A stretch of 64,000 bases of DNA from an uncultured Bacteroidales bacterium (GTDB lineage: Bacteria; Bacteroidota; Bacteroidia; Bacteroidales; UBA932), in the NCBI GenBank assembly GCA_905234475.1, contig CAJOHX010000003.1:1-64000 (forward strand). Direction: 5' to 3'. The position numbers and the translations under genes were made by a program. The notes beneath the pieces were generated by a model that did no database searches, was not told the origin of the DNA, and saw nothing but the letters and a program-made list of their open reading frames with translations. Within the stretch, counting starts at the first letter, position 1, and each line of letters begins with the position of its first letter. This document shows, piece after piece, positions 1-64,000 of the stretch.

Positions 1-179
1 ATAGCGACGCAAGCTATTCTCAGCAGAATTGCGCCAACCATTAGTATCACGAACCATTTCAGCGTCGTTCCGATAATCTTCTTTTTTGACAAGGACAGAA
101 AATCATCCGGTCTGTTCAGTACAAACTTTGCCATATTTGAATCAGTTAAATTACGATTTATCGAATCAAATATAAGCAT
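1..179 (-). CDS. Partial CDS, probable membrane protein N-terminus (runs off the window start)
   Basis: Minus-strand translation from ATG at 179 or 134: ...MAKFVLNRPDDFLSLSKKKIIGTTLKWFVILMVGAILLRIACVA; open to the window edge, one hydrophobic segment. Confidence 0.4.
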   Translation of the reverse strand, partial: MLIFDSINRNLTDSNMAKFVLNRPDDFLSLSKKKIIGTTLKWFVILMVGAILLRIACVA

Positions 180-219
180 TTTAACAATATGACATATTGT
201 GTTTTTCGAAAACTATTTC

Positions 220-242
220 TATTTTTGTACATTATAATGTAC
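220..242 (+). promoter_or_regulatory. Putative TA promoter/operator: TATTTTTG (-7 box, 220-227) abutting perfect 16-bp palindrome GTACATTATAATGTAC (227-242)
   Basis: Read directly; lies 8-30 nt upstream of the antitoxin ATG at 250. Confidence 0.6.
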
Positions 243-249
243 TTGTATT

Positions 250-492
250 ATGGTTGTAATTAGTTCTGCTGAGTTACGGAGCAATATGAAGAAGTACCTG
301 GATATCGCCAAGCGGGAGCAGGTGCTGATTCAGCGTGGGAAGAACGAGACTTTCGTGCTTTCCATGCAACAGAATCCCGTGGAATTTGACCTTGCCCGGG
401 CAATCACCGTGGACGAAGTCATCGCCAAGGTTCGCGAGGGGCTCACCGAAATGTTTGAAAGGAAGGAAGCGGAGAAGGTGTCGGCGGAATGA
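250..492 (+). CDS. Antitoxin, Phd/YefM-like
   Basis: 80 aa, N-term VVISSAELRSNMKKYLDIAKREQVLIQRGKNETFVL typical of Phd/YefM; overlaps the downstream toxin ORF by 4 nt. Confidence 0.75.
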   Translation: MVVISSAELRSNMKKYLDIAKREQVLIQRGKNETFVLSMQQNPVEFDLARAITVDEVIAKVREGLTEMFERKEAEKVSAE

Positions 493-830
493 GGGTGCTG
501 TTTCTTCCTGAGGTCAGCCAGCAATTCGTGGAGCTGGCTGAGATCCTCTATGAAAAGGGCTATCTGAGCTTTCTGGATACTGCACTGGAGTATTCAGAGA
601 GTCTTTTCCGTGACATCAAGACATCTCTTCCGCAGAAAGTACACCGGAAAGCACCGGCTTGGTTTGATCGATTTGGTAAAGAGATGTTCTATGCCTCTTT
701 TCATAAGAATAAGCATACAACTTGGTATGTTTTCTTTAATGTTTACGAGGTAGGAGGGGAGACTGTCTATCTAGTCCGTTACATGAGCAATAACCATGTG
801 GTTGCGCAACACTTGGAATTAGATAGCTAA
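489..830 (+). CDS. RelE/ParE-superfamily toxin-like protein
   Basis: 113 aa; size, ...NKHTTWYVFFNVYEVGGETVYLVRYMSNNHVVAQHL C-terminus and coupling to the antitoxin. Confidence 0.7.
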   Translation: MRVLFLPEVSQQFVELAEILYEKGYLSFLDTALEYSESLFRDIKTSLPQKVHRKAPAWFDRFGKEMFYASFHKNKHTTWYVFFNVYEVGGETVYLVRYMSNNHVVAQHLELDS

Positions 831-922
831 ATCTTATTAGGGTCTGGAATGACATCCCGCAGGGACCAGATCCGCTCCAGATCTTCCAGGAAAGAGTTCG
901 ATATTACTCCGGTTGGGGGTAC

Positions 923-955
923 GAGAAAGCCAGCGCAGTCAGCGCTGGCTTTCTC
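923..955. terminator. Bidirectional intrinsic terminator-like hairpin (14-bp perfect stem, 5-nt loop)
   Basis: GAGAAAGCCAGCGC-agtca-GCGCTGGCTTTCTC between convergent genes. Confidence 0.6.
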
Positions 956-967
956 ATTTCCGGCCGG

Positions 968-1168
968 TCAATCGGTGGCGTCGAGCTGGAAGATGGCGTC
1001 GACGGGCTTGCCGAAGTGGCGGGCGATCTTGAGGGCCAGGACGGTGGAGGGAACGTATTTGCCGGATTCGATGGAGTTGACCGTGTTGCGGCTTACGCCG
1101 ATGGCGTCGGCCAGCTGCTGCTGGGTGATGTCGAGGATGGCGCGCTCGACCCTGACGGTGTTCTTCAT
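968..1168 (-). CDS. XRE-family HTH transcriptional regulator (YozG-like)
   Basis: MKNTVRVERAILDITQQQLADAIGVSRNTVNSIESGKYVPSTVLALKIARHFGKPVDAIFQLDATD; internal Met of the 968..1264 ORF. Confidence 0.85.
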   Translation of the reverse strand: MKNTVRVERAILDITQQQLADAIGVSRNTVNSIESGKYVPSTVLALKIARHFGKPVDAIFQLDATD

Positions 1169-1172
1169 GGCG

Positions 1173-1613
1173 CTACTGCATTTTGGATCTGACGAGCAAC
1201 ACCTTGAAGGTGAGGAAATACACGATGAACAGCAGCAGCGGAAGCACGATGAGGAAAAACTCACTCAGATACATGCTGAGGGTGTCCTCTGCCTGCGAAA
1301 AGAGGAAGCCGGGCCTCAGCTCGAGGACGATGCTGATCAGGATGAGAATCACAAAGAATACATACCCGGTGATCCCGGCGGCTTTAAGGCGGTAGGCGGA
1401 AATCATCTCGTCTTCCACCTTCTCCTTTGACAGGCAGATGAAGAAGAAGGCAAGAAGGGCCGTGAAATGGGTGGCTTTTGCAAAGTACCAGGCCCCATCG
1501 ATGTTGTGGCGGAAAAACAGCACTTTGACGATGAATGAGATCAGCGACAGGGCCACCAGGCACCAGCCAATCTTCTGGCAGGCGTGGGGCATGAGGATGC
1601 TTTTGCTGTGCAT
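1173..1613 (-). CDS. Small multi-TM membrane protein paired with the XRE regulator
   Basis: 146 aa with about four hydrophobic segments; ends 5 nt before the regulator start. Confidence 0.7.
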   Translation of the reverse strand: MHSKSILMPHACQKIGWCLVALSLISFIVKVLFFRHNIDGAWYFAKATHFTALLAFFFICLSKEKVEDEMISAYRLKAAGITGYVFFVILILISIVLELRPGFLFSQAEDTLSMYLSEFFLIVLPLLLFIVYFLTFKVLLVRSKMQ

Positions 1614-1641
1614 GGCAGGAGAATTTGGTTGTTTCTGTCGG

Positions 1642-1703
1642 CAAAGATAAGTAAATTTTTCTTAATGACAAGTAAACTTTGCAAAAAATAAAATAAACTT
1701 GTC
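1642..1703. promoter_or_regulatory. Promoter of membrane protein/XRE operon with three GAYAAGTWWA-like half-sites
   Basis: -7 box (minus) CAAAGATA 1642-1649; GATAAGTAAA 1646-1655, GACAAGTAAA 1667-1676, inverted TAAACTTGTC 1694-1703. Confidence 0.4.
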
Positions 1704-1806
1704 TGCACCTACCCTTGGCATTGTCGTATTTGCAGGCTATTTGCTCGTGTCGCGGAAAAAGCCTATCTTTGAAATGATTCAAATCCAATAACCAATCATA
1801 GCGTAT

Positions 1807-2970
1807 ATGAAGAAGATTTTCTTTTCCCTCATGATGCTCGCAGCCGTGGCCGCGTCTGCCCAGCAGCGAAACCCCGTCGTGCCGTCCTTCGCCGGCGCTG
1901 TCGAAGATTTCAAACCGAACGTAACGAATCAGCTCGGACACCAGTATCCGATGGTCAACTCGCAGGGAGCCGTGCGTGCGCAGCTCCGCGCCCCGGAAGC
2001 CAATGCGGTCCGTCTGGACATCGGCGGACGCAAATATGAGATGTCCAAGGATGAGAACGGCGTATGGACCGGCACGTCCGATCCGCAGGATGTCGGGTTC
2101 CATTATTATCAGCTTGAGGTGGACGGTGCTTCGGTACCCGATCCCGGCAGCCTCTATTTCTTCGGTGCAGGCCGGTGGGGCAGCGGCATCGAGGTCCCTT
2201 CCTATGATATGGATTTCTGGCAGGTCAAGAATGTGCCCCAGGGCTCGATCGTGGAGAAATATTATTGGTCAAAGGCCACCGAGAGCATGCGCCACTGCTA
2301 TATCTATCTGCCCGCCGAGTACGACAAGAACCCGGGCAAGAAGTATCCCGTCCTGTATCTCCAGCACGGCAATGCCGAGAATGAGCAGGGCTGGTCGGCC
2401 CAGGGCCACACCGGCCAGATCCTGGACAACCTGATTGCCGAAGGAAAGGCCGTTCCTTTCATCGTCGTGATGGATTACGGCCAGGGCCAGAATATCCACC
2501 TTGTGGAGAAATATGCCCTGCCTGCGCCCCCGCAGGGGCAGAATGCCGGCCGTGGGAACGCATCTGACGCCTTCTCCGTGGTCCTGCTGACCGATATCAT
2601 CCCGATGGTGGAGAAAGAGTACCGCGTAATCGCCGACGCGCAGCACCGCGCGATGGCCGGCCTGTCCATGGGCGGCGGCCAGACCCGCCGGATCACCCTG
2701 GCGAATCCCACGACGTTCGCCTATGTCGGGATGTTCAGCGGCGGTACGATCAGTGTTGAGGATGTCCAGACTGCGGCCGGTTTCCAGAAGACCAACAAGG
2801 TCGTGTTCATGAGCAGCGGCAGCAAGGAGAACCCGAGGGTCATGGAAGCGGCCGAGAAGCTCCAGGCCATCGGCATGAACGCCGTCGGTTACATTTCAGA
2901 GGGCACCGCCCATGAATGGCACACCTGGCGTCGCAGCCTCTACCAGTTCGCCCAGCTTCTGTTCAAATAA
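1807..2970 (+). CDS. Secreted CE1-like (feruloyl/acetyl-xylan) esterase with N-terminal E-set domain
   Basis: Signal peptide; GLSMGG nucleophile; GTAHEWHTWRRSLYQFAQLLFK C-terminus; upstream TATCTTTG box. Confidence 0.85.
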   Translation: MKKIFFSLMMLAAVAASAQQRNPVVPSFAGAVEDFKPNVTNQLGHQYPMVNSQGAVRAQLRAPEANAVRLDIGGRKYEMSKDENGVWTGTSDPQDVGFHYYQLEVDGASVPDPGSLYFFGAGRWGSGIEVPSYDMDFWQVKNVPQGSIVEKYYWSKATESMRHCYIYLPAEYDKNPGKKYPVLYLQHGNAENEQGWSAQGHTGQILDNLIAEGKAVPFIVVMDYGQGQNIHLVEKYALPAPPQGQNAGRGNASDAFSVVLLTDIIPMVEKEYRVIADAQHRAMAGLSMGGGQTRRITLANPTTFAYVGMFSGGTISVEDVQTAAGFQKTNKVVFMSSGSKENPRVMEAAEKLQAIGMNAVGYISEGTAHEWHTWRRSLYQFAQLLFK

Positions 2971-2988
2971 TCATAGTCCTGTATCATT

Positions 2989-4473
2989 ATGAAACCCAGA
3001 TTCTTCGTTTTTGCTGCCCTGGCCATGCTGTTTGCCGCATGCGGCAGCCCGGAAAAAACCAGTCCCGTCCTGACCATTGAGGGAGGACAGGTCCAAGGCG
3101 TCGCCGCCGACCTGGACGGCGTGTTCGTGTACAGGGGGATCCCGTATGCCGCGCCGCCGACCGGCGAGCTGCGCTGGAAGGCGCCCCAGCCCGTGGTGCC
3201 CTGGGAGGGCGTTCTCAAGGCCGACGCCTTCGGCCATCCGAGCTACCAGGCGGTGCATTATCCCGGCAACTATTTCACGGAGTGGGGATACGGCGACGAG
3301 AAGCAGTGCAGCGAGGACTGCCTGTACCTGAATGTGTGGACGAAGTATCCCGGCCAGGTGGACCGCAAGGCCCCGGTGGCCGTGTGGATCCACGGCGGCG
3401 GCTACCGCGAGGGCTGGGGCTCCGAGCCGGAGTTCGATGCGCAGGAGTGGGCCGCCCGGGATGTCGTCCTGGTGTCCATCAACTACCGCCTCGGCATCTT
3501 CGGCTTCATGGCGCATCCTGAGCTTTCCGCCGAAAGTCCGGACGGCGTGTCGGGCAACTACGGCATCCTGGACCAGATCGAGTCCCTGAAGTGGGTCAAG
3601 AAGAATATCGCCCAGTTCGGCGGCGATCCGGACAATGTGATGATCTTCGGCCAGAGCGCGGGCGGCGGCAGCGTCCGGACGCTGTGCGCATCGCCGCTGG
3701 CGAAGCCCTATTTCCACAAGGCGGTCATCATGAGCGCCAACGGCCTGAACGTCGTCAAGAACCAGAGCTTCACCCTGGCCGGCGGCGGCCCGGCCCTCCC
3801 GCCGTCCATGATCAAGATGATGTTCGGCGGCCAGACCCTGAAGGAAGCCGAGGCGGAAGGCAAGGCCGTCATGGACTGGGCCGGCCTGACCGACCTGAAG
3901 AAGATGCGCGCCGCCGCGACGGATGTCGCCCATGCCGCCTCCGCCCTCTATACTTCCGCTACGGGCAAGCCCGGCATCACCATCACGCCGATCATCGACG
4001 GCCACGTGTCCGTGGAAGTGTTTGACGATGCGGCCGCAGACGGGTCGCTGGCCGATGTGCCCTATATGATCGGCTATACGATGAATGACATGGGGGATAT
4101 GTCGGAAGGCATCGTCGCCTTCTGCGAGAACCGCCGGGAGAAGGGGAATAAAGCGTGGGCCTATGAGTTCGCCCGCCCGCTGCCGGATGACGGTTCCCAC
4201 CCGGAGGATCAGCTCAAAGGTGCCTTCCATTCTTCGGACCTGTGGTTCGTGTTCAAGTCGCTCCAGCACTGCTGGCGCCCCTGGACGCCGGGCGACTGGG
4301 CCCTCTCCGAGAAGATGATCACTGCGTGGACCAATTTCGCCAAGTACAGCGATCCCAACGGGCCCGACGGCGGCGCCTGGACGCCCTGCACGAAGGAGAA
4401 TCCCGGCTTCATGGTCTTCCGGCTGGATGCATCCGACGCCGAGTCGTCCGCGCTGGGACAGCCGGTCAAATAG
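2989..4473 (+). CDS. Type-B carboxylesterase family lipoprotein
   Basis: Lipobox-like ...FAACGS; YRGIPYAAPPTGELRWKAPQP; HGGGY; GQSAGGGS motifs. Confidence 0.9.
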   Translation: MKPRFFVFAALAMLFAACGSPEKTSPVLTIEGGQVQGVAADLDGVFVYRGIPYAAPPTGELRWKAPQPVVPWEGVLKADAFGHPSYQAVHYPGNYFTEWGYGDEKQCSEDCLYLNVWTKYPGQVDRKAPVAVWIHGGGYREGWGSEPEFDAQEWAARDVVLVSINYRLGIFGFMAHPELSAESPDGVSGNYGILDQIESLKWVKKNIAQFGGDPDNVMIFGQSAGGGSVRTLCASPLAKPYFHKAVIMSANGLNVVKNQSFTLAGGGPALPPSMIKMMFGGQTLKEAEAEGKAVMDWAGLTDLKKMRAAATDVAHAASALYTSATGKPGITITPIIDGHVSVEVFDDAAADGSLADVPYMIGYTMNDMGDMSEGIVAFCENRREKGNKAWAYEFARPLPDDGSHPEDQLKGAFHSSDLWFVFKSLQHCWRPWTPGDWALSEKMITAWTNFAKYSDPNGPDGGAWTPCTKENPGFMVFRLDASDAESSALGQPVK

Positions 4474-4521
4474 GAACTTGTATCCCTATAATTAGGTATT
4501 GGCCGTGTGGGGCAGGTTTCG

Positions 4522-4529
4522 TATCTTTG
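4522..4529 (+). promoter_or_regulatory. Bacteroidota -7 box TATCTTTG, with TTG 20 nt upstream (4499-4501)
   Basis: Direct reading; GTG start codon 4 nt downstream. Confidence 0.55.
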
Positions 4530-4533
4530 CCCC

Positions 4534-5541
4534 GTGAATAAATTCGAAATCCTCCGCCCCGCATCAGGAGACACTTTCCCTGATGCCCTGTCTTCCTTGT
4601 TAGCCCGGATGGGCCGATTCTTCGGCGCAGAGGCCGCCGAGGGCCGGAATCCCGTGTTCGTCCGCTTCTTCCTGAGCGATGCGCAGAACCAGGCCGACGC
4701 CCTGCGGGCCGCCCTGGACGAGCATTTCGGGAGCCTGCTCCCGGGCTTGGCCGTCTCCCTGGTGGAGCAGCCGCCGCTGGACGGCAGCCGCATCGCGGCG
4801 CTGGTCCAGACGTCCTCCGACCGGAAGGAGGTCCTTTTCCACAGCCTGCGCCTAACGGAAGAAGAGGCGGCGGGACGGGATTCGTACGCGCAGTCCCGGC
4901 TGCTGTTTGACAAATACCTCGACATCATCCGCCCGCTCGGGCTGGATCTCAAGACGCATTGCGTGAGGACGTGGATCTATGTGCGCGACATCGATTCGAA
5001 TTATGCCGGACTGGTCCGGGCGCGTAACGACGTGTTCGCCGAAGAGGGCCTCAGCCACGACACGCACTACATCGCTTCTACCGGCATCGGCGGCGCCACG
5101 GAAGGCCGCCACGCCGTCGTGGCCATTGATTTCCTGACCCGGCCCGGCATCCGGGAGTCGGACAAGACCTACCTGAAGGCGCTGTCGCACCTCAGCCCCA
5201 CGCACGACTACGGCGTGGCCTTCGAGCGGGGCGTGCGGCTGTCCGACGGACGTATCTTCATCAGCGGGACCGCCAGCATCGACTGCCGCGGCAACGTCCT
5301 CCACGAGGGGGACGTGATCGCCCAGGCGGACCGGCTGCTGGAGAACGTGTCTGAGCTGCTTCGCGAGGGCGGCTCCAGCCTGGACAAGATTCCGTATTTC
5401 CTTATCTATCTGCGGGATATCTCAGACTTCGCGCTGGTGGATAAATATATGCGGGGGCGTTTCCCGAACGTCCCCCGCATCATTCTGGAGGCCCGCGTCT
5501 GCAGGCCTGCCTGGCTCATCGAAATGGAGTGTGAGATCTAG
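4534..5541 (+). CDS. Double-YjgF (Rid-superfamily) protein, possible FkbO/Hyg5-type chorismatase-like enzyme
   Basis: About 335 aa from GTG 4534; C-terminal YjgF-like half (GRIFISGTASIDCRGNVLHEGDVIAQADRLLENVSELLREGGSSLDKIPYFLIYLRD); N-terminal half with HCVRTWIYVRDIDSNYAGLVRARNDVFAEEG. Confidence 0.65.
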   Translation: MNKFEILRPASGDTFPDALSSLLARMGRFFGAEAAEGRNPVFVRFFLSDAQNQADALRAALDEHFGSLLPGLAVSLVEQPPLDGSRIAALVQTSSDRKEVLFHSLRLTEEEAAGRDSYAQSRLLFDKYLDIIRPLGLDLKTHCVRTWIYVRDIDSNYAGLVRARNDVFAEEGLSHDTHYIASTGIGGATEGRHAVVAIDFLTRPGIRESDKTYLKALSHLSPTHDYGVAFERGVRLSDGRIFISGTASIDCRGNVLHEGDVIAQADRLLENVSELLREGGSSLDKIPYFLIYLRDISDFALVDKYMRGRFPNVPRIILEARVCRPAWLIEMECEI

Positions 5542-6356
5542 CGCACGACCTGCGTGAATTCTGGAGCCTGCCCGTCCAGGGCCACCACGTAGACCTTCAT
5601 CTCGGGGGCGCCGGGCATGGCGGGCATGCCCTCACGGGGCTTGTCGACAGCAGTGAACAGGTATTCGGTGCCGCCCTCGATCAGGCGGGACGCGGCCGTG
5701 ACGGCCTTGGCCTGGATCATGGGGTAGGTCCCGACGGCTGCGTCAAAGATGGCCGCTTCGGCCTCGGAGACCGGGTGCGCCTCGAAGAAATCGTCGTATC
5801 TGGCATATTCGCCGTCGATGTAGCCGCCTTCCTTCAGGAAACGCTCAACTTCCTTCGGCATGGCTTCCAGGCGTGCGGCACGGACGCCGTAACCGGGCAG
5901 GATCTCAGCCTTGGGCAGCTTGGCCTTCAGGTCTTTGACGCTCGAGTCCAGGCCGCCGCTGCCGAAGGTGCAGAAGGGCACGATTTTCTTCCCGCTCAGG
6001 TCCACCTGGTCCAGCCAGGCTGCAATGGGCGGGGCATAGGTGCCGCCCCAGATCGGGTAGCCCAGGAAAATGACATCGTATGCGGCAAGGTCGGCCTTGA
6101 CCGGCTTGACGGTGGGGAGGACGCCTTCCTGGCGCTCGCTTCCCCAGCGGGCGATGGTCTCCTGGTACGTCCCGTCATAGGGATCCTCGAGGACGAAAGC
6201 CTCGATGTCCGCCCCCGTGAGGGTGGCAATCTGCTCGGCGACGGCCTTGGTGTTGTTGGACTGGGAATAATAGAGGACAAGCGCCTTGGGGGCCTTCTTG
6301 CCGGTGCACGACAGCGCCAGGACGAGCGTGGCGGCGATCAAAAGAATCTTTTTCAT
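5538..6356 (-). CDS. Flavodoxin-family lipoprotein with extra C-terminal region
   Basis: LALSC lipobox; ALVLYYSQSNNTKAVAEQIATLTGADIEAF; GYPIWGGTYAPPIAAWL; minus -7 box near 6379-6386. Confidence 0.85.
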   Translation of the reverse strand: MKKILLIAATLVLALSCTGKKAPKALVLYYSQSNNTKAVAEQIATLTGADIEAFVLEDPYDGTYQETIARWGSERQEGVLPTVKPVKADLAAYDVIFLGYPIWGGTYAPPIAAWLDQVDLSGKKIVPFCTFGSGGLDSSVKDLKAKLPKAEILPGYGVRAARLEAMPKEVERFLKEGGYIDGEYARYDDFFEAHPVSEAEAAIFDAAVGTYPMIQAKAVTAASRLIEGGTEYLFTAVDKPREGMPAMPGAPEMKVYVVALDGQAPEFTQVVR

Positions 6357-6388
6357 GGTCAATACACGTTGTTTTGTTACAAATATAA

Positions 6389-7408
6389 TCAATTTTCCAG
6401 CGTCAGGATCATCTGCACGACTTCGTTGTAGTTGGCCATGCCGGAGCTGATGCGGTTGCCCTTGAGGAATAGGTCGTAGAACCATCCCTGGATGCGGCCG
6501 AGCAGGGGAGAGAAGCGCTCCTGCCAGTAATCCTGCTCCTGCAGCAGCACCTCCTTGACCTCCGGCCGGATGGTCTGCTGCCAGGCCTTGTATTCCTCCT
6601 CCGGCAGCGCCGAGCGGGCATTCCGCATCACATACGGGAGCAGGGACTGGAGGGCGGCGTAGCGGATCTGCGGATCCGAAGAAGCCATGCAGGCCCGGTA
6701 GCCCCAGTAATTGGCCTCCGCTTCGCTGCTCACGCCCAGCAGGTGCGACAGTTCGTGGGCGTAGACGACGGGGAACTGCCGCGGGGGGATCTCCTCGTTG
6801 ATCTGAATCTCGCTGACAAAGGGACCGACGTAGCCGCTCACGCCGACGGCGGAATACAAGCGGTTGAGCAGCAGCCGCTTGGGCTTCTGCCACGGCTTCG
6901 GCTTCGCCAGGCCCCACTGCGGGGGGAGCGCCGAGTAGAACTGCTTGACGTCCTGCTCCAGCCGCTCCTTGTCCAGTTCGTCGAAAGGCTGGTAGCTGTC
7001 GTTGAGCTGCTGCGTGTAATCGTCCAGGAACTGCCGGAAGCGCTGCGCCTCGAAGCGTTCCGGCTGCTTGCCGGCACGCTGGTAGATGCTGCTGCGGAAG
7101 TAGTTGATGCCCCAGCCGGCGTAGAGCCAGACCGTCATCCAGAGCAGCAGGCTGACCAGCGCCGCCCAGCGTTTCCGGATGCGGATGAGGTAAATGACCG
7201 CCAGGGCGATGGCGCCGAGCACGATCCACTCCTCGAGCGAGACCGGCAGCCGGGCGCTCAGCCAGGACGCGGCGCCTGACCAGACCGGGTAGAAGCGCAG
7301 GGCGTACCAGTCCGCCCAGCCCGTCCGGGCGCGGCAGAGGAGGACGACGCCCAGCAGCGCTGCTGCGACCAGCGCCGAGAGAAGGCTTCTGCGTGTGGAG
7401 CGTTCCAT
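6389..7408 (-). CDS. DUF3810 domain-containing membrane protein (HELSH metalloprotease-like motif)
   Basis: 339 aa; N-terminal TMs; VVYAHELSHLLGVSSEAEANYWGY. Confidence 0.85.
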   Translation of the reverse strand: MERSTRRSLLSALVAAALLGVVLLCRARTGWADWYALRFYPVWSGAASWLSARLPVSLEEWIVLGAIALAVIYLIRIRKRWAALVSLLLWMTVWLYAGWGINYFRSSIYQRAGKQPERFEAQRFRQFLDDYTQQLNDSYQPFDELDKERLEQDVKQFYSALPPQWGLAKPKPWQKPKRLLLNRLYSAVGVSGYVGPFVSEIQINEEIPPRQFPVVYAHELSHLLGVSSEAEANYWGYRACMASSDPQIRYAALQSLLPYVMRNARSALPEEEYKAWQQTIRPEVKEVLLQEQDYWQERFSPLLGRIQGWFYDLFLKGNRISSGMANYNEVVQMILTLEN

Positions 7409-7447
7409 GCTTGCGTGTATATGTACCCGAAGGGTACTTGTCTTTCA

Positions 7448-7468
7448 CAAAGATAAGCGTTATTTTTG
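7448..7468. promoter_or_regulatory. Back-to-back divergent -7 boxes: CAAAGATA (minus, 7448-7455) and TATTTTTG (plus, 7461-7468)
   Basis: Direct reading between DUF3810 and the DUF6057 remnant. Confidence 0.5.
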
Positions 7469-7475
7469 CAAAGAA

Positions 7476-7790
7476 GTGAAAGCCCTTAGCAAAAAAGCAG
7501 CATACATGGTGGCCGGAGTCGGATTCCTGGCCTCGTTCTGCTTTTTCCTTTTCGCCTATCCCTACCACCTCATGCGCCGGGAGCAGCTGAACCTGTTCCT
7601 GTATGACTGGGACTATATCGGCCGGACCTACAGGGGGGTAGGATGGCTGGCGCGCCTGTGCTGCGACTTCCTGGAGCAGTTCTTCCACCTTCCGGCAGGC
7701 GATCCTGCCCTGAGATTTGTCTTTCGCGCAGATAATTGCTATTTTTGCATGATTCGTAGTGTAGTATCAATGCCTTATGGACAATCTTGA
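7476..7790 (+). pseudogene. Truncated DUF6057-like membrane protein remnant
   Basis: From GTG 7476: VKALSKKAAYMVAGVGFLASFCFFLFAYPYHLMRREQLNLFLYDWDYIGRTYRGVGWLARLCCDFLEQFFHLPAG resembles the N-terminus of large DUF6057 proteins, then loses similarity and runs into the next promoter. Confidence 0.6.
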
Positions 7791-8052
7791 GAGCCTGAGA
7801 AAAGAGATGGATGCCGTGGATGCGCAGATGGCCGCCCTGTTCGAGCGGCGGATGCAGCTGTCCCGCGAGATTGCCGTGTTCAAGGCTGCCCACGGCCTGG
7901 GTGCGGTTGATCCCTCCCGCGAGGAGGAGATCATCCGACAGGGATCGGCGGTGGTCGGTGATCCCGATGTCCGCGCTTTCTACGTCCGTTTCCAGAAAAA
8001 CATGCTGGCCCTGTCCCGCGAGTGGCAGCAGCAGAACAAAGAGAAGTTATGA
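7777..8052 (+). CDS. Chorismate mutase, AroQ type (stand-alone)
   Basis: 91 aa; MDNLESLRKEMDAVDAQMAALFERRMQLSREIAVFKAAHGLGAVDPSREEEII; TATTTTTG box at 7740-7747. Confidence 0.85.
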   Translation: MDNLESLRKEMDAVDAQMAALFERRMQLSREIAVFKAAHGLGAVDPSREEEIIRQGSAVVGDPDVRAFYVRFQKNMLALSREWQQQNKEKL

Positions 8053-9143
8053 AGAATTCGATAGGCAGTAGCGTGATCCTGACGGTCTTCGGCGAGAGCC
8101 ACGGACCGGCCGTCGGCGTGGTGCTGGACGGCCTCTGCCCGGGCCTGCCGGTGGACGAAGCCGCGATCGCGGAGGCGTTGGAGCGCCGCCGCCCGTGCGG
8201 CCCGTCCGAGTCGGCCCGCGTGGAGCCGGACCGCTTCCAGATTGTCAGCGGCGTGTATCAGGGCCGGACCACCGGCACGCCTCTTACCATCTTGATACCC
8301 AATGAGAATGTCCGCAGCGCGGACTATGCGGCCGTGGAGCGGCTCGCGCGTCCTTCGCATGCGGATTACAGCGCCCAGATGAAATATCACGGCTGGCAGG
8401 ATCCCCGTGGCGGCGGCCATTTCTCCGGCCGCGTGACGGCCGGAATCGTGGCCGCCGGCGCCATTTGCCGCCAGGCACTGGCGGCGAAGGGAATCCGCCT
8501 CGCGACGCACATCCTGCGCCTTGCGGACGTGGAGGATGCCCCTTTCACGGATGTGGCGTCCGAGATCGACCGCATCGAAGCGAAGCGTTTCCCGCTGATC
8601 CTCGACCTTGAGGAGCAGGCGGAAGCGGCCGTGCTGGCCGCGAAGGCGGAGCAGGATTCCGTCGGCGGGGTGGTGCAGACCGGCATCTGCGGCCTGCCCG
8701 CCGGGCTGGGGGAGCCCTGGTTCGATTCGCTCGAGGGGGTGCTCGCCCGGGCGGCTTTCGCCATCGGCGGGGTCAAGGGCATCGAGTTTGGCGACGGCTT
8801 CGGCCTCTGCGCGCTGCGCGGCTCGCAGGCCAACGACCCGTTCCGCATGCAGGACGGTCGCGTGGTGACGTCCACCAACCGCAGCGGCGGCATCAACGGC
8901 GGCATCACCAACGGGATGCCCGTCGTCTTCAACCTTGCGGTCAAGCCCACGCCCTCCATTTCCCGTCCGCAGCAGACGGTGGACTTCGTCGAAGGGAAGG
9001 ACGCGGAGCTCGCGCTCACCGGCCGCCACGACCCGGCCATTATCCGCCGGATCTGCCCGGTCGTGACCGCCCTGACCGCCGTAGTGCTCTGCGACCAGCT
9101 CGCGCTGCGCTACGGGACCGATTATTTCGCACAGCAGCCATGA
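8049..9143 (+). CDS. aroC: Chorismate synthase
   Basis: MKNSIGSSVILTVFGESHGPAVGVVLDGLCPGLPVD..., RPSHADYSAQMKYHGWQDPRGGGHFSGRVTAGIVAAGAI; ATGA overlap with upstream gene. Confidence 0.97.
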   Translation: MKNSIGSSVILTVFGESHGPAVGVVLDGLCPGLPVDEAAIAEALERRRPCGPSESARVEPDRFQIVSGVYQGRTTGTPLTILIPNENVRSADYAAVERLARPSHADYSAQMKYHGWQDPRGGGHFSGRVTAGIVAAGAICRQALAAKGIRLATHILRLADVEDAPFTDVASEIDRIEAKRFPLILDLEEQAEAAVLAAKAEQDSVGGVVQTGICGLPAGLGEPWFDSLEGVLARAAFAIGGVKGIEFGDGFGLCALRGSQANDPFRMQDGRVVTSTNRSGGINGGITNGMPVVFNLAVKPTPSISRPQQTVDFVEGKDAELALTGRHDPAIIRRICPVVTALTAVVLCDQLALRYGTDYFAQQP

Positions 9144-10000
9144 CAGGATTCATCAATTACCAGAAGGTCCTCATCGTGGGCCTCGGCATGATCGGCGGCT
9201 CGTATGCCCAGAAGCTCAGCGCACTGGGCTTCGAGGTCGGCGCGCTGGCCCGGCGGCAGGAGACCCTGGACTACGCCCTGGAGAAGGGCTTCATCGCCCA
9301 CGGCAGCGTGGCCGTGACGCGGGAATACGTTTCGCAGTTTGACCTCATCGTGTCCGCCCTGTATCCCAAGGCCTTCGTCGCCTGGGTGGAGCAGTACCAG
9401 GACTATTTGAAGCGCGGCGCCGTGATTACGGACGTGACCGGCGTCAAGCGCGCCGTCGTCCCGGCCGTGCAGGGGATCCTGCGTGAGGATCTGGAGTTCG
9501 TCCCGGCGCATCCGATGGCGGGCAGCGAGCGCTCCGGCGTGGAGTACGCCAACTGCCAGGTCTTCTCAGGGGCCAATTTCATCATCACCCCCACGGAGCG
9601 CAACACCCCGGAGGGGATCGAACTCATCCGCACCTTGGGCTGCATCCTGGGCTTCCGCCACATCGCCGTGCTCTCGCCCGAGGAGCACGACGAGATGATC
9701 GGCTTCCTGTCGCAGCTCACGCACTGCATCGCCGTGTCGCTGATGGACTGCAAGGAGTCGGAGCACCTGGTGGAATACACGGGCGACTCGTTCCGCGACC
9801 TGACGCGCATCGCCCGGATCAACGAGAACATGTGGACGGAGCTCTTCCTGGAGAACCGCGACGAGTTGCTCGCCCAGATGGACCTGTTCCTCGAGAAATT
9901 CACCGAGCTGCGGAATGCACTCGCCTTTGAAGATGAGGAGAAGATGAAGGAGATGATGCGCCTGTCTACCTATAGGCGTTCTTTCTTTGACAAAAAGTAA
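9140..10000 (+). CDS. tyrA: Prephenate dehydrogenase
   Basis: VLIVGLGMIGGSYAQKL Rossmann motif; TDVTGVKRAVV; PAHPMAGSERSGVEYA. Confidence 0.93.
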   Translation: MTGFINYQKVLIVGLGMIGGSYAQKLSALGFEVGALARRQETLDYALEKGFIAHGSVAVTREYVSQFDLIVSALYPKAFVAWVEQYQDYLKRGAVITDVTGVKRAVVPAVQGILREDLEFVPAHPMAGSERSGVEYANCQVFSGANFIITPTERNTPEGIELIRTLGCILGFRHIAVLSPEEHDEMIGFLSQLTHCIAVSLMDCKESEHLVEYTGDSFRDLTRIARINENMWTELFLENRDELLAQMDLFLEKFTELRNALAFEDEEKMKEMMRLSTYRRSFFDKK

Positions 10001-11038
10001 GTGGCTATGAATATGATTTTTAAGCGCAGGCTTCCTATCCCCAAGGAGATCAAGGAGATGTATCCGATCTCCCCGGAGGGGGCGGAAGCGAAGCGCCGCA
10101 ACGATGCCCAGATCCGGGACGTGCTCACCGGTGCGAGCAACAAACTCCTGCTCGTGATCGGCCCCTGTTCGGCGGACCGGGAGGATGCCGTGATCGAGTA
10201 TGTGTCGCGCCTGCGTCCCCTGCAGGACCGCGTGGCGGACAAGATTGTGATCGTGCCGCGCATCTATACCAATAAGCCGCGCACCACGGGAGCCGGCTAC
10301 AAGGGCATGCTCCACCAGCCCAATCCCCAGGCCCAGTCGGACATGCTCCAGGGGCTGATCGCGATCCGTAAGCTGCATATGCGGGCCATCAACGAGACGG
10401 GGTTTTCCTGTGCCGACGAGATGCTCTATCCGGAGCACCACCGCTTTGTGGACGACGTACTGTCGTACGTAGCCGTGGGAGCGCGCTCCGTGGAGGACCA
10501 GCAGCACCGCATGACGGCCAGTGGCCTGGACATCCCGGTGGGCATGAAGAACCCGACGGGAGGCGACCTGTCCGTGATGATGAATGCCCTGAAGGCCGCC
10601 CAGACCGGGCATATGTTCATCTACCGCAACTGGGAGGTGGAGAGCCAGGGCAATCCGCTCGCACACGCCATCCTGCGGGGTTATATGGACTCGCACGGGA
10701 TCACGCATCCCAACTACCATTTTGAAGACCTGGCGCGGCTGTATACCCTGTATCAGGTGAGCCCGCTGGTCAATCCCGCCGTGCTCGTGGACACGAACCA
10801 CTGCAACTCCGGCAAGCGCTTCGAGGAGCAGATCCGCATCGCCAAGGAGGTGCTCCACAGCACCCGGCACAGCGATGAGATCCACTCGCTGGTCAAGGGC
10901 CTGATGATCGAATCCTACCTGGAGGACGGGTGCCAGAAGCCCGGCGAGGGCGTTTACGGCAAGTCCATCACGGACCCCTGCCTGGGCTGGGAGAAGACCG
11001 AGCGCCTGGTGCTGGACCTGGCCGACCTCTGGGTCTAA
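10001..11038 (+). CDS. 3-deoxy-7-phosphoheptulonate synthase (AroF/G/H-like)
   Basis: LLVIGPCSADREDAVIEYVSRL; YTNKPRTTGAGYKGMLHQPNP; IPVGMKNPTGGDL; VDTNHCNSGK. Confidence 0.95.
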   Translation: MAMNMIFKRRLPIPKEIKEMYPISPEGAEAKRRNDAQIRDVLTGASNKLLLVIGPCSADREDAVIEYVSRLRPLQDRVADKIVIVPRIYTNKPRTTGAGYKGMLHQPNPQAQSDMLQGLIAIRKLHMRAINETGFSCADEMLYPEHHRFVDDVLSYVAVGARSVEDQQHRMTASGLDIPVGMKNPTGGDLSVMMNALKAAQTGHMFIYRNWEVESQGNPLAHAILRGYMDSHGITHPNYHFEDLARLYTLYQVSPLVNPAVLVDTNHCNSGKRFEEQIRIAKEVLHSTRHSDEIHSLVKGLMIESYLEDGCQKPGEGVYGKSITDPCLGWEKTERLVLDLADLWV

Positions 11039-11048
11039 TGTTCCGGCT

Positions 11049-11822
11049 ATGAGAAAGCGAATCTACGAAATCATCGAGCCCGGAATCCGGCGCGACAAGG
11101 CGAGCAGAGCCTACGATATCTTCATGCTGATTGCCATCACGGCCAGCATTATCCCGCTGATGTTTGCCGAAGAGTATCCGGTGTTCCGCGTGATCGAGCA
11201 GATCACGGTGACCTTCTTCATCATCGATTATCTGCTGCGCTGGATCACCGCCGACTTCCGGTCCGGGAAGGGCGGCTGGTCTTTTGTGCTGTATCCCGTC
11301 ACCGGCTGGGCCATCATCGACCTGCTCTCCATCCTGCCGGGGCTCAGCCTGCTGGGCCGGGGTTTCAAGATCTTCAGGGTCACGCGTCTGCTGCGGCTCC
11401 TGCGGATCTTCAAGTTCATTCGCTATTCCGACAAGATCCAGGTCCTGGGGCGGGTGATCCGCAAGGAGAAGAACGTCCTGCTGTCGGTGCTGGTCATCGC
11501 CGTTTTCTATGTCTTCCTGACGGCCCTGATCATGTTCAATGCGGAGCCGCATATCAATCCCGAGACGGGGGTGGCGACGTTCGAGACTTTCTTTGATGCA
11601 CTGTATTGGGCGACCGTCACGCTGACGACCGTGGGATACGGCGACCTCTGTCCGGTCACGGAAATCGGCCGCTTTGTGAGCATGCTGTCCTCGCTGTTCG
11701 GTGTCGCGATCATCGCCCTGCCTTCCGGCGTGATCACCGCCAGCTACCTGGACGAGCTGCGGTCCCGGAAAAAGGGCAGAGGCGACAAGGAGAAACCGTT
11801 ATCCCAGGATCAGCCGGAATAG
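11049..11822 (+). CDS. Voltage-sensor-type potassium channel / ion transporter
   Basis: Arg-rich S4 (RGFKIFRVTRLLRLLRIFKFIR); selectivity filter TVGYGD. Confidence 0.9.
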   Translation: MRKRIYEIIEPGIRRDKASRAYDIFMLIAITASIIPLMFAEEYPVFRVIEQITVTFFIIDYLLRWITADFRSGKGGWSFVLYPVTGWAIIDLLSILPGLSLLGRGFKIFRVTRLLRLLRIFKFIRYSDKIQVLGRVIRKEKNVLLSVLVIAVFYVFLTALIMFNAEPHINPETGVATFETFFDALYWATVTLTTVGYGDLCPVTEIGRFVSMLSSLFGVAIIALPSGVITASYLDELRSRKKGRGDKEKPLSQDQPE

Positions 11823-13187
11823 CTTGTAGAGCTTGTACGGCATGTAGCGGAAGGGGAGGTCCAGGCGGCGCGGGGTGATGATGAGTGCACGCTCGTGCGT
11901 GAAGGCATCGAAACTCAGCTTGCCGTGGTAGCTGCCCATGCCGGAATTGCCGACCCCGCCGAAGGGGACTTTCTCGTTGACGATGTGCATGATGGTGTCG
12001 TTGATGCAGGCGCCGCCCGAGGAGGTGCGGCGGACGACATCCTTTCCCACCTGCAGTTTCCCGAAGAAATACAGCGCCAGCGGCTTCTCGCGGCCGTTTA
12101 CGAAGGCCACCGCCTCGTCCAGCGACTCATAGGTGCAGATCGGCAGGACCGGGCCGAAGATCTCCGTGGTCATCACGGGGGAATCGGGGGCCGGGTCGAG
12201 CACGACCGTGGGCTCGATGTAGCGCGTGGCGGGATCCATCCTGCCGCCGCGCACCGTCCCGGAGGCTTCCGGGCCGGAAATGTAGGACGCCACGCGCTCG
12301 AAAGCCTTGTCGTTAACCAGGCGCACGAAGTGCTCGGTCTCCTGGGGATTCTCGCCCAGCAGGGCGTGGACCTGGCGGAAATATTCGTCCACGAAGGTGT
12401 CGCGTATCTTCTTGTCAATCAGTACGTAATCCGGCGCGATGCAGGTCTGTCCTGCGTTGAGGGCCTTGCCCCAGGCCAGGCGTCTGGCGGCCAGCTTGAG
12501 GTTGGCGCCGTCGGTGATGAAGCAGGGGCTCTTGCCGCCGAGCTCCAGCACCACGGGGGTCAGGTTCTTCGAGGCGGCTTCCATCACCTTGCGCCCGAGG
12601 GCCGGGCTGCCGGTGAAGAAGATGATGTCCCAGCGCAGGTCGAAGAGCTGCGCGTTGACTTCGCGGTTGCCCTGGACCACGGCGATGTAGCGGTCGTCGA
12701 AGGTGTAGCCGATCATTTCCCCGATCACGCGGGAGACGTTGGGTACGTAGGGCGAGGGTTTCAGGAGGGCCGTGCAGCCGGCGGAGATGGCGCCCACGAG
12801 CGGGTTGAGCAGCAACTGGACGGGATAGTTCCACGGGGCGACGATGAGGCTGCAGCCCAGCGGCTCCCGGACGATGCGGCTGCGGGAGGGCATCATCTGC
12901 ATCGGGGTGCTCTTGCACGACTTGCGCGCCCAGCGCGACAGGTGCCGCAGGTGGTTCCGGATCTCGCCGGTCACGAGGCTGACTTCCGTCAGGAAGGCCT
13001 CCTGCTCGGATTTGTGCAGGTCGGTGCGGAGGGCCTCATAGAGGGGCTGCTCCCATTTCTGGATGGCGCCGAGCAGCTTGCGCAGCATTTCCTTGCGGAA
13101 ACGGATGTCGCGGGTGGCGCCTGTGGCGTAGTATTCGTGCTGGAGCCGGTGCAGCTCCCGGATGCGTTCGGTGGGGGTGTTTGTCAT
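11799..13187 (-). CDS. Aldehyde dehydrogenase family protein
   Basis: VLELGGKSPCFI; NAGQTCIAPDYVL; EIFGPVLPI; ends KVPFGGVGNSGMGSYHGKLSFDAFTHER. Start is 13187 or 13190. Confidence 0.93.
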   Translation of the reverse strand: MTNTPTERIRELHRLQHEYYATGATRDIRFRKEMLRKLLGAIQKWEQPLYEALRTDLHKSEQEAFLTEVSLVTGEIRNHLRHLSRWARKSCKSTPMQMMPSRSRIVREPLGCSLIVAPWNYPVQLLLNPLVGAISAGCTALLKPSPYVPNVSRVIGEMIGYTFDDRYIAVVQGNREVNAQLFDLRWDIIFFTGSPALGRKVMEAASKNLTPVVLELGGKSPCFITDGANLKLAARRLAWGKALNAGQTCIAPDYVLIDKKIRDTFVDEYFRQVHALLGENPQETEHFVRLVNDKAFERVASYISGPEASGTVRGGRMDPATRYIEPTVVLDPAPDSPVMTTEIFGPVLPICTYESLDEAVAFVNGREKPLALYFFGKLQVGKDVVRRTSSGGACINDTIMHIVNEKVPFGGVGNSGMGSYHGKLSFDAFTHERALIITPRRLDLPFRYMPYKLYKLFRLILG

Positions 13188-13189
13188 CA

Positions 13190-14023
13190 TTATCTTGTGG
13201 CGTGGGTGGTGTCGTGATGGGCCTGGCGGCCGGTGAAGTGGTTCATGACGGTGTAGAGGCCGCAGACGTCGCCGAAGACGAAGTCGAAGAGGCGCTGCGG
13301 GAAGATGCCTTGCATCAGGCGGATGAAGTGCTCGGAGAAGGGAATGCCCTTGTACCATTTGCCGCGCTCCAGTGCGCGGATGGCCTTGCGGGCGACGACT
13401 TCCGGGTCCTGGATCTTGAAGAAGGAGCGGATGCCGTCGAACATGCCGGTGTTGATGAAATACGGGGCGATGGTGGTGATGCCCACCGGGCTCTTGGCGC
13501 GGGTGAGCTCGATCCGGACGGACTCCGACCAGCCGATGGCAGCCCATTTGGATGCGCTGTAGAGGGCCATGCGCGGCAGGGCGAGCATACCGGCGGAGGA
13601 GGTTACGTTGCAGATGTGGCCGCGGCCGCGCGCCTGCATGTCTTTGAGGTAACGCAGGGCCACGAACATGGCGCCCTTGGTGTTGATGTCGATGGTGCGG
13701 ATGATATCCTGGTCGGTCTGGTCGATGAAGTTGTGGTTGTTGGTCACGATGCCGGCGTTGTTGATGAGGATGTCCACCTCGCCGCAGGCGGCCTTCGCGG
13801 CCTGGTAGGCGGCTTCGACGGAGGCGGGGTCGGAGATGTCGGCGCGGAATCCGCACACGGATCCCTTTGCGGACAGTTCCTTGACGGTGGCGTCGATGGC
13901 CGTTTCGTTGATATCCCAGATGATGACCTGGCGGGCGCCTTTCTCGAGACAGATGCGCGCCATGATTTTGCCGATTCCGGAGCATGCCCCGGTGATCAGG
14001 ACGGTGTTTCCTTGAATTTTCAT
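13190..14023 (-). CDS. SDR-family NAD(P)-dependent oxidoreductase
   Basis: MKIQGNTVLITGACSGIGKIMA; NNAGI; YSASKWA; -7 box (14036-14029) 5 nt before the ATG. Confidence 0.92.
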   Translation of the reverse strand: MKIQGNTVLITGACSGIGKIMARICLEKGARQVIIWDINETAIDATVKELSAKGSVCGFRADISDPASVEAAYQAAKAACGEVDILINNAGIVTNNHNFIDQTDQDIIRTIDINTKGAMFVALRYLKDMQARGRGHICNVTSSAGMLALPRMALYSASKWAAIGWSESVRIELTRAKSPVGITTIAPYFINTGMFDGIRSFFKIQDPEVVARKAIRALERGKWYKGIPFSEHFIRLMQGIFPQRLFDFVFGDVCGLYTVMNHFTGRQAHHDTTHATR

Positions 14024-14099
14024 GGCCGCAAAAATACACATCTTGCGCGTATGGGATGCCGAAATGTGGTGAAATCCGCCGCCTTTGTGGCGAAATGGC

Positions 14100-14483
14100 C
14101 TAAAACAGGGCGATTATTTTCGGGACGAAGACGATCAGTCCGACTGCGGCGGCCGCGAGGGCGCAGAGCAGGACGGCGGCTGCCGCCAGGTCCTTGACGT
14201 CGCGGATGCGGGAATCCTGTTCCGGCTGGACGACGTCTGCGAGCCGTTCGATGGCGGTGTTGAAGGTCTCGGCAGAGATGACCAGGCCGATGGCCAGGGC
14301 AACGCCGATCCATTCCGCGGTGGAAATCCGGAAGATGAATCCTGCGATGATCACCAGCACCGTGACGATGCAGTGGATGCGGGCGTTGGACTCTTCGCGG
14401 AGCATGTCCGCGATTCCGGAGAAGGCATACTGAAAACTGTCGCGAAGTTTTTTGGGGGTGATTTTTCCGTCCTTGCTGTTCAT
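14100..14483 (-). CDS. dgkA: Diacylglycerol kinase / undecaprenol kinase family membrane protein
   Basis: 127 aa; SFQYAFSGIADMLREESNARIH; SAETFNTAIERLADVV; DVKDLAAAAVLL. Confidence 0.9.
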   Translation of the reverse strand: MNSKDGKITPKKLRDSFQYAFSGIADMLREESNARIHCIVTVLVIIAGFIFRISTAEWIGVALAIGLVISAETFNTAIERLADVVQPEQDSRIRDVKDLAAAAVLLCALAAAAVGLIVFVPKIIALF

Positions 14484-14484
14484 G

Positions 14485-15039
14485 TCAGTGGGTCAGGTAG
14501 TGGTCTTGGTGCAGGGCGCCCAGGTCCATCGCCTCGTAGAGGGCCTGGATGCGCCGGGTATCGGCATTGGCATCGTCGGTCAGCTCGACTTTCTGCCCGC
14601 GGCCGATGCGCTTGCGCTTCCAGTCGAAATAGCCCATGTACACGGGGACGCCGGTTTCCTTGGCAATGAGGTGGTAGCCGTTCTTCCAGCGGCGGACGGG
14701 CTTGCGGGTGCCTTCCGGGGCGAGGGCCAGGTGGAAGACTTCACTGGCGTTCATCTCGTGGATGAGGCTGCGGATCAGCGTGCCGGAGTTCGCCCGGTCC
14801 ACGGGGAAAGCGCCCATGGCCCGCAGGAGCCAGCCCAGGGGCGGGAAGAACATTTCTTTCTTGACCATGAAGCGGGCATCCCCGCCGATGGATTTGTAGT
14901 ACAGGTAGGCGATCAGGAAATCCCAGATGGAGGTATGCGGGACGCCGAGCATGATGCATTTCTTCTCTTCGGGCAGCCCTTCGACCACCGTCCATCCGAG
15001 TTTGCGCAGCGTCCAGCCGCAGAATTTACGCCATCCCAT
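14485..15039 (-). CDS. 1-acyl-sn-glycerol-3-phosphate acyltransferase-family protein
   Basis: KKCIMLGVPHTSIWDFLIAYL; FHLALAPEGTRKPVRRWKNGYHLIA. Confidence 0.85.
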   Translation of the reverse strand: MGWRKFCGWTLRKLGWTVVEGLPEEKKCIMLGVPHTSIWDFLIAYLYYKSIGGDARFMVKKEMFFPPLGWLLRAMGAFPVDRANSGTLIRSLIHEMNASEVFHLALAPEGTRKPVRRWKNGYHLIAKETGVPVYMGYFDWKRKRIGRGQKVELTDDANADTRRIQALYEAMDLGALHQDHYLTH

Positions 15040-15043
15040 TATT

Positions 15044-16249
15044 CTATCGTTTGCAGTATTCCTTGAGGCCCTCGCCCAGGACGTGCAGGGCCTTCTCCAA
15101 CTCCGGCACTTCGAGGACATAGGCGATGCGGGCGTGGTTGCGTCCGGCGCCCGGCGTCTTGTAGAACGAGGCGGCGGGGGTCACCATGGTGGTGGCGCCG
15201 TCCAGGGTGAAGTCGGTGAGCATCCAGCGGGCGAAGTCCTCCGCGTCGTCCACCGGCAGCTCCACGACGGTGTAGAAGGCGCCGTAGGGGGTAGGGGCGA
15301 ACACGCCCGGCATCTCATTGAGCATCCGGACCGCGCAGTCGCGCCGGCGGATGTATTCCGCCTTGACTTCGTCGAAATAGGACTGCGGCGTGTCCAGGGC
15401 GCCGATGGCGGCGTACTGGCCGAGCACCGGCGGGCAGAGGCGGGACTGGGCGAATTTCAGGGCGGCGGCCATCACGTCCTTGTTGTGCGAGACGATGCAG
15501 CCGATGCGCGCGCCGCAGAGGTTGTAGCGCTTGGACACGGAGTCCGCGAGGATGACGTTCTGCTCGAGGCCGGGAATGTACATGGCGGAGTAGTGCGGCT
15601 CGTCGGTGTAGCAGAATTCGCGGTATACCTCGTCGGAGATGAGGAAGAGGTCGTGCCGGCGGCAGAAATCGCCGATGGCGAGCATCTCGTCGCGCGTGAA
15701 GAGCTTGCCCGAAGGGTTGCAGGGGTTGCTGATCAGCACGGCGCGGGTCTTCGGGGTCACGAGCTTCTCGAATTCGGAGATGTCGGGAATCTTGAAACCC
15801 TCGTGGATGTCAGTCGGGACGACCTTGAGGGTGATGTCGTTGAGGAACGCAAAGGTCTGGTAGTTGGTGTAGAAGGGCTCGACGACGATGATCTCCTCGC
15901 CGGGACCGGCGGCGATCTGCATGGCCACGGAGAAGGCCTCGCTGCCGGCCACGTCGACCAGCAGCTCGCTGACGTCGATGTCGATGCCGATCTTCTTGTA
16001 GTACTTGTCCACCATGCCCTGGCGGAGCTCCATCAGGCCGGCGGAATTGGTGTAGGAGAGGTGGTGCATCCCCTTGCATTTGCTGACGACGGCCTCGAAG
16101 GCGCAGTCGGGCGACTTGATATCCGGCGCGCCGACGTTGAGATGATATACGTGGATGCCCCGTGCCTTTGCGGCATCGGAGAGGGGGACCAGTTTACGAA
16201 TGGCGGACGCAGGCATGGCCTGGGTCCGGGCGGAAATGTGCAGGGACAT
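15044..16249 (-). CDS. PLP-dependent class I aminotransferase
   Basis: VLISNPCNPSGKLF; LISDEVYREF; DSVSKRYNLCGARIG. Confidence 0.93.
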   Translation of the reverse strand: MSLHISARTQAMPASAIRKLVPLSDAAKARGIHVYHLNVGAPDIKSPDCAFEAVVSKCKGMHHLSYTNSAGLMELRQGMVDKYYKKIGIDIDVSELLVDVAGSEAFSVAMQIAAGPGEEIIVVEPFYTNYQTFAFLNDITLKVVPTDIHEGFKIPDISEFEKLVTPKTRAVLISNPCNPSGKLFTRDEMLAIGDFCRRHDLFLISDEVYREFCYTDEPHYSAMYIPGLEQNVILADSVSKRYNLCGARIGCIVSHNKDVMAAALKFAQSRLCPPVLGQYAAIGALDTPQSYFDEVKAEYIRRRDCAVRMLNEMPGVFAPTPYGAFYTVVELPVDDAEDFARWMLTDFTLDGATTMVTPAASFYKTPGAGRNHARIAYVLEVPELEKALHVLGEGLKEYCKR

Positions 16250-16345
16250 ATTGCTGCTAAATTACTACTAACAAAAATTGTTTCTTGCAAAAGTACCTAT
16301 TTAATTTCAGATAGACTATATTTGTTCGGAGAAAAAACAAGCAAA

Positions 16346-17761
16346 ATGAGAAGAATTACCGCTATTGCCGCTGCGCTGCTGCTTTCCGCAGGCCTGCTGG
16401 CGGCCGCCCAGCCCGACAAGGTCGTCAAAAAGATTATCGAACTCGGCACGACGGACAACCGCACGATGGAGCACGAGGATTTCCTCGCCAACCGCATCGG
16501 CGGACGCCTCGTGGGCACCCACGAACTGGAAGACGCCGAGAAGTGGGTGGCCGGCCTGATGCGTTCCTGGGGCCTGGAGGTCCGCGTGCAGGAGGTGGGG
16601 GAGATCCAGGTCGGCTTCAGCCGCGGTCCCTGGTACGGCCGCAACCTGACGGACGGCACGCCGCTGCATTTCGGGACGCCGGCCTACACCGCCGGGACGA
16701 AGGGCCCGACGCGGGGACATGTGGTGATCGCTCCGAAGACGGAGCAGCAGTTCGAGCGGATGAAGGGGACGGCCAAAGGGGCCTGGGTGCTGCTGGACAG
16801 CCCCTCCCGCGGCCTGGCGCTGAGTTTCCGGGACTCGACGATGATTTCGAAACTGATCGACGCCGGGGCGCTGGGTTTCATCCAGGGAGGCGATCTGCCG
16901 CTGCAGATCCTCTACGACCGCGCCCACTGTTTCGACCTGACCATGGACACGCTCCCGACCGTCTGCGACATCAAGCTGGAGAAGGCGCAGTTCGACGCCA
17001 TCTACAGCAAGGTGCAGGCCCGCGAGCGGGTGGAGCTGGAGTTTGATATCCGGAACCATTTCTTCGCCGGACCGGTCAAATACCACAACATCCTGGGCAT
17101 CCTGCGCGGCAGCAAGTATCCCGACGAATACGTCATCAGCGGCGGCCACCTGGACGCCTATGACGGCGGCACGGGTGCGGTCGACGACGGCCAGGGCACC
17201 TGCGTGACCCTGGAATCGGCGCGCCTGCTCATGGCCGCCGGCGCCAGGCCCAAGCGCAGCATCATCTTTGCCATCTGGACGGCGGAGGAGTACGGGCTGC
17301 TGGGGTCGAAATATTTCGTGGAGAACAAGACCGTGCCCCTGGAGAAGATCTCCAATTATTTCAACCGCGACGGCGGTCCGGAAGTGGCTGTGTCCGTGAC
17401 GGTTCCGCCTGCCATGTACGATGATTTCGCGCAGATCTGCGCGCCCCTGGCCGACGTCAATCCGGACTTCCCGTTCCAGGTGATCAAGCGTACGGCCGAG
17501 CCGGGGCCGCGGCCCACGAGCGCGGGTGGATCGGACCATGCCTATTTCGCGATGAACGGCGTGCCGACGGTGTCGCTGGGCCTGCGGGATGTCAAGGGCT
17601 ACGGATTCAACTACCGCGATATCTGGCACACGGACAAGGATCTGTACAATCAGTGCATCCCGGAATACATGGAGCATTCCGCCCTGGTCAACGCCGTCGT
17701 GCTGTACGGTGTCGCCAACCTGGACCACCTGCTCTCGCGGGAAGGGCTCTACAAGGAATAA
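16346..17761 (+). CDS. Secreted M28-family metallopeptidase with PA-like insert
   Basis: Signal peptide; ISGGHLDAYDGGTGAVDDGQG; IWTAEEYGLLGSKYF; SAGGSDHAYF; TATATTTG box upstream. Confidence 0.9.
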   Translation: MRRITAIAAALLLSAGLLAAAQPDKVVKKIIELGTTDNRTMEHEDFLANRIGGRLVGTHELEDAEKWVAGLMRSWGLEVRVQEVGEIQVGFSRGPWYGRNLTDGTPLHFGTPAYTAGTKGPTRGHVVIAPKTEQQFERMKGTAKGAWVLLDSPSRGLALSFRDSTMISKLIDAGALGFIQGGDLPLQILYDRAHCFDLTMDTLPTVCDIKLEKAQFDAIYSKVQARERVELEFDIRNHFFAGPVKYHNILGILRGSKYPDEYVISGGHLDAYDGGTGAVDDGQGTCVTLESARLLMAAGARPKRSIIFAIWTAEEYGLLGSKYFVENKTVPLEKISNYFNRDGGPEVAVSVTVPPAMYDDFAQICAPLADVNPDFPFQVIKRTAEPGPRPTSAGGSDHAYFAMNGVPTVSLGLRDVKGYGFNYRDIWHTDKDLYNQCIPEYMEHSALVNAVVLYGVANLDHLLSREGLYKE

Positions 17762-17763
17762 AG

Positions 17764-17790
17764 AAAAGGCTCGGGGTGACCGAGCCTTTT
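17764..17790 (+). terminator. Intrinsic terminator
   Basis: AAAAGGCTCGG-ggtga-CCGAGCCTTTT followed by CTTTTT. Confidence 0.8.
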
Positions 17791-17796
17791 CTTTTT

Positions 17797-17820
17797 CGTC
17801 ATTCCGGGCTTGACCCGGGA
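17797..17820. repeat. Dispersed palindromic repeat, copy 1 (CGTCATTCCGGGCTTGACCCGGGA)
   Basis: Same core as copies at 28904, 47119 and (degenerate) 50610. Confidence 0.7.
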
Positions 17821-17826
17821 TTTTTT

Positions 17827-20265
<2,439 letters not shown>

Positions 20266-20344
20266 TCACGCATGCCTGCCCACAGACAATGATACAAATA
20301 ATGATTTTTTTGGAGGAGAATCTTGCGGTTTTCTAAATTATAGT

Positions 20345-20352
20345 TATCTTTG
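20345..20352 (+). promoter_or_regulatory. -7 box TATCTTTG for tRNA-Asp
   Basis: Direct reading, about 18 nt upstream of the mature tRNA. Confidence 0.55.
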
Positions 20353-20369
20353 CAACCGCATTCAAAACT

Positions 20370-20444
20370 GGTGTGGTAGTTCAGTCTGGTTAGAATGCCG
20401 GCCTGTCACGCCGGAGGTCGCGAGTTCGAGCCTCGTCCGCACCG
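20370..20444 (+). tRNA. tRNA-Asp (GTC)
   Basis: GGTGTGG/CCGCACC acceptor stem, anticodon loop CTGTCAC, T-arm GAGTTCGAGCCTC. Confidence 0.93.
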
Positions 20445-20445
20445 C

Positions 20446-20480
20446 AAGGAGCCTGTCGCAAGACAAGCTCCTTTTTTTTG
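20446..20480 (+). terminator. Intrinsic terminator after tRNA-Asp
   Basis: AAGGAGC..GCTCCTT stem followed by a T run. Confidence 0.75.
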
Positions 20481-20523
20481 TGTTCTGCAGAAAAACCCTT
20501 ATCTTTGTTCGATTTACACGCGC

Positions 20524-22968
20524 ATGCGAGAAAAAATGAAACACCATATGAAGAGATTCGGATTGCTTTTGACCGCCCTGCTGTTGGGCTTCTCCCTGAG
20601 CCTTCAGGCCCAGATGACCGACGACCAGGTGGTCAGTTATGTCAAGTCGGCACTTGCTGCCGGCAAAAGCCAGGACCAGATCGGGAAAGAGTTGCTTGCC
20701 CGTGGCGTCACGCGCGAACAGGCTGAGCGGATCAAGTCGGTTTATGAGTCGCAGCAGACTTCCGGAGAGAATGTTACGGCGCAGGCCCTGTCTCACGGTT
20801 CCATTGCCCGGGATTCCCGTGCAGAAGCCATGCAGGTCGGCGACGGCGCCATGGATGAACTCGCCGCGGAAGCGGCTGATCCGGATCGCGGCGGATCTGG
20901 CCGGCAGATTTACGGTCACGATTTCTTTAACGGCCGGACGTTGACGTTTGAACCCAATGAGAATGCCGCCACCCCGCAGGATTACCGTCTGGGCCCCGGC
21001 GATCAGCTGATCATTGAGATCTGGGGCTACAGCGAAGGGACTTACACGCAGGTCATCTCCCCGGAAGGCCGGATCAACATCAGCCAGATCGGCCCCATCC
21101 AGCTCAGCGGACTGACCATCAAGGCGGCGACCGACAAGATCAGGAAGGCATTGGTCTCCAAATATGCCAGTATTGGCGGCAGCAAACCGAATACTTCCGT
21201 CAGCGTCACCCTGGGCCAGATCCGTTCCATCCAGGTCAACGTGATGGGTGAAGTGCGGACGCCCGGGACCTATCGCCTTTCGTCTTTCTCGACCGTTTTC
21301 CATGCGCTATACCGTGCCGGCGGGGTCCGCTCCACCGGATCGCTGCGTGCCATCAAGGTGATGCGGGGCGGAGAGGAGATTGCGAACGTGGATGTGTATG
21401 AATACTTGATGGAAGGCAAGTCTGAGACGGATATCGCCCTGCAGGAAGGGGATATCGTGATGGTCCCGCCCTATGTCAACATCGCTACGGTTGGCGGCAA
21501 TGTCAAGCGCCCGATGTCGTATGAACTGCTTGGCGGAGAGACGCTTGCGACCTTGTTGGAGTATGCCGGCGGCTTTACGAGCGATGCCTATTCCGATGAT
21601 TTCCGCCTGATTCGCGAAAAGGGGCCGGAGCGTCGGATTTTCACCGTCAGGGCTTCGGAGGCCGGATTGTTCCAGATGGAGGACGGAGACTATGTGTCCG
21701 TCGGATCGAATCTGGACCGGTATTCCAACCGGGTTGAAATCCGCGGTTATGTGTTCCGTCCCGGCATGTTCGAGCTGGGGAAGGACATCGCGACGGTGCG
21801 CCAGCTGATCGCCGGTGCCGGCGGTCTCAAGGAAGATGCTTTCACCGGGCGGGCCGTTGTCGTCCGGGAGAAGCCGGATCTCAGCCTGGAGACGCTTTCG
21901 TTCGACCTGGCGGCCGTCCTGGCCGGGCAGGCCGATGATATCCTGCTGCGCAAGAACGATATTGTCGTGATTTCGGGCATCTACGAGCTTCAGGACCGTG
22001 GGACGCTGACCATCAACGGTCAGGTTGTCAGCCCCGGGATCTTCCCGTATTCCGACAATACGACCATTGAGGACCTGATCCTGCAGGCCGGCGGTTTGCT
22101 GGAAGGGGCGTCGCTCTCCCGCGTGGATGTGGCGCGCCGCCTGATTGATCCTTACAGCAAGATGCCGTCCGACACCATTGGCCAGACTTTCTCTTTTGAG
22201 ATTAAGGACGGCCTGGCCGTGGGCGGTGATGATTTCATCCTGCAGCCCTACGACGTGGTGTCTGTCCGCCGCAGTCCCAGTTCCAGGACGCAGGAATTCG
22301 TAACCATCACAGGAGAAGTCGCTTTCCCGGGCGAGTATGTGCTGCTGAGTGTCGGAGAGCGTGTCTCAGAATTGGTGAAGCGCGCCGGCGGGGCGACCAA
22401 CCACGCTTTCCTTCATGGGGCCACGTTGACCCGCCAGATGACTGAGGAGGAACGTAGAATCCAAACGGCCAAGATGGAAATGGCGCTGGGTGGCTCCATC
22501 CGGGATACCCTGGATGTAAGTCAGATTTATGTGGGTGATACGTATTCCGTCGGTATTGAACTGGACAAGGCCGTCGCCCGCCCGGGCTCCAATTACGACA
22601 TAATCCTGCGCGCGGGTGACCGGCTCTTTGTGCCCGAAGAACTCAGCACGGTGCGCATCAGCGGCGCCGTGATGTACCCGAATACGACGATTTTCGTGCC
22701 GGGCAAGGGAATGGATTACTATATCAATGCTGCCGGCGGTTATGGCTTCCGGGCCCGTCGCAGCAAAGCATATATCGTGTACATGAATGGCCAGGTGCAA
22801 CGCGCGGGCTCCACGGGCGCCAAGATTGAGCCGGGCTGCGAGATCATCGTGCCGCAGCGTCCCGAACGGAAGGGAATGTCTACAGGCGAGATCCTTGGAA
22901 TCAGCTCTTCGGCGACATCGCTTGCTACCGTGATGATTACCTTGATCAACCTGTTTGCCAAAAAGTAG
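20524..22968 (+). CDS. SLBB-domain polysaccharide export outer-membrane protein (Wza-like)
   Basis: Signal peptide; YRLGPGDQLIIEIWGYSEGTYTQVISPEGRI; repeated SLBB-like blocks; C-terminal TM. Confidence 0.92.
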   Translation: MREKMKHHMKRFGLLLTALLLGFSLSLQAQMTDDQVVSYVKSALAAGKSQDQIGKELLARGVTREQAERIKSVYESQQTSGENVTAQALSHGSIARDSRAEAMQVGDGAMDELAAEAADPDRGGSGRQIYGHDFFNGRTLTFEPNENAATPQDYRLGPGDQLIIEIWGYSEGTYTQVISPEGRINISQIGPIQLSGLTIKAATDKIRKALVSKYASIGGSKPNTSVSVTLGQIRSIQVNVMGEVRTPGTYRLSSFSTVFHALYRAGGVRSTGSLRAIKVMRGGEEIANVDVYEYLMEGKSETDIALQEGDIVMVPPYVNIATVGGNVKRPMSYELLGGETLATLLEYAGGFTSDAYSDDFRLIREKGPERRIFTVRASEAGLFQMEDGDYVSVGSNLDRYSNRVEIRGYVFRPGMFELGKDIATVRQLIAGAGGLKEDAFTGRAVVVREKPDLSLETLSFDLAAVLAGQADDILLRKNDIVVISGIYELQDRGTLTINGQVVSPGIFPYSDNTTIEDLILQAGGLLEGASLSRVDVARRLIDPYSKMPSDTIGQTFSFEIKDGLAVGGDDFILQPYDVVSVRRSPSSRTQEFVTITGEVAFPGEYVLLSVGERVSELVKRAGGATNHAFLHGATLTRQMTEEERRIQTAKMEMALGGSIRDTLDVSQIYVGDTYSVGIELDKAVARPGSNYDIILRAGDRLFVPEELSTVRISGAVMYPNTTIFVPGKGMDYYINAAGGYGFRARRSKAYIVYMNGQVQRAGSTGAKIEPGCEIIVPQRPERKGMSTGEILGISSSATSLATVMITLINLFAKK

Positions 22969-22991
22969 TTTATGGCTAAATAATTGACTGG

Positions 22992-24146
22992 ATGGAAGAG
23001 ACTAAGAATACCGAACCCCAGTACAGGGAAGAAGAATACGACGAGATCGATATCATGGAGCTGCTCCGCAAGCTCTTCAAGGATTGGAAACTGATCCTGA
23101 AGTGGTGCGGCGTCGCCGCCGTGGTCGGCCTGGTGATCGCTTTCAGCATTCCGAAGGAGTATACTGTCAATTCTACCCTGGCGCCGGAAGTGGTGTCCCG
23201 TTCCGGTGGCGGCAACCTGAGCTCGCTGGCCAGCCTGGCTGGCATCAACCTCAGTTCGATGAGCACGGCGGACGCCGTCTATCCGGACCTGTATCCTGAC
23301 ATCATCTCATCCACGCCTTTCGTGGTGGAGCTTTTTCCCGTACAGGTGGACTTCAAGTACAAGAAGGAGGCGATGTCCTCGGACTTGTACACCTATCTGA
23401 AAGAATACACGCGGGGCCCCTGGTGGGGCAAGGTGATGCAGTTCCCGTTCAAGGCCCTGGGCTGGTTCATGGGGCTGTTCCGCGAGAAGGAAGAGGGGGT
23501 GGAAGGATATGCTTCCCTGAACCCTTCCGAACTGACCCAGGAGCAGGAGGATATTGCCAAGGCCATCCGCGAGAGCGTCTCGCTTGCCGTGGACAAGAAG
23601 ACCTCGGTGATCTCGCTGACCGTCACGGCCCAGGATCCCAAGGTGGCTGCAAGGATTTCCGAGGAGGTCATTGCCCGCCTGCAGACCTATGTGACTAACT
23701 ACCGTACGGAGAAGTCCCGTCAGGACCTGGAGTACTACGAGAAGCTGTATGACGAGTCGCGGGAGGCATACTTCGCATCGCAGCAGCGCTATGCCAGCTA
23801 TGTGGACCGCAACCAGGGCGTTGTCCTGCAGCGTGTCCGTACCGAGCAGGAGCGCCTGCAGAACGAGATGAACCTCAACTACCAGCTCTACAACGCCTGC
23901 GCCCAGCAGCTCCAGACCGCCAAGGCCAAGGTGCAGCAGGAGACCCCGGTCTTCACGATCATCAATCCGCCGCAGGTACCGCTCAAGCGCAGCAAGCCCT
24001 CCAAGCCGACCATCCTGCTAGCCAGTATCTTCCTTGGTGCCATGATCGCCGCCGTATGGATTCTTTGGGGCCGGGATATCATTGCAGGCTTCAAGAAGAA
24101 GGACGAAGACGCCGTTGAGGCCGAGACCGCACCGGACCGGGAATAA
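22992..24146 (+). CDS. Wzz-family chain-length determinant protein
   Basis: N-term [80 protein letters not shown]. Confidence 0.92.
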
Positions 24147-26936
<2,790 letters not shown>

Positions 26937-26940
26937 AGAT

Positions 26941-27819
26941 ATGGACGTCGTCATTACTTTCGTGGACGGGAACGACCCGCAGTGGCGCGAAGACTTCCGG
27001 CGGGTGCTGGATGTCCCGGCGCTGGAGAAGCGCTATCGCGACTGGGGCCTGCTGCGCTTCCTGCTCCGGGGGATCGAAACCCACCTGCCTTTCGTCCGGA
27101 AGGTCTTCCTGGTCGTCGCCCGCGACAGCCAGGTGCCGGCCTGGGTGGACCGCAGGCATGTGAATGTGGTGCTGCACGAACAGATTATCCCGGTGGAGTA
27201 TCTTCCCACCTTCAACAGCTGCACGATCGAGATGTTCCTGCACCGGATCCCGGACCTGGAGGAACGCTTCCTGTATTTCAACGACGACATGTTCCCGATG
27301 ATGGACTGCACCGAGGAGGACTTCTTCCCGGAGGGACATCCCGCCATCGGCTTTGCCAGCTGCCGCTGGTCCCGTTCGCTGTTCAAGCGACAGTGCCTGA
27401 ATTCCGACCGGCTGGCGCGCCGGGCGGCCGGCGTTGAGGCGGGCCGCGACTTCCTCCGCCCGGAGCACATCTGCTCCCCGATGCTGAAGAGCGCCTGCGA
27501 GGCGGCCTTTGCCGCAGTGGAGCCGGAGATCCTTGCCTCCCTGTCGCCCCTTCGGGAGAAGAAAAACATCAACCAGTATTTCTTCCTGGACTATCAGCTG
27601 TTCACCGGAATGGCCATCGACCGGCGTATCCCCAAGCGCCATTTCTCGCTGGCGGCCGCCGCCACGAACCGGATCTGCTCCTTCCTGGAGCTGCCGGACC
27701 GCCAGATGGTGTGCATCAACGACGTGAAGATGAGCTCGGACCGTTTCCAGACCGTCCGGAAGCGGCTCCATTTCGCATTCGAGCGCCATTTCCCCCGGCG
27801 CTCCCGTTTCGAATTATAG
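26941..27819 (+). CDS. Stealth-family capsular polysaccharide phosphotransferase
   Basis: MDVVITFVDGNDPQW (CR1) and FNSCTIEMFLHRIPDLEERFLYFNDDMF (CR2); INQYFFLDYQ. Confidence 0.9.
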   Translation: MDVVITFVDGNDPQWREDFRRVLDVPALEKRYRDWGLLRFLLRGIETHLPFVRKVFLVVARDSQVPAWVDRRHVNVVLHEQIIPVEYLPTFNSCTIEMFLHRIPDLEERFLYFNDDMFPMMDCTEEDFFPEGHPAIGFASCRWSRSLFKRQCLNSDRLARRAAGVEAGRDFLRPEHICSPMLKSACEAAFAAVEPEILASLSPLREKKNINQYFFLDYQLFTGMAIDRRIPKRHFSLAAAATNRICSFLELPDRQMVCINDVKMSSDRFQTVRKRLHFAFERHFPRRSRFEL

Positions 27820-27823
27820 GCTT

Positions 27824-28774
27824 CTACCGTATGGTATAGGTATAACTGTCCGGTCCGTCAACGGTCAGCTCCACCTCCTTGCTGCAGCCGCGCGGCAGGG
27901 GCGGGAGCGGCACGTCGAAGGAGCAGAGCTCCCCTTCGATCCGGCACTCGAATTCGAGGGTGGGGCGGGGGACGCCGAGGATCTCCTCCGGGGTGTCGTT
28001 GGGATAGCACCAGAGGCTGATACCCGGCTCCTGCGGGAAGAAACCGACATCGCAGGGGAGCGCGGTCCACGCTCCCGCGTCGAGCAGCTCGGCGGGCCGG
28101 AAATCCTTCTCGCGCAGGATCTCGGCATTGTCCGGCAGGTCGCGCAGGCGAACGCGGGGCTCCTCGAGCAGCTCGTACCCGTCCATGGTATTGGTGACCG
28201 ACCTGAGCGTGATGCAGCACAGCAGGCCCGTCAGGTTGAGTTCTCCGGCCTGTCCGGCGGTCGTCGCGGAGGCGCCGAGGACCGGGCAGGCGGGATCGTC
28301 GTCGGCGAAAGCGAAGGTGAGTTTCTGCATGGCGTCGTAGCGGCCCAGGGCAGCAAGGTTGAAGCGGCGGGGGCTGTTGGCGATGCCCACGAGAATCTTC
28401 TCCCCGGCCGTGGTCGGGAAGGACAGGCTGTCCGGCAGCCGGTCGTAGAGCAGGTGCTTCTCCAGCGGCTGCGTCCCGCCGGTGTCATAGACAAAGAGGT
28501 CCAGCGTGTGCACTGGACAGGCGCCTGCGTACAGGCGTACGCTGGTGAGCACCGAGTCCACGGCCACCGGCGGAGGTGCAGCCTCCTCTGTAGGGGGCTG
28601 CACCTCTGCGGGCGGCTTCTGGCAGGAAACCGGGAGGGCGGCCAGCGGGATGATAAGCAAACAATAACACAATGAAAGAACTGACCCCGCACCCTGCAGA
28701 GTGACAGGGCGCTGCGAAAGGTCGGGTGAGCGCTTGGGATGCCGCCGGCTCCCGGATTTCCATTTCTTTTCCAT
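27824..28774 (-). CDS. Lipoprotein, fimbrillin/FimB(Mfa2)-like
   Basis: LPVSC lipobox; LFVYDTGGTQPLEKHLLYDRLPDSLSFPTTAGEKILVGIANSP; -7 box TACATTTG 5 nt before ATG. Confidence 0.55.
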   Translation of the reverse strand: MEKKWKSGSRRHPKRSPDLSQRPVTLQGAGSVLSLCYCLLIIPLAALPVSCQKPPAEVQPPTEEAAPPPVAVDSVLTSVRLYAGACPVHTLDLFVYDTGGTQPLEKHLLYDRLPDSLSFPTTAGEKILVGIANSPRRFNLAALGRYDAMQKLTFAFADDDPACPVLGASATTAGQAGELNLTGLLCCITLRSVTNTMDGYELLEEPRVRLRDLPDNAEILREKDFRPAELLDAGAWTALPCDVGFFPQEPGISLWCYPNDTPEEILGVPRPTLEFECRIEGELCSFDVPLPPLPRGCSKEVELTVDGPDSYTYTIR

Positions 28775-28874
28775 GGGAGCAAATGTATGCGGCGGCCCCC
28801 AAACTTCCAAGGACCTGAAAAAAACGTAAGGGGGTAATTGTTGTTTTAATGCGTTTTACCTGAATCCATAAAAA

Positions 28875-28901
28875 TTTCGAGCTGCATTTCGCAGCTCGAA
28901 A
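28875..28901. terminator. Intrinsic terminator-like hairpin
   Basis: TTTCGAGCTGC-attt-CGCAGCTCGAAA. Confidence 0.6.
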
Positions 28902-28903
28902 CA

Positions 28904-28928
28904 GATTCCGGGTCAAGCCCGGAATGAC
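28904..28928. repeat. Dispersed palindromic repeat, copy 2
   Basis: GATTCCGGGTCAAGCCCGGAATGAC. Confidence 0.75.
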
Positions 28929-28953
28929 GAAACAACAGGCCCAAAACTCTAGA

Positions 28954-30228
28954 CTAACCTCCGAAGTTGTCGTAAAGGACGTTCTCCGGCGGGACGCCGA
29001 GCGAATCCAGCAGGGCGTTGACGGAGGAAACCATCATCGGCGGACCGCACATGAAGTACTTGATGTCCTCGGGGGTCTCGTGGTTCTTGAGATAGGTCTC
29101 GTTCATCACGTTGTGCACGAAGCCCGGGGTGTACTTGACACCGGCGGCGTCCGCCGCGGGGTCGGGACGGTCGAGGGCCAGGTAGAACTTGAAGTTCGGG
29201 AACTCCTTCTCAATCTGCGCGAAATCCTCCAGGTAGAAGGCTTCCACGAGGGCGCGGGCGCCATAGAAGAAGCTGACCTTGCGGGTCGTCTTCATGGTGC
29301 GGAAGAGCTCCATGATGTGGCTGCGGAGCGGGGCCATGCCGGCGCCGCCGCCCACGAAGATGTATTCCAGGTCGTCCGGATCGTCCTTCGGGAGGAGGAA
29401 CTCGCCGTAGGGGCCGCTGATCATCACCTTGTCGCCCGGCTTGCGGGAGAAGACATAGGTGGAGGCGATGCCCGGCGGCACGCCCGGGACGAACTTGAAG
29501 ACGCCCTTGGGCTGGGTGCGGTCGAACGGCGGGGTCGCGATGCGCACGTTGAGCTTGATGATGCCCTTCTCGCCCGGATAGGAAGCCATGGAATAGGCCC
29601 GGATTGTGGGGACGGTGTTCTTGAACTTGAGGCCGGTGATGCCGTATTTGTCCCAGTCGCCCTTGTAGATGTCGGCTACGCCCATGTCGGAGAAGTCGGC
29701 CTCGTAGGCGGGAATGTCGATCTGGATGTATTCGCCGCTCTTGAATTCGAGGTTCTCGCCCTCGGGGAGACGGACGGTGAATTCCTTGATGAAGGTCGCG
29801 ACGTTGTCGTTGGAGATGACCTCGCACTCAAGTTTCTTTACGGACAGGGCGGACTCGGCCACCTGGATCTTGAGGTTGTCCTTGACCTTGACCTGGCAGC
29901 CCAGGCGCCAGCCTTCCTTGATCTGCTTGCGGTTGAAGAAGCCGGTCTCGGTGGGGAGGATCTCGCCGCCGCCCTCGAGCACCTGCACCTTGCACTGGCC
30001 GCAGTTGGCCTTGCCGCCGCAGGCGGAGGGGAGGAAGATCTTCTGGCCGGCGAGCGTGTTCATGAGCGAGTCGCCGGGGGTGACGTCGAGCGTTTTCTTG
30101 CCGCCGTTGATATCAATCTGGATCGTGCCCTTGGGCGTGATCTTGTCCTTGACAAAGAGCAGCAGGGCGACCAGGACCAGCGTCACGAGGACGATGATGG
30201 CGATGGATGCAATGATTGTCTGAGTCAT
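28954..30228 (-). CDS. nqrF: Na+-translocating NADH:quinone reductase subunit F
   Basis: 2Fe-2S ferredoxin CGGKANCGQCKV; FAD/NAD domain; C-term CGPPMM..NVLYDNFGG. Confidence 0.97.
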   Translation of the reverse strand: MTQTIIASIAIIVLVTLVLVALLLFVKDKITPKGTIQIDINGGKKTLDVTPGDSLMNTLAGQKIFLPSACGGKANCGQCKVQVLEGGGEILPTETGFFNRKQIKEGWRLGCQVKVKDNLKIQVAESALSVKKLECEVISNDNVATFIKEFTVRLPEGENLEFKSGEYIQIDIPAYEADFSDMGVADIYKGDWDKYGITGLKFKNTVPTIRAYSMASYPGEKGIIKLNVRIATPPFDRTQPKGVFKFVPGVPPGIASTYVFSRKPGDKVMISGPYGEFLLPKDDPDDLEYIFVGGGAGMAPLRSHIMELFRTMKTTRKVSFFYGARALVEAFYLEDFAQIEKEFPNFKFYLALDRPDPAADAAGVKYTPGFVHNVMNETYLKNHETPEDIKYFMCGPPMMVSSVNALLDSLGVPPENVLYDNFGG

Positions 30229-30234
30229 GGCCGC

Positions 30235-30849
30235 TTACAGTTGAATGCCCATAAAGATCATGAACGCCATGCCCATCAGGCCCACCGTGATGAAGGTGAT
30301 GCCGATGCCCTTGAGGGGCGCGGGGACGTTGCTGTAGGAAAGCTTCTCGCGGATGGCGGCGAGGCAGACGATGGCCAGGTACCAGCCGATGCCGGAGCCG
30401 AGCGCATAGACGACGGACTCGCCGAGGCCCGTGAAGTCACGCTGCTGCATGAACAGCGAACCGCCCAGGATGGCGCAGTTGACCGCAATCAGCGGCAGGA
30501 AGATGCCGAGCGAGGAGTACAGCGAGGGGAGATACTTCTCCACGATCATCTCGACGAGCTGCACGAAGGCGGCGATCACCGCGATGAAGATGATGAAGCT
30601 GAGGAAGCTCAGGTCCACTTCCGCGAACTTGGGGGAGAGCCACTTGAGCGCGCCCGGCTGGAGCACGTAGGTGTTCAGGGCCCAGTTGATGGGGAGCGTG
30701 AACAGGAGCACGAAGATCACCGCGAGGCCCAGGCCGTTGGCTGTCTTCACGTTCTTCGATACCGCCAGGTAGGAACACATACCCAGGAAGTATGCGAAGA
30801 TCATGTTGTCAACGAAGATTGACTTGACGAATAAGCTGATGTATTCCAT
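30235..30849 (-). CDS. nqrE: Na+-NQR subunit E
   Basis: 204 aa; [37 protein letters not shown]. Confidence 0.96.
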
Positions 30850-30861
30850 AGGGCTTCGCGA

Positions 30862-31473
30862 TTATTTCTCCTGAAGGTCCTTGTCACATGCGCGCTGCAC
30901 CCAGATGATGCATCCGAGCAGGATCAGCGCGAACGGCGGCAGGATCACGAGGTTGTTGGGAATGTAGCCGGCGGGCAGGACCCGCAGGCCGAACAGGGTG
31001 CCGCTTCCGAGCAGTTCGCGGAAGAAGGCGACGATCAGCAGGATCATGCCGTAGCCCACGCCGTTGGCGAGGCCGTCCAGCAGCGAGGGAATGGGCTTGT
31101 TGCCGAGGGCGAACGCCTCGATGCGTCCCATCACGATGCAGTTTGTGATGATCAGGCCGATGTAAACGCTCAGCTGCTTGTCGATGGCGTAGGTGGCTTC
31201 GAAACTCTTGAGGATCTGGTCCACCAGGATGACCATCATGGCCACGACCACCAGCTGCACGATGATGCGCACGCGGCCGGGGATGGTGTTGCGGAGCAGC
31301 GAAAGGATGAGGCTGGAGATGCCGGTGACCACAATCACGGAGAGGGCCATGACCAGCGCGCCCTTCAGGGTCACGGTGACCGCCAGCGAAGAGCAGATGC
31401 CCAGCACCAGGACGGTGATCGGGTTCCCCTTGAAGATGGGGTTCAGGATGGTTTCTTTCAGTTTTGCGTTCAT
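30862..31473 (-). CDS. nqrD: Na+-NQR subunit D
   Basis: 203 aa; NPITVLVLGICSSLAVTVTLKGALVMALSV; operon context. Confidence 0.96.
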   Translation of the reverse strand: MNAKLKETILNPIFKGNPITVLVLGICSSLAVTVTLKGALVMALSVIVVTGISSLILSLLRNTIPGRVRIIVQLVVVAMMVILVDQILKSFEATYAIDKQLSVYIGLIITNCIVMGRIEAFALGNKPIPSLLDGLANGVGYGMILLIVAFFRELLGSGTLFGLRVLPAGYIPNNLVILPPFALILLGCIIWVQRACDKDLQEK

Positions 31474-31476
31474 GGC

Positions 31477-32235
31477 TTATTCCTCCGATTTGGTGAAGTA
31501 TTTGGCGTAGGCGCCCAGCCAGGTGTCGATGGCGGCATCCAGGCCCTGCGAGGTCATGGTCGCGCCGGAGATGGCGTCGATCTTGTTGTCCTTCAGGGAT
31601 TTGCCGTCCTCGCCCACGGGAGCGCCGCCCTTGACGATTTCAAAGACGTTCGCCGAGCTGAAGTCGGCCTGCTCGCCGATGAACTGCTGCTGGAAGGCCG
31701 GGTCGTCCTTGATCCTGGATCCCAGGCCGGCCGTCTCGCTCTCATGGTCGAAGTAGGCGCCGCTGATGGTCGCGGTGCCGGTCTCGAAGGCGAGGTAGCC
31801 CCAGATGGGACCCCACAGGCCGGCGCCGTAGACGGGCACCACCGTGTTGCCGTTCCTGAAGATGAATACGGGCAGCTCGGCTTCGCCGGTCTGGTTGGTG
31901 CCGCCCTTGATGTTGTAGTTCTGGCGCTTGAGCTCCTTCGGGCCGTAGACCTCGATGCCTTCGAGTTCCCGGACCACGTTGCCCTGCATGTCGATGACCA
32001 GGGCCTTCTCGATCTCCTGCGCGTACTTCTCCAGCTTGGCCGTGTTGCCGAGCTTGTCCAGCTCGGCCTTGGTGCCGTACTGTGCCGCCGTGAGCATCTG
32101 GGAGATGGTCTCCGCCTTCTCGTTGGCGTCCTGCTTGCCCTTGAGGCTCTGGGACACGAAGGCCAGGAGCGCCGCCACGACCACCACGATGACGGTGGTG
32201 TAGATGACCGTATAAATATTGCTGTTGGTATTCAT
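31477..32235 (-). CDS. nqrC: Na+-NQR subunit C
   Basis: N-term TM; DAISGATMTSQG FMN-binding motif. Confidence 0.95.
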   Translation of the reverse strand: MNTNSNIYTVIYTTVIVVVVAALLAFVSQSLKGKQDANEKAETISQMLTAAQYGTKAELDKLGNTAKLEKYAQEIEKALVIDMQGNVVRELEGIEVYGPKELKRQNYNIKGGTNQTGEAELPVFIFRNGNTVVPVYGAGLWGPIWGYLAFETGTATISGAYFDHESETAGLGSRIKDDPAFQQQFIGEQADFSSANVFEIVKGGAPVGEDGKSLKDNKIDAISGATMTSQGLDAAIDTWLGAYAKYFTKSEE

Positions 32236-32239
32236 AGGG

Positions 32240-33355
32240 CTAGGCGGTTTTGAGTTTCTTTGCCTTGCGGGACAGATGCACGCTGATCACGCAGTGGTCG
32301 ATCAGCGGGGCGAACATGTTGCACAGCAGGATGGCCAGCATCATGCCTTCCGCATAGCCCGGGTTGAAGAAGCGGACCAGGATGCAGAGGGCGCCGATGA
32401 GGAAGCCGTAGATCCATTTGCCGCACTCGGTCTGGGCGGAGGTCACCGGGTCGGTGGCCATGAAGACGATACCGAAGGCGAAGCCGCCGTAGAGCAGCTG
32501 CATGTAGCAGGGGACCGTGGTGATGCCCGCCAGATCGCCGATGCCGCCCACGAAGAGCACGCCCAGCACGCCGGCGGCCATGATTTTCCAGCTGGCGATG
32601 CCCGTAAACAGGAGAATGGCCGCGCCGAGCAGGATGGCGATCACGGACGTCTCGCCCACAGAGCCCGGGACCGTGCCGATGAACAGGTCCCAGAAGCCGG
32701 TCCCGTATTGCGCGGATGCGCCGTCCGGGGCGAGGGGCGTGGCGCCGGTGAAGCCGTCCACAAGCTGCTCAGTGGGCTTGTAGTGGATCCAGCAGTTGGA
32801 TCCGGACATGTAGTTCGGATAGGAGAAGAAGAGGAAGGCGCGGGCGAGGATCGCCGGGTTGAAGATGTTCATGCCCGTGCCGCCGAAGATCTCCTTGCCG
32901 AAGATGACCGCGAACACGACGGCGAGCGCGAGCATCCACAGGGGGATGTCCACCGGGACAATCAGGGGGATGAAGAAGCCCGACACGAGGTAGCCCTCGC
33001 TCACTTCCTCGCCGCGGATCTGGCTGGAGGCGAATTCGATGCCCAGGCCCACGATGTAGGAGACGAGGTACAGGGGCAGGACACGCAGGAATCCGTACCA
33101 CCAGTTGCCGAGGATGTTGAGGCGGAGGTCGCCCACCGCCAGGCCGTGCTGATAGCCGACGTTCCACATGCCGAAGAGGGCTGCGGGCGCGGCGGCGATC
33201 ACCACGATGATGAGGAGGCGCTTGAGGTCGATGGCGTCGCGCACGTGAGACCCCTTCCGGGTAACGGTCCCCGGCACGTGCAGGAATGACTCAAAAGCGT
33301 CGATCGTGGAGTGCAGCCAGTAGAATTTGCCGCCTTTTTCGAAAATCTTGTTCAT
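32240..33355 (-). CDS. nqrB: Na+-NQR subunit B
   Basis: 371 aa multi-TM; DGFTGATPLA FMN-binding-type motif; operon context. Confidence 0.96.
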   Translation of the reverse strand: MNKIFEKGGKFYWLHSTIDAFESFLHVPGTVTRKGSHVRDAIDLKRLLIIVVIAAAPAALFGMWNVGYQHGLAVGDLRLNILGNWWYGFLRVLPLYLVSYIVGLGIEFASSQIRGEEVSEGYLVSGFFIPLIVPVDIPLWMLALAVVFAVIFGKEIFGGTGMNIFNPAILARAFLFFSYPNYMSGSNCWIHYKPTEQLVDGFTGATPLAPDGASAQYGTGFWDLFIGTVPGSVGETSVIAILLGAAILLFTGIASWKIMAAGVLGVLFVGGIGDLAGITTVPCYMQLLYGGFAFGIVFMATDPVTSAQTECGKWIYGFLIGALCILVRFFNPGYAEGMMLAILLCNMFAPLIDHCVISVHLSRKAKKLKTA

Positions 33356-33359
33356 ACTT

Positions 33360-34721
33360 TTAAGCCATTTCCTTGAGCATCAGGTTGATGCCCTGTTCGA
33401 TCATGTCCTGGATGTTGTTCTTGCTCGGATCCACGAACTCGCAGGTGGCGAGGTCTTCGGGGAGCACTTCGTAGATGCCGAACTTCTCCATCTTCTCGAT
33501 TTCGCCCGCCAGGCAGGCCTTGGCGAGATAGACGGGATAGATGTCCATGGGTAGCACCTTGGCGTAGTAGCCGTCGTTCATCAGGAACGGGCGCGGTCCG
33601 CCGTGGAGGTTGGTGTCCATCGCGTATTTCTTCTTCGGCAGGAGCCGGGAGAAATAGCTGCGGTCGGTGCTGAACTGGTTGAAGCGGAAGGGACGGATCC
33701 ACCCGAGCAGCTCCTTGTCAGTGCCTTCGCGAAGGAGGGTGATCTGGTTGTCAAAGAAGCCCAGATAGCCTCCGGTGCCTACGGTCTTGCCGCTGAGGAT
33801 GTCTCCGCTGACCACGCGCAGCTCTTCGGCGGGGGTGTTGCCGATGAATCCGGCGATTTCGCTCATCGGCATGCCCGGGAGGGCGTCGACGTAGGCGGGC
33901 TCAATGGCCATCGGGCCGGCGACGGCAACCTTGCGGCGGATGTCGTAGCGGCCGGTGGTGAAGAGCCTGCCGATGGCAATCAGCCCGGCAGGGGAGACGG
34001 TCCAGACGGTGTCGTCCTTGCGGATCGGGGCGATGTGGCTGATCTGCACGCCGACATTGCCCGCAGGGTGCTTGCCCGCGAAGCGGTGCAGTTCCGCCCC
34101 GCGGATCCTGGCGAACGGGGAGTCAGCGTCGTTCGCGTCCAGTGCGAGGTGGACCTTGCCGTCCGTGAGCTTGGCGAGGGCGTCCACGCCGGCCTGGGCG
34201 GCAGGCAGTTCGCTGCCGAAACAGAAACGGCTGTCCGGGGCGAGCGGCGCGGTGCTGAAGGTGGAGATGAAGATGTCGCGCGGGCGAAGGGCCGGGTCGG
34301 CGACGATGCCGTAGGGGCGCTGGACCAGGAAGGGCCACAGGCCGCTCTGGAGCAGGGCCTCCCGGACCTGGCCGGCATCCAGTGCGGAAGCCTCCCGGAC
34401 ACCGAAGTCGACGCACGCCTGGCGCCCGTCCGCCTCGACGAGGACGGCGAGCAGCTTGCGCTTGTCGCCCCGGACGATCGCCTTGACCGTGCCGCTGACC
34501 GGCGAGGCCAGCAGGATGTCGGGGTTCTTCTTGTCCGCCATGACGGGAGAGCCGCAGAGTACGGAATCACCCTCCTTGACGAGCAGTCTCGGAAGGAATC
34601 CCTTGAAGTCCGTCGGCTGGACGGCCACGATGCCCGGCGCGATCGTCTTGGAGACACGGAGCTCCGCTTCACCCGAGACCGGGATGTTAAGCCCCTTTTT
34701 CAAAACGATGGTTTTAGACAT
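33360..34721 (-). CDS. nqrA: Na+-NQR subunit A
   Basis: MSKTIVLKKGLNIPVSGEAE; QFSTDRSYFSRLLPKKKYAMDTNLHGGPRPF. Confidence 0.96.
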   Translation of the reverse strand: MSKTIVLKKGLNIPVSGEAELRVSKTIAPGIVAVQPTDFKGFLPRLLVKEGDSVLCGSPVMADKKNPDILLASPVSGTVKAIVRGDKRKLLAVLVEADGRQACVDFGVREASALDAGQVREALLQSGLWPFLVQRPYGIVADPALRPRDIFISTFSTAPLAPDSRFCFGSELPAAQAGVDALAKLTDGKVHLALDANDADSPFARIRGAELHRFAGKHPAGNVGVQISHIAPIRKDDTVWTVSPAGLIAIGRLFTTGRYDIRRKVAVAGPMAIEPAYVDALPGMPMSEIAGFIGNTPAEELRVVSGDILSGKTVGTGGYLGFFDNQITLLREGTDKELLGWIRPFRFNQFSTDRSYFSRLLPKKKYAMDTNLHGGPRPFLMNDGYYAKVLPMDIYPVYLAKACLAGEIEKMEKFGIYEVLPEDLATCEFVDPSKNNIQDMIEQGINLMLKEMA

Positions 34722-34795
34722 GTATAAAATGTTATATAATATTTCGGAAATTCCTTTCGCGAAGTTAGTCTTTTTTTTTGTATTTTCGCCTCGCT

Positions 34796-37255
34796 ATGGA
34801 AGAGAATGTGAACTTGATTCTGGAGGAGTTGAACGACGAGCAGCGGCGGGCTGTGTGTTGTGTGGACGGGCCCGTGCTGATCGTTGCCGGAGCGGGATCC
34901 GGCAAGACCCGTGTTCTGACCAGCCGGGTGGCTTATATCCTTGCCTTGCAGGAAGATGCACGCGTTCTTGCCCTGACTTTTACCAAGAAGGCAGCCGGCG
35001 AGATGAAGGAGCGCATCGCCGCAATGGTGGGAGGCTACAGGCTGCGCCGGGTGGTGATGGGGACCTTCCATGCCGTGTTCGTGCGCTTCCTTCGCGAGTA
35101 TGCGGGGCAGCTGGGCTATCCCGAGCATTTCACCATCTACGACACGTCCGATTCCCAGAGCGCCATCAAGGCCTGCCTCAAGGAGATGGGCCTCGACGAC
35201 AAGGTCTACAAGCCGCGGGACGTGCTGGCCCGCATCTCCATGGCCAAGAACAACCTCATCACGGTCTCGGCCTACCAGGCCAGCCAGGAGCTCCAGACGC
35301 AGGACTACCATACCAAGCGGCCGCGCCTGGGCGAGGTGTACCAGCGCTACCAGGAGAAGCTAAAGCAGAGCGGGGTGATGGACTTCGACGACATCCTGCT
35401 CAACATGAACAAACTGCTGCACGACAGTCCGGAGGCGCTGCAGACCATCGCCGGGCGCTTCACGCACATCCTGGTGGACGAGTACCAGGACACCAACCGG
35501 GCGCAGTACCTGATCCTGAAGAAGCTTGCCCAGTATCACCGCAACCTTTGCGTGGTGGGCGACGACAGCCAGTCCATCTATGCCTTCCGCGGCGCCCGGA
35601 TCGAGAACATTCTCAGCTTCAAGAAAGATTATCCGGAGTGCAAGCTCTTCCGCCTGGAGCGCAACTACCGCTCCACGCAGATGATCGTGGATGCCGCCAA
35701 TTCCGTCATCGCCCACAACGAGGGGCGCATCCCCAAGGTATGCTACGCCGTGGGCGAGGCTGGGGAGCGCATCCGCATCATCAAGGCCTACACCGAGCAG
35801 GAGGAGGCGGTGATGATCGTCTCCGAGATCCAGGACCGGATGCGCCGTGCGCGGGCGCAGTATCAGGATTTCGCCATCCTGTACCGGACCAATTCGCAGT
35901 CCCGCGCGCTGGAAGAGCAGCTCCGCCGGCGCAACATCCCCTATATGATCTACTCCGGCAATTCCTTCTTCGAGCGGGCGGAGGTCAAGGACATGATGGC
36001 CTATTTCAAGCTGGTCGTCAATCCGCGCGACGACGAATCGTTCCGCCGGGTGGTCAACAAGCCTGCGCGGGGCATCGGCGACAAGGCCCTGGGGGCCGTG
36101 GAGGCCGAGGCCCGACAGCGGGGCTGCCCGCTCTTCGAGGCGGCGCAGCAGGTCCCGAAGGTGCAGGAGTTCTGCGCCATGATCGCGGACCTCGCGGCGC
36201 GGGTGCGCACCACTGACGCCTATGTGCTGGCGAAGCTGATTGCCGACCGGAGCACGCTGTACGCGTTCTATAAGCAGGATACCTCCATCGAGGGCCTGTC
36301 GCGCCTGGCGAATGTGGACGAACTCATCAACAGCGTGGAGCAGTTCGTCGAGGAGCGTACCGATGAGGCTGCCGACTATGCGGAGGAAGGGGGCGAGGTC
36401 GGGGTGTTCACCCTGGATGACTTTCTGGAGAATGTCTCCCTGCTGAGCAACGTCGACGTGGCGGAAGGGGAAGAGGACACCAACAACAAGGTCGCCCTCA
36501 TGACGGCGCATTCTTCCAAGGGCCTGGAGTTCCCGTACGTGTTCGTGGCGGGGATGGAGGAGAATCTCTTCCCGAGTGTGTCCATGCTTTCCGCCAAGTC
36601 GGAGGTGGAGGAGGAGCGGCGGCTTTTCTACGTGGCCGTGACGCGCGCCAAGCGGGCGGTTGCGCTGTCGTATGCCGGGACGCGCATGCGCAACGGCAAG
36701 CACGAGTCCAACGCCCCGTCGCGTTTCCTAAAGGAGATCGATCCCCGCTTCCTGGAGAATCCGCTGGATGAGGGAGACTTTGACAATGAAGGTGTTACCC
36801 ATGAATGGGGTGGCTTCGGCAGCCGCTTCACCGGCGGCCGGCTGAATCGGTTCGGCGTTGGAAGTGGTGCTTATGGGCAGTCTTCCGGCGTGCAGCACGA
36901 ACAGAAGGACGCCGGTCGGAATCGGTTTGGCCAGCAGCCCTCGAGGGGCGTAGCCACCCATGGCTTCGTAAATGGGAGGGATGAGGGGCGTAGCCCCGAA
37001 CCCATTCGAGGGCTGGCTGGCCAACCGACGACTGGCGTCCGACAAGCTTTGGCAGATGCGAACTTCGTGGGGGTGCCGATGACGGAACTGTCGGAGGGCC
37101 AGCGCATCGAACACAACCGCTTCGGCCCCGGCACCATCCTGGAGCTCTCCGGCCGCGTCCCCGACATGAAGGCCCGCATCCGCTTCGACGCCTTCGGCGA
37201 GAAGCTCCTGCTGCTCAAATATGCGAAGATCAGGCCGCTGCCAGAGCAGAAATAA
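34796..37255 (+). CDS. pcrA: UvrD/PcrA-type ATP-dependent helicase
   Basis: VNLILEELNDEQRRAVCC; AGAGSGKTRVLTSRVAYI; VDEYQDTNRAQY; DDSQSIYAFRGA; VALMTAHSSKGLEFPYVFV. C-terminal linker interrupted by an IR element. Confidence 0.96.
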   Translation: MEENVNLILEELNDEQRRAVCCVDGPVLIVAGAGSGKTRVLTSRVAYILALQEDARVLALTFTKKAAGEMKERIAAMVGGYRLRRVVMGTFHAVFVRFLREYAGQLGYPEHFTIYDTSDSQSAIKACLKEMGLDDKVYKPRDVLARISMAKNNLITVSAYQASQELQTQDYHTKRPRLGEVYQRYQEKLKQSGVMDFDDILLNMNKLLHDSPEALQTIAGRFTHILVDEYQDTNRAQYLILKKLAQYHRNLCVVGDDSQSIYAFRGARIENILSFKKDYPECKLFRLERNYRSTQMIVDAANSVIAHNEGRIPKVCYAVGEAGERIRIIKAYTEQEEAVMIVSEIQDRMRRARAQYQDFAILYRTNSQSRALEEQLRRRNIPYMIYSGNSFFERAEVKDMMAYFKLVVNPRDDESFRRVVNKPARGIGDKALGAVEAEARQRGCPLFEAAQQVPKVQEFCAMIADLAARVRTTDAYVLAKLIADRSTLYAFYKQDTSIEGLSRLANVDELINSVEQFVEERTDEAADYAEEGGEVGVFTLDDFLENVSLLSNVDVAEGEEDTNNKVALMTAHSSKGLEFPYVFVAGMEENLFPSVSMLSAKSEVEEERRLFYVAVTRAKRAVALSYAGTRMRNGKHESNAPSRFLKEIDPRFLENPLDEGDFDNEGVTHEWGGFGSRFTGGRLNRFGVGSGAYGQSSGVQHEQKDAGRNRFGQQPSRGVATHGFVNGRDEGRSPEPIRGLAGQPTTGVRQALADANFVGVPMTELSEGQRIEHNRFGPGTILELSGRVPDMKARIRFDAFGEKLLLLKYAKIRPLPEQK
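36907..37040. repeat. 134-bp imperfect inverted-repeat (MITE/REP-like) element inserted in frame in the helicase gene
   Basis: Left arm GGACGCCGGTCGGAATCGGTTTGGCCAGCAGCCCTCGA; reverse complement of right arm GGACGCCAGTCGTCGGTTGGCCAGCCAGCCCTCGA; internal direct repeat GAGGGGCGTAGCC. Confidence 0.65.
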
Positions 37256-37289
37256 TTTGAAAATACAGAGCAGAAATAATTTGAAAATA
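37242..37289. repeat. Exact 24-bp tandem duplication spanning the helicase stop codon
   Basis: CAGAGCAGAAATAATTTGAAAATA twice (37242-37265, 37266-37289). Confidence 0.9.
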
Positions 37290-37312
37290 CATATCTGATA
37301 AACAATTATCCT

Positions 37313-37768
37313 ATGGCACTCGAACAGCAAATCCAGCAAGACATCATGGCGGCGATGAAGGCCCACGACTATGAGCGGACCAACGCCGTGCGCGCCATCA
37401 AGTCCGCCATCCTCCTCGCCAAGACGGCGGAGGGTGGCAAGAAGGAACTTGAGGACGCCGATATCATCAAGCTCATCCAGAAGCTCATCAAGCAGCGCAA
37501 GGAAGCCGCGGAGCAGTACGTGGCCGCGGGTCGGCAGGAACTGGCCGACAACGAGCTCGCCGAGGCGAAGGTCCTCGAGGAGTACGTCCCTAAGCAGCTC
37601 ACGCCCGAGGAGATTACGGAGCGCGTCCGTGCCATCATCGCGCAGGTCGGCGCCAGCTCCCCGTCCGACATGGGCAAGGTGATGGGCGTTGCCAGCAAGC
37701 AGATGGCCGGCCTTGCCGACGGCCGCACCCTTTCCACTATCGTCCGTGAACTCCTGGCCCAGGGATGA
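37313..37768 (+). CDS. GatB/YqeY domain-containing protein
   Basis: 151 aa; LEQQIQQDIMAAMKAHDYERTNAVRAIKSAI; YVPKQLTPEEI; MGKVMG. Confidence 0.92.
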   Translation: MALEQQIQQDIMAAMKAHDYERTNAVRAIKSAILLAKTAEGGKKELEDADIIKLIQKLIKQRKEAAEQYVAAGRQELADNELAEAKVLEEYVPKQLTPEEITERVRAIIAQVGASSPSDMGKVMGVASKQMAGLADGRTLSTIVRELLAQG

Positions 37769-38541
37769 GGCTGCGGGAGATTATTGCCGCACTGGAGCGT
37801 CTCGCTCCGCTGCGGCTGCAGGACGAGTGGGACAACTCGGGCCTGCAGGTCGGTTTCCCGGAGTCGGAGATCTCCGGGGTCCTGGTGTGTCTTGATGTGA
37901 CGGAAATTATTGTCGCAGAGGCGATTGCTAAAGGGTGCAACCTGATTGTCTCCCATCATCCGCTGCTTTTCAAGGCGCTTCGGCAGGTGTCGGACGCGAC
38001 CTACCAGCAGCGTTGCGTGGTGCAGGCGCTCTCCGCCGGAATCTCCATTTATTCCGCCCATACCAGCCTGGACAATGCCCCCGGCGGGGTCAACCACAAG
38101 ATTGCCGGACTCCTGGGTCTGGAGAATCTGCGCTGGCTCGCGCCCATGGCGGGAGAGGAAGCCGGATCGGGCCTGGTCGGCGAACTGCCGGTCCCCGAAA
38201 CCGACAAGGATTTCTTCGCCCGCGTGAAGCAGCTGTTCGGCGTGGAGAGCCTGCGGCATTCCGCCCTGGACGGGCGGGAAATCCGGCGCGTGGCCCTCTG
38301 CGGCGGCGCCGGCGCATTCCTGCTGGGCGATGCCGTCCGCGCAGGAGCCGACTGTTTCCTCAGCGGCGAATTCCATTACCATGATTATTTCGAGACCGGC
38401 GGCATGCTGCTCTGCGAGCTGGGCCACTACCAGAGCGAGCAATACACGCAGGACCTGCTGCAGGACTATCTGGCAGCGGAGTTCCCGTCCCTGCACATAG
38501 AGCGTACCGCATTCAACACCAATCCGATCTGCTATGATTAA
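37765..38541 (+). CDS. Nif3-like dinuclear metal centre protein
   Basis: LRLQDEWDNSGLQVG; NLIVSHHPLLF; SAHTSLDNAPGGVN. Confidence 0.93.
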   Translation: MRLREIIAALERLAPLRLQDEWDNSGLQVGFPESEISGVLVCLDVTEIIVAEAIAKGCNLIVSHHPLLFKALRQVSDATYQQRCVVQALSAGISIYSAHTSLDNAPGGVNHKIAGLLGLENLRWLAPMAGEEAGSGLVGELPVPETDKDFFARVKQLFGVESLRHSALDGREIRRVALCGGAGAFLLGDAVRAGADCFLSGEFHYHDYFETGGMLLCELGHYQSEQYTQDLLQDYLAAEFPSLHIERTAFNTNPICYD

Positions 38542-39283
38542 GCTGGACGACAAGTTCTCCGAAGAGACCCTGGCCACCTGCTACATGGTGGACTGCCGCA
38601 AATACCTGCGCCCGAGTGCCTTTTTGGACATGGCGCAGCACATGGCCGTGTTCGGCGCGGACCGGCTCGCCTTCGGTGACGACCAGCTCGGCCCGCATGG
38701 CTGCGCCTGGGTGGTCGCGCGGCAACATGTCCGCTTCGAGCGTCCGTTCCTCCATAAAGAGAAGGGACGTGTCGTGACCTGGCACAAGGGACTCCAGGGC
38801 CTGTTTTTCCTACGTGATTATCTGCTGCTGGGCGTCGATGGCGAGCCCGCCGTGCGCTCTACCAGTTCCTGGGTGGTGATGAACATCGCCGAGCGCCGCG
38901 TCGTGCGGCCCGATTTTCTGACGGAGTTCGTCTCCATGGAGCCGCAAAGCACGGACCACGCCATCGAGGAGCCTGCTGCCAAGGTCGTACTGCCCCGCGA
39001 GGCGGAGATGACGCAGATTGGCGCGCACCGCGTGCAGTTCTCCGACGTGGACTACAACCACCACGCAAACAATGTGAAGTATACCGCTTGGGCGATGGAT
39101 GCGCTTCCTGAAGAGTTGGTTTATAATAAACTCCTTAAAGAACTGACCATCAACTTTAACCGCGAGGCGCGCCCCGGCGAGACTGTGACTCTCTGGCATG
39201 CCCTTGCGCCCGACGGCGCCCACATTATCGAGGGTCGCGTAGACGACCATCAGGTGTTCATCGAAAAGCTGCTGTTCCAGTGA
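38534..39283 (+). CDS. Acyl-ACP thioesterase (FatA/FatB-like)
   Basis: Double hot-dog fold: SAFLDMAQHMA; VQFSDVDYNHHANNVKYTAWAMDALP. Confidence 0.85.
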   Translation: MIKLDDKFSEETLATCYMVDCRKYLRPSAFLDMAQHMAVFGADRLAFGDDQLGPHGCAWVVARQHVRFERPFLHKEKGRVVTWHKGLQGLFFLRDYLLLGVDGEPAVRSTSSWVVMNIAERRVVRPDFLTEFVSMEPQSTDHAIEEPAAKVVLPREAEMTQIGAHRVQFSDVDYNHHANNVKYTAWAMDALPEELVYNKLLKELTINFNREARPGETVTLWHALAPDGAHIIEGRVDDHQVFIEKLLFQ

Positions 39284-40263
39284 TCGCATTGCGGAAATCC
39301 ACGCTGCTCGCCTGCACGCTCCTTTTCTCGATAACCATGTCGGGCGGGCCGGCAGATTCCGATTATTCCCGTTTTGTAAGAAGGAGCCTGGACCGGACGG
39401 ACTATCGGTATTGGAGCCTCATCTCCGAACTCCCTCCTACGGAAGCTGTCTGGCCGGGAGACCGGGTTACGGTTCCCTTCAAACAGCTTGGGCAGCCGGG
39501 ACACACCCTGTACGGGGTTGAAGTCTCGGTCAATGGCCGGGAACTGACCGGAAGCCTGGACAACTGTGCATCGGATTACTGCGAGACTTCCCCGGAGATC
39601 GCTGAAGCGCTGGGTATCAGGCCGATAGGAAAGAAGATCAAGATCAACGGAAACAGACGCGCGCAATCGTATATCGGAATCGCCGATTCGCTGTCGCTGG
39701 GAGACCTGGTCGTCAGGAATGTGCTGTTCTCCGTGTCCGATTCCTTCGTCTCGATCGGCGAGGCTCTCTCCATCGATCTGGTCATCGGAGACAACGTGTT
39801 CCGCCAGACAGGCGATCTGATTATCGACAACACAGAGGAAAGCGTCACCTTCTCGAGGTACACGCTGGATCTGTGCCCCAATGTCCTTCGGGCTTATCCG
39901 GAACACGATTACTACGTCGAGGCATCCCAGGACGGAAAGGAGGTGATGATGCTCCTGGATTTCGGCAATACGAATACGTACATGAACGTACGCTTCGTCG
40001 AGAAATACCCGCCAGATGAGCCTTATGCCGAATCCACGACCCGGATTACCATGCAGGACCGGACCTGGACGACGAAATCCTACCTCATGGAGAAGCCGCG
40101 CTTTGAGCTGTTTGGCACGGCATGCGAATGGGACCGGATCGATATCTGGCTGGAGGGCTATGGCGGGAGGCGGGGCCTCGGGAGTTTCGGCGCGGATATG
40201 CTCCGTCAGTACAGGCTTGTCGTCTTCAATGCCCGGCAGCAGTACCTGCAGTTGACAAGGTAG
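39280..40263 (+). CDS. Retropepsin-like (clan AA) two-lobed protein with non-canonical active-site motifs
   Basis: GTG start overlapping upstream stop; VSVNGRELTGSLDNCASDYCETSPEIAEALGI and VMMLLDFGNTNTYMNVRFVEKY in positions of two D[ST]G lobes. Confidence 0.5.
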   Translation: MIALRKSTLLACTLLFSITMSGGPADSDYSRFVRRSLDRTDYRYWSLISELPPTEAVWPGDRVTVPFKQLGQPGHTLYGVEVSVNGRELTGSLDNCASDYCETSPEIAEALGIRPIGKKIKINGNRRAQSYIGIADSLSLGDLVVRNVLFSVSDSFVSIGEALSIDLVIGDNVFRQTGDLIIDNTEESVTFSRYTLDLCPNVLRAYPEHDYYVEASQDGKEVMMLLDFGNTNTYMNVRFVEKYPPDEPYAESTTRITMQDRTWTTKSYLMEKPRFELFGTACEWDRIDIWLEGYGGRRGLGSFGADMLRQYRLVVFNARQQYLQLTR

Positions 40264-40264
40264 T

Positions 40265-40347
40265 TCATCCAGAAAACCCCGGGTGTTTCTGGTCAATGTG
40301 GCCTATTTGCAAGGGGTTGTCCAGGATTCCCGGGGTTTTCTGGATGA
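40265..40347. repeat. Palindromic doublet with 19-bp perfect inverted repeat between convergent genes
   Basis: TCATCCAGAAAACCCCGGG (40265-40283) ... CCCGGGGTTTTCTGGATGA (40329-40347). Confidence 0.75.
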
Positions 40348-40361
40348 TAATCTTTCAGTGG

Positions 40362-42584
40362 TTATTTCATCCAACGGTCCAGCCAGTCGTAGAAGACGCG
40401 GTGCCAGTAGAGGGAGTTCTGCGGCTGGAGGATCCAGTGGTTCTCTTCGGGGAAGACCACGAGCTTGGAGGGGACACCCATCATCTGGGCGGCATTGAAA
40501 GCCGCCATGCCCTGCTCGTAGGGGATGCGGTAGTCCATCATGCCGTGGATGCAGAGGATCGGGGTGTGCCACTTCGTGACCATGCCGGAAGGGGAGTTGG
40601 CGTAGTGGCGCTGTGCCTTGGGCGTGCTGGCATAAGGCGCACCGGCCTGCTGCATGCCGCCGAAGGTGATCCCGTCACGGGCCGGGCCGATGCCCAGGGC
40701 CGGGTCGTAGGCGTACTCGGTCAGGCCGCCGTTGTCCCAGTTGGCAAACCACATCTCCTCGGTGGTGAACCAGAGCTGCTTCTCGTCGAAAATGCCGGCG
40801 TGGGCGATGAAACAGTCGTAGAGGTCGCCGTGCAGGCCCTCGAGCATGTAGGCGGAGTAGCCGCCGTAGGAGGCGCCCACGCAGGCGAGTTTATTTACGT
40901 ACGGTTGGCCCTTGATGTAGCGCCCGGCGCTGAGGTAGTCCTGCATGTTGAGTCCCGGGTAGTCGCCGGAGATCTGCTCCTTCCAGGCCTGGCCGAAGGC
41001 GGTGGTGCCGCGGCGGTTCGGGAGGATGACGATATAGCCCTGCTGGGCCATCAGGCGGTAGCACCAGCGGTAGCTCCAGTCCTGCGAATTGGAGCCCTGC
41101 GGGCCTCCGAGCACGATTTCGATGGCCGGGTACTGCTTCGCCGGGTCGAACTGCGGGGGATAGAGGACCCAGCAGAGCATCTGCTGGTGGTCCACCGTCT
41201 CCACGAACACACGCTCGTCGCGCACGTCCGCAAGCTGATCGAAGATGTGCTGGTTCTCATGGGTAATCTGCTCGAAGCTGACGCCCTCCTCGGTAATCAT
41301 CACGGAGACGAGCTCAGTGGGGAATTTCAGGCAATAGTAGGAGGCGAGCAGCTGCACGCCGTCCTTGCGGTCCAGTACGGCGAAGGGGGAGAAGAAGTCG
41401 AAATCCCAGTCCGGCGCGGTGATGCGCTGGGCGTCGCCGCCCAGGTCGGCGCAGTAGAGCGCCTGGATGCCCTCGCCCACGAGGGTGTTGAAGAAGAGCT
41501 CGTTGTTGTGCCACACCAGGTCGGCCACGTCGTGGTCGAAGTCCGGCAGCAGCTCGCGGATATTCTGTACGCGCAGGCCGAAGTTCTGCCCGTCCGCTTC
41601 ATCTTCAAGCGATTCGACGTCAGCGACAAACAGGCGCTGGCGGTCGGCCTCGTAGCCGTCGCGCTCCATGGAGATCCAGGCGATGTGGCGGCCGTCGGGG
41701 CTCCAGACGGGGGAGGCGTCGTAGCCGCCGTCGGTCTTGACATCGAGGGTCTCGCCCGTGAGGATGTCATAGATGTAAATCCCGCAGTTGGTGCTGAAGG
41801 CGTACTGCTTGCCCGTCTTCTTGCGGCAGGAATACACGATGTGGCGGCCGTCCGGCGCCCAGTCCAGCTGCTCTGCGCCGCCGAAAGGCTCGGTCGGGAG
41901 CTCGAACAGGTTGTCGGTGCCGAGGATGTCCACGGAATTCTCCGGGGTGATCTGCTTCTTGCCGAGCGCTGCCACGTAGGTGCGCGGGACTTCGGTCACC
42001 CAGTGGTCCCAGTGGCGGTACATCAGGTCTTCGGTGGCGTAGGCCTGCGCCTTGTCCAGGGCGGGATCGCTGTCCGCAGGCTGCTGGAGGGCGGTGTTCT
42101 TGATGCTGCTTACGTAGAGCACCTGGGTCTGGTCCGGGGAGAGCTTGAAGTCGCTGATCCCGGCGGGGACGTCGCTGAGCTGCACCCGCTTGCCGAGTTT
42201 ATTGCCCTTGAGCGGAGCCTTCCAGAGCTGTCCGCCCTGCAGGAAATAGATGCTCTTGCCGTCCAGGCTCCAGCGGGCGCCGCTGACGCTCTTGGCGTAG
42301 CGGGTGAGCTGGACCTTGTCGCTGCCGTCGGGGTTGCAGAGGAACAGGTTGCGGCAGCTGCGGTTGTCGGGGATGGAGGTATAGGAGACGCCGTACAGGA
42401 TCCGGCTCCCGTCGGGGGAGAGCTGGGGATCGGACAGGCGGCCGAGGGCGAGCAGCGTCTCGGGGGTCATCACGCCGTCCTCGATCTGGATCCCGGACGG
42501 GCCGATGTAGCCGCTGCCCTCATCTTTCTGGGTGCAACTGATAGCCATAACAAGACAGGTAATAGCGATGAATACTCGTTTCAT
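40362..42584 (-). CDS. S9-family prolyl oligopeptidase
   Basis: MKRVFIAITCLVMAISC lipoprotein; WD40-like repeats; GASYGGYSAYM; CIHGMMDYRIPYEQGMAAFNA; EENHWI. Confidence 0.93.
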   Translation of the reverse strand: MKRVFIAITCLVMAISCTQKDEGSGYIGPSGIQIEDGVMTPETLLALGRLSDPQLSPDGSRILYGVSYTSIPDNRSCRNLFLCNPDGSDKVQLTRYAKSVSGARWSLDGKSIYFLQGGQLWKAPLKGNKLGKRVQLSDVPAGISDFKLSPDQTQVLYVSSIKNTALQQPADSDPALDKAQAYATEDLMYRHWDHWVTEVPRTYVAALGKKQITPENSVDILGTDNLFELPTEPFGGAEQLDWAPDGRHIVYSCRKKTGKQYAFSTNCGIYIYDILTGETLDVKTDGGYDASPVWSPDGRHIAWISMERDGYEADRQRLFVADVESLEDEADGQNFGLRVQNIRELLPDFDHDVADLVWHNNELFFNTLVGEGIQALYCADLGGDAQRITAPDWDFDFFSPFAVLDRKDGVQLLASYYCLKFPTELVSVMITEEGVSFEQITHENQHIFDQLADVRDERVFVETVDHQQMLCWVLYPPQFDPAKQYPAIEIVLGGPQGSNSQDWSYRWCYRLMAQQGYIVILPNRRGTTAFGQAWKEQISGDYPGLNMQDYLSAGRYIKGQPYVNKLACVGASYGGYSAYMLEGLHGDLYDCFIAHAGIFDEKQLWFTTEEMWFANWDNGGLTEYAYDPALGIGPARDGITFGGMQQAGAPYASTPKAQRHYANSPSGMVTKWHTPILCIHGMMDYRIPYEQGMAAFNAAQMMGVPSKLVVFPEENHWILQPQNSLYWHRVFYDWLDRWMK

Positions 42585-42642
42585 GATGCGGTCATTCTGG
42601 TAATAGGATTGCAAATGTAATAAAAATCGGCCGGATTTTTCG

Positions 42643-42650
42643 TATATTTG
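42643..42650 (+). promoter_or_regulatory. -7 box TATATTTG immediately upstream of recG
   Basis: Box ends 5 nt before ATG 42656. Confidence 0.55.
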
Positions 42651-42655
42651 TAGGT

Positions 42656-44803
42656 ATGGCAAGGGAACTGGAGACAAGCATACAGTACCTCAGCGGGGTG
42701 GGCCCCAAGCGGGCCGCGCTGCTGCAGCGTGAGCTGGGGATCGAGACGCTCTCGGACCTGATCCACCTGTATCCCTTCCGCTACATTGACCGCAGCGGCA
42801 TCACGCCCATCGCCGAGGTCGCCCCCGACCTGGCGCACGTCCAGCTGCAGGCCACGGTGGTGCGCCGCACCCTCTACGGCCCCGCCGGATCCATTGTTTC
42901 CCAGGATACGAACCCCATCCATTTCGGCGCCTGCAAGCGCCTGTCGGTCATCGTGCAGGACGCCTCCGGCGAGATGGAGGTGGTCTTTTTCAAGGGCATC
43001 AAGTGGAACTACCAGCGGCTTGTGCCCGGCGGCACCTTCCTCTTTTTCGGCAAGCCGCAGGCCTTCGGCACGCGGCTCAACATCGTCCATCCCGAGGTGG
43101 ACGCCGCGCGGGAGGGGGACGCTTCGCAGGGCACGCTCACGGGCGTGTATCCGAGCACGGAGAAGCTCAAGAACGGCGGCATCACCGGCAAGGTGATGTG
43201 CAAGCTGCAGTCCGCCGCCCTCACGCTCTGCCTCCCGGAGATCCAGGAGACGCTCCCGGAATACGTCATCCGCGATAACTCCCTGGTGTCGCTGACCTAC
43301 GCGCTGCGCAACATCCATTTCCCGAAGGACAGCTATGCCCTCCAGAAGGCCACCTACCGGCTCAAGTTCGAGGAATTGTTCCTGCTGCAACTGTCGCTGC
43401 TCAAGCAGAAATACATCCGTTCGCGCGGCGAGCGCGGGCTGCCGATGCCCAAAGTGGGGGCGGACTTCCACGCCTGTTACAACGCCCTCCCGTACACGCT
43501 CACGGGCGCGCAGCAGCGCGTCATCAAGGAGATCCGCGCGGACCTGATGAGCGGCCACCAGATGAACCGGCTGCTGCAGGGCGATGTGGGGTCCGGCAAG
43601 ACGATGGTGGCGGTGCTGAGCTGCCTGATGGCCATCGGAAACGGCTTCCAGACCTGCATCATGGCGCCTACCGAGGTGCTGGCGCAGCAGCATTATGCCA
43701 ATATCCAGAAGTATCTGAAGCCTACTTCTGTGCAGTGTGCGCTGCTGACCGGCAGCACGCCGCAGAAGGAGCGGCGTGCCATCCACGCCGCCCTGGAGGA
43801 CGGCTCGCTCGGCATCCTCGTCGGCACACACGCCCTCCTGGAGGACAATGTCGTCTTCCGCAACCTTGGCCTTGCCGTCATTGACGAGCAGCACCGCTTT
43901 GGCGTCGATCAAAGATCCAAGCTCTGGAATAAGGGTCCCGACCGCGTGCCTCCGCATGTCCTGGTGATGACGGCGACGCCGATTCCGAGGACGCTGGCGA
44001 TGACGCTGTACGGCGACCTGGACGTGTCGGTGATCGACGAGATGCCGCCGGGCCGCAAGCCCGTGCAGACGATGTGCATCGGACAGAACCGCCGGGCGGC
44101 GATGTACAAATTCATGCGGGAGGAGATCGCCCGCGGCCGGCAGGTGTTCGTGGTCTACCCGCTGATCTTCGAGAGTGAAAAGATGGACCTGCAGAACCTG
44201 GAACAGGGCTACGAGGAGATCGTCCGCGCCTTCCCGCTGCCGGACTACAAGGTGGCCATCGTCCACGGGCAGCAGACCAATGAGGAGAAGAACTTCAACA
44301 TGTCCGCGTTCGTGGCGGGCCGCGCCAACATCCTGGTCTCTACCACGGTGATCGAGGTGGGCGTGGATGTGCCGAACGCCTCCGTGATGGTCATCGAAAG
44401 CGCCCAGCGCTTCGGCCTGAGCCAGCTCCACCAGCTGCGCGGCCGCGTGGGACGTGGCGCTGAGAAGTCCTACTGCATCCTGGTCAAGGACGTCAAGACG
44501 TCCAAGGAAGCCCAGCAGCGTCTGGACCTGATGTGCGCCACGGAGGACGGCTTCGAGATCGCCGAGCAGGACATGAAGATGCGCGGTCCGGGCGACCTCG
44601 AGGGCACGCAGCAGAGCGGCCTGCCCATCAACCTGGGGCTTGCTTCGCTCGCGAAGGACGGCCGCCTGCTTGAAGAGGCGCGCCGCTACGCTACGACGAT
44701 CCTCGACGCGGATCCCACGCTCGAGGCGCCGCAGAACGCCCCGCTGCTTCGCGAACTCCGCAAAAATAAATACGAGATAAAAGACTACAGCAAAATCTCC
44801 TAG
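42656..44803 (+). CDS. recG: ATP-dependent DNA helicase RecG
   Basis: LQGDVGSGKTMVAV; IDEQHRFGVDQR; MTATPIPRTLAMT; QLRGRVGRG. Confidence 0.97.
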   Translation: MARELETSIQYLSGVGPKRAALLQRELGIETLSDLIHLYPFRYIDRSGITPIAEVAPDLAHVQLQATVVRRTLYGPAGSIVSQDTNPIHFGACKRLSVIVQDASGEMEVVFFKGIKWNYQRLVPGGTFLFFGKPQAFGTRLNIVHPEVDAAREGDASQGTLTGVYPSTEKLKNGGITGKVMCKLQSAALTLCLPEIQETLPEYVIRDNSLVSLTYALRNIHFPKDSYALQKATYRLKFEELFLLQLSLLKQKYIRSRGERGLPMPKVGADFHACYNALPYTLTGAQQRVIKEIRADLMSGHQMNRLLQGDVGSGKTMVAVLSCLMAIGNGFQTCIMAPTEVLAQQHYANIQKYLKPTSVQCALLTGSTPQKERRAIHAALEDGSLGILVGTHALLEDNVVFRNLGLAVIDEQHRFGVDQRSKLWNKGPDRVPPHVLVMTATPIPRTLAMTLYGDLDVSVIDEMPPGRKPVQTMCIGQNRRAAMYKFMREEIARGRQVFVVYPLIFESEKMDLQNLEQGYEEIVRAFPLPDYKVAIVHGQQTNEEKNFNMSAFVAGRANILVSTTVIEVGVDVPNASVMVIESAQRFGLSQLHQLRGRVGRGAEKSYCILVKDVKTSKEAQQRLDLMCATEDGFEIAEQDMKMRGPGDLEGTQQSGLPINLGLASLAKDGRLLEEARRYATTILDADPTLEAPQNAPLLRELRKNKYEIKDYSKIS

Positions 44804-46485
44804 CGTCCGCCGCCGCCGTGACCGCCGCCGCTGAAGCCGCCGCCACCGCCGAAGGAGGTGTGGCCGCCGTAGCCGCCGCTGCTGCCGCCGGAGAAGGTCG
44901 AGGCGACGTAGGAGGTCCGGGCGCTGGTGATGGCGCGCGAGAGGGTGTCCATGTTGTAGAGCACGGAGCTGAAGGTACCGTAGTCGTAGCCCACCGTCTT
45001 CTTGAAGAGGACGGGATCGATGTCCTTGAGCTGCCTGGCCACCTTGTCGGCCACGCCGAGCAGGGCGCCGAACACGAGGTACTCCTGCCACAGGTGCACC
45101 TCGATGGTGCTGCGTTCGCCGGTGAGGGTGAAGTCTTCGAGGAACTTGCGGAAGCCCAGCAGGTTGCGGGCCTCGGCCTGGCCGGAGCTGGTATAATGCG
45201 TCCTGACGTCCATCCAGCCCTTGTCGCGGAGCGTCCGGGAGCCCGTGGACTGGACCTTCTCCGTCCAGGAGTAGAGCCGCCGGGAGTTCCTGTTGGACCA
45301 GCTGGAGAACTCCTTGTCCTGCAGGATGCGGTCGGAGCCGGAGGCTTCGAGCATCATGCTCCAGAGCTCGCTCCCGACGGAATCGATGGGCTCCTTGCCG
45401 GTTTTGTCCTGGGCGAATGTGATCTCGACCCTGCCTTTGGCGTCCTTTTGGACGTCCAGGTAGCCCTTGTAGATCATGCGGAGGATCTCCGCGGAGGCGA
45501 GGGCGTTCTTCTTGCGGTCTTCGCCCAGGCGGGTGAGGGTGTAGTCGGAGGCGATGAGGTCGCCGCCGAAAGGCACCTCGCGGCACCAGCCGATTGAATT
45601 GGGATCGGTGCCGAGGATCTTCTTCTTGTCGCGCTTGGAGACCTTGCCTGAGGCCTTGCGGATGGCCTTGCGGCCGAGCAGGTACATGACCAGCATGGTG
45701 AAGAATGCGGCCATGTCGCTCACTTCGTCCTCGTCTTCTCCGCTATAGCTGTCGCCGAAATCGGCGCCCTCCATGGCGGTTGTCAATACGTCGCTGAATT
45801 CGCGGTCCTGTACGCTGGGGGAATTGAAAATGCCCTTGTTGAAACGAAGCAGCGAAATCACGGAGCTATAGTAGCTGAAAGGCCCGGAGGACTCATAGAC
45901 AATGCTGCCGTCTTCCGCAAATGCGAGCGTGCCGTCGAAGCCGAAGCCCCAGGCACGGGTGTTGGTCGTGTCCAGCTTGACGCCCAGTCCTTCGGAGGGC
46001 TTGATCGTCACGCGGACATGCTGCGGGGGAGCGGCGAGTTCGTCGGTGACGAACTGCATGTGGAGCATGTCGTAGTCGTTGAGGGTCTTGACCGTGTTGG
46101 TCATGATGTACAAGGGCTCGAAGACATGGTCACCGTATTCGCCGATGCCCCAGCAGAGCTCCACGCCGCGCGATTTGTGCACGATGCCGAAACGGCCGGC
46201 CTTCTGCTTGCGGCTGCGGTCCACATCCCACTCGCCGTCGTCGGACAGCTCCTTGCCGTCGCTGAAGACGGTGAAATCCCGGATCTGGATGTCGCCGAGG
46301 TTCTCCCGGGGGAGGTACCACTCCGTGATCTCGTCGCCCGTATTGACGTCCCATTTCTCGTGGATGAGGGCCTCTCCGTTCTTGAAGAGGGTCACCACGA
46401 TGTCCACGTCGCGGACTTTCTGTTCACGGGCAAAGACGGCAAAGGTCGAAACCAATGCCGCCATGAGGGCAAGCCATTTTCTCAT
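44800..46485 (-). CDS. DUF2207 domain-containing membrane protein with Gly-rich C-terminus
   Basis: VRDVDIVVTLFKNGEALIHEKWDVNTGDEITEWYLPRENLGDIQIRDFTV; ends SFGGGGGFSGGGHGGGGR. Confidence 0.88.
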   Translation of the reverse strand: MRKWLALMAALVSTFAVFAREQKVRDVDIVVTLFKNGEALIHEKWDVNTGDEITEWYLPRENLGDIQIRDFTVFSDGKELSDDGEWDVDRSRKQKAGRFGIVHKSRGVELCWGIGEYGDHVFEPLYIMTNTVKTLNDYDMLHMQFVTDELAAPPQHVRVTIKPSEGLGVKLDTTNTRAWGFGFDGTLAFAEDGSIVYESSGPFSYYSSVISLLRFNKGIFNSPSVQDREFSDVLTTAMEGADFGDSYSGEDEDEVSDMAAFFTMLVMYLLGRKAIRKASGKVSKRDKKKILGTDPNSIGWCREVPFGGDLIASDYTLTRLGEDRKKNALASAEILRMIYKGYLDVQKDAKGRVEITFAQDKTGKEPIDSVGSELWSMMLEASGSDRILQDKEFSSWSNRNSRRLYSWTEKVQSTGSRTLRDKGWMDVRTHYTSSGQAEARNLLGFRKFLEDFTLTGERSTIEVHLWQEYLVFGALLGVADKVARQLKDIDPVLFKKTVGYDYGTFSSVLYNMDTLSRAITSARTSYVASTFSGGSSGGYGGHTSFGGGGGFSGGGHGGGGR

Positions 46486-46487
46486 TC

Positions 46488-47036
46488 CTAGATATTGAGG
46501 GAAGGCATCCCGGTCTTCTGCTCCTCGACCTTGAGGTAATCGCGGACCTTGAAGCCGAAGATGGCGGCCACGATGGAGTCGGGGATCTGACGGACGAGGT
46601 TGTTGTAGTTGGTCGCGGTGTCGTTGTACACCATCTTGCTGGTACGGACCATGTTGGTGTATTTGTCGACGGCGTCCATGGCCTTGGCGTAGTTCTCGTT
46701 GGCCTTGAGGTCGGGATACTGCTCGACGACGACGTTCAGCCGGCTCATCACCTGGCCCATGAGGTTCTCCTGGGCGTCGACCTGCTCGGCGGTGCTGTTG
46801 CCGTCGATCGGGCGGCGCTGGGCGATCGTGTCGCGGAGCGTGTTGTACTCATGCTCGTTGTAGGACTTGATCAGCTCGACCATGCCGGTGAGGGCATCCC
46901 AGCGGCTCTCTTGCTGCACGCCGATGGTGCTCATGGCATTCTTGCAAAGCTCATCCTTGTTGACGAGTTTGCGCTGGACGGAAATCACCCAAACGACGAG
47001 GAGGGCGATGATGACGATGGCAATGATAATTCCCAT
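46488..47036 (-). CDS. lemA: LemA family protein
   Basis: N-term TM; RWDALTGMVELIKSYNEHEYNTL; RLNVVVEQYPDLKANENY. Confidence 0.93.
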   Translation of the reverse strand: MGIIIAIVIIALLVVWVISVQRKLVNKDELCKNAMSTIGVQQESRWDALTGMVELIKSYNEHEYNTLRDTIAQRRPIDGNSTAEQVDAQENLMGQVMSRLNVVVEQYPDLKANENYAKAMDAVDKYTNMVRTSKMVYNDTATNYNNLVRQIPDSIVAAIFGFKVRDYLKVEEQKTGMPSLNI

Positions 47037-47084
47037 TTGTTTTGTTGGTTTAGAGTTAAAATCATGTAAATATAGGAAAAAAAT

Positions 47085-47115
47085 AAAAAACCGCCCCAAA
47101 TGAGGCGGTTTTTTT
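47085..47115. terminator. Intrinsic terminator
   Basis: AAAAAACCGCC-ccaaatga-GGCGGTTTTTTT. Confidence 0.8.
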
Positions 47116-47118
47116 GGA

Positions 47119-47143
47119 GATTCCGGGTCAAGCCCGGAATGAC
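47119..47143. repeat. Dispersed palindromic repeat, copy 3
   Basis: GATTCCGGGTCAAGCCCGGAATGAC, identical to copy 2. Confidence 0.75.
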
Positions 47144-47147
47144 GGTA

Positions 47148-48752
47148 CTACAGCTGCGGACCGGCAGCGACGAGAGCCTTGCCGGCGGCGTTGGACTCGT
47201 ACTTGGCGAAGTTCTTGATGAAGCGGCCGGCGAGGTCCTTTGCCTTGTCGTCCCAGATCTTCGGATCGGCGTAGGTGTCGCGCGGGTCGAGGATGCCGGT
47301 GTCGACACCCTTGAGCTCGGTGGGAACCTCGAAGTTGAAGTAAGGGATCATCTTGGTCGGGGCCTTGTCGATGCTGCCGTCCAGGATGGCGTCGATGATT
47401 CCGCGCGTGTCCTTGATGGAGATGCGCTTGCCGGTGCCGTTCCATCCGGTGTTGACGAGGTAGGCCTTGGCGCCGCTCTTCTCCATGCGCTTCACCAGCT
47501 CCTCGGCGTACTTGGTCGGATGGAGCTCCAGGAAGGCCTGGCCGAAGCAGGCGGAGAAGGTCGGGGTGGGCTCGGTGATGCCGCGCTCAGTGCCGGCGAG
47601 CTTGGCGGTGAAGCCGCTCAGGAAGTAGTACTTGCACTGCTCGGGGGTCAGGATGGAGACCGGAGGCAGCACGCCGAAAGCGTCGGCGGACAGGAAGATG
47701 ACCTGCTTGGCGGCGGGACCCTGGGACAGCGGGCGGACGATCTTCTCGATGTGGTAGATCGGGTAGCTGACGCGGGTGTTCTCGGTGACGCTCTTGTCGT
47801 TGAAGTCGATCTTGCCGTTGGCGTCCACGGTGACGTTCTCGAGGAGGGCGTCGCGGCGGATGGCGTTGTAGATGTCGGGCTCGGACTCCTTGTCCAGCTT
47901 GATGACCTTGGCGTAGCAGCCGCCTTCGAAGTTGAAGACGCCTTCGTCGTCCCAGCCGTGCTCGTCGTCACCGATGAGGAGGCGCTTGGGGTCGGTGGAA
48001 AGGGTGGTCTTGCCGGTGCCGGACAGGCCGAAGAAGATGGCGGTGTTCTCGCCGTTCATGTCGGTGTTGGCGGAGCAGTGCATGGCAGCGATGCCCTTGA
48101 GCGGGAGGAAATAGTTCATCATGGAGAAGAGGCCCTTCTTCATCTCACCGCCGTACCAGGTGTTGAGGATGACCTGCTCCTTGCTGCTGACGTTGAACGC
48201 CACGCAGGTGTCGCTGCGGAGGCCGAGCTCCTTGTAGTTGTCCACCTTGGCCTTGGCGGCGCAGTAGACGAGGAAGTCAGGCTCCTGGTCGAATTCGGCC
48301 TGGTTCATCGGACGGATGAACATGTTGGTCACGAAGTGGGCCTGCCATGCCACCTCCATGATGAAGCGGATCTTCATGCGGGTGTCCTTGTGGGTGCCGC
48401 AGAAGCCGTCCACGACGAAGAGGCGCTTGCCGCTGAGCTGCTTGAGGGCCAGGCTCTTGACCTCCTTCCAGACCTTCTCGGACATCTCGTGGTTGTCGTT
48501 GGGATACTCCGGAGTGTTCCACCAAACGGTGTCCTTGGAGTTCTTGTCCATCACGATGTACTTGTCCTTGGGCGAGCGTCCGGTGTAGACGCCGGTCATG
48601 ACGTTGATGGCGCCGAGTTCGGTCACCTGACCTTTGTCATAGCCCTCCAGACCGGGCTTGGTCTCCTCGTTGTAGAGGACTTCGTAGGTCGGATTGTAGA
48701 GGATCTCGGTCACTCCCTTGATGCCGTACTTGCTTAAATCGATCTTAGGCAT
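47148..48752 (-). CDS. pckA: Phosphoenolpyruvate carboxykinase (ATP)
   Basis: [39 protein letters not shown]. Confidence 0.97.
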
Positions 48753-48813
48753 AACTTTTATGTTTTTAGAATTTATTTTGAATAACTAATACTTTCGTTA
48801 CCAAAAAATCGTG

Positions 48814-48887
48814 CAAATATAGTGAATTCCCCGCACTTTTCCAAAGCCCGGGCGGGGGAAGAATCCGGAGAAATTCGTTTAAATTTG
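48814..48887. promoter_or_regulatory. Divergent -7 boxes: CAAATATA (minus, pckA, 48814-48821) and TAAATTTG (plus, recQ, 48880-48887)
   Basis: Direct reading. Confidence 0.5.
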
Positions 48888-48892
48888 CAAGG

Positions 48893-50773
48893 ATGGAAGC
48901 ACTGGAGGTACTGAAGCAGTATTGGGGCTACGAAGCCTTCCGGCCGATGCAGGAGGAGATCATTTCTGCGGCGGCCCAGGGTCGCGACGTGCTGGCCATC
49001 CTGCCCACGGGCGGGGGCAAATCGGTGTGCTTCCAGGTGCCCGCCCTGATGCAGGAAGGGCTTGCGCTCGTGGTCACGCCGCTGGTCGCCCTGATGAAAG
49101 ACCAGGTGCAGAACCTCGCCGCCCGGGGCATCCGCGCCCTGTCCATCCACGCCGGCATGGACCGGCGGCAGGTGGACACTGCGCTCAACAACGCTGCCTA
49201 CGGGGATTTCAAGTTCCTGTACGTCTCGCCGGAGCGCCTGGGCACGGCGCTGTTCCAGTCCTACCTGTCCATCCTGCCCCTCAGCTATATCGTCGTGGAC
49301 GAGGCGCACTGCATCTCGCAGTGGGGCTATGATTTCCGCCCGGATTATCTGGAAATCGGCGCGCTGCGCAAACTGGTGGACGTGCCGGTGATTGCCCTCA
49401 CGGCCACGGCTACGCCGCAGGTGGCGGAGGACATCATGGACAAGCTAGGCTTCCGGGAGCGCCTGCTGCTGCGGAGCGGTTTCGAGCGGCCCAACCTTTC
49501 TTATATCGTGCGCCACTGCGAGGACAAGACGGGGCAGCTGCTGGACATCTGCCGCGGCGTCCAGGGCTCCGGCATCGTCTACATGCGGCACCGGCGCCGC
49601 TGCGAGGAGGTGGCGGCTTTCCTGAAGGAGAATGGCGTCAGTGCCTCGTCCTACCATGCCGGCCTGGGCGGGGAAGTGCGCGCGGAGCGCCAGGAAGCCT
49701 GGAAGCGGGGGAGCATCCGCGTGATGGTGTGCACCAATGCCTTTGGCATGGGCATCGACAAGCCGGACGTGCGCTTCGTAGCCCACACGGGCCTGCCGGA
49801 GAGCCCGGAATCCTATTTCCAGGAGGCGGGCCGCGCCGGACGGGACGGGGAGCGCGCCTGGGCCGTCCTCCTGTGGAACGGCACGGACGTTCGCCGGCTG
49901 AAACAGCTGCTGGACGTCTCCTTCCCCTCGCTGGAGTTTATCGCCGACATCTATCAGAAGCTCCATATTTTCTTCGAGATCCCCTACGAGGCGGGCGCCG
50001 GACGGCAGCTGAAATTCGACCTGGCGGCGTTCTCGAAGCATTTCAAGCTCCAGCCGGCGTCCGTGCACTATGCCCTGAAATACCTGGAGCGCTCGGAGCA
50101 CCTGACCTTCTCGGAGGATGTCGAGGTGGCCACGCAGGTGCGCATCATGGTGGACCGCAACGTCCTGTACGACATTGATTTGCCGGATCCGGCGATGGTG
50201 ACGCTGCTGGAGGTGTTGATGCGCCGCTACCCGGGCATCTTCTCCTATCCCGTGCCGGTGCACGAGGATGCCGTGGCGGGGGCCTGCGGCCTGACGGTGC
50301 CGCAGCTGCGTCAGCTGCTCTACCGCACCTCGCTGGAGCATGTCATCAAATACATCCCCGGGGACCGCTGCGACGTCGTATTCCTGCACCACAACCGGCT
50401 GATGCCGGGCAACGTGGACCTGCAGAAGTCCAAGTATGACTTCCTGCTGGAGAACGCCCGCCGGCGCGCGGACGCCATGGTGGAATATGCCTCCGAGGCG
50501 GACCTGTGCCGTTCGCGCTGGCTGCTGCGCTATTTCGGGCAGGAAGAGTCCGCAGACTGCGGCAGCTGCGATGTCTGCCGTGCCGCGCGGGATGCCGGAT
50601 CTCCAAACCGTCATTCCGGGCCAGACCCTGAATCTCAGGTCCGCGCCTGGTGGGCGGCGCACCCCGGCGCCACCCTGCAGGATTTCCGCGCCGCCTGTGC
50701 CGACCCGTCCTCCGGGATGCCGCCGGATGCGGTCGCCATTTACCGCCGGATGCTCGACGCCGGGGAGCTCTGA
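48893..50773 (+). CDS. recQ: ATP-dependent DNA helicase RecQ
   Basis: [43 protein letters not shown]; zinc motif CGSCDVC. Confidence 0.96.
50610..50636. repeat. Dispersed palindromic repeat, degenerate copy 4, inside recQ coding sequence
   Basis: GTCATTCCGGGCCAGACCCTGAATCTC, read as ..[10 protein letters not shown].. in the recQ frame. Confidence 0.6.
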
Positions 50774-50852
50774 TCCGTCGCGCGGGGTCTTGGAAGATAA
50801 GCGGAAAAACCTTAAATTTGGAATTCGATAGCATGACAAACCATATCACTAT

Positions 50853-53057
50853 ATGAAAAAGATACTGACTCTCTTTGCCATCCTGGCGGGCGCAATCGGC
50901 CTCCAGGCGCAGCCTGCCGGCGGTTTCGGCGGCTTCCAGATGCCCAAGATTGACGTACATTGCTCCGAGAAGTTCGCGGATATCGACTACGCGGGCGACG
51001 GAGAAGTTTACCATCAGCTGGATGTCTATCTGCCCCGGATGCAGAAGGCTTCCTATCCGGTCGTCGTGCACATCTACGGCAGCGCCTGGTACTCCAACAA
51101 TTCCAAGGGCATGGCCGACCTGGGCACCATCGTGAACGCCCTGCTGGATGCGGGCTATGCCGTCGTGACCCCGAACCACCGCTCTTCGGCGGACGCCAAG
51201 TTCCCGGCGCAGATTCAGGACATCAAGGGTGTGATCCGCTGGGTGCGCGCGCATGCCGCGCAGTACCGTTTCGACACGTCCTTCATCGCCACTTCGGGCT
51301 TCTCTTCCGGCGGACACCTTTCTTCGCTGGCCGCGACGAGCGGCAACGTCCCCTCGCTGGAAGGCAACGTGGGCGGTAACCTCGAGTTCAGCAGCCGCGT
51401 GGATGCGGCCTGCGACTGGTCCGGCCCCGTGGACCTCAACTACATGAGCTGCGGCGCGGCGGAGGACACCTGGAATCATGCTCCCGAGGAGGCCGTGATG
51501 GGCTTCTCCTTCAAGGGCAACGAGGAGCGTTTCAAGGCGCTGAACGCCACCAACTACATCGACCCGTCCGACCCGCCGGTGGTCATCTTCCACGGCACGG
51601 CCGACAACGTGGTGCCGCACTGCCAGGGCTCGCATTTTTATGAGCTGCTGGACCAGGCGGGCATCCGCACGGAGCTGTACCTCGTCGACGGCGGCGGCCA
51701 CGGCTTCAACATGTACACGGAGTACACCCTCCGTTCGATGACCAACTTCATGGACAAGGTCCGCACGGAGAAGGGCGGCACCTTCGTGACCGGTACCAAC
51801 CCGGTGATTACCAATGCGTTCTCCGCCGACCCCTCCGCCCATGTGTTCAACGGCCGGATCTACCTGTATCCTTCGCATGACATCCCCACGGTCAAGTACC
51901 AGGGCGACCAGCCGTGGTTCTGCATGTCCGACTACCATGTCTATTCTTCTGACGACCTGACGCACTGGACCGACCACGGCAACATCGTGGACCAGAAGGA
52001 TGTTCCCTGGGGCAATCCCACCGCCTATTCGATGTGGGCCCCGGACTGCGTGGAGAAGGCCGGCAAGTACTATTTCTATTTCCCGAACGCGCCCGGGCGC
52101 GGGAGGGGCTTCGGTTTCGGCATCGGCGTGGCCGTCTCCGACACGCCTTACGGCCCCTTCAAGATCCATGAGAACACGGTGCAGGGCACGGGCGGCATCG
52201 ACCCCTGTGTCTTCAAGGACAATGACGGCACCATCTATATCATCTGGTCCGGCATGGGCCTGCGCGGTGCCAAGCTTGCCGCCAACATGACCGAGATCGA
52301 GGGTCCGGCTGTCCGCCTGGACGAGACCTTCCCGAAGGGCCAGACAGAGGGTCCGTTCATGTTCCGCCGCGGCGACAAGTACTATCTGACCTATCCGTGG
52401 GTCCGCCTGGACGGCGGCACGGAGACGCTCTGCTATGCCATGGCGGACAGCCCGCTGGGCCCGTATGAGTTCAAGGGCGTGTTCATGGACGAGTCGCCGA
52501 CCGAGTGCTGGACCAACCACCATTCTTTCGTGGAGTTCAAGGGACAGTGGTATCTCTTCTATCACCACAATGATTTCAGCCCGGATTTCGACAAGAACCG
52601 CTCCGTGCGCATCGACAAGGTGTCTTTCCGCGAGGACGGCACCATCATCCCCGTCAAGCCGACATGGCGCGGCGTGGGCTATTTCAAGGCTTCCGACGAA
52701 CTGAACATCGACCGCTACAGCGAGTGCGTGGGCGCGAAGATCGACTTCCTCGACGAGTACAACTATTTCGCGGGTTGGAAGACTCGTTTCACGCAGCCGT
52801 ATGACCGCGTGCGCTTCAACGAGGTGGACTTCGGCGCCAAGGCCCCGAAGAGCATCGTCTTCCGCACCAAGGGCAACGGCGCCGTGCTGAACGTCACCGT
52901 CGGTGCCGGCAAGCCCGTTGCCTGCAAGGTCCCGGCCAGCGCCGACTGGACCGAGGTGGTTCTCCCGGCCAAGCTGGGTAAGGCCGTCGGCATGCAGGAC
53001 GTCACCGTCGAGCTTGTCTCCGGCTCCGCCGAAGTCGACTGGATCTCCTTCAGATAG
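50853..53057 (+). CDS. Bifunctional secreted alpha/beta-hydrolase esterase + GH43, C-terminal CBM-like domain
   Basis: N-term GFSSGGH esterase (HQLDVYLPRMQ..); then NPVITNAFSADPSAHVFNGRIYLYPSHD (GH43 five-blade start). Confidence 0.88.
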   Translation: MKKILTLFAILAGAIGLQAQPAGGFGGFQMPKIDVHCSEKFADIDYAGDGEVYHQLDVYLPRMQKASYPVVVHIYGSAWYSNNSKGMADLGTIVNALLDAGYAVVTPNHRSSADAKFPAQIQDIKGVIRWVRAHAAQYRFDTSFIATSGFSSGGHLSSLAATSGNVPSLEGNVGGNLEFSSRVDAACDWSGPVDLNYMSCGAAEDTWNHAPEEAVMGFSFKGNEERFKALNATNYIDPSDPPVVIFHGTADNVVPHCQGSHFYELLDQAGIRTELYLVDGGGHGFNMYTEYTLRSMTNFMDKVRTEKGGTFVTGTNPVITNAFSADPSAHVFNGRIYLYPSHDIPTVKYQGDQPWFCMSDYHVYSSDDLTHWTDHGNIVDQKDVPWGNPTAYSMWAPDCVEKAGKYYFYFPNAPGRGRGFGFGIGVAVSDTPYGPFKIHENTVQGTGGIDPCVFKDNDGTIYIIWSGMGLRGAKLAANMTEIEGPAVRLDETFPKGQTEGPFMFRRGDKYYLTYPWVRLDGGTETLCYAMADSPLGPYEFKGVFMDESPTECWTNHHSFVEFKGQWYLFYHHNDFSPDFDKNRSVRIDKVSFREDGTIIPVKPTWRGVGYFKASDELNIDRYSECVGAKIDFLDEYNYFAGWKTRFTQPYDRVRFNEVDFGAKAPKSIVFRTKGNGAVLNVTVGAGKPVACKVPASADWTEVVLPAKLGKAVGMQDVTVELVSGSAEVDWISFR

Positions 53058-53060
53058 CGG

Positions 53061-55592
53061 CTATTGCCGGTTTAGCGTCACCACGCCGGCGGAAAGGGGC
53101 TCGAGGGTGAGGGTAACGGCATCGTTTTGCGGTTGCAGCGCCGTTTTCCGGCGGGCGACCGCATTCTTTTGCGCCATGCTGTTGGCGGCGTCGAGGCTGC
53201 CGGGGGCGAAGTATTCGTATTCCGCGCCGGCGAGCGGGCCCCAGTCGCCATTCAGCGTTAGGGTATAGGGTTTGTCAGTGGGGTTGACGACCTTGACGGT
53301 GACGCAGCCGGCGTTCTCCGCCAGGGTGGCGGATACGCTCAGCTCCTTGGTATCTCCCTCAAAGGCAAGGCGGTAGGGGGAGTAGTGGTCGTACCAGAGC
53401 TCGGTGACGAGGTAGTTGGGGGCGACGAACAGGTCCTTGTAGTCGAAGTTGATGAAGGCATTGTTCCAGTCGGGGGCGTCGGTGCGGCGGATGAAGAGCG
53501 CTGCGGCGCCCATCGCCACCACGTCCAGGTTCTCGCAGACGTTCAGGAAGCCGCCGGCGAACAGGCCCGTGCGCCAGTCGGTGCTGTTGAGGTTCCATTC
53601 GGAGATGAACAGCTTGATGTTGGGGTTCGGGCACTTCGCAATCATGTCGGCATAGCGCTGATACTGCTGCGCGAGGCGTCCGGGGCCGGTGGCATAGCCG
53701 CCCTGCTGCTCGTAGTGGTGCAGGGACAGGTAGTCGAAATAGCGGCCGGAACGGTTCAGGAATGCTTCGTCCTCCGGGAAGCCGCCGCAGGCGATGATAC
53801 GGATGGTCGGATCGACGGCGCGCATGGCGGTGGAGAAGTCGCGCACGCACTTCTCGTAGCGGTCGATGCCCATCTCCCACATCTCGTTGTCGATCTCCCA
53901 GTACTTGACGTTGTAGGGCTCCGGATGGCCGTTGGCGGCACGTTTGGCGCCCCATTCGCCCGTGGCGGGCTCATTGCAGTAGCGCAGCCAGTTGACGGCG
54001 TTGTCCAGGATCTGCTGATACTCGGATTCGGGGCGCTCGAAGGCCACGCTCACCACGATGACGGGCTCGCTGTCCACCTCGCGGCAGAAGCGGATGAACT
54101 CGTCGGTGCCGAAGCAGTTCTGGTCGTAGTCCATCCACATCCAGTGGTCCCAGCGGCGGCGCGCCTCCTGCGGACCGATGCCCCATTTCCAGTCGTACTG
54201 TGCGGCATAGCCGCCACCGGGCCAGCGCAGGCAGGTCGGATGCAAATCCTTGACAGCCTGGAAGATATCGGGACGGAAGCCGCCCAGGGCCTGCCCGGTG
54301 CGGGTGCCCATCGAGGCCTGGTCAATCATCAGCGTGCCGTCTTCGGCGGCAATGGCGAAGTCGGCGTCACCCTCCCAGGCGCCTGCGTCCAGGGTGAAGG
54401 TATATTTCTGCCAGTCCGGGGACGGGCAGCCCAGGCTCTGGCGGACAATCCATTCGCCATCCCGGCGAAGGCCGACGCTCAGGCGGGCGTTGCCGTCGCC
54501 CTTGGCGTAGACGGAGCCCACGAAGGCGTCGCCCGGCCGCACGGCCTGCGGCCCCTGCTGCAGGCCGGAAACGCCCCGGGTGCGGATCCGCTGGGCGTAG
54601 TCCATGTTGACGGCGTCGCCCTTGACGAGCTGGAAGGTGCCGTCGCCGAAGGCAGTCCATTCCGGTGCCACGTCGGGCACCTTGACCTGTTCGGGCATGC
54701 CGGCGAACAGGACCTGTTTGCCGGAGGTGATGCGGATGTTGCGGTAGAGGGCTTCCGTGTAGTTTTCCCAAAGGGTTATGGTGTTCTGTTTGCGGCTGGT
54801 CGGAACGGTCTTGGAAAGGATCTTCTTCCCGTCCCACCACACGCTGACGCTGCGGCCGCGGCAGCTGACCCTGACATGGTGCCAGGCGTCCTGGTCGATC
54901 TGTGCAGCCTGGGCGGCCTTCGTTGCCAACGGCTCCAGTGTCTGCACTTTACGGGTGCGGCCGCCGAAGAAGGGGACCTCCTTTTCCACCTTCGTGGCCA
55001 GGGTAAACTCGGCGCTCACAGCCTGCTTCTGGGCCGCCGCGAGGGCCTTGGCCTGGGCGTCGGCCTCGATCTGGGACTGGGTCTGCGCCAGGGCGAAACG
55101 CTGCCCTTCATAGGCAGGGTCGTAGAGCCGCAGGAAATAGGGTTCTCCGTCGGCCTGGTCTTTCACGGCAAAGCGCAGGTCCAGCAGGCCGCCGCTCCAG
55201 CGCCGGCCGGGCAGCAGGTAGGCGCGCCATTTCACGTCCATCTCGATGTCGTAGCTGTCCGTGTCCAGCTGCACCAGCTCGACGGGCTGCTCGTAGCGGG
55301 TGGGGGAATGCAGCACTTCGTCCGCGTCGGCGAACCAGCCGTCGAAATAGCCGTCGCGCGGCGGGATGCCGGGGTAGTGCTCCGGCTCGAAGGAGCGGCC
55401 GTAGATGATCTCCTGCCAGACGCCGTTGTTGGCCGAAAAATAGATGTGCTCGAAGAGCTGGCCGTAGATGAGCGGGTCGATCTGCCCGTCGATGGCTTTC
55501 GAGTGGACGCGGAGGCTGACGCTCTCCTGCGCGGCGGCGCAAAAGCCCAGCAGGGCGGCGCACAGAAGGAGGATTCTTTTGGGTGCTGTCAT
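53061..55592 (-). CDS. GH51 alpha-L-arabinofuranosidase
   Basis: IDGQIDPLIYGQLFEHIYFSANNGVWQEI; LRWPGGGYAAQYDWKWGIGP; WEIDNEMW; ISEWNLN. Confidence 0.92.
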   Translation of the reverse strand: MTAPKRILLLCAALLGFCAAAQESVSLRVHSKAIDGQIDPLIYGQLFEHIYFSANNGVWQEIIYGRSFEPEHYPGIPPRDGYFDGWFADADEVLHSPTRYEQPVELVQLDTDSYDIEMDVKWRAYLLPGRRWSGGLLDLRFAVKDQADGEPYFLRLYDPAYEGQRFALAQTQSQIEADAQAKALAAAQKQAVSAEFTLATKVEKEVPFFGGRTRKVQTLEPLATKAAQAAQIDQDAWHHVRVSCRGRSVSVWWDGKKILSKTVPTSRKQNTITLWENYTEALYRNIRITSGKQVLFAGMPEQVKVPDVAPEWTAFGDGTFQLVKGDAVNMDYAQRIRTRGVSGLQQGPQAVRPGDAFVGSVYAKGDGNARLSVGLRRDGEWIVRQSLGCPSPDWQKYTFTLDAGAWEGDADFAIAAEDGTLMIDQASMGTRTGQALGGFRPDIFQAVKDLHPTCLRWPGGGYAAQYDWKWGIGPQEARRRWDHWMWMDYDQNCFGTDEFIRFCREVDSEPVIVVSVAFERPESEYQQILDNAVNWLRYCNEPATGEWGAKRAANGHPEPYNVKYWEIDNEMWEMGIDRYEKCVRDFSTAMRAVDPTIRIIACGGFPEDEAFLNRSGRYFDYLSLHHYEQQGGYATGPGRLAQQYQRYADMIAKCPNPNIKLFISEWNLNSTDWRTGLFAGGFLNVCENLDVVAMGAAALFIRRTDAPDWNNAFINFDYKDLFVAPNYLVTELWYDHYSPYRLAFEGDTKELSVSATLAENAGCVTVKVVNPTDKPYTLTLNGDWGPLAGAEYEYFAPGSLDAANSMAQKNAVARRKTALQPQNDAVTLTLEPLSAGVVTLNRQ

Positions 55593-55616
55593 GGGTGGCG
55601 AAAAAAATGTTTCCCA

Positions 55617-55653
55617 CAAATTTAATGATTATTCGCAATTCTTTGTATCTTTG
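55617..55653. promoter_or_regulatory. Divergent -7 boxes for GH51 (CAAATTTA, 55617-55624) and GH3 (TATCTTTG, 55646-55653)
   Basis: Direct reading of the intergenic region. Confidence 0.5.
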
Positions 55654-55678
55654 ATACAGTCACTGAAACCTGACCGCG

Positions 55679-58600
55679 ATGAACCATTTACACAAGTCCT
55701 TTCTGACCGGAGCGCTGGCGCTGTTCGCCGCCGTTTCGGCGCTGGCCCAGAATGGCCAGACCCCGATTTACCTTGACACTTCCTTCTCCTTCGAGGAGCG
55801 GGCGGCCGACCTGGTGTCGCGCCTGACGCTGGAGGAGAAGCAAAGCCTGCTGGGCAACAACATGGCTGCCATTCCGCGCCTGGGCGTCAAGAACTACAAC
55901 ATTTGGAGCGAAGCGCTCCACGGCGTGCTCACCGGTGCGAATCCCTCCGCCGGCCTGCTGGGGCCGACTTCCTTCCCCAACAGCGTGGCCCTCGGCTCGA
56001 GCTGGGACCCTGCGCTGACCGAGCGCATGGCCTCGGCCATCGCCGAGGAGGCGCGCGCCATCTACCAGACCGGCACGAAGGGCCTGACCTTCTGGTCGCC
56101 GGTCGTGGAGCCCGTGCGCGACCCCCGCTGGGGGCGGACGGGCGAGTCCTACGGCGAGGATCCCTTCCTGGCCGCGGAGATGGCCGCCGGCTTCGTCCGG
56201 GGCCTGATGGGCAGCGATCCCAAGTACCTGAAAGCCGTCCCGACGGCCAAGCACTACTTCGCCAATAACAGCGAATTCGACCGCCATGTCAGCAGCTCCA
56301 ACATGGACAGCCGCGACATGCGCGAGTTCTACCTTTATCCTTACAAGCGCCTGATCGAGGACGAGCACCTGCCTTCCATCATGTCCTCCTACAATGCGGT
56401 CAACCATGTCCCGACTTCCGCCAGCGCTTTCTACCTGGACACGCTGGCCCGCCGGACCTACGGCATGAAGGGTTATGTGACCGGCGACTGCGCGGCCATC
56501 GAGGACATCTGGAACGGCCACTACTATGTAGAAACGCGCGAGCAGGCCACGGCGGCGGGCCTCAAGGCCGGCGTGGACAGCGACTGCGGCAGCATCTACC
56601 AGCGTTTCGCGATCAGCGCCTACGAGCAGGGCATCCTGTCCATGGCGGAGATCGACCGCGCCCTCATCAACATGTTCACCGTCCGGATGCGGACGGGCGA
56701 ATTCGATCCGGACCAGATGGTCCCGTACACGAAGTATGAGCCGTCCCGCGTTAGCTCCGCAGCCAACCGGGCGCTGGCGGCCGAGCTGGCCGTGCGCACC
56801 CCGGTGCTCCTGAAGAACGAGGGCGGGGCGCTGCCCCTCAACCCGAAAGCCATCCGCAGCATCGCCCTGATCGGCCCGCAGGCCGACGACGTGGAGCTCG
56901 GCCCGTATTCCGGCCGGCCGGAGCAGGACGCAATGATTTCGCCCTATGCGGGTATACGTAAGTACTTGTCGGACAGGGGATTTGATGTGGACGTGCGCCT
57001 CGCGGCGGGCGGAGACATCAAGAGCAAGAGCAACTTGCTGTACGTGGCCTGGTTCGAGATCGGCAAGACGGACGGCAGCACCACGCGCTACGACGCAACG
57101 CACTACACCGCCTGCGCCGACGGCATCACGGTCGGCTCCGGCATGGGTGACGAGGAGCAGGTCCGTACCATTGACGACGGCTCCTGGACCGCGTATGACA
57201 ACATCGATATTACCAATATAGAAGATATCACCGTCGGGCTCAACATTCCCACCGAGGGCGGCATCGTGGAGATCCGCGTGGGCGGTCCCGACGGCCAGCT
57301 GATTGGCCGCATCGAGGCCACGAAGGCCTCCGGCGCCCGTGTGGGCGGCGTCTACGGCGCCAGCATGCCGATGAAGACCTCCGCCCTGAAGCTCGGCTTC
57401 AACGGCCCGCAGACGCTCTATCTGGTCTACAAGGCCCCGCAGGACGCCCCGATTGACGAGGCGACCCTCGCCGCGGCGCGCGGCGCCGACGTGGCGGTGG
57501 TATTCGTGGGCACGGATGAGAACACGGCAACGGAAGAGGCCGACCGCCTGACGCTCCTGCTGCCCGGCAACCAGGTCGCGCTGATCCAGGCGGTGGCGGC
57601 GGTCAACCCGCACACCATTGTGGTGATGCAGACCCTCGGCTGCGTGGAGGTGGAGGAATTCCGCCATCTGGCCGGTGTGGGCGGCATCCTCTGGACGGGC
57701 TACAACGGACAGGCCCAGGGCGAGGCGATTCCACGCCTGCTCTTCGGCGAGGTCTCCCCGGGCGGCAAGCTCAACGCCACCTGGTTCAAGAGCGTGAAGG
57801 ACCTGCCGGCCATCACGGACTACAACCTCCGCCGCAGCGCGGGGGCTGGCGGCCGCACCCTGTGGTATTTCGACCGCGAGGTTTCCTATCCCTTCGGTTA
57901 CGGCCTGAGCTATACGACCTTTGAATACAGCAACTTCCGCATCAGCCGCAGCGCCATTACCCCCAACGACAAGGTCACGGTGAGCGTGGACGTGCGCAAT
58001 ACGGGCGGGTTCAGCGCCGACGAGGTGGTGCAGGTGTATGTCAGCACCCCTGACAGCCCGGCCTCGCTGGAGCGCCCGATCAAGCGCCTCAAGGGCTTCC
58101 GCCGGGTGACTGTCCCGCGCGGGCAGATCCGCACGGTGGATATTGAGATTGACTGCGCCGACCTCTGGTTCTGGGACATGGCGGCGGACCGGATGACCTA
58201 TGACTCCGGACGCTATGTCTTCGAGATCGGATCCTCCTCGCAGGACATCCGCGGACGCGTCAGCGCCGTGATGTCCGGGCGCCTGGACCGCCGGCTGAAG
58301 ACCGTCTGGGCCGCTACGGACGCCAACGTGCTGCGGATCGGGCAGACGGCGAAGGGATCCTTCTCCGCCTGCATGAACGACGACAGCTTCTATGAGGGCG
58401 CGCAGGCCGTCTGGACGAGCAACAACCCGGCGGTCGCTACCGTCTCGGCGGACGGGACCGTGCAGGCCGTATCGATGGGCGTTGCCACCGTCACCTGCAC
58501 CGTCACCATCAACGGGACCACCCGCTCCGACTCCTTTGCCGTCAAGGTGATGCCCGATTTCACCCTGTCGTCCCTGAAAGTGGGCGGCAAGAAGGTGAAG

Positions 58601-59485
58601 GTCGGCGACGCTTCGCAGTTCAGCTATCTGCTCAAGGCCGGCAAGGCCCCGCTCGTGGAGGCGGCAGCCTCCCATCCGGGGGTGCGCGTTGAGGTGAAGC
58701 AGGCCGAACGCGTGCCCGGCACCGCCGTGGTGACGCTACGCGATCCCGAGACGGGCGACAGCCGCACCTGGACGGTCAATTTCGGCACGGAGGGCAAGTC
58801 CGACAGCTTCGACATGAGCAGCATTCCCGGCAAGGCCTGGAGCTGGGTGCGGGAGGATCCCGCCGCCTGGACGCTCACCGAGGAGATCGGCTCGCTGGTG
58901 CTGACCGCCGGGCCGGGCGACATCGCCGGCACCGGCAACAAAGCCACGAACCTGCTGCTGCAGAGCGCCAATACGGACTGGACTGCAGAGGTGAAGATGC
59001 GCTGCTTCTCCGCGCCGGCACCGCCGGCCCAGAATGCCGGCCTGGTGGCTTACGAGGGCGACGACAACTTCGTCAAATTCGTCTGCGGGGCGGCGTTCAA
59101 CATGCGCCGCGCCCCGGATGCCGCCGCTTCCGGCGCAGGCCAGCTGCAGCTGGTGGTCGAGGAGAACGGCGCGCAGAAATCGCAGCTCACGCTGAGCCTC
59201 GAGGGCATTATCGGTGCGGACCAGGTGATCTGGCTGCGCCTTGTCAAGCAGGCGGACGCCTACACGGCCTGGTACTCCGTGGACGGCAAGAAATATGAGA
59301 AGGTCGGCGTCGCGAACGCCGTGCTGAAGGACATCCGCGTGGGCGTGATGGCCTGCGAGGGCGAGATGCCCGCGATGATGCGCGGCTTCGGCGGCGGTGG
59401 CCGCGGCGGCTTCCAGCTGCCCGCCGCCGCGCCGCTCAAGGTCGCCTTCGAGGGCTTCAAGATCGACAGCCGCGGCAACAAGTAG
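55679..59485 (+). CDS. GH3 beta-xylosidase/beta-glucosidase with C-terminal Ig-like (Big2) and DUF1349/LamG-like extension
   Basis: GH3: GLTFWSPVVEPVRDPRWGRTGESYGEDP, KGYVTGDCAAIEDI; fibronectin-III-like; then VWTSNNPAVATVSADGTVQAVSMGVATVTCT (Big2). Confidence 0.93.
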   Translation: MNHLHKSFLTGALALFAAVSALAQNGQTPIYLDTSFSFEERAADLVSRLTLEEKQSLLGNNMAAIPRLGVKNYNIWSEALHGVLTGANPSAGLLGPTSFPNSVALGSSWDPALTERMASAIAEEARAIYQTGTKGLTFWSPVVEPVRDPRWGRTGESYGEDPFLAAEMAAGFVRGLMGSDPKYLKAVPTAKHYFANNSEFDRHVSSSNMDSRDMREFYLYPYKRLIEDEHLPSIMSSYNAVNHVPTSASAFYLDTLARRTYGMKGYVTGDCAAIEDIWNGHYYVETREQATAAGLKAGVDSDCGSIYQRFAISAYEQGILSMAEIDRALINMFTVRMRTGEFDPDQMVPYTKYEPSRVSSAANRALAAELAVRTPVLLKNEGGALPLNPKAIRSIALIGPQADDVELGPYSGRPEQDAMISPYAGIRKYLSDRGFDVDVRLAAGGDIKSKSNLLYVAWFEIGKTDGSTTRYDATHYTACADGITVGSGMGDEEQVRTIDDGSWTAYDNIDITNIEDITVGLNIPTEGGIVEIRVGGPDGQLIGRIEATKASGARVGGVYGASMPMKTSALKLGFNGPQTLYLVYKAPQDAPIDEATLAAARGADVAVVFVGTDENTATEEADRLTLLLPGNQVALIQAVAAVNPHTIVVMQTLGCVEVEEFRHLAGVGGILWTGYNGQAQGEAIPRLLFGEVSPGGKLNATWFKSVKDLPAITDYNLRRSAGAGGRTLWYFDREVSYPFGYGLSYTTFEYSNFRISRSAITPNDKVTVSVDVRNTGGFSADEVVQVYVSTPDSPASLERPIKRLKGFRRVTVPRGQIRTVDIEIDCADLWFWDMAADRMTYDSGRYVFEIGSSSQDIRGRVSAVMSGRLDRRLKTVWAATDANVLRIGQTAKGSFSACMNDDSFYEGAQAVWTSNNPAVATVSADGTVQAVSMGVATVTCTVTINGTTRSDSFAVKVMPDFTLSSLKVGGKKVKVGDASQFSYLLKAGKAPLVEAAASHPGVRVEVKQAERVPGTAVVTLRDPETGDSRTWTVNFGTEGKSDSFDMSSIPGKAWSWVREDPAAWTLTEEIGSLVLTAGPGDIAGTGNKATNLLLQSANTDWTAEVKMRCFSAPAPPAQNAGLVAYEGDDNFVKFVCGAAFNMRRAPDAAASGAGQLQLVVEENGAQKSQLTLSLEGIIGADQVIWLRLVKQADAYTAWYSVDGKKYEKVGVANAVLKDIRVGVMACEGEMPAMMRGFGGGGRGGFQLPAAAPLKVAFEGFKIDSRGNK

Positions 59486-59490
59486 TCGTT

Positions 59491-60078
59491 ATGACCGGTC
59501 GGACCCGCATCCTCATGCTTCTGTGGCTCGTGTGCTCCCTTTCGGCTGCGCACGCACAGGAGCGTGTGGCCCGGGGACATCTGCAGGCCAGTTGCGAGGA
59601 TGCACAGGGCCAGCGGTGGGCCGTCACGGACGCCGGGGAGATCCTGCGTTCGGCGGACGGCGCCGCCTGGTCCGTCCTGGATTTCAACGAAGAATATGCC
59701 GGCTACTACCCGCGGATGGACTGGCGGGCGGTGGCGTCCGGCGGCGGTTCGGTGATGGTGGCCGGGCTGGATCCCGACGGCCACCTGGCCGTCTACACTT
59801 CCAGCCGCGGCACCGTGTGGAGCGCCCGCTCCCTGGAGTATACGGAAGCGGGGGAGCGGCACGTCCTGGACGTGACGCCCTGCTCGCTCAGCTATGATTC
59901 CCTGCGGGACAGCTTCTTCCTGTGCGGCACCCGCGGGACACTCTTCGAGATGCCGGGCTGCTCGCACTGCAACCGCCTGACGCGCTATCCGGTCGACACT
60001 TTGTACTCCCGCACCCCGGAAGGCTTCGATGCGCTGCTGCTGGGCAGCGGCGGCTTCCGGATCGTAGAAACACTATAA
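59491..60078 (+). CDS. Secreted hypothetical protein (short beta-propeller/BNR-like)
   Basis: Signal peptide; repeated WAVTDAGEILRSADGAAWSVLDF / AVYTSSRGTVWSARSLEY segments; between GH3 and CE1 genes. Confidence 0.6.
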   Translation: MTGRTRILMLLWLVCSLSAAHAQERVARGHLQASCEDAQGQRWAVTDAGEILRSADGAAWSVLDFNEEYAGYYPRMDWRAVASGGGSVMVAGLDPDGHLAVYTSSRGTVWSARSLEYTEAGERHVLDVTPCSLSYDSLRDSFFLCGTRGTLFEMPGCSHCNRLTRYPVDTLYSRTPEGFDALLLGSGGFRIVETL

Positions 60079-60082
60079 CTAA

Positions 60083-62361
<2,279 letters not shown>

Positions 62362-62364
62362 TCT

Positions 62365-63891
62365 ATGAAACGCTTTTTACTTTTGATGGCGGCGGCGCTA
62401 GGCCTGTGGGCTTGCGCCAGCCAGGTGCCCGGCCAGGTCAAGGTGACCGGCGGCACGATCCAGGGCGAGGTCCTGGAGGACATGACGGTGTACAAGGGCA
62501 TCCCGTTCGCGGCTCCGCCCGTGGGTGAGTTGCGCTGGAAGGCGCCGCAGCCCGTGGTGGCGTGGGACGGCGTGCTGGAATGCACGAAATTCGCACCCGC
62601 CCCGATGCAAGGCGGTGGCCAGGGATGCAGCGAGGACTGCCTCTACCTGAATGTCTGGACGCCTGCGAAGAGCCCGCGCGAGAAGCTCCCGGTGATGGTC
62701 TGGATCTACGGCGGCGGCTTTGCCGGCGGCTCGACCGACCAGTATGACGGGGCGGCGCTGGCCCGCGAGGGCGTGATCCTGGTGAGCGTGGCGTACCGCG
62801 TGGGCAAGCTGGGCTTCCTGACCCTGCCCGCCCTGAACGCGGAGGATCCCCACGGGGTGAGCGGCAACTACGGCATCCTGGACCAGATCGCCGGTCTGCA
62901 GTGGGTGCATGACAACATCGCGAAGTTTGGCGGCGATCCCGCCAAGGTGACCATTTTCGGCGAGTCCGCCGGCGGCATCTCCGTGAGCATGCTGTGCGCT
63001 TCGCCGCTGGCCAAGGGCCTGTTCCGGGGTGCCATTTCCCAGAGTGGCGGCTCCTTCGGCCCGACGAATCCCCGGGATTTCCCGGGTGAGAACATGCTGA
63101 CGCTCGCGTACGCCCAGGAGCTGAACGACGCCTGGGCCAAGGCCACGTTCGGAGAGAACTACACGCTGGAGCAGCTGCGCGCTGCGGAGCCGAGGGCCGT
63201 CATGGGCTCCTTCGGCGGCTCCGGCGGCTGGCCGGTGACGGACGGTTACGTGATCCCGGACGACCAGTACAAGATGTACGAGGCAGGGAACTACAACGAC
63301 GTGGACGTGCTGATCGGCTACAATTCCGACGAGGGCATGAGCTTCGGCTTCGCCCGCGGCAATGGCAGCCATGAGGAGTCGACCCGCGCCCGCTACGAGG
63401 ACTATGCCGACAAGCTGCTGGCGGCCTATCCGCTGGAGCCGGACGGCAAGGTGGGCAAGACCGCCCGCGACCTCACGCGCGACGCCGCCTTCGGCTGGCA
63501 GACTTGGGCCTGGGCCCGCCTGCAGGAGAAGACCGGCAAGGGCCGCGTGTGGCTGTACTATTTCGATCAGCATCCGGACTATCCGACGGACTCCCCGCGC
63601 TACGGGCAGGCCTCGCCGCACGGCCAGGATGTCGCCTACGTGTTCGGCAACCCGCAGGAGGTGCAGCCGACCGACAAGCAGCTCTCCGAGTGGATGATGG
63701 CCTACTGGACCAATTTCGCCAAGACGGGCGACCCGAACGGCGCCGGCCTCGCAGAGTGGCCGCGCTTCCGGAACGACAATCCGCAGTCGATGCTGCTCAC
63801 CGGTTCCGGCTGCCATGCCATCCCCGTCCCGTCGGAGAAGGCCATGTGGGTGCTGGACGAGTATTTCGCCTGGCGCCGCAGCATGGAATAA
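62365..63891 (+). CDS. Type-B carboxylesterase family protein
   Basis: YKGIPFAAPPVGELRWKAPQP; IYGGGFAGGS; GESAGGIS; ends DEYFAWRRSME. Confidence 0.92.
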   Translation: MKRFLLLMAAALGLWACASQVPGQVKVTGGTIQGEVLEDMTVYKGIPFAAPPVGELRWKAPQPVVAWDGVLECTKFAPAPMQGGGQGCSEDCLYLNVWTPAKSPREKLPVMVWIYGGGFAGGSTDQYDGAALAREGVILVSVAYRVGKLGFLTLPALNAEDPHGVSGNYGILDQIAGLQWVHDNIAKFGGDPAKVTIFGESAGGISVSMLCASPLAKGLFRGAISQSGGSFGPTNPRDFPGENMLTLAYAQELNDAWAKATFGENYTLEQLRAAEPRAVMGSFGGSGGWPVTDGYVIPDDQYKMYEAGNYNDVDVLIGYNSDEGMSFGFARGNGSHEESTRARYEDYADKLLAAYPLEPDGKVGKTARDLTRDAAFGWQTWAWARLQEKTGKGRVWLYYFDQHPDYPTDSPRYGQASPHGQDVAYVFGNPQEVQPTDKQLSEWMMAYWTNFAKTGDPNGAGLAEWPRFRNDNPQSMLLTGSGCHAIPVPSEKAMWVLDEYFAWRRSME

Positions 63892-63906
63892 TGTAACACA
63901 CAGAAT

Positions 63907-64000
63907 ATGAGAAAACTGCTTTCCGCCTGCCTGGCCATGACGGCAGGCCTTGCGCTCAGCGCGCAGAACCCGGTTATCCGCACGTCATATACCCCGGATC
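63907..64000 (+). CDS. Partial secreted CDS, possibly GH43 (runs off the window end)
   Basis: MRKLLSACLAMTAGLALSAQNPVIRTSYTPD: signal peptide plus NPVIRTSYTPD, reminiscent of a GH43 start. Confidence 0.5.
   Translation, partial: MRKLLSACLAMTAGLALSAQNPVIRTSYTPD

Follow-up and report, generated by a model that had tools for sequence, protein, structure and literature searches.

The window (the whole 64,000-nt stretch of DNA analyzed here) contains a pcrA/uvrD-type helicase gene that carries a 134-nt palindromic element in frame. The palindrome, which an earlier sequence-only reading had pointed out, was recovered by an inverted-repeat search, with outer arms that are 92% complementary and inner arms that are 78% complementary, and its RNA fold is markedly more stable than those of shuffled sequences (−91 kcal/mol versus −55.8 ± 4.3 in 200 shuffles, z = −8.3). 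The insertion lies in the linker of the protein, as that reading had also proposed: it encodes the peptide DAGRNRFGQQPSRGVATHGFVNGRDEGRSPEPIRGLAGQPTTGVRQ within the pcrA ORF, between the Pfam domains UvrD_C (to residue 628) and Tudor (from residue 769). A direct repeat, GAGGGGCGTAGCC, had been described inside the element as well. Its first unit is indeed at 36943, and the second is at 36983 and not at 36982. Because most orthologous PcrA copies in our alignment read GGCCGAAGGCC instead of GGGGCGTAGCCCC in the second hairpin, we regard the direct repeat as local to some copies, and not as an ancestral structural feature of the element.

Features of the pcrA gene and of the palindromic element within it (positions in the window)
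Feature	Position	Strand	Basis
pcrA/uvrD-type helicase gene with element in frame	34796..37255	+	ORF; Pfam UvrD-helicase, UvrD_C, PcrA_UvrD_tudor
Whole palindromic element (134 nt)	36907..37040	+	Inverted repeats; fold z −8.3; absent in close relative L145
Left arm (outer 36907-36918, inner 36922-36944)	36907..36944	+	Repeats, fold; arms co-change in orthologous copy L044
Pseudoknot stem 1: 36952-36955 (AGCC) × 36962-36965 (GGCT)	36952..36965	+	X:X′ covariation
Pseudoknot stem 2: 36957-36961 (CCCAT) × 36972-36976 (ATGGG)	36957..36976	+	Both NN pairs covary
Conserved loop TCGTAA of pseudoknot	36966-36971	+	Within stem 2 feature
Site of lost H2 hairpin (GGGCCCGCAGCCGCAGGCTGTGGGAGG in orthologous copies)	36977..36984	+	Alignment of orthologous copies
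H3 hairpin GGGGC(GTA)GCCCC, GNA triloop	36985..36997	+	Sequence; fold; family GNA loop census
Right arm (inner 37006-37028, outer 37029-37040)	37006..37040	+	Inverted repeats

The 3′ end of pcrA, including its stop codon, is spanned by a perfect 24-nt tandem duplication (37242-37289, CAGAGCAGAAATAATTTGAAAATA twice). The two ends of the window hold three paralogous stretches (2035-3215, 60278-61224, and 61453-62576), which have 60-78% DNA identity over their shared blocks.

The sole part of the element that is conserved family-wide is a covarying pseudoknot at its center, which the sequence-only reading had missed. From the outside in, the element consists of paired arms of about 20-40 nt, CCGT, the core, AGGG with the inserted hairpins H2 and H3, and the right arm. 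The core has the consensus X-GCC-R-CCCNN-GGC-X′-TCGTRA-NNGGG, which corresponds to a 25-nt H-type pseudoknot. The sequences of the arms differ from copy to copy, yet they still pair. Among 26 distinct cores, 98.7% of the cells pair, there are 40 double changes, and the X:X′ pair is G:C, A:T, or T:A (9, 8, and 8 cores, respectively). The NN:NN positions of stem 2 co-change across copies, and loops 1 and 3 carry the same purine (A with A, G with G) in all but two cases. The covariation score of the pseudoknot is 0.388, versus 0.119 in shuffles, none of which reached the observed value in 500 trials, and no more than 0.071 in slid alignments. A divergent copy in the window’s own genome (L214) has AACC:GGTT as its stem 1, and genomes G174, G226, and G256 share this type of pseudoknot but differ in the loop (e.g., TGCC-A-CCCTC-GGCA-GTAA-GAGGG). 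Because the core pattern was what identified most copies, the high core identity between orthologous copies is partly due to ascertainment and is no proof of selection. No base is conserved across copies beyond about 30 nt from the core, and a REP-like GGAG/GCGNAGC motif is present in the outer arms of a minority of copies only.

The hairpins H2 and H3 behave as modules: the window copy and L132 each lack one of the two, H2 is enlarged in L092, and L019 has several hairpins. In one intragenic copy (L218, G000:C16:14928-15052), the pseudoknot loop itself holds an additional hairpin module. A census of hairpin loops across the family yielded 80 GNA triloops and 25 GNNA tetraloops, versus one each of the complementary kinds. 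GNA triloops and GNNA tetraloops are the loop types of stable DNA mini-hairpins. As a general fact, DNA mini-hairpins can be extraordinarily stable (PMC10527192). The loop bias looks like a DNA-type, strand-specific signature, and the strand with the pseudoknot seems made for folding as single-stranded DNA, with the caution that a pseudoknot is equally natural for RNA.

When the window’s own genome was searched with the element itself, only two partial matches were retrieved, both confined to the center. A pattern derived from the center found 15 copies (0 in a reversed control), and a covariance model found 17, the window copy included. The sequence-only reading would have been refuted by a lack of further copies together with a linker conserved in distant orthologues; 16 other copies are present in the same genome. 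Across the genus, 158 of 250 genomes carry the element, and copy numbers range from 0 to 32 per genome (0 in a reversed control). A scan of GTDB genomes with the core pattern gave at least 113 loci; among the matches listed, all were from Bacteroidales or Bacteroidia, mostly from rumen and omasum, and one was named Candidatus Cryptobacteroides. Beyond its own genus, the element is sparse and extends to four other genera of the order. An order-wide scan of 393 genomes with the pattern retrieved the own genome and G075 only, and the covariance model added G174 (same family, other genus), G226, G256, and a weak match in G416 of the same genus. Since several of the G075 copies (L191-L193) sit at or near contig ends, some of them broken inside the hairpin, draft assemblies probably undercount the element.

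With the covariance models of Rfam 15, the window gave no match near any gathering score, and the loci of 13 other copies gave one match, which was outside the element and below the cut-off. Carriage of the element by viruses or plasmids was rejected because the viral contigs and plasmids searched contained no match. We found no description of the element in the searched papers outside subscription journals.

Of 128 copies, up to 83 are located in long ORFs, where five of the six frames are used; the count is an upper bound because a few of these ORFs are spurious. Genic copies have no orientation bias (40 on the coding strand versus 43 on the opposite one). The hosts in the window’s own genome include PcrA, CCA nucleotidyltransferase, DsbD, RNase R (rnr), RsmF, a GltD-like oxidoreductase, HI0933-like and other flavoproteins, a SpoU methylase, and DNA polymerase I (polA), and host proteins keep their Pfam domains next to or around the insert, on both sides. 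Between orthologous loci, in pairs that are not all independent, the length differs by a multiple of 3 in 221 of the 233 non-zero cases at genic sites, versus 26 of 52 for sites that were not classed as genic. For differences of at least 75 nt at genic sites, the fraction is 43 of 45, and the two exceptions are L072, which is intergenic by its alignment, and L111, which is probably intergenic. Intergenic copies sit out of phase. Judging from the open frames, genic copies are apparently translated and add a few dozen amino acids without breaking the gene.

Comparison of orthologous loci revealed that some sites are empty. Both core and arms are missing from the L013 site (CCA transferase) in L067, L077, and L106, from the L042 site in L137, and from the intergenic L072 site in L108. 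In L115 and L037, the element occupies one site in opposite orientations, and L123 has an apparent remnant at the L101 site, with arms and no core. The pcrA insertion of the window is common to several species (G008, whose locus L142 has the same sequence as L124, and L034, L044, and L092) and is missing in a close relative, G015 (L145). In L044, both arms of the PcrA copy have changed and their pairing is kept. Elements in reverse orientation are found in the PcrA linkers of L143 and L148. The L169 locus, near-identical to L148 around the site, is without 57 nt of the core; because its arms and part of H3 remain, we read it as a copy that lost its core by an in-frame deletion. We rejected the idea that the arms are palindromes that pre-existed at the target, given that empty sites have no arms and that the core-less arms of L169, and apparently those of L123, belong to eroded copies.

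The proposal of an insertion is also in line with the alignment of PcrA orthologues, most of which have an unrelated linker without the insert; in distant orthologues, the linker is not conserved. In another species (L144), this linker is filled by a different repeat-like peptide (REIPPLRSAPVGMTGT...), which may make the PcrA linker a hot spot of several families of palindromic repeats.

We consider the arms to belong to the mobile unit, because several copies in G226 share arms of about 22 nt within subfamilies, two of which occur in this one genome. Type-B copies of the window’s own genome share arms of about 22 nt as well. In a set of 99 genomes with a completeness of 90% or more, 62 of the 77 genomes with Y1_Tnp have the core, versus 7 of the 22 without Y1_Tnp (P = 3e−5, without phylogenetic correction and with counts transferred by hand). 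The number of cores is uncorrelated with the number of Y1 genes (rho = −0.03). Genome G013 has 11 cores and no Y1_Tnp, which is absent from three genomes with 7-11 cores. Only one core was found beside 22 RAYT loci (82 kb), which is no more than expected.

Three candidate mobilizers were rejected. RAYTs of the L140 type are absent (E < 1e−40) in G013, G016, G457, G489, and G639, which have 11-32 cores. The RAYT of the window’s own genome (L139) carries its own CGTC-type repeats: on contig G000:C31, the gene for this RAYT-like Y1 transposase has, on either side, near-identical inverted-repeat pairs (L139:1230-1317 and 2302-2389) of the form TGTCGTCAATGTCC...GGACATTGACG(A/T)CA, a CGTC-type REP arrangement. 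DDE_Tnp_1 has no association with core presence and is absent from the window’s own genome. Thus, no candidate is systematically linked to the element, and the one RAYT subtype tested is a misfit. As a class, Y1/HUH transposases of the RAYT type would be the likeliest mobilizers, an assignment we make tentatively and at somewhat less than an even chance. Separately, at L195:2085-4150, the element is located just downstream of a transposase-like ORF (DDE_Tnp_1 match in G446:C4), and the L196 copy has a similar flank; the element may, for this reason, also be carried by an insertion sequence.

Taken together, these observations make it probable that the window insert is a member of a dispersed family of selfish palindromes of Bacteroidales that resembles the Rickettsia palindromic elements (RPEs), a confidence that is separate from the identity of the mobilizer. 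The family is multi-copy, sits in frame in either orientation, leaves some sites empty, keeps its core and arms by compensatory change, and would persist as in-frame selfish DNA. PcrA linkers of the genus do vary in length and sequence, but the probability that the insert is just an ordinary variable linker, palindromic by chance, or an assembly artifact is negligible in view of the stability of the fold (z = −8.3), of a core that recurs in genes unrelated to each other, and of the orthologous copies found in genomes assembled independently. A covarying H-type pseudoknot and strong hairpins would also fit a structured RNA that spread as a retro-element, whether it splices or cleaves itself or acts as a regulatory module in the mRNA. 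However, genic copies keep the reading frame, which splicing would not require, they run with the gene as often as against it, the loops are of the DNA-stable GNA/GNNA kinds and not GNRA or UNCG, and Rfam has no match, all of which makes this explanation very unlikely. It is also unlikely that the element is a classical MITE whose arms are recognized as terminal inverted repeats by a DDE transposase. The arms of about 22 nt shared within subfamilies of G226 and among type-B copies fit this explanation, but it is the center, and not the arms, that is conserved between subfamilies, and the only DDE family examined, DDE_Tnp_1, has the distribution described above. No target-site duplication was seen, in empty-site locus pairs whose divergence blurs the exact ends.

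For a selfish palindromic family, we propose that the mobile unit would comprise the subfamily-specific arms (about 22-25 nt) and the core, moving as a folded single strand of DNA. Movement as single-stranded DNA is probable because of the loop chemistry and the lack of coding-strand bias, and the conserved pseudoknot would be the structure recognized by the mobilizer, because the core alone is common to all subfamilies. Frame-shifting insertions would be lost by selection, and insertions in linkers and loops would persist and be translated. Persisting copies would later lose inner hairpins or the core in frame, and such erosion would leave extra amino acids behind, with no need to assume a benefit to the host. 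A bolder version, which we hold to be less likely than not, is that the element represents a new class of mobile elements. A conserved central pseudoknot of single-stranded DNA would be recognized instead of terminal repeats, the mobilizer would be an HUH enzyme or another one so far without a link to the element, and the element would have adapted to genes by having nearly all frames open.

Rickettsia is the best-known source of in-frame selfish palindromes, and intragenic REPs are found in some other genomes. The same in-gene lifestyle now appears in rumen and gut Bacteroidales, in genes like polA, pcrA, and rnr, and its filled, empty, flipped, and eroded sites provide material on how selfish DNA turns into protein sequence. 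The covarying core offers a definite handle for finding the mobilizing enzyme, and genome annotators can use the covariance model to recognize such inserts.

Because the element has no terminal tag, no fixed peptide, and a different architecture, we file it under neither RPEs nor REPs. Like MITEs, it is short and non-autonomous, with inverted repeats and occasional in-frame fusions. The sequence-only reading had likened it to a protein-coding MITE, which holds in that the element is a dispersed, insertable, in-frame, and apparently translated palindrome, but a MITE in the strict sense is not demonstrated, since terminal repeats are conserved only within subfamilies, no target duplication was seen in the diverged empty-site pairs, and no cognate transposase was found. 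With the REP/REPIN and RAYT systems, it shares palindromes that fold as single strands and are sometimes located inside replication and repair genes (PMC3733652). Y1/RAYT genes tend to co-occur with the element (P = 3e−5, without phylogenetic correction), but three genomes with 7-11 cores have no Y1_Tnp. Unlike REPs and REPINs, it is longer and predominantly intragenic, has no conserved terminal GTAG/CGTC tag, and does not systematically flank a RAYT gene. It differs from RPEs in its Bacteroidales host, its covarying pseudoknot core, its arms that vary between copies, and the lack of a CGTC terminal tag, and, whereas RPEs have a conserved peptide in one frame, it uses five of the six frames in both orientations. 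As far as can be judged from descriptions, and with the listed core-pattern matches coming only from Bacteroidales, the element is nevertheless like RPEs in being palindromic and about 100-150 bp long, in residing in frame in many unrelated housekeeping genes, and, apparently, in being translated while the host gene survives (PMC10969869).
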